A stretch of DNA of 14,511 nt from an uncultured Clostridia bacterium. Lineage in GTDB: Bacteria > Bacillota > Clostridia > Christensenellales > UBA1242. The notes beneath the pieces were generated by a model. It was not told where the DNA came from. It searched no databases and saw only the letters and a list, made by a program, of their open reading frames with translations. Below, piece after piece: positions 1 through 14,511 of this stretch. Made by a program: the position numbers and the translations under genes. Every line of letters starts with the position of its first letter. Position 1 is the first letter of the stretch. The stretch covers positions 1-14,511 of the forward strand of contig CANRLJ010000008.1 in assembly GCA_947631485.1 (NCBI GenBank), written 5' to 3'.

Positions 1-1
1 T

Positions 2-1180
2 GTTGAAAATGTCAACAATGCCGACATGAAAATCAGCAAACTCTTGGCATCGGACAGCGAAAATTATCAGGCAAAGATGCTGGGTGAAATTGCAAGTGCA
101 TCAAAGGATATGCAATCCAATATTGCTGCTCTGCCTCTTACAAGTGACAACATTGTTCAAAGTGTGAGGTTTATAAATCAGATGTCAGGATACACGCAGG
201 TCTTGGAGGACAAACTTCAAAAAGGTGGGCAGTTGTCTGACGGCGATATGTCAACCTTAAAAGAAATGCACGCTTCTCTGACGGAGATGAAGGAATATCT
301 AAACAAGATGTCTGAAAAAATCAATGTTGGCTACAGCATTGTGGATGCATCTTCAAGAATAAATGGCGAAGTTGATGACTTCACTTTGGATTTTTCTGGA
401 ATTAAAGCAACAGACACAGACTATCCTTCGATGATTTATGACGGACCGTTTTCAGACAGTGTTGTAAATCAAAAGATTATTGGGCTTGAAGGACAAGAGG
501 TTTCAAAAGAAGAGGCCTATGCACAGGTTGACAAGACCTTTAAAAATATTTCAAGCATAAATTTTGAGGGGCAGACCGACGGCAAGTTTAGCACATATAA
601 TTTTTCAATTAAAAATTCTGATGGAAAGCGGATGTATGTGCAGGTGACAAAACAGGGCGCACATATCTTGACAGTCAGTGGAAACGTTGTAAGCGACCAA
701 AAGAACATCCAAATTCCACAAGCAGAGAAGATTGCTTTGGATTTTGCAAAGGCAAATGGCGTTGAGGATGCTGGCGTGGTTTGGTTTGAAGAATTAAACT
801 CTCAGGCGTTTTTCAACATCACTCCAAAACAAAACGGCGTTGTGCTTTATCCAGACCTTGTCAAAGTTAAGGTTGATATGGAAAAGGGTGATGTGATTGG
901 CTATGATGCCATTGCATATTTTACAAATCACACTGACAGGAAATTGGAAAGGCCTCAGATTGAGGCGGAGGACGCACAAAAACTTGTCAACTCCTCGTTT
1001 GACATAAAAGGAACTCGCCTTGTGCTTGCTCCACTTGACTACAACAGACAAGTGCTCTGTCACGAATTTATCTGTGAAAGAGATGGGGCGACATACTACA
1101 TCTACATCAATGCCGCTGACGGAACAGAAGAAAACATCTTAAAGGTTGTTGAAACCCAAGATAGTTCAAAATTGATGTAA
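2..1180 (+). CDS. ypeB: Germination protein YpeB, 5'-truncated by the window edge
   Basis: This resembles YpeB, the spore protein needed with the cortex-lytic enzyme SleB for peptidoglycan hydrolysis during germination. The reading frame is open from base 2, so the ATG at base 26 is internal and the true start, with the expected N-terminal membrane anchor, lies upstream of the window. About 392 residues are visible, against roughly 450 for the family. The first third is helical with many Lys, Glu and Met. A conserved-looking YDGPFSD motif lies at bases 437-457, followed by GLEGQEVSKEEA. The C-terminal part is built like PepSY-type repeats. It ends at a perfect hairpin terminator. In Bacilli ypeB follows sleB, so a sleB homologue may lie just upstream; that is an inference. 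Family assignment is from motif memory, fairly confident. Confidence 0.85.
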   Translation, partial: VENVNNADMKISKLLASDSENYQAKMLGEIASASKDMQSNIAALPLTSDNIVQSVRFINQMSGYTQVLEDKLQKGGQLSDGDMSTLKEMHASLTEMKEYLNKMSEKINVGYSIVDASSRINGEVDDFTLDFSGIKATDTDYPSMIYDGPFSDSVVNQKIIGLEGQEVSKEEAYAQVDKTFKNISSINFEGQTDGKFSTYNFSIKNSDGKRMYVQVTKQGAHILTVSGNVVSDQKNIQIPQAEKIALDFAKANGVEDAGVVWFEELNSQAFFNITPKQNGVVLYPDLVKVKVDMEKGDVIGYDAIAYFTNHTDRKLERPQIEAEDAQKLVNSSFDIKGTRLVLAPLDYNRQVLCHEFICERDGATYYIYINAADGTEENILKVVETQDSSKLM

Positions 1181-1208
1181 AAAAACAGTCGAAAGACTGT
1201 TTTTTATT
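1181..1208. terminator. Bidirectional Rho-independent terminator between ypeB and the convergent gene
   Basis: A perfect 10-bp stem (1181-1190 with 1195-1204) closes on a GAAA tetraloop. T-runs on the right and A-runs on the left mean it can end transcription in both directions. It begins directly after the ypeB stop codon, and its last base overlaps the stop codon of the opposing gene. Confidence 0.85.
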
Positions 1209-1827
1209 TGTTCTTTTGTTTTTCTGGAACATAGTTTGTTGTCAGAAGTGTGGCATCCTCTTTTTTGCTTGACTGCCAAAGAGAGTTACCTTTTTGGAAG
1301 GTCTTTTTGTCAATTGCAAAATCGCCACCATGCACGTGTTTGTGTGTTTGTAAAAACAGTTTATCATTGCTTTCAAGGTGCTTTTCCTCATCCCAAATCA
1401 CAGGAAAACTGTTTGCAAAATCAAAACCGGTCGGATGGGTCATGCGCATATTTTCTTTCTTTTCGTAAACCTCTTTCACAAAATCTTTGGCGGTGTATTT
1501 CTTTGCCTCCTCTGGCGTCAAAAACACCATCAGCCAATTTGAAATCCATCTGCCGCAGTCATCATGTCTGCCATCGTCAAAATGATATATATAAAGTACC
1601 AACTCTTTTGAAGTGGCGCAAGTGAAACTCTCTTTGCCTTGCCGTCTGCCACCATGGTTTTGCATATAGGAAAACGCATAGTTTTTAAGATTGTGAGCCT
1701 CTTCATCAAAAGTTTCATATGGGCTTTTTGTTTTATATTCAAAGTCTATCCATCCTGTTCTTGTGTAAAACTGCCAATCTCTTGGCACGCGCTTTATTCC
1801 TTTTCTGAAAAAATCAAAAATTCCCAT
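1204..1827 (-). CDS. Hypothetical protein, 207 aa
   Basis: I do not recognise this family. It is a soluble-looking protein that begins MGIFDFFRKGIKRVP and is rich in aromatic residues, Lys and His. Visible blocks are a Gly/Arg patch NHGGRRQGKE, a GRHDDCGRWISNW segment in the middle and a HKHVHGGDF segment near the C-terminus. There is no signal peptide or membrane helix, and no catalytic motif I can name. The start is supported by AGGAGA about eight bases upstream on the minus strand. The length, the good ribosome binding site and a shared terminator with ypeB argue that it is a real gene. It is the first and probably only gene of its transcript. Confidence 0.7.
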   Translation of the reverse strand: MGIFDFFRKGIKRVPRDWQFYTRTGWIDFEYKTKSPYETFDEEAHNLKNYAFSYMQNHGGRRQGKESFTCATSKELVLYIYHFDDGRHDDCGRWISNWLMVFLTPEEAKKYTAKDFVKEVYEKKENMRMTHPTGFDFANSFPVIWDEEKHLESNDKLFLQTHKHVHGGDFAIDKKTFQKGNSLWQSSKKEDATLLTTNYVPEKQKNK

Positions 1828-1921
1828 GTCGGTATCTCCTATCTTAAAAGATTTTTTACAACTTTTATACTATCACATTTCAATTTGTTTTGCAATAGCA
1901 AAAATTAAAAAAATCAATAAA

Positions 1922-1945
1922 AAACCACCCCAAAAAGAGTGGTTT
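1922..1945 (-). terminator. Terminator downstream of spoVG
   Basis: A 7-bp stem (1922-1928 with 1939-1945, AAACCAC/GTGGTTT) is followed on the minus strand by a T-rich tract. It lies 14 bases beyond the spoVG stop codon. Confidence 0.75.
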
Positions 1946-1958
1946 GTTTTATTGCCAA

Positions 1959-2228
1959 TTATTGTTGATTTTTCAGTGCTTCTTCATAGGCTGCAAGGAT
2001 TTTTTCCTTCAACATTTCCCTAACTTCTGTTTTGATAGGGTGAACGATGTCCTTGAATTCGCCTTCGTTGGTCTTTCTGCTTGGCATTGAAAGGAAATAA
2101 CCGTCTTTGCCGTTGATGACCTTGATGTCGTGAACTACAAGTTCGTCGTCAATGGTGATTGATGCAACTGCTTTGAGTTTGTCGTTTCCGTTGTTTACAA
2201 TCCTAACTCTAATGTCCGTAATTTTCAA
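1959..2228 (-). CDS. spoVG: SpoVG, septation/sporulation RNA- and DNA-binding regulator
   Basis: SpoVG is a small nucleic-acid-binding protein first known from sporulation in Bacillus and now seen as a global post-transcriptional regulator. The 89-residue product starts MKITDIRVRIV and carries the family hallmarks KAVASITIDDELVVHDIKVI, GYFLSMPSRK and DIVHPI. Its length is typical. The start codon is TTG (read from bases 2228-2226), set by a GGAAGG ribosome binding site about nine bases upstream. No in-frame ATG lies near enough to the conserved N-terminus to be an alternative. It is monocistronic, divergent from murC, and ended by its own hairpin. Very sure. Confidence 0.96.
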   Translation of the reverse strand: MKITDIRVRIVNNGNDKLKAVASITIDDELVVHDIKVINGKDGYFLSMPSRKTNEGEFKDIVHPIKTEVREMLKEKILAAYEEALKNQQ

Positions 2229-2295
2229 GTTTTTGTACCTTCCTTTTTTAAATTAACCTTTCTAGGTCATTTTTATTATAACATCACTTGTCAAA

Positions 2296-2324
2296 ATTAC
2301 AAAACATTTTTGCATATATGTCAA
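2296..2324 (-). promoter_or_regulatory. Candidate sigma-A promoter of spoVG
   Basis: On the minus strand a perfect TTGACA (-35, bases 2319-2324) and TGTAAT (-10, bases 2296-2301) are separated by exactly 17 bases. Transcription would start about 60 bases before the TTG start codon. A TATAAT also lies further downstream at 2275-2280 but lacks a good -35. No obvious sigma-H motif was seen, although Bacillus spoVG uses one. Confidence 0.6.
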
Positions 2325-2354
2325 TAATTTTTTGCGAAAATCATAAAAGAAACT

Positions 2355-3632
2355 ATGAAAAAGTATTATTTTTTGGGGATTGGCGGAGTTTCGATGTCTG
2401 CACTTGCAATTATGCTTAAGGAAAAAGGATTTTTTGTGCGTGGAAGTGATGAAACCGACGGGCAGGGGACGGCACTTTTAAATAAGTTTGGCATTGTGGT
2501 GGATTTTTGCGTGAACGAAGAGGAAATTTCAAAAGCAGATGTCGTTGTGCGCTCGTCTGCAATTAAGGATGAGGACGAACACTTGCTTTGTGCAAGAAAA
2601 TACAAAAAGAAAATAATTTCACGCGGGCAACTGCTTGGACAGATTGCTGGTGAATATGAAAAGGTTGTTGCTGTGGCAGGCTCACACGGAAAAACCACCA
2701 CAACCGCCATGATTGAAAACATCTTGCGCTATGCAGGAAGAAAGCCGACGCTGCACCTTGGAGGCTATAAGATTTCTGATGGAAAAAACTTTGAATTTGG
2801 AGAAAAGGAATTTTTTGTCACCGAAGCATGCGAATATCACAACAATTTTTTGCACCTTCATCCATACATTGGGGTTGTGACAAATGTTGAAAAGGAGCAC
2901 ATGGATTTTTTTAAGACATTTTCAAATGAAAGGAAGTCGTTTGAGAAATTTAAGCAAAATTCGGCGATTGTTGTGGACAATTTTGAGGGATTGAGTGCAA
3001 AAAATGTCCGTCACGACAAAAATGGGGGACTTGTCTTCAACCTTATGCGTGGCAACATAAAGATCATGCATCTTAATTTGCGCATATGTGAAGAGGTGAA
3101 CAAAGAAAACTGCATTTATGCATATCTTGTTGCGAAGAAACTTGGCATTGACGACTGTCTTATCAAAGGTGGGCTGGAAAACTTTATGGGCACTCACACT
3201 CGTTTTGAAAAGGTGAATTGTAAATTTTTTGACACCGTCTTTTGTGATTATGCACATCATCCAACCGAAATTGACAAGGCGATTAAGAGTGCAAAGAAGA
3301 TTTTTAGAAACAGAGAACTTGTCACCATTTTTCAACCGCACACCTATTCGCGCACACAAAGTTTGCTTTTTGAATTTGTTTCTGTTTTTAAACAGGTGAA
3401 GCATCCACTCTTTTATAGGACATATTCAGCACGAGAAAACGAGAGCCAGGGCATGAGCAGCAAACAACTTTCAGACATTGTGCATGCCCACAATGAAAAT
3501 GCCAAATATTTTGATAATTTTGAAGATTTAAAGGCATATTTGTTGTCTTTAAAGGGACAAAGGCCGGTTTTGCTGTTTTTGGGGGCGGGAGACCTGCCTG
3601 CCGTCCTTCACAAAAAACAATTTATTACATAA
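2355..3632 (+). CDS. murC: UDP-N-acetylmuramate--L-alanine ligase MurC
   Basis: MurC is the cytoplasmic ATP-dependent ligase that adds L-alanine to UDP-MurNAc, the first amino acid of the peptidoglycan stem. The N-terminal Rossmann motif GIGGVSMSALA (residues 8-18) is the UDP-MurNAc domain. The central domain has the ATP P-loop GSHGKTTTT (109-117), the EACEY motif (157-161) and TNVEKEHMDFF (176-186). The C-terminal domain shows DYAHHPTE (298-305) and FQPHTYSRT (326-334). At 425 residues it is slightly short for the family. The upstream ribosome binding site is weak (AAAAGAAA), so expression may be low. It heads an operon: the next gene begins ten bases after its stop. Confidence 0.93.
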   Translation: MKKYYFLGIGGVSMSALAIMLKEKGFFVRGSDETDGQGTALLNKFGIVVDFCVNEEEISKADVVVRSSAIKDEDEHLLCARKYKKKIISRGQLLGQIAGEYEKVVAVAGSHGKTTTTAMIENILRYAGRKPTLHLGGYKISDGKNFEFGEKEFFVTEACEYHNNFLHLHPYIGVVTNVEKEHMDFFKTFSNERKSFEKFKQNSAIVVDNFEGLSAKNVRHDKNGGLVFNLMRGNIKIMHLNLRICEEVNKENCIYAYLVAKKLGIDDCLIKGGLENFMGTHTRFEKVNCKFFDTVFCDYAHHPTEIDKAIKSAKKIFRNRELVTIFQPHTYSRTQSLLFEFVSVFKQVKHPLFYRTYSARENESQGMSSKQLSDIVHAHNENAKYFDNFEDLKAYLLSLKGQRPVLLFLGAGDLPAVLHKKQFIT

Positions 3633-3641
3633 AATGGATTT

Positions 3642-4358
3642 ATGAATAAAAACTTTCATGACGCAACTATTTTTTACAGATTCTTTGACAAAAAAACAGA
3701 TGTAGTCAATGTGTTTCTGCATGGATGGGGCTGCGACCACAAAAGTCTTTTATTTTGCAATAAGATTTTGAAAGACAGTTGTCTTTTCATAGATTTTCCA
3801 CCTTTTGGGAAAAGCAGCAAAGATATAAAGGATTGGACGATTTTCACATATTCAAACATGGTCATATCACTTTGCCAACATTTGGGCGTCAAGAAGATAA
3901 ACCTCATCGGTCACTCATTTGGCGGGAGGGTGTCAATCATCATGGCCGTTGTTTGCAAAAGCCTTGTAAACAAGATTGTGCTTGTTGACAGTGCTGGCCT
4001 GAAACCCAAGAGAAAACCAAACTATTATTTTAAGGTTTGGTCATATAAGTTAAGAAGGAAGTTTGGACTTGACACTTCAAATTGCGGCAGTAAAGATTAT
4101 CTTGCCTTGCCAGAAAACATGAGAAAGATATTCACCAGCGTTGTAAACACCCACCTTGACGACTTTTTGCCATCCATCACTGCACCAACGCTGATTGTGT
4201 TTGGAGAAAACGACACGACAACGCCAATTTACATGGCGAAGAAACTTAACAAAAAGATTAAAAACAGCCAACTTTTGATTTTGCCAAATGCTGGTCATTT
4301 TTGCTTTGAGGATTGCAGGCTTGAGTTTATGGATGCAATAAAAAATTTTTTAAACTGA
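3642..4358 (+). CDS. Alpha/beta hydrolase between two Mur ligase genes
   Basis: A 238-residue soluble alpha/beta-hydrolase-fold protein with a complete apparent catalytic machinery: oxyanion-hole motif HGWG (27-30), nucleophile elbow GHSFGG with Ser92, acid Asp191 in FGENDTTTP, and His219 in NAGHF. A short basic insert around residues 121-141 would be the lid. No signal peptide or membrane helix is visible, so it should be cytoplasmic or loosely membrane-associated. The substrate cannot be read from the sequence. It starts only ten bases after murC, without a clear ribosome binding site, so translational coupling is likely. It ends ten bases before a MurF-type ligase, which suggests a cell-envelope role (an inference). 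Confidence 0.88.
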   Translation: MNKNFHDATIFYRFFDKKTDVVNVFLHGWGCDHKSLLFCNKILKDSCLFIDFPPFGKSSKDIKDWTIFTYSNMVISLCQHLGVKKINLIGHSFGGRVSIIMAVVCKSLVNKIVLVDSAGLKPKRKPNYYFKVWSYKLRRKFGLDTSNCGSKDYLALPENMRKIFTSVVNTHLDDFLPSITAPTLIVFGENDTTTPIYMAKKLNKKIKNSQLLILPNAGHFCFEDCRLEFMDAIKNFLN

Positions 4359-4367
4359 GGAGGAAAG

Positions 4368-5771
4368 ATGTTTGTTTTGTATGCATTTTTGTTTGCACTT
4401 GTTGTTTGTGGCTTGGATTTGATTTACATAAAAACCTATCAACTTGAAAGTTATAAACTGAAAAACACACTTTTGAAGTTGGCAAAATATGATTTTGCAT
4501 TTGGAAAAAAGACGCCGCTAAAAATTACAAAACGCATAAAAAGGCTGTTTTTTATCAATTTTTTAACAAATTTTGTTGTATTTTTGATGATTTTTGCATT
4601 TTTGCCATATTTTTGGCAGCAATTTGTTGTTGCGTTTTTGGTGGTGTTTCTTTCAAACTTTTGTGTTCTTCTTTCTTTTGTTTTGGCTCTGCCCATAGAA
4701 AATTTGATTAAACAAAACTACATCAGAAAGGCAAAGAAAAAACTTTCAAAGATGAAGTGCAAGAAGATTGCCATAACCGGAAGTTTTGGAAAGACATCCA
4801 CCAAGCACATATTGTATGACATCTTGAAAGAGGAGTTTGATGTCTGTGCAACTCCAAAAAGTTTCAACACCCCAATGGGAATTTGCAAGACCGTTTTGGA
4901 GGACTTGAAGGAGACTGACGACTATTTTATTGTTGAGTTTGGCGCAAGGCAAAGTGGCGACATAGATTTTCTTGCAAAGTTGGTGAGCGTGGATTTTGGA
5001 ATTTTGACGCCGATAGGAAACTGTCACTTGCAGACCTTTGGAAGTGTTGAGAACATAGAAAACACAAAATATGAACTTTGTGAAAACGCCAAGGATTTTG
5101 TTGTTTTTAATGGGCGAAATAAATCCACAAGAAAACTATATAATAGATTTCAAAGACGCAAGTATATGGTCTGCGAAGAGGGAAGTTTTGCCTATGCAAA
5201 AGACATTGTCTCATCGGCAGAGGGGTCGAGGTTTTCTCTTGTCTTGGACGACAAACAACTCTCTTGCAAGACAAGGCTTTTGGGCAGAGCGAACATAGAC
5301 AACATTGTTGTTGCGGCGTCAATGGCATATCTGCTTGGGGAGAGTTTGTATGGCATTGCAAAGGGAATCTTAAATGCAAGACCAATTCCGCACAGGCTTG
5401 AAATGATTAAGACGGATTTTGTCACTTGCCTTGACGACAGTTACAACAGCAATCTTGATGGCTTTAAGGAGGCACTTTCGGTTTTGAGCGGATTTGACGG
5501 ACGAAAGATTGTCGTCTCGCCCGGAATTGTTGAACTTGGCAAACAGCAGGAGGAGGTCAACGCCGAAGTTGGCAGACTTGTGGCTGAAGTTGCAGACATC
5601 TTTGTCATAATGAACGAAACAAATCGTCAGGCACTGCTTACAGGGGCGGAAAATTTGGCGGAGATTTATTTTGCCAAAAACAGAGAACAACAGCAGCAAC
5701 TTTTAAGAAAAATCATCAAAAAAGGGGATGTTGTTTTGTTTGAAAACGACTTTCCAGACAATATAAAGTAG
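4368..5771 (+). CDS. Membrane-anchored MurF-type Mur ligase
   Basis: MurF adds D-Ala-D-Ala to the UDP-MurNAc-tripeptide. Here the catalytic core is MurF-like: P-loop GSFGKTSTK (138-146), NTPMG (167-171), EFGA (190-193), HLQTFGS followed by Lys234 (position of the carbamylated lysine), a Gly-x-x-Asn-x-x-Asn stretch near 306-312, HRLE (342-345) and DDSYNSN (356-362). The first ~130 residues are not the usual UDP-binding domain: they contain three hydrophobic segments (about 1-21, 61-80, 86-108) separated by basic linkers. It may therefore work at the membrane, on a lipid-linked or other substrate. CapB/PgsB-type ligases also have membrane N-termini, but the NTPMG and DDSYNSN motifs favour MurF. 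It has a strong AGGAGG site and is the last gene of the murC operon. Confidence 0.85.
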   Translation: MFVLYAFLFALVVCGLDLIYIKTYQLESYKLKNTLLKLAKYDFAFGKKTPLKITKRIKRLFFINFLTNFVVFLMIFAFLPYFWQQFVVAFLVVFLSNFCVLLSFVLALPIENLIKQNYIRKAKKKLSKMKCKKIAITGSFGKTSTKHILYDILKEEFDVCATPKSFNTPMGICKTVLEDLKETDDYFIVEFGARQSGDIDFLAKLVSVDFGILTPIGNCHLQTFGSVENIENTKYELCENAKDFVVFNGRNKSTRKLYNRFQRRKYMVCEEGSFAYAKDIVSSAEGSRFSLVLDDKQLSCKTRLLGRANIDNIVVAASMAYLLGESLYGIAKGILNARPIPHRLEMIKTDFVTCLDDSYNSNLDGFKEALSVLSGFDGRKIVVSPGIVELGKQQEEVNAEVGRLVAEVADIFVIMNETNRQALLTGAENLAEIYFAKNREQQQQLLRKIIKKGDVVLFENDFPDNIK

Positions 5772-5819
5772 TTTTTAAAGTGACAAAACACAAGATGTTG
5801 TTGTTATGAAAAACTTTTC

Positions 5820-5867
5820 AAAAAAATGAATAAATATGCAAAATTTGTTTGATTTATTCATTTTTTT
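5820..5867. terminator. 16-bp perfect inverted repeat, probable terminator of the murC-murF operon
   Basis: Bases 5820-5835 are the exact reverse complement of 5852-5867, with a 16-base loop. The right arm ends in seven T residues, as expected for a terminator about 50 bases after the ligase stop. The stem is almost all A/T. Its right arm overlaps the -35 region of the next gene. Confidence 0.6.
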
Positions 5868-5877
5868 ATGTTAAAAT
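5849..5877 (+). promoter_or_regulatory. Candidate promoter of the 214-aa unknown gene
   Basis: TTGATT (5849-5854) and TAAAAT (5872-5877) are separated by 17 bases. Transcription would start near base 5884, about 28 bases before the ATG. The -35 lies in the right arm of the inverted repeat at 5820-5867. Confidence 0.5.
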
Positions 5878-5911
5878 GATTTCGAGAAAAAAATAAAAGG
5901 AGAAAGTTTTT

Positions 5912-6556
5912 ATGAGTTTTGTTAGTATGTTTGATTTGGTTAATTTTGATGATGCTGGACACATAAAACCCGTCTATAAAGATGGCAAGATGATTGTAAG
6001 TCTTGCTCAGGCGCAGGCAAATTTCTTGTATTTGCTGACGAAATATAATAGAAACTTTCTTGTAAGCAAAAACCTCAAACCTTCGGATTTCTTCAAAAAG
6101 GAACTTGGAGACATCTTGAAAAATGTGGAGCAAGGTGAGGACTATTACGGCGCTTATCAAAAGGTTTTGGAAAACTGTGTAAAAGAGATAAGAGACCTCA
6201 GCAGATTGGCAATGCCTACCGAAAAAGGGCTGTTGATTTTGATGAATCAAATGACTCCACTTGTTGGAACAGAGTTTGAAAGAATCAGATTGGACAAGGC
6301 GCAAAATGTTTTGGATGAAAACTACAGATTGAATAAACTTGCATCTACATATGAAAATGCAATCGACAAAAGGATTGCAGACTATATTGCTGGGCAGGGC
6401 ACTCATGAGGACAAGCAGACAATATTCAATTCGCTTGTAAATTTGAACATTGCCTATGCAAGACTTGTCAACAACGACAAAATCGAAACCACCAGCAGAA
6501 GGGCAACAGAAAGCCGCAGCAGCAGGCCAGATGAGATGGGCATTGGTGTTGGCTAA
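5912..6556 (+). CDS. Hypothetical protein, 214 aa, mostly helical
   Basis: I do not recognise this protein. It starts MSFVSMFDLVNFDDAG after a clear AAAGGAG site. No signal peptide or membrane segment is visible. From about residue 30 to 190 it looks alpha-helical with alternating charged and hydrophobic residues, and the last ~25 residues are a low-complexity tail rich in Ser, Arg and Glu that ends GMGIGVG-like. It has its own promoter, and rplM downstream has another, so it is probably monocistronic. Codon usage looks like that of its neighbours, so there is no sign of recent transfer. Function unknown. Confidence 0.8.
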   Translation: MSFVSMFDLVNFDDAGHIKPVYKDGKMIVSLAQAQANFLYLLTKYNRNFLVSKNLKPSDFFKKELGDILKNVEQGEDYYGAYQKVLENCVKEIRDLSRLAMPTEKGLLILMNQMTPLVGTEFERIRLDKAQNVLDENYRLNKLASTYENAIDKRIADYIAGQGTHEDKQTIFNSLVNLNIAYARLVNNDKIETTSRRATESRSSRPDEMGIGVG

Positions 6557-6584
6557 GAAATTTTTGTAAATTTTAAAAGAATGC

Positions 6585-6613
6585 TTGACAAACAGGGTTT
6601 AAATATTTAAAAT
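6585..6613 (+). promoter_or_regulatory. Promoter of the rplM-rpsI operon
   Basis: A perfect TTGACA (6585-6590) and TAAAAT (6608-6613) are separated by 17 bases. Transcription would start near 6620, giving a leader of about 115 bases. Confidence 0.75.
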
Positions 6614-6616
6614 ATA

Positions 6617-6735
6617 ATCGTCTTTACTTCTAAAGGCGATTTTTATTGTTAGCCCCAAGAAAAATTGCTTTTCTAAGTAAGCGGCACAACCTTAACTGGC
6701 AAAGAGTTGTGCAATAAGATTTTTAGGAGAAAATA
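6617..6735 (+). promoter_or_regulatory. Structured leader of rplM, candidate L13 leader RNA
   Basis: The leader between promoter and rplM holds two evident hairpins: ATCGTCTTT/AAAGGCGAT (about 6617-6640, one G-U pair) and GCACAAC/GTTGTGC (6684-6690 with 6706-6712). Between them is an A-rich stretch with a short GCTT/AAGC pairing. Bacillota carry an L13 leader RNA at this place, to which L13 is thought to bind for autoregulation. Identity with that Rfam family is inferred from position and foldability, not from a covariance search. Confidence 0.5.
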
Positions 6736-7179
6736 ATGAAAACTTACATGGCAAACCCAGCCACTGTCGAAAGAAAATGGTATCTTGTTGATGCCACAAA
6801 CATGCCACTTGGGCGTCTTGCAAGCCAAGTTGCCGACATTTTGACTGGAAAAAATAAGACAATCTACACTCCTCATGTTGACACAGGGGATTTTGTGGTT
6901 GTAATCAATTCTGATAAAGTTGTTCTGACAGGAAAGAAGTTGGAGCAAAAAGTTCATCGCTATCACACAGGCTACATTGGTGGCTTAAAAGAAATAGGTT
7001 ATGATAGGATGATGGCAGAGCAATCTGACAAGGCAGTGGAACTTGCTGTCAAAGGCATGCTTCCAAAGAACAGCCAAGGAAGAAAGCAGTTTACAAGATT
7101 GCATGTATATAAGACTGCTGAGCACAAACAACAGGCTCAAAACCCAGAACTTATTACTTTAAAAGGAGTGATTGAATAA
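6736..7179 (+). CDS. rplM: 50S ribosomal protein L13
   Basis: L13 is an early-assembly protein of the large ribosomal subunit. The 147-residue product shows the family blocks [15 protein letters not shown] near the N-terminus, [43 protein letters not shown] and [10 protein letters not shown]. The length is standard. AGGAGA eight bases upstream fixes the start. The stop codon TAA shares its last base with the ATG of rpsI, so the two are translationally coupled, as in most bacteria. Expression is probably governed by the structured leader. Confidence 0.98.
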
Positions 7180-7580
7180 TGGCAAAACAGAACAAAGGCA
7201 CATTTGTTGCCACAGGAAGAAGAAAAAAATCAATCGCAAGAGTTCGCCTGACTGCAGGAAACGGAAAAATTGAAGTAAACGGAAAGAACATTGACGAATA
7301 TCTTCAAAGAGACACACTGATTTTGATTGCAAAACAACCACTTGCTCTCACCGGAACAGCAGATAAGTTTGACATCTCTGTAAATGTCATTGGCGGTGGA
7401 ATTTCCGGCCAGGCAGGAGCAATCTGCCACGGAATTTCAAGAGCACTTGTTTTGGCAAACGAAACCTACAGAAAAGAACTTAAGGACGCTGGCTTCTTGA
7501 CCCGTGACCCAAGGATGAAGGAAAGAAAGAAATACGGACTTAAGAAGGCAAGAAAAGCACCACAATTCTCAAAGAGATAA
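7179..7580 (+). CDS. rpsI: 30S ribosomal protein S9
   Basis: S9 is a small-subunit protein whose basic C-terminal tail reaches the P-site tRNA. The 133-residue product has [14 protein letters not shown] near the start, [15 protein letters not shown], the glycine-rich [19 protein letters not shown] and the canonical end [20 protein letters not shown]...PQFSKR. The final KR dipeptide is intact. An AAAAGGAG site lies inside the end of rplM. It is the last gene of the rplM operon and is followed six bases later by a strong terminator. Confidence 0.98.
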
Positions 7581-7586
7581 GATTTC

Positions 7587-7616
7587 AAAAAAAACAGCAT
7601 TGTTGCTGTTTTTTTT
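7587..7616. terminator. Bidirectional terminator between rpsI and the MBL-fold gene
   Basis: A perfect 13-bp stem (7587-7599 with 7604-7616, core CAGCA/TGCTG flanked by eight A and eight T) with a 4-base loop. It serves rpsI on the plus strand and the convergent gene on the minus strand; the latter's stop codon overlaps its right edge. Confidence 0.9.
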
Positions 7617-8253
7617 ATATCTCAAAAGTGTCAAGCGTGTTTGGAAAGATGTATTTTATTTCCTGAGAGTTGAGATAGTTTTCAATCTGTGATTTTTCAT
7701 ACATCATCATGCCTGTGTCTTGGTGTGCCACAATCAAAAGTTTTGCACCAACTTCCTTTGCTGTTTGGCAAGCACCCCAAAGATTCATGGAGGCATCAAA
7801 GGCGGTTATGTTTGCAAATATCACATCTGCCTTATAGTCATTTTTAAACCTTATTGTGTCACTTGTCACATACAGCCTTGTTTTTCCGTCATCAATGATA
7901 AATCCGACATTTTCTTTTATTTCGCCGGCTGGCAACATATAGCCGTGAATTGCTTTCACAACCTCAACCTTCACCTTTCCGATTTTTATTGTGTCCCCGG
8001 CGGCAACAACTTTTATTGGCAGGTCAGGGTTGAAAGACAGCACCTCTTTTGTGCTGTAAATTGGAACAGTCATCTGCCTTAATGCAATTGGGTTTAGGTG
8101 GTCGCTGTGCCTGTGGGTCACCAAGACGGCAGTTGCTTTTTTCCAACTGTCAAGAAACTTTTCTGTGTATTTTGTCATGCTTGGGTCAACTAAAATCTTT
8201 TGTCCCAGCGTTTCAATCATAATGCAACTTTGTGGAAATTTTGTTATTTTCAT
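7615..8253 (-). CDS. MBL-fold metal-dependent hydrolase (UlaG/UPF0173-like)
   Basis: A 212-residue metallo-beta-lactamase-fold hydrolase. The metal-binding signature THRHSDH is at residues 46-52, with further likely ligands at His103 (AIHGY), Asp132 (TSDT) and His177 (VAHQD). The short single-domain layout, the N-terminus KITKFPQSCIMIETLGQKILVDP and the absence of extra domains fit the UlaG/UPF0173 group rather than glyoxalase II or RNase J. The substrate cannot be predicted. The start has an AAGGAG site seven bases upstream. It is convergent with rpsI and divergent from spo0A. A TTGACT/TATTAT pair (8297-8302, 8273-8278) could be its promoter but would leave almost no leader. Confidence 0.88.
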   Translation of the reverse strand: MKITKFPQSCIMIETLGQKILVDPSMTKYTEKFLDSWKKATAVLVTHRHSDHLNPIALRQMTVPIYSTKEVLSFNPDLPIKVVAAGDTIKIGKVKVEVVKAIHGYMLPAGEIKENVGFIIDDGKTRLYVTSDTIRFKNDYKADVIFANITAFDASMNLWGACQTAKEVGAKLLIVAHQDTGMMMYEKSQIENYLNSQEIKYIFPNTLDTFEI

Positions 8254-8410
8254 AGATTCACTCCTTAAAAGAATAATAACATATAATATATTTCTCAGTC
8301 AAATTTTGGGCGGAACTTTTGATGCAAGGTCAAGCCAAATTTTGCTACAATCTGACTTTCAGTGCGTAAATTCTTGGATTTCTTGTAAGTTATTGGGCGA
8401 TTTGTCTTCT

Positions 8411-8437
8411 TTCGACACGTTTATTTTTCTTGCGACA
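8411..8437. promoter_or_regulatory. Two Spo0A-box-like sites upstream of spo0A
   Basis: TTCGACA at 8411-8417 is the exact reverse complement of the Spo0A-box consensus TGTCGAA. A second copy with one mismatch, TGCGACA, starts 20 bases later at 8431-8437, about two helical turns away on the same face. Both lie about 90-115 bases before the spo0A start codon, which suggests autoregulation as in Bacillus. No convincing sigma-A or sigma-H promoter was identified in this 270-base gap. Confidence 0.55.
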
Positions 8438-8525
8438 ATATCGTTCAATTTTCCATTTTAATTTTGCTTTGTTTTATGTTAATCTTTGTTTGTTTTGCAG
8501 AACACTTATCAAAAAGGAGATTATC

Positions 8526-9269
8526 ATGGAAAAAGTAAAAGAAAAAAGATTGCCTAAGATTTACATCGCTGACAACTCTGAGGACATTGTCAACTATTTT
8601 AAACAAAATGAAAATTTTGAGTTTGTGGGAACAAGTTGTGACGGAACAAAGGTTGTGGAAGAGGTCGTTGAACTTAAACCCGACATCCTGGTCTTGGAGG
8701 TTATGCTTGCTGGGCTTGACGGCTTTGCCGTTTTGGACAAGATTAAGGTTCTTAAAGAAAACATGCCAAAACTCTTCTTTGTGTCAAACCTCTCTCACAG
8801 CGGATTTGTCACAAAAGCCATCCAATCGGGGGCAAGTTATTTTATGGTTAAACCCGTTTCACCAGAAAACTTGGAGAACAGAATTTTGGAGGTGCTGAAC
8901 AATGGCCGTTCACAAAACGAAAACAAACAACTTGACGAAAAGATTTCAAACATTTTTATCAGCATTGGCATCCCTGCGCATATAAAAGGTTATCAGTTTC
9001 TTCGCGAGGCTGTGAAACTTGCAGTTGAAGAGCCTGAAATCATCGGCTCAATCACCAAAAAACTCTATCCAACCATTGCCGAGAGGTTTGAAACAAGTTC
9101 AAGCAAGGTTGAAAGAGGCATGCGCCATGCCATTGAAGTTGCGTGGAACAGGGGTAAAATAGAAAATATTAACAATATTTTCGGTTTAAAGATATATAAT
9201 AGAAATGAGAAGCCAACAAACGGCGAACTCATTGCCTTAATAGCCGACAAAATGATTATGGACGGCTGA
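8526..9269 (+). CDS. spo0A: Sporulation master regulator Spo0A with altered receiver site
   Basis: Spo0A is the response regulator that starts sporulation. The start is the ATG at 8526 with AGGAG six bases before it; the open frame extends upstream to a TTG at 8430 but that stretch is leader. The 247-residue product aligns over its full length with Bacillus Spo0A as I recall it. The effector domain is well kept: GIPAHIKGYQFLREAV (149-163), GSITKKLYP and the recognition-helix region SKVERGMRHAIEVAW (193-207). The receiver is altered: the phospho-acceptor Asp in VLDI is Glu58 (codon GAG), the acidic pair ADD is AD16-N17, and the MP after the acceptor is LA. Ser87 and Lys109 (of MVKP) are present. 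Spo0A-like boxes lie upstream. Confidence 0.95.
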   Translation: MEKVKEKRLPKIYIADNSEDIVNYFKQNENFEFVGTSCDGTKVVEEVVELKPDILVLEVMLAGLDGFAVLDKIKVLKENMPKLFFVSNLSHSGFVTKAIQSGASYFMVKPVSPENLENRILEVLNNGRSQNENKQLDEKISNIFISIGIPAHIKGYQFLREAVKLAVEEPEIIGSITKKLYPTIAERFETSSSKVERGMRHAIEVAWNRGKIENINNIFGLKIYNRNEKPTNGELIALIADKMIMDG

Positions 9270-9348
9270 AACTTCGGTCAGATTATGCATATTTTCACGA
9301 TCACGGCAAAAAAAATCCAAAATTTTTAAAAAATTTTTAGTTTAGGTA

Positions 9349-9377
9349 TTGAAATACAAAAATTGATGTGTTATAAT
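9349..9377 (+). promoter_or_regulatory. Promoter of the secreted protein gene
   Basis: TTGAAA (9349-9354) and a perfect TATAAT (9372-9377) are separated by 17 bases. Transcription would start near 9384, just before the AGGAGG site, so the leader is very short. The promoter position rules out the TTG at 9363 as a start codon. Confidence 0.75.
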
Positions 9378-9401
9378 AAAGGCAATTTAGGAGGTCATTT
9401 T

Positions 9402-11051
9402 ATGTCTAGAACACTTTCAAAAATCTTGGTTATATGTGCTTTGGTCGTAATTCTTCCACTCACAATCGTGGGCACGGCTTTTGCAGCATATTACTCAGTT
9501 GATGCAGTTGTAAACATCACCATCCAAATCGTTGGCGAAACCGCAGCAGAAGGCAGCACAACCGCTTTGGCAGGTGTGAGATACAATGGCAAAGATATGG
9601 AAGAAAATTTTGTTGTTAAAAGAAGCCACCTCGACACTGTAACTCTTCAGGCAGTGGGCGTTGGATATGACTTTTTGGGCTGGTATGAAGGCACTGCTGA
9701 GTCAGATGCAGAAGAACTTATTGCAGATGGCGAATCCATTGGAGAAGGCTCTGCAGAACTGACTTTTGATATGAAGGCAGAAAAATCATATGTTGCAGTG
9801 TTCCAAGTTGTTAAATATAAAGTTGCTTGGCATTACGTAACAACTCCTGACAACGGACTTGATCAAGATGTTCAGTCAGTTGAACCAAATGGCGTTGCTT
9901 CAAGCACAACCTATGTTTATGGCGCAGAATTGCCAACACTCAGTGAAGACGGCGTTACAGGTTATTATGGACATAAAAATGGTGCATGGTGCATGTATAA
10001 TGTTGATGGCGGAATCGACAAGACCGCACACTATGCACGTGCAGAATTCAATGTAGCACCAGAAGAAAGAGAAAATATCACTCTTACTTATGACTGGGTT
10101 AAACAAGGAGTTGTAAGAGTCAACTATTACAACTACGCTGACCGCACAAACCCAAGCCGTGTTGCTTTGGCAGTTGATGAAGTTACAAAGGCAACAGCAA
10201 ACGAATACAACTATGCAACAAGTTTTGCAGCAAAAAGTATCGAGGCAGAAGCCGGCTATCATTGGACCACTTTCCACAGATACAACGGAAGAGATCTTGC
10301 AACAGTTGAAGCAGAAGATTTGTCAAAATCTGAAGTTGGTGAATCAGTCGACATCTTTGTAAACAGAGATTATGTAACATACAAAGCATCCATCACAGCA
10401 TCTGAGGCTGCAGAAGAGTATACAGGAGCAAACAACATCGAGTTTAAAGTAAACGAAGTTCAAAACGCTCAAACCTTGTTTGCAGATTTCTTCAATGAAG
10501 ACAAATACGAGAAAGTTTACTCATTTTATGAACTGCAAGGAATCAAAGTTGGAAGCGGAAGCTTAATTGAAAGCACAAACGCAAACGCTTTGAGCACAGC
10601 CTTGACAAGTTTCATAAACGAACACAAAAATGAAACAGCAACACTTGAATTCACAGCATCATTTAGAACAGAATTCACAATTTCAGTCACAGATAATGTG
10701 AAATTCTCATCAACAGATGAAGCACACCTTGATAATAATCCAGAAGTTTATACAGAACAAAAAACTCAACTTCAGGAGAAAAACCTCTCAGCAGCAGTTG
10801 CCACAACCAAGACACTTGAAGAATACTTTGAATTAAAAGAAATTGGCAACCTTTATGACAGCAATGGAGATGGAAGACAAGAAGTTCAATTCTGGGCAGT
10901 TAAGGTTAATGATGAAACAATCACAGGACTTACTTTGAGCAGCACAATCAATGACCTCATTGAAAAGGTTCAAGGCACTCTGAAGGCACAAGACGGAAAG
11001 TTCACAGTTCAATCTTTGGAAGTTGTATTTGAAATTAAACCTGCAGAGTAA
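9402..11051 (+). CDS. Secreted InlB-B-repeat-like surface protein
   Basis: The ATG at 9402 follows AGGAGG by seven bases and begins a classic signal peptide: a basic MSRTLSK, a hydrophobic core, and TAFA with predicted cleavage after Ala28. The mature part (about 520 residues) is rich in Ala, Glu, Thr and Val, acidic and predicted beta. It contains FLGWYEG (91-97), the hallmark of InlB B-type (Listeria-Bacteroides) repeats, and an EF-hand-like loop DSNGDGRQE near the C-terminus. There is no LPXTG sorting signal, C-terminal membrane helix or S-layer domain, so how it stays on the cell is not evident; it may be released. It has its own promoter. Exact function unknown. Confidence 0.82.
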   Translation: MSRTLSKILVICALVVILPLTIVGTAFAAYYSVDAVVNITIQIVGETAAEGSTTALAGVRYNGKDMEENFVVKRSHLDTVTLQAVGVGYDFLGWYEGTAESDAEELIADGESIGEGSAELTFDMKAEKSYVAVFQVVKYKVAWHYVTTPDNGLDQDVQSVEPNGVASSTTYVYGAELPTLSEDGVTGYYGHKNGAWCMYNVDGGIDKTAHYARAEFNVAPEERENITLTYDWVKQGVVRVNYYNYADRTNPSRVALAVDEVTKATANEYNYATSFAAKSIEAEAGYHWTTFHRYNGRDLATVEAEDLSKSEVGESVDIFVNRDYVTYKASITASEAAEEYTGANNIEFKVNEVQNAQTLFADFFNEDKYEKVYSFYELQGIKVGSGSLIESTNANALSTALTSFINEHKNETATLEFTASFRTEFTISVTDNVKFSSTDEAHLDNNPEVYTEQKTQLQEKNLSAAVATTKTLEEYFELKEIGNLYDSNGDGRQEVQFWAVKVNDETITGLTLSSTINDLIEKVQGTLKAQDGKFTVQSLEVVFEIKPAE

Positions 11052-11081
11052 AAAAATATTTTTGAAAATTGATAAATTTTG

Positions 11082-11111
11082 TTGACACAGACCTTCTAGG
11101 TGTGATACACT
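11082..11111 (+). promoter_or_regulatory. Candidate promoter of tRNA-Val
   Basis: A perfect TTGACA (11082-11087) is followed after 18 bases by TACACT (11106-11111). The predicted start is just before the tRNA. Most of the spacer is one arm of a near-perfect palindrome (11090-11120). Confidence 0.5.
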
Positions 11112-11120
11112 TAGAAGGTC
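11090..11120. repeat. Near-perfect 14-bp inverted repeat overlapping the tRNA promoter
   Basis: GACCTTCTAGGTGT (11090-11103) and ACACTTAGAAGGTC (11107-11120) pair with one G-U and a 3-base loop. It spans the spacer and -10 of the tRNA promoter. It could be the terminator of the upstream surface-protein gene, though only a weak T-tract follows, or a protein-binding dyad. Confidence 0.6.
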
Positions 11121-11127
11121 TTATCAC

Positions 11128-11203
11128 GGGAGTTTAGCTCAGCTGGTAGAGTACCTGCCTTACAAGCAGAGGGTCATAGGTTCGAGCCCTATAACTCCCA
11201 CCA
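11128..11203 (+). tRNA. tRNA-Val (anticodon UAC), CCA encoded
   Basis: A complete 76-base cloverleaf: acceptor stem GGGAGTT/AACTCCC (11128-11134 with 11193-11199), D-arm GCTC..GAGT, anticodon loop CTTACAA with anticodon TAC at 11161-11163, T-arm with GGTTCGAGCCC, discriminator A and an encoded CCA end. It reads valine GUA codons. An integrase gene starts about 100 bases downstream on the opposite strand, which makes the tRNA 3' end a likely integration target. Confidence 0.96.
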
Positions 11204-11215
11204 ATAGTGGTTTGA

Positions 11216-11251
11216 GAACACAACATACACAATATGTTGTGTTCTTTTTTT
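11216..11251 (+). terminator. Terminator of tRNA-Val
   Basis: A perfect 12-bp stem (11216-11227 with 11233-11244, GAACACAACATA and its complement) with a 5-base loop and seven T residues. It begins 13 bases after the tRNA. Because the A-rich left side is poor, it acts mainly in the plus direction. Confidence 0.9.
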
Positions 11252-11285
11252 GTAAAATTTTGGTTTGTGCAAATTTTGTGACGAA

Positions 11286-11309
11286 ATTCTAGTCAAAATT
11301 CTAGTCAAA
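11286..11309. repeat. Tandem 12-mer duplication at the integrase stop codon
   Basis: ATTCTAGTCAAA occurs twice back to back (11286-11297, 11298-11309). The right copy contains the integrase stop codon and its last codons (Phe-Asp-stop); the left copy repeats Phe-Asp-stop beyond the end of the gene. Confidence 0.85.
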
Positions 11310-12302
11310 CTTAGGGTATAAATCGCCGTAAATTAGGCGCAATTTGCGCTCTGGTATGATTTCCTTTATGTTTGTGTAGATGTTATTTGTCGTCACAATC
11401 GAACTGTGGCCAAGTTGCATTTGGCGATATTTGTCGCTCGCACCAAGGAAGAAAAGGTTTGCAGAACATGTGTGACGCAAATTGTGCAGACTCTTTTTTT
11501 CAATTCCTAGGCTCTTAAATATGTCAGAAATCACTTTTGTAGGGTATTTGATTCCAAATTGAAACGTGTTGGACGACATATTCTTCTTCAAAAACTCTAT
11601 GAAGGCAGAGGTGACCGGCACATATCTATCGGCTCGCTTCGTCTTTGTTCCGTGAACGTGCAAAAGTTTTTTCCTTTCATCAATGTCTGTAGCAAGGTTG
11701 AATCGTAATGTTTCTTCTCTACGGCTGCCAACAATGATTGAGAAAATTGCAAACGTGTAAATCTTTTTATGCTTGATGGCCTTCAGAAACCGCAACTGTT
11801 CCAGAAAGGTGAGTGGAGTGCGCTCTTGCACATCATCACGCAGAGGTTTGTCAATGCCGAGCGTCACATCACGTTTAATTTTTCCAGTCGCATAGGCTTT
11901 TCTCAAGACTCTGTTCGTCTTTTGGAACAAAATTTCTTGCGTTCTGCCTTTTTCAACTTTGGCCAAAAACTTTTGAACCAATTCCGGTGTGACATTTTCT
12001 AAGTAGATGTTTTGGAAAAATGGAACAAAGTAGTTTGCCCTTTGTGAAAACCAAGAACTGAGTTCCTTTGGGGAAATCTTTTTTGTTTTGACAAAGTTTT
12101 CAATATAAAAATCAAAATACTGAACAAACGTTAATTTTCTTGAGTTTATGGTTTTGACCGTCCTTACTTGTCGAGGGATGATGTTTGGAATCTTCTCCAA
12201 GAGTGCCCGGTATGTTCCTGCAATGGCATAATACAACACGCCGTTCTCCATCTTGGAATATTGCCAGCGACCGTCAGGGCGTCTGTAACAATTTTTTTTC
12301 AT
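11301..12302 (-). CDS. Tyrosine recombinase/integrase
   Basis: A 333-residue phage/ICE-type integrase that would insert and excise the element. The start is taken at 12302 because an AAAAGGAG site lies eight bases upstream and the conserved arm-binding domain begins there (KKNCYRRPDGRW, AP2-like). Residues ~55-140 form the core-binding (SAM-like) domain. The catalytic domain has Arg194 in GSRREE, Lys220/222 in GTKTKR, His273 and Arg276 in HNLRHT, His299 in LGHS and the nucleophile Tyr309 in NNIYTNI, so it looks active. The frame is open a further 40 residues upstream, but that part belongs to a separate small ORF. The gene's 3' end faces tRNA-Val. Confidence 0.93.
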   Translation of the reverse strand: MKKNCYRRPDGRWQYSKMENGVLYYAIAGTYRALLEKIPNIIPRQVRTVKTINSRKLTFVQYFDFYIENFVKTKKISPKELSSWFSQRANYFVPFFQNIYLENVTPELVQKFLAKVEKGRTQEILFQKTNRVLRKAYATGKIKRDVTLGIDKPLRDDVQERTPLTFLEQLRFLKAIKHKKIYTFAIFSIIVGSRREETLRFNLATDIDERKKLLHVHGTKTKRADRYVPVTSAFIEFLKKNMSSNTFQFGIKYPTKVISDIFKSLGIEKKSLHNLRHTCSANLFFLGASDKYRQMQLGHSSIVTTNNIYTNIKEIIPERKLRLIYGDLYPKFD

Positions 12303-12507
12303 AGTGCTATCTCCTTTTAAATTTTCTGAAGCTAGCACTTTTTGACTGTTTATGACTGTAATTTTGTTGCGCTCGATTTGATAGTTTGCTTCCAGACCCA
12401 TGAGGTGGCCAATCATTATCAAAGTCTTGCGCTTGTTTTCTGTGCAAATTGAAATTACACTTTTGTCGTGCTCAACGCACTCTTCTAAATTTTTTTAGTT
12501 CTTCCAT
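12303..12507 (-). pseudogene. Frameshifted small ORF upstream of the integrase
   Basis: An ATG at 12507 with AGGAG eight bases upstream (12516-12520) starts MEELKKFRRVR and stops after 11 codons at 12472. The frame switches at a run of seven A (12490-12496 on the minus strand): with one A fewer, translation continues as MEELKNLEECVEHDKS and onward for about 65 residues and runs in frame into the integrase start. The downstream part (ICTENKRKTLIMIGHLMGLEANY and so on) reads like a genuine small protein. It may be a mutated gene, a site of transcriptional slippage, or a sequence error. I do not recognise the family. Confidence 0.5.
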
Positions 12508-12616
12508 AAATTTTTCTCCTTTTTGTTTTATTTGGCATATTTTGTGGTTATTTTTCTTTATTTTGCATATACTTGTTCTAGGTCAACAAAAAATTTTGAA
12601 AATTTTTTAAAAAGTG

Positions 12617-12646
12617 TTGACTTTGATTATTGTGTTGTGTTAAAAT
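12617..12646 (+). promoter_or_regulatory. Promoter of the candidate small RNA
   Basis: TTGACT (12617-12622) and TAAAAT (12641-12646) are separated by 18 bases, on the plus strand, opposite to every gene around it. The predicted start is near 12653. The motif TTGATTATTGT in the spacer (12623-12633) recurs at 12703-12713. Confidence 0.55.
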
Positions 12647-12652
12647 ATAACC

Positions 12653-12747
12653 AGATGAAAAGAGAATCACCTCCTTTTCACAAATGACTATGGTTTGTTC
12701 TTTTGATTATTGTTTGTTATAAAGTCCTACTTCGGTAGGGCTTTTTT
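12653..12747 (+). ncRNA. Candidate small RNA with an anti-Shine-Dalgarno loop
   Basis: Between a plus-strand promoter and a terminator lies a unit of about 95 bases. It begins with a 7-bp hairpin (TGAAAAG 12656-12662 with CTTTTCA 12674-12680) whose 11-base loop AGAATCACCTC displays the anti-Shine-Dalgarno core. The exact string ATCACCTCCTTT (12666-12677) equals the 3' end of bacterial 16S rRNA. An unstructured U-rich linker follows, then a terminator hairpin. The only ORF is 10 codons (MKRESPPFHK) with no ribosome binding site. The layout resembles Gram-positive small RNAs that use C-rich loops to block ribosome binding sites. Expression is unproven. Confidence 0.45.
12721..12747. terminator. 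UUCG-loop terminator
   Basis: AAAGTCCTAC (12721-12730) pairs with GTAGGGCTTT (12735-12744) with one G-U pair, closed by a TTCG tetraloop and followed by a T-run to 12747. It ends the candidate small RNA on the plus strand. It may also serve the DUF3825-like gene on the minus strand, whose stop codon overlaps it, but the minus-side T-tract is weaker. Confidence 0.85.
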
Positions 12748-13534
12748 ATCTGGTAAGCCAATTAGTTTCTGGTTTAGATATCAATCTTGCGTTACTATAA
12801 GCCATATCCAAAGTTAGACAAGTGTGTCCTGTATAATATTGCCCATGCTTTTCTACGGCGAGGACAATATCTGTTGTTTCGTTGTCATGTAGGCAAAGGG
12901 GTAGTAGGAACTGCATTCTATTCTTGTAATATTGTGGAACAGCAATTTTGTAGTTCAGTTCTAATTTCTTCTTTAAAATTTCGACAGCACCTTGAAAAGC
13001 AAGCAATAGTGCTGGATTGTCTTGCATATCCGCAGGCAGTCTTTTTTTATTTTCTTCATCTTCAAGAATGTGGTCTATATTTATCATTAGCGGAAGCCTT
13101 GTGTCAAAAAGCAAATCAGAAAGAGAAGATATATATTCGGCCTTTTTTGGTTTCTGTTCAAATCTAGATACCTCTAAACTAGATTCCTTAAAAAATCCAA
13201 CACAGTAATATGGCTGTTGTGTTTCCCGGGCACTTTTTTTGAAAAGCATATAAATTCGCTCATAATTTTTTGTCATCAAACCCGTGTTTATAAGCACACA
13301 ATTATTCTTAAAAACGATAAAGTTAGAGTCGTTGTTCTCGTTATACAGTTGAGCTAGTCTCTTGAAAGTAAAAACTATGTAGTTAAATAAAATGGGGCTT
13401 TCAGTTGTATCTTTAGATTTTGAAATGCGTTCCCAGTTTTCTGCTTGTGCTAGTTCTTTTAAGTTTTTTAACAAATCTAATCGAACATAAGCAAAGTCCA
13501 ACAATTCAGTTGTTATAGTATTTTTGTTTTCCAT
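12746..13534 (-). CDS. DUF3825-like protein
   Basis: A 262-residue soluble protein whose C-terminal third matches DUF3825 as I remember it: PQYY (200-203), LLPL (210-213), a Tyr-Thr-Gly stretch, TLDMAY (241-246), NAR (248-250) and a final Trp259. The N-terminal part is helical and the middle contains a VLINTGLMTKNYERIYMLF block also typical of the family. The molecular function of the family is unknown to me. The ATG at 13534 shares its A with the TAA stop of the HTH gene before it, and a GGAAGG-type site precedes it, so it is translationally coupled to the regulator array and probably controlled by it. It is the last gene of that operon. Confidence 0.65.
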   Translation of the reverse strand: MENKNTITTELLDFAYVRLDLLKNLKELAQAENWERISKSKDTTESPILFNYIVFTFKRLAQLYNENNDSNFIVFKNNCVLINTGLMTKNYERIYMLFKKSARETQQPYYCVGFFKESSLEVSRFEQKPKKAEYISSLSDLLFDTRLPLMINIDHILEDEENKKRLPADMQDNPALLLAFQGAVEILKKKLELNYKIAVPQYYKNRMQFLLPLCLHDNETTDIVLAVEKHGQYYTGHTCLTLDMAYSNARLISKPETNWLTR

Positions 13535-13881
13535 TATTCACCTTCCTTTTTGATTAAATCTTCGAGTGGAACTCCGACAACAGTTCCAAACATGCCCTTC
13601 AGAACATTGAGTTGGTCATCATTGAGTTTTTGTATATAGCCGATAATCTCTCTCTGCAGGGGAGTGAAACTATCCAGGTGCAGCACATTTTTAGTCTGGT
13701 GGCCAAGCAAATAATCGATTGAGCAACCAAAATAGTCGGCAAGTTTAAACATGATTTCTGGCGGTGGATTTACTTTTCCCAACTCGTAGTAACCATAATT
13801 GGCCTGTGGAATTCCTAAATCTTTTGCTAATTGACGTTGAGTCAAACCATTGTTTCGCCTTAAAATCTTTAAATTATTCAT
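13534..13881 (-). CDS. XRE-family HTH regulator, copy nearest DUF3825 gene
   Basis: A 115-residue Cro/C1-type repressor. The helix-turn-helix spans about residues 14-34 (TQRQLAKDLGIPQANYGYYE), followed by KLADYFGCSIDYLLG (46-60), the usual end of this fold. Residues 62-115 form a small C-terminal domain of unknown role. The C-terminal half, including 50-77, is identical to the next copy upstream, whereas the recognition helix differs, so the two should bind different operators. The start has an AGGGGG site five bases upstream. The stop overlaps the DUF3825-like start codon by one base. Confidence 0.92.
   Translation of the reverse strand: MNNLKILRRNNGLTQRQLAKDLGIPQANYGYYELGKVNPPPEIMFKLADYFGCSIDYLLGHQTKNVLHLDSFTPLQREIIGYIQKLNDDQLNVLKGMFGTVVGVPLEDLIKKEGE
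13604..13740 (-). repeat. Duplicated C-terminal segment, copy A
   Basis: This segment is nearly identical to 13958-14094 at a constant offset of 354 bases with no indels. Runs of exact identity cover 13604-13640 (37 bases) and 13706-13740 (35 bases). It encodes the end of the HTH fold and the C-terminal domain of the regulator. Confidence 0.9.
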
Positions 13882-13890
13882 AAAATCCCC

Positions 13891-14235
13891 CTACTGTTCC
13901 TGTTTTAACAATTCTTCAAGTGAAGCTCCGGCCATTGTGCCCAAAGTGCCTTTCAGGACATTGAGTTGGTCATCATTGAGTTTTTGTATATAGCTGATAA
14001 TCTGTCTCTGAAGGGGAGTAAAACTGTCCAAGTGCAGCACGTTTTTGGTTTGGTGGCCTAGCAAATAATCGATTGAGCAACCAAAATAGTCGGCCATTTT
14101 GTTCAACATTTCAATAGAGGGGCTTATTTTATCTTGTTCGTAGTAGCAAAAAGTTGTTTTTGCAATATTTAGTGCTTGAGCACACTCTCTTTGCGTAAGG
14201 TTTAAATTTCGCCTTAAAATCTTTAAATTATCCAT
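13891..14235 (-). CDS. XRE-family HTH regulator, middle copy
   Basis: A 114-residue Cro/C1-type repressor, paralogue of its two neighbours. The helix-turn-helix (residues ~14-34, TQRECAQALNIAKTTFCYYE) is clearly different from that of the downstream copy, but from residue 48 the proteins are almost identical, including KNVLHLDSFTPLQR and YIQKLNDDQLNVLKG. The ATG has an AGGAGA site six bases upstream that also contains the stop codon of the preceding gene. The gap to the next gene is nine bases, so all are on one message. Confidence 0.92.
   Translation of the reverse strand: MDNLKILRRNLNLTQRECAQALNIAKTTFCYYEQDKISPSIEMLNKMADYFGCSIDYLLGHQTKNVLHLDSFTPLQRQIISYIQKLNDDQLNVLKGTLGTMAGASLEELLKQEQ
13958..14094 (-). 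repeat. Duplicated C-terminal segment, copy B
   Basis: Partner of 13604-13740 with exact runs at 13958-13994 and 14060-14094. The high DNA identity, against divergent N-terminal halves of the same genes, points to recent duplication or gene conversion of only this part. Confidence 0.9.
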
Positions 14236-14244
14236 TTCAATCTC

Positions 14245-14511
14245 CTATTGTTCTTGTTTTAGCAATTCTTCAAGCGGAGCACCTGCCATTGTGCCTAGTG
14301 TTCCTTTAATTACAAGCAGTTGCTCATCATTAAGTTTGAGAATATAGTTGATGATTTCTTTCTGTAGTTTTGTAAAATTGTCTGAGTGCAATATTTCTTG
14401 ACTTTTATGTTCTATTAAATAATCAACCGAGCAGCCAAAAAAATCTGCTAACTTTTTTAAAGTTGCAATATCAGGCTCATATCTATCCTTTTCGTAATGA
14501 CAATATGTCTG
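14245..14511 (-). CDS. XRE-family HTH regulator, third paralogue, 5'-truncated by the window edge
   Basis: The minus frame is open from base 14511 to a TAG at 14245-14247 and encodes 88 residues without a start, so the N-terminus lies beyond the window. It begins in the second half of the HTH (QTYCHYEKDRYEPD), then KKLADFFGCSVDYLIEH and ends GAPLEELLKQEQ, nearly the same end as the middle copy. The C-terminal domain is recognisably homologous but more diverged (EILHSDNFTKLQKEIINYI). It is first of the visible operon; the promoter and any operator are outside the window. Confidence 0.88.
   Translation of the reverse strand, partial: QTYCHYEKDRYEPDIATLKKLADFFGCSVDYLIEHKSQEILHSDNFTKLQKEIINYILKLNDEQLLVIKGTLGTMAGAPLEELLKQEQ

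Follow-up and report, generated by a model that had tools for sequence, protein, structure and literature searches.

A Spo0A with glutamate at the phospho-acceptor position in gut Clostridia that are almost devoid of histidine kinases

Introduction

Phosphorylation of Spo0A is described as the trigger of sporulation in both the relay and the direct architectures (PMC6136694, PMC11210211, PMC3533761), and Asp55 is given as the phosphorylated residue of the Spo0A structure 1qmp (PMC13187877). The 0A boxes bound by the regulator are treated in PMC8102284. The presence of spo0A has been used as a marker of sporulation in uncultured gut genomes (PMC11536998), in a paper whose main text contains neither "phosphoryl" nor "histidine kinase".

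Receivers without the acceptor aspartate have been described in other regulators. According to PMC4395418, glutamate is the commonest substitution in such aspartate-less receivers (26%), and glutamate can activate some receivers (PMC4395418, PMC12632262). For Spo0A itself, the laboratory change of Asp to Glu is reported there to be insufficient on its own for activation (PMC4395418). ChxR, an OmpR/PhoB-type regulator, is a natural Glu-type pseudo-receiver in which changing the glutamate did not abolish DNA binding (PMC4395418). A second position of interest lies two residues after the conserved lysine (K+2). In CheY, phenylalanine at K+2, the commonest residue there, is reported to bias the protein to inactive conformations, while alanine, isoleucine, leucine, or valine shift it towards active ones (PMC12632262); the main text of that paper does not name Spo0A. 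Our search of open-licence papers turned up neither a natural Glu-type Spo0A nor sporulators free of kinases.

Here, we describe a Spo0A encoded in a 14,511-nucleotide stretch of DNA, referred to below as the window, from the genome of an uncultured Clostridia bacterium (780 kb, 118 contigs, 76.6% complete), and compare it with Spo0A across its genus, family, and order.

Results

The spo0A gene occupies positions 8526 to 9269 of the forward strand as an intact open reading frame for 247 amino acids, with an ATG start and a ribosome-binding site, AAGGAG, at 8514 to 8519. The predicted protein matches the Pfam families Response_reg (53 bits) and Spo0A_C (131.5 bits), in the expected order of receiver followed by DNA-binding domain, and scores 231.5 bits against the full-length NCBIfam equivalog model TIGR02875 (spore_0_A), whose cut-off is 200. 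The receiver spans residues 11 to 124 (8556 to 8897), as delimited by alignment to the Spo0A chain 1dz3_A, the Response_reg match, and the predicted fold, and its best sequence matches among solved structures are the Spo0A chains 1dz3 and 1qmp. The Spo0A_C domain covers residues 140 to 242 (8943 to 9251). An AlphaFold2 model built from 30 sequences retained the receiver fold, with mean pLDDT values of 92 to 97 for residues 11 to 80 and 72 to 90 for residues 81 to 120; the lowest value (72) fell in the loop at residues 91 to 100, and the first helix was short (residues 19 to 27). Foldseek returned the expected folds only, with 1qmp and 5wq0 among its matches to Spo0A receivers and DNA-binding domains, a result that cannot separate active from inactive states. 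One of the 120 homologues listed in the protein search, 85% identical, carries the source name Candidatus Caccovivens sp. By domain order, equivalog score, and fold, the product is a bona fide Spo0A by descent.

In the alignment to 1dz3_A, Glu58 (codon GAG, 8697 to 8699) corresponds to Asp55, the former metal-binding acidic pair Asp16-Asn17 (8571 to 8576) to acidic residues 9 and 10, Ser87 to Thr84, and Lys109 to the conserved lysine. Both the phosphorylatable aspartate and the complete acidic pair are absent from the window's Spo0A, which has Glu58 and Asn17 in their places. These are regulatory features and not features of orthology; their absence lowers the likelihood that the protein works like phosphorylated Spo0A, not that it is Spo0A by descent.

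Glutamate at position 58 is nearly fixed in the genus and has been retained there. It was present in all 120 of the best of 7,997 protein matches (one of them the window's own), in 79 of the 80 loci kept from related genome contigs (locus L097 has Asp), and in 66 of 68 Spo0A genes of the genus, with Asp in genomes G007 and G023; the three surveys overlap. The genus sample comprised 77 genomes, from which 68 Spo0A genes were read, and G010, G043, G047, and G071 lay outside the reading. The initial annotation of the window had pointed to glutamate in place of the acceptor aspartate and had suggested alignment of related genes as a check; the alignment confirmed the substitution, and there is no Asp majority in the genus. 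Across the order outside the genus, glutamate occurred in 6 of the 44 sequences that have a letter at this position (G081, G091, G100, one of two copies in G102, G110, and G113).

The acceptor codons of the 68 genus members are GAA in 46, GAG in 20, GAT in one, and GAC in one. Parsimony on the Spo0A tree assigned 13 synonymous (A/G) changes to codon 58 versus 2 changes between Glu and Asp. At positions that exchange freely, the corresponding ratios were 6:7 (position 71) and 7:4 (position 122), and at twelve other conserved glutamate positions the number of Glu/Asp changes was 0 in eight and 1 to 5 in four. Both Asp cases nest within Glu branches of the tree, the exact place of G007 being without support. 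The codon history suggests that glutamate itself, beyond its acidity, appears to be retained by selection at position 58. The conclusion of the initial annotation that the substitution is not a simple read error also held, since glutamate is encoded by both codons in many independent assemblies and the reading frame is intact. A second, canonical Spo0A was likewise not found in the window's own 76.6% complete genome, whose one other Spo0A_C protein is a receiver-less product of 125 amino acids (locus L002, 342 to 716, reverse strand).

The remaining active-site positions showed a mixture of conservation and drift. Asp16 and Lys109 (within Lys109-Pro110-Val111, 8850 to 8858) are invariant in all 68 genus members. 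At position 17, Asn occurs in 18 of the 68, with Lys, Ala, Ser, Thr, and others in the rest, so that the idea of Asn17 as a fixed feature was wrong and is ruled out by the genus alignment. Erosion of this position is not special to the genus, because the order is also non-Asp in 17 of 45 sequences (gaps included), with Asp in the other 28. The reported replacement of the conserved proline after the acceptor by alanine is true of the window (Ala62, 8709 to 8711), but the genus mostly has serine (50 of 68). In the loop that follows beta-4 (Ser87-Asn-Leu-Ser-His91-Ser92, 8784 to 8801, then Gly93), position 87 is Ser or Thr in all 68 members and Ser90/Thr90 is conserved. His91, Gly93, and Phe94, which lie beside the active site, are invariant (68/68); in 14 genomes of sister genera they are present in 5, 11, and 14, respectively, and the order is more variable.

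Two further features distinguish the receiver. Helix alpha-1 is the docking place of histidine kinases on ordinary receivers. The stretch from Asp16 to Gly35, which holds this helix, is at most 21 residues long in 63 of 68 genus members, 23 residues long in 40 of 45 order sequences, and 22 to 24 residues long in 14 other family members. Judged from these lengths, the alpha-1 region is shortened in the genus. At K+2, the residue two after Lys109 (Val111 in the window), all 68 genus members have Val, Ile, or Leu, and in 48 order rows the residue is Phe in 21 and Val, Ile, or Leu in 16. Over 24 genus pairs with dS between 0.05 and 1.2, the median dN/dS was about 0.29 for the receiver and about 0.02 for the DNA-binding domain, a roughly tenfold difference. 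With a median of this size, the receiver is not decaying freely, and conservation among the 68 members reaches 97% or more at Glu58, Asp16, Lys109, Asp65, and 25 further positions of the domain.

Histidine kinases are almost absent from the genus. Of 73 genus genomes, 5 (G004, G009, G012, G037, and G040) contain HisKA, compared with 47 of 48 in the remainder of the order, where G081 was the sole exception, and with none of 14 genomes from other genera of the family. A wider sample consisted of 396 order genomes with a minimum completeness of 85% and with the window's own genome added. Here, 43 genomes were without HisKA, some of them identified by their absence from the list of HisKA-bearing genomes: 25 members of the genus, 14 from ten further genera of the family, and four from other families (G081, G122, G393, and G395). 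In each of the five HisKA-bearing genus genomes, a strong HisKA/HATPase_c match adjoins the receiver of an open reading frame of 229 to 250 amino acids, the pairing being read from the place of HATPase_c alone in G004, G009, and G037. By this arrangement, the five kinases look like members of ordinary pairs and not like orphan sporulation kinases.

The counts of HATPase_c matches were in line with this, at 3 to 4 in 61 of the 73 genus genomes. The window's own genome has three, namely GyrB, a SpoIIAB-sized HATPase_c_2 protein, and MutL. The 14 other family genomes have 3 to 6 matches, which do not go beyond 2.7e-18 in strength and for the most part have the size of GyrB/ParE/MutL or SpoIIAB (judged by score and size), and the strongest match in kinase-bearing order genomes is usually 1e-24 or better (only 2.0e-18 in G109). 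Such counts can hide a kinase: G015, with the usual four matches, encodes a LytS-type kinase adjacent to the regulator of that kinase. In G041, a HATPase_c protein of 116 amino acids stands alone.

Other receivers are also nearly absent. Exactly one receiver match was found in 61 of the 73 genus genomes, none in 3, and more in 9. In the single-match genomes, the match was taken to be Spo0A mostly from its score; that of G012 is the regulator beside its kinase. Each of the nine multi-receiver genomes has one match at Spo0A. The extra receivers lie beside a kinase in G009, G037, G040, and G004 and form the LytS-type pair in G015, while those of G016 and G044 adjoin a large ATPase-like open reading frame, accompanied in G016 by an apparent DNA methyltransferase (by eye). 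Further extra receivers occur in G028 (of the same length as that of G044), in G039, and on contig 63 of G037, and G004 has five more receiver matches, three over the cut-off and two below it. In all 14 genomes from other genera of the family, the only receiver match lies in Spo0A. With the kinases of the lineage, any classical phosphate route to Spo0A would therefore have been lost. The earlier suggestion that this Spo0A may be active without a phosphorelay thus gains support from the genomes, in which kinases and other receivers are almost absent, in the genus as in the 14 other family genomes, and SpoIVA is kept in the genus.

The order of these changes can be read in part from the sister genera. 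Of their 14 kinase-less genomes, 12 have Asp at the acceptor, and the 2 with Glu belong to a single genus (g48). In place of the second acid of the metal site, motifs read by eye show Asp in 2 genomes, Glu in 3, and a non-acidic residue in the other 9. Because 12 of the 14 keep Asp, kinase loss most simply preceded the change from Asp to Glu in the genus of the window, and glutamate is therefore not what made Spo0A independent of them. As stated, the notion that Glu causes kinase independence is ruled out by these genomes. Five order genomes (G091, G100, G102, G110, and G113) combine HisKA kinases with a Glu-type Spo0A. Kinase-free life thus neither requires glutamate nor follows from it. Four genomes from outside the family also have no HisKA, and they are diverse, with Glu in G081, Asp in G395, a degenerate site in G393, and a truncated gene in G122. 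The Spo0A tree, which left out rows G393, G122, G119, G096, and G080 and the paralogues, placed the genus in one clade (68/68, support 0.77). The deep branch order is unsure, because the family was not recovered as one and G081, from another family, groups beside the genus. The position of this HisKA-less, Glu-type gene (locus L014) may reflect convergence, transfer, or a long-branch effect.

SpoIVA is retained in the genus. Among the 73 genus and 48 order genomes covered by the counts, it was found in 72 (missing from G029) and 39, respectively; it is in pieces in G039 and G047, and in G069 it is a piece of 31 positions. Homologues of YpeB and SpoVG are also encoded in the window. Pfam identified a spoIIA-like cluster of STAS, HATPase_c_2, and sigma-factor genes in locus L222, and the same cluster is present as open reading frames in L219, L224, L227, and L228. 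From these genes, we infer that these uncultured bacteria probably sporulate; the retention of SpoIVA and the spoIIA-like cluster are circumstantial evidence that Spo0A controls the process.

0A-like boxes are enriched upstream of spo0A. The letters TGTCGAA, which we take to be those of the 0A box, were found upstream of spo0A in 40 of 68 genus loci versus a mean of 3.0 and a maximum of 7 in 60 shuffles, with start codons chosen by rule, and also in 10 of 14 family members and 23 of 45 order genomes. In the window, a putative autoregulatory site of this sequence lies on the reverse strand at 8411 to 8417, 109 to 115 bases upstream of spo0A. The evidence lies in this recurrence, because single matches are common: the whole window holds 3 seven-letter 0A-like matches, with 1.76 expected. 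Of five spoIIA loci inspected, four show no 0A-like box in the roughly 100 bases before spoIIAA, and the fifth, L219, has one TGGCGAA near this gene.

Spo0A_C also occurs outside full-length Spo0A. At least two Spo0A_C matches were found in 66 of 73 genus genomes, the receiver-less frames being roughly 120 to 175 amino acids long where listed, and similar proteins occur elsewhere in the order. They are possible competitors or partners at 0A boxes. A receiver-bearing Spo0A is present in 72 of 77 genus genomes; G006, G012, G017, G032, and G416 apparently have only receiver-less Spo0A_C proteins, through real loss or assembly gaps. In two genomes of sister genera (G154 and G360), loci L285 and L286 encode second Spo0A-like paralogues of about 250 amino acids whose N-terminal part has no receiver match.

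Upstream synteny is not conserved, with L13-S9 beside spo0A in just 2 of 80 loci. Downstream, spo0A is adjoined by a gene at 9363 to 11051 (forward strand) whose product is a probable exported protein (by eye) with no match in Pfam or PHROG; 35 of 80 genus loci have a homologue on the strand of spo0A, about 0.8 to 1.5 kb beyond the spo0A start. Positions 11301 to 14235 (reverse strand) encode an integrase (phrog_1), a phrog_11623 protein, and two similar tandem HTH genes, of which the one scanned encodes a phage-type regulator. By its gene content, this region is a mobile element that has integrated downstream of spo0A, and 3 of 80 related loci have homologues of the integrase and HTH genes.

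Discussion

Our best explanation, to which we assign a probability of about 0.55, is that the window's gene encodes a pseudo-receiver Spo0A that would be active-like without phosphate and controlled by its own synthesis or by other input. In the proposed course of events, a lineage of small-genome Clostridia would have lost its histidine kinases, after which the metal-binding acid would have eroded, the acceptor Asp would have become Glu, and the alpha-1 region would have shortened. Without phosphate, Glu58, Ser/Thr87, Lys109, and Val/Ile111 would probably then keep the receiver active-like and competent to dimerise. Spo0A would bind 0A boxes whenever it was made in sufficient amount, and the sporulation decision would rest on spo0A expression, autoregulation, and other binding partners, possibly the receiver-less Spo0A_C paralogues. 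Four parts of this account are inferences: that Spo0A is no longer phosphorylated, that it is constitutively active, that its amount controls it, and that the bacteria do sporulate.

It is plausible that Glu58 mimics phosphorylation in this Spo0A, as Val, Ile, or Leu occupies K+2 throughout the genus and the glutamate is retained. Other changes would have to contribute, because Asp to Glu alone is reported as insufficient in Spo0A and DNA binding by ChxR was not lost when its glutamate was changed. Counting against the explanation as a whole, Asp is kept in most kinase-less genomes of the sister genera, five order genomes combine Glu with kinases, and four of the five spoIIA loci lack a nearby 0A-like box. 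In a broader form, the explanation would state that a whole family of gut Clostridia starts endospore formation without phosphotransfer, using a one-component Spo0A controlled by abundance or a ligand, which in this genus is locked by a selected glutamate at the acceptor; for this extension, we regard the odds as even.

The strongest alternative, though one we consider unlikely, is that the protein is not constitutively active and that a ligand or partner protein in a remodelled pocket (Glu58, Asp16, Lys109, and the Ser-His-Ser-Gly-Phe loop) has replaced phosphate as the input. Purifying selection on the receiver, with its median dN/dS of about 0.29, speaks for such a switch, as does the invariance of His91, Gly93, and Phe94 in the genus and their lesser conservation in the sister genera. 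However, the invariant loop could instead serve dimer packing, K+2 and Glu58 both favour a built-in active state, and the proposal names no ligand or partner.

A markedly less probable reading treats the receiver as a remnant under relaxed selection, with the DNA-binding domain sufficing for function and Glu58 a tolerated, near-neutral change. Drift at position 17 and at the proline position fits such a decay, as do a dN/dS ten times that of the DNA-binding domain and the dispensability of the ChxR glutamate for DNA binding, as reported in PMC4395418. The five genus genomes that seemingly encode only receiver-less Spo0A_C point the same way, although incomplete assemblies could explain them. 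Against decay stand the strong conservation of Glu58, Asp16, Lys109, Asp65, and the 25 further positions, the rarity of Glu/Asp exchange at a codon where synonymous change is common, and the persistence of a receiver-bearing Spo0A in nearly all genus genomes (72/77).

We consider it very improbable that Spo0A still receives phosphate, be it from an unrecognised kinase, from acetyl phosphate, or at a different residue (Ser, Thr, or His). Ser/Thr87, Ser/Thr90, and His91 are conserved and could be invoked as such residues. The kinase searches covered HisKA and HATPase_c, which leaves room for a Hanks-type Ser/Thr kinase, and G015 and G041 hold the LytS-type kinase and the lone HATPase_c protein described above. 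Yet the acceptor Asp and the metal site are gone in nearly all genus members, and phosphorylation by acetyl phosphate requires both. The low HATPase_c counts of the genus and the housekeeping-like scores and sizes of the other family matches argue likewise against a hidden kinase. Finally, a sequencing error, mis-binning, or a pseudogene can be dismissed despite the fragmented genome (118 contigs, 76.6% complete), as the same residue recurs, through both codons, across many independent assemblies and the open reading frame is intact with its ribosome-binding site.

A lineage that has sporulation genes and Spo0A without kinases and without the acceptor makes it possible to test two questions: which role is left for a receiver after the loss of phosphorylation, and whether the level of Spo0A suffices on its own for the sporulation decision. 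Dozens of natural Glu-type Spo0A proteins, together with the Asp-type sister genera, form a graded evolutionary series for this purpose. Collectively, these findings suggest that a large group of small-genome gut bacteria, whose Spo0A seemingly no longer accepts phosphate, decides on sporulation by other means than kinases.

Compared with known systems, the protein resembles the Spo0A of Bacillus and Clostridium (TIGR02875) in its domain order, Spo0A_C sequence, equivalog score, and upstream 0A-like box. It differs in its acceptor glutamate, the loss of a metal-binding acid, the shortened alpha-1 region, and a lineage almost without histidine kinases. As in the Clostridium systems described in PMC3533761 and PMC11210211, no Spo0F/Spo0B relay is expected; there, however, Spo0A is phosphorylated directly by orphan kinases, and none was found here. 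The degenerate acceptor in a DNA-binding response regulator is shared with the aspartate-less receivers ChxR of Chlamydia and HP1043 of Helicobacter. In common with pseudo-receivers, the acceptor is replaced (Glu in 66 of 68, with position 17 eroded), the fold is kept in the AlphaFold2 model, and K+2 is enriched for Val, Ile, and Leu. Unlike the case of ChxR, the protein here is the master regulator of sporulation; what is unusual is that Spo0A itself has taken this form, in a lineage that has shed nearly all of its other two-component proteins.
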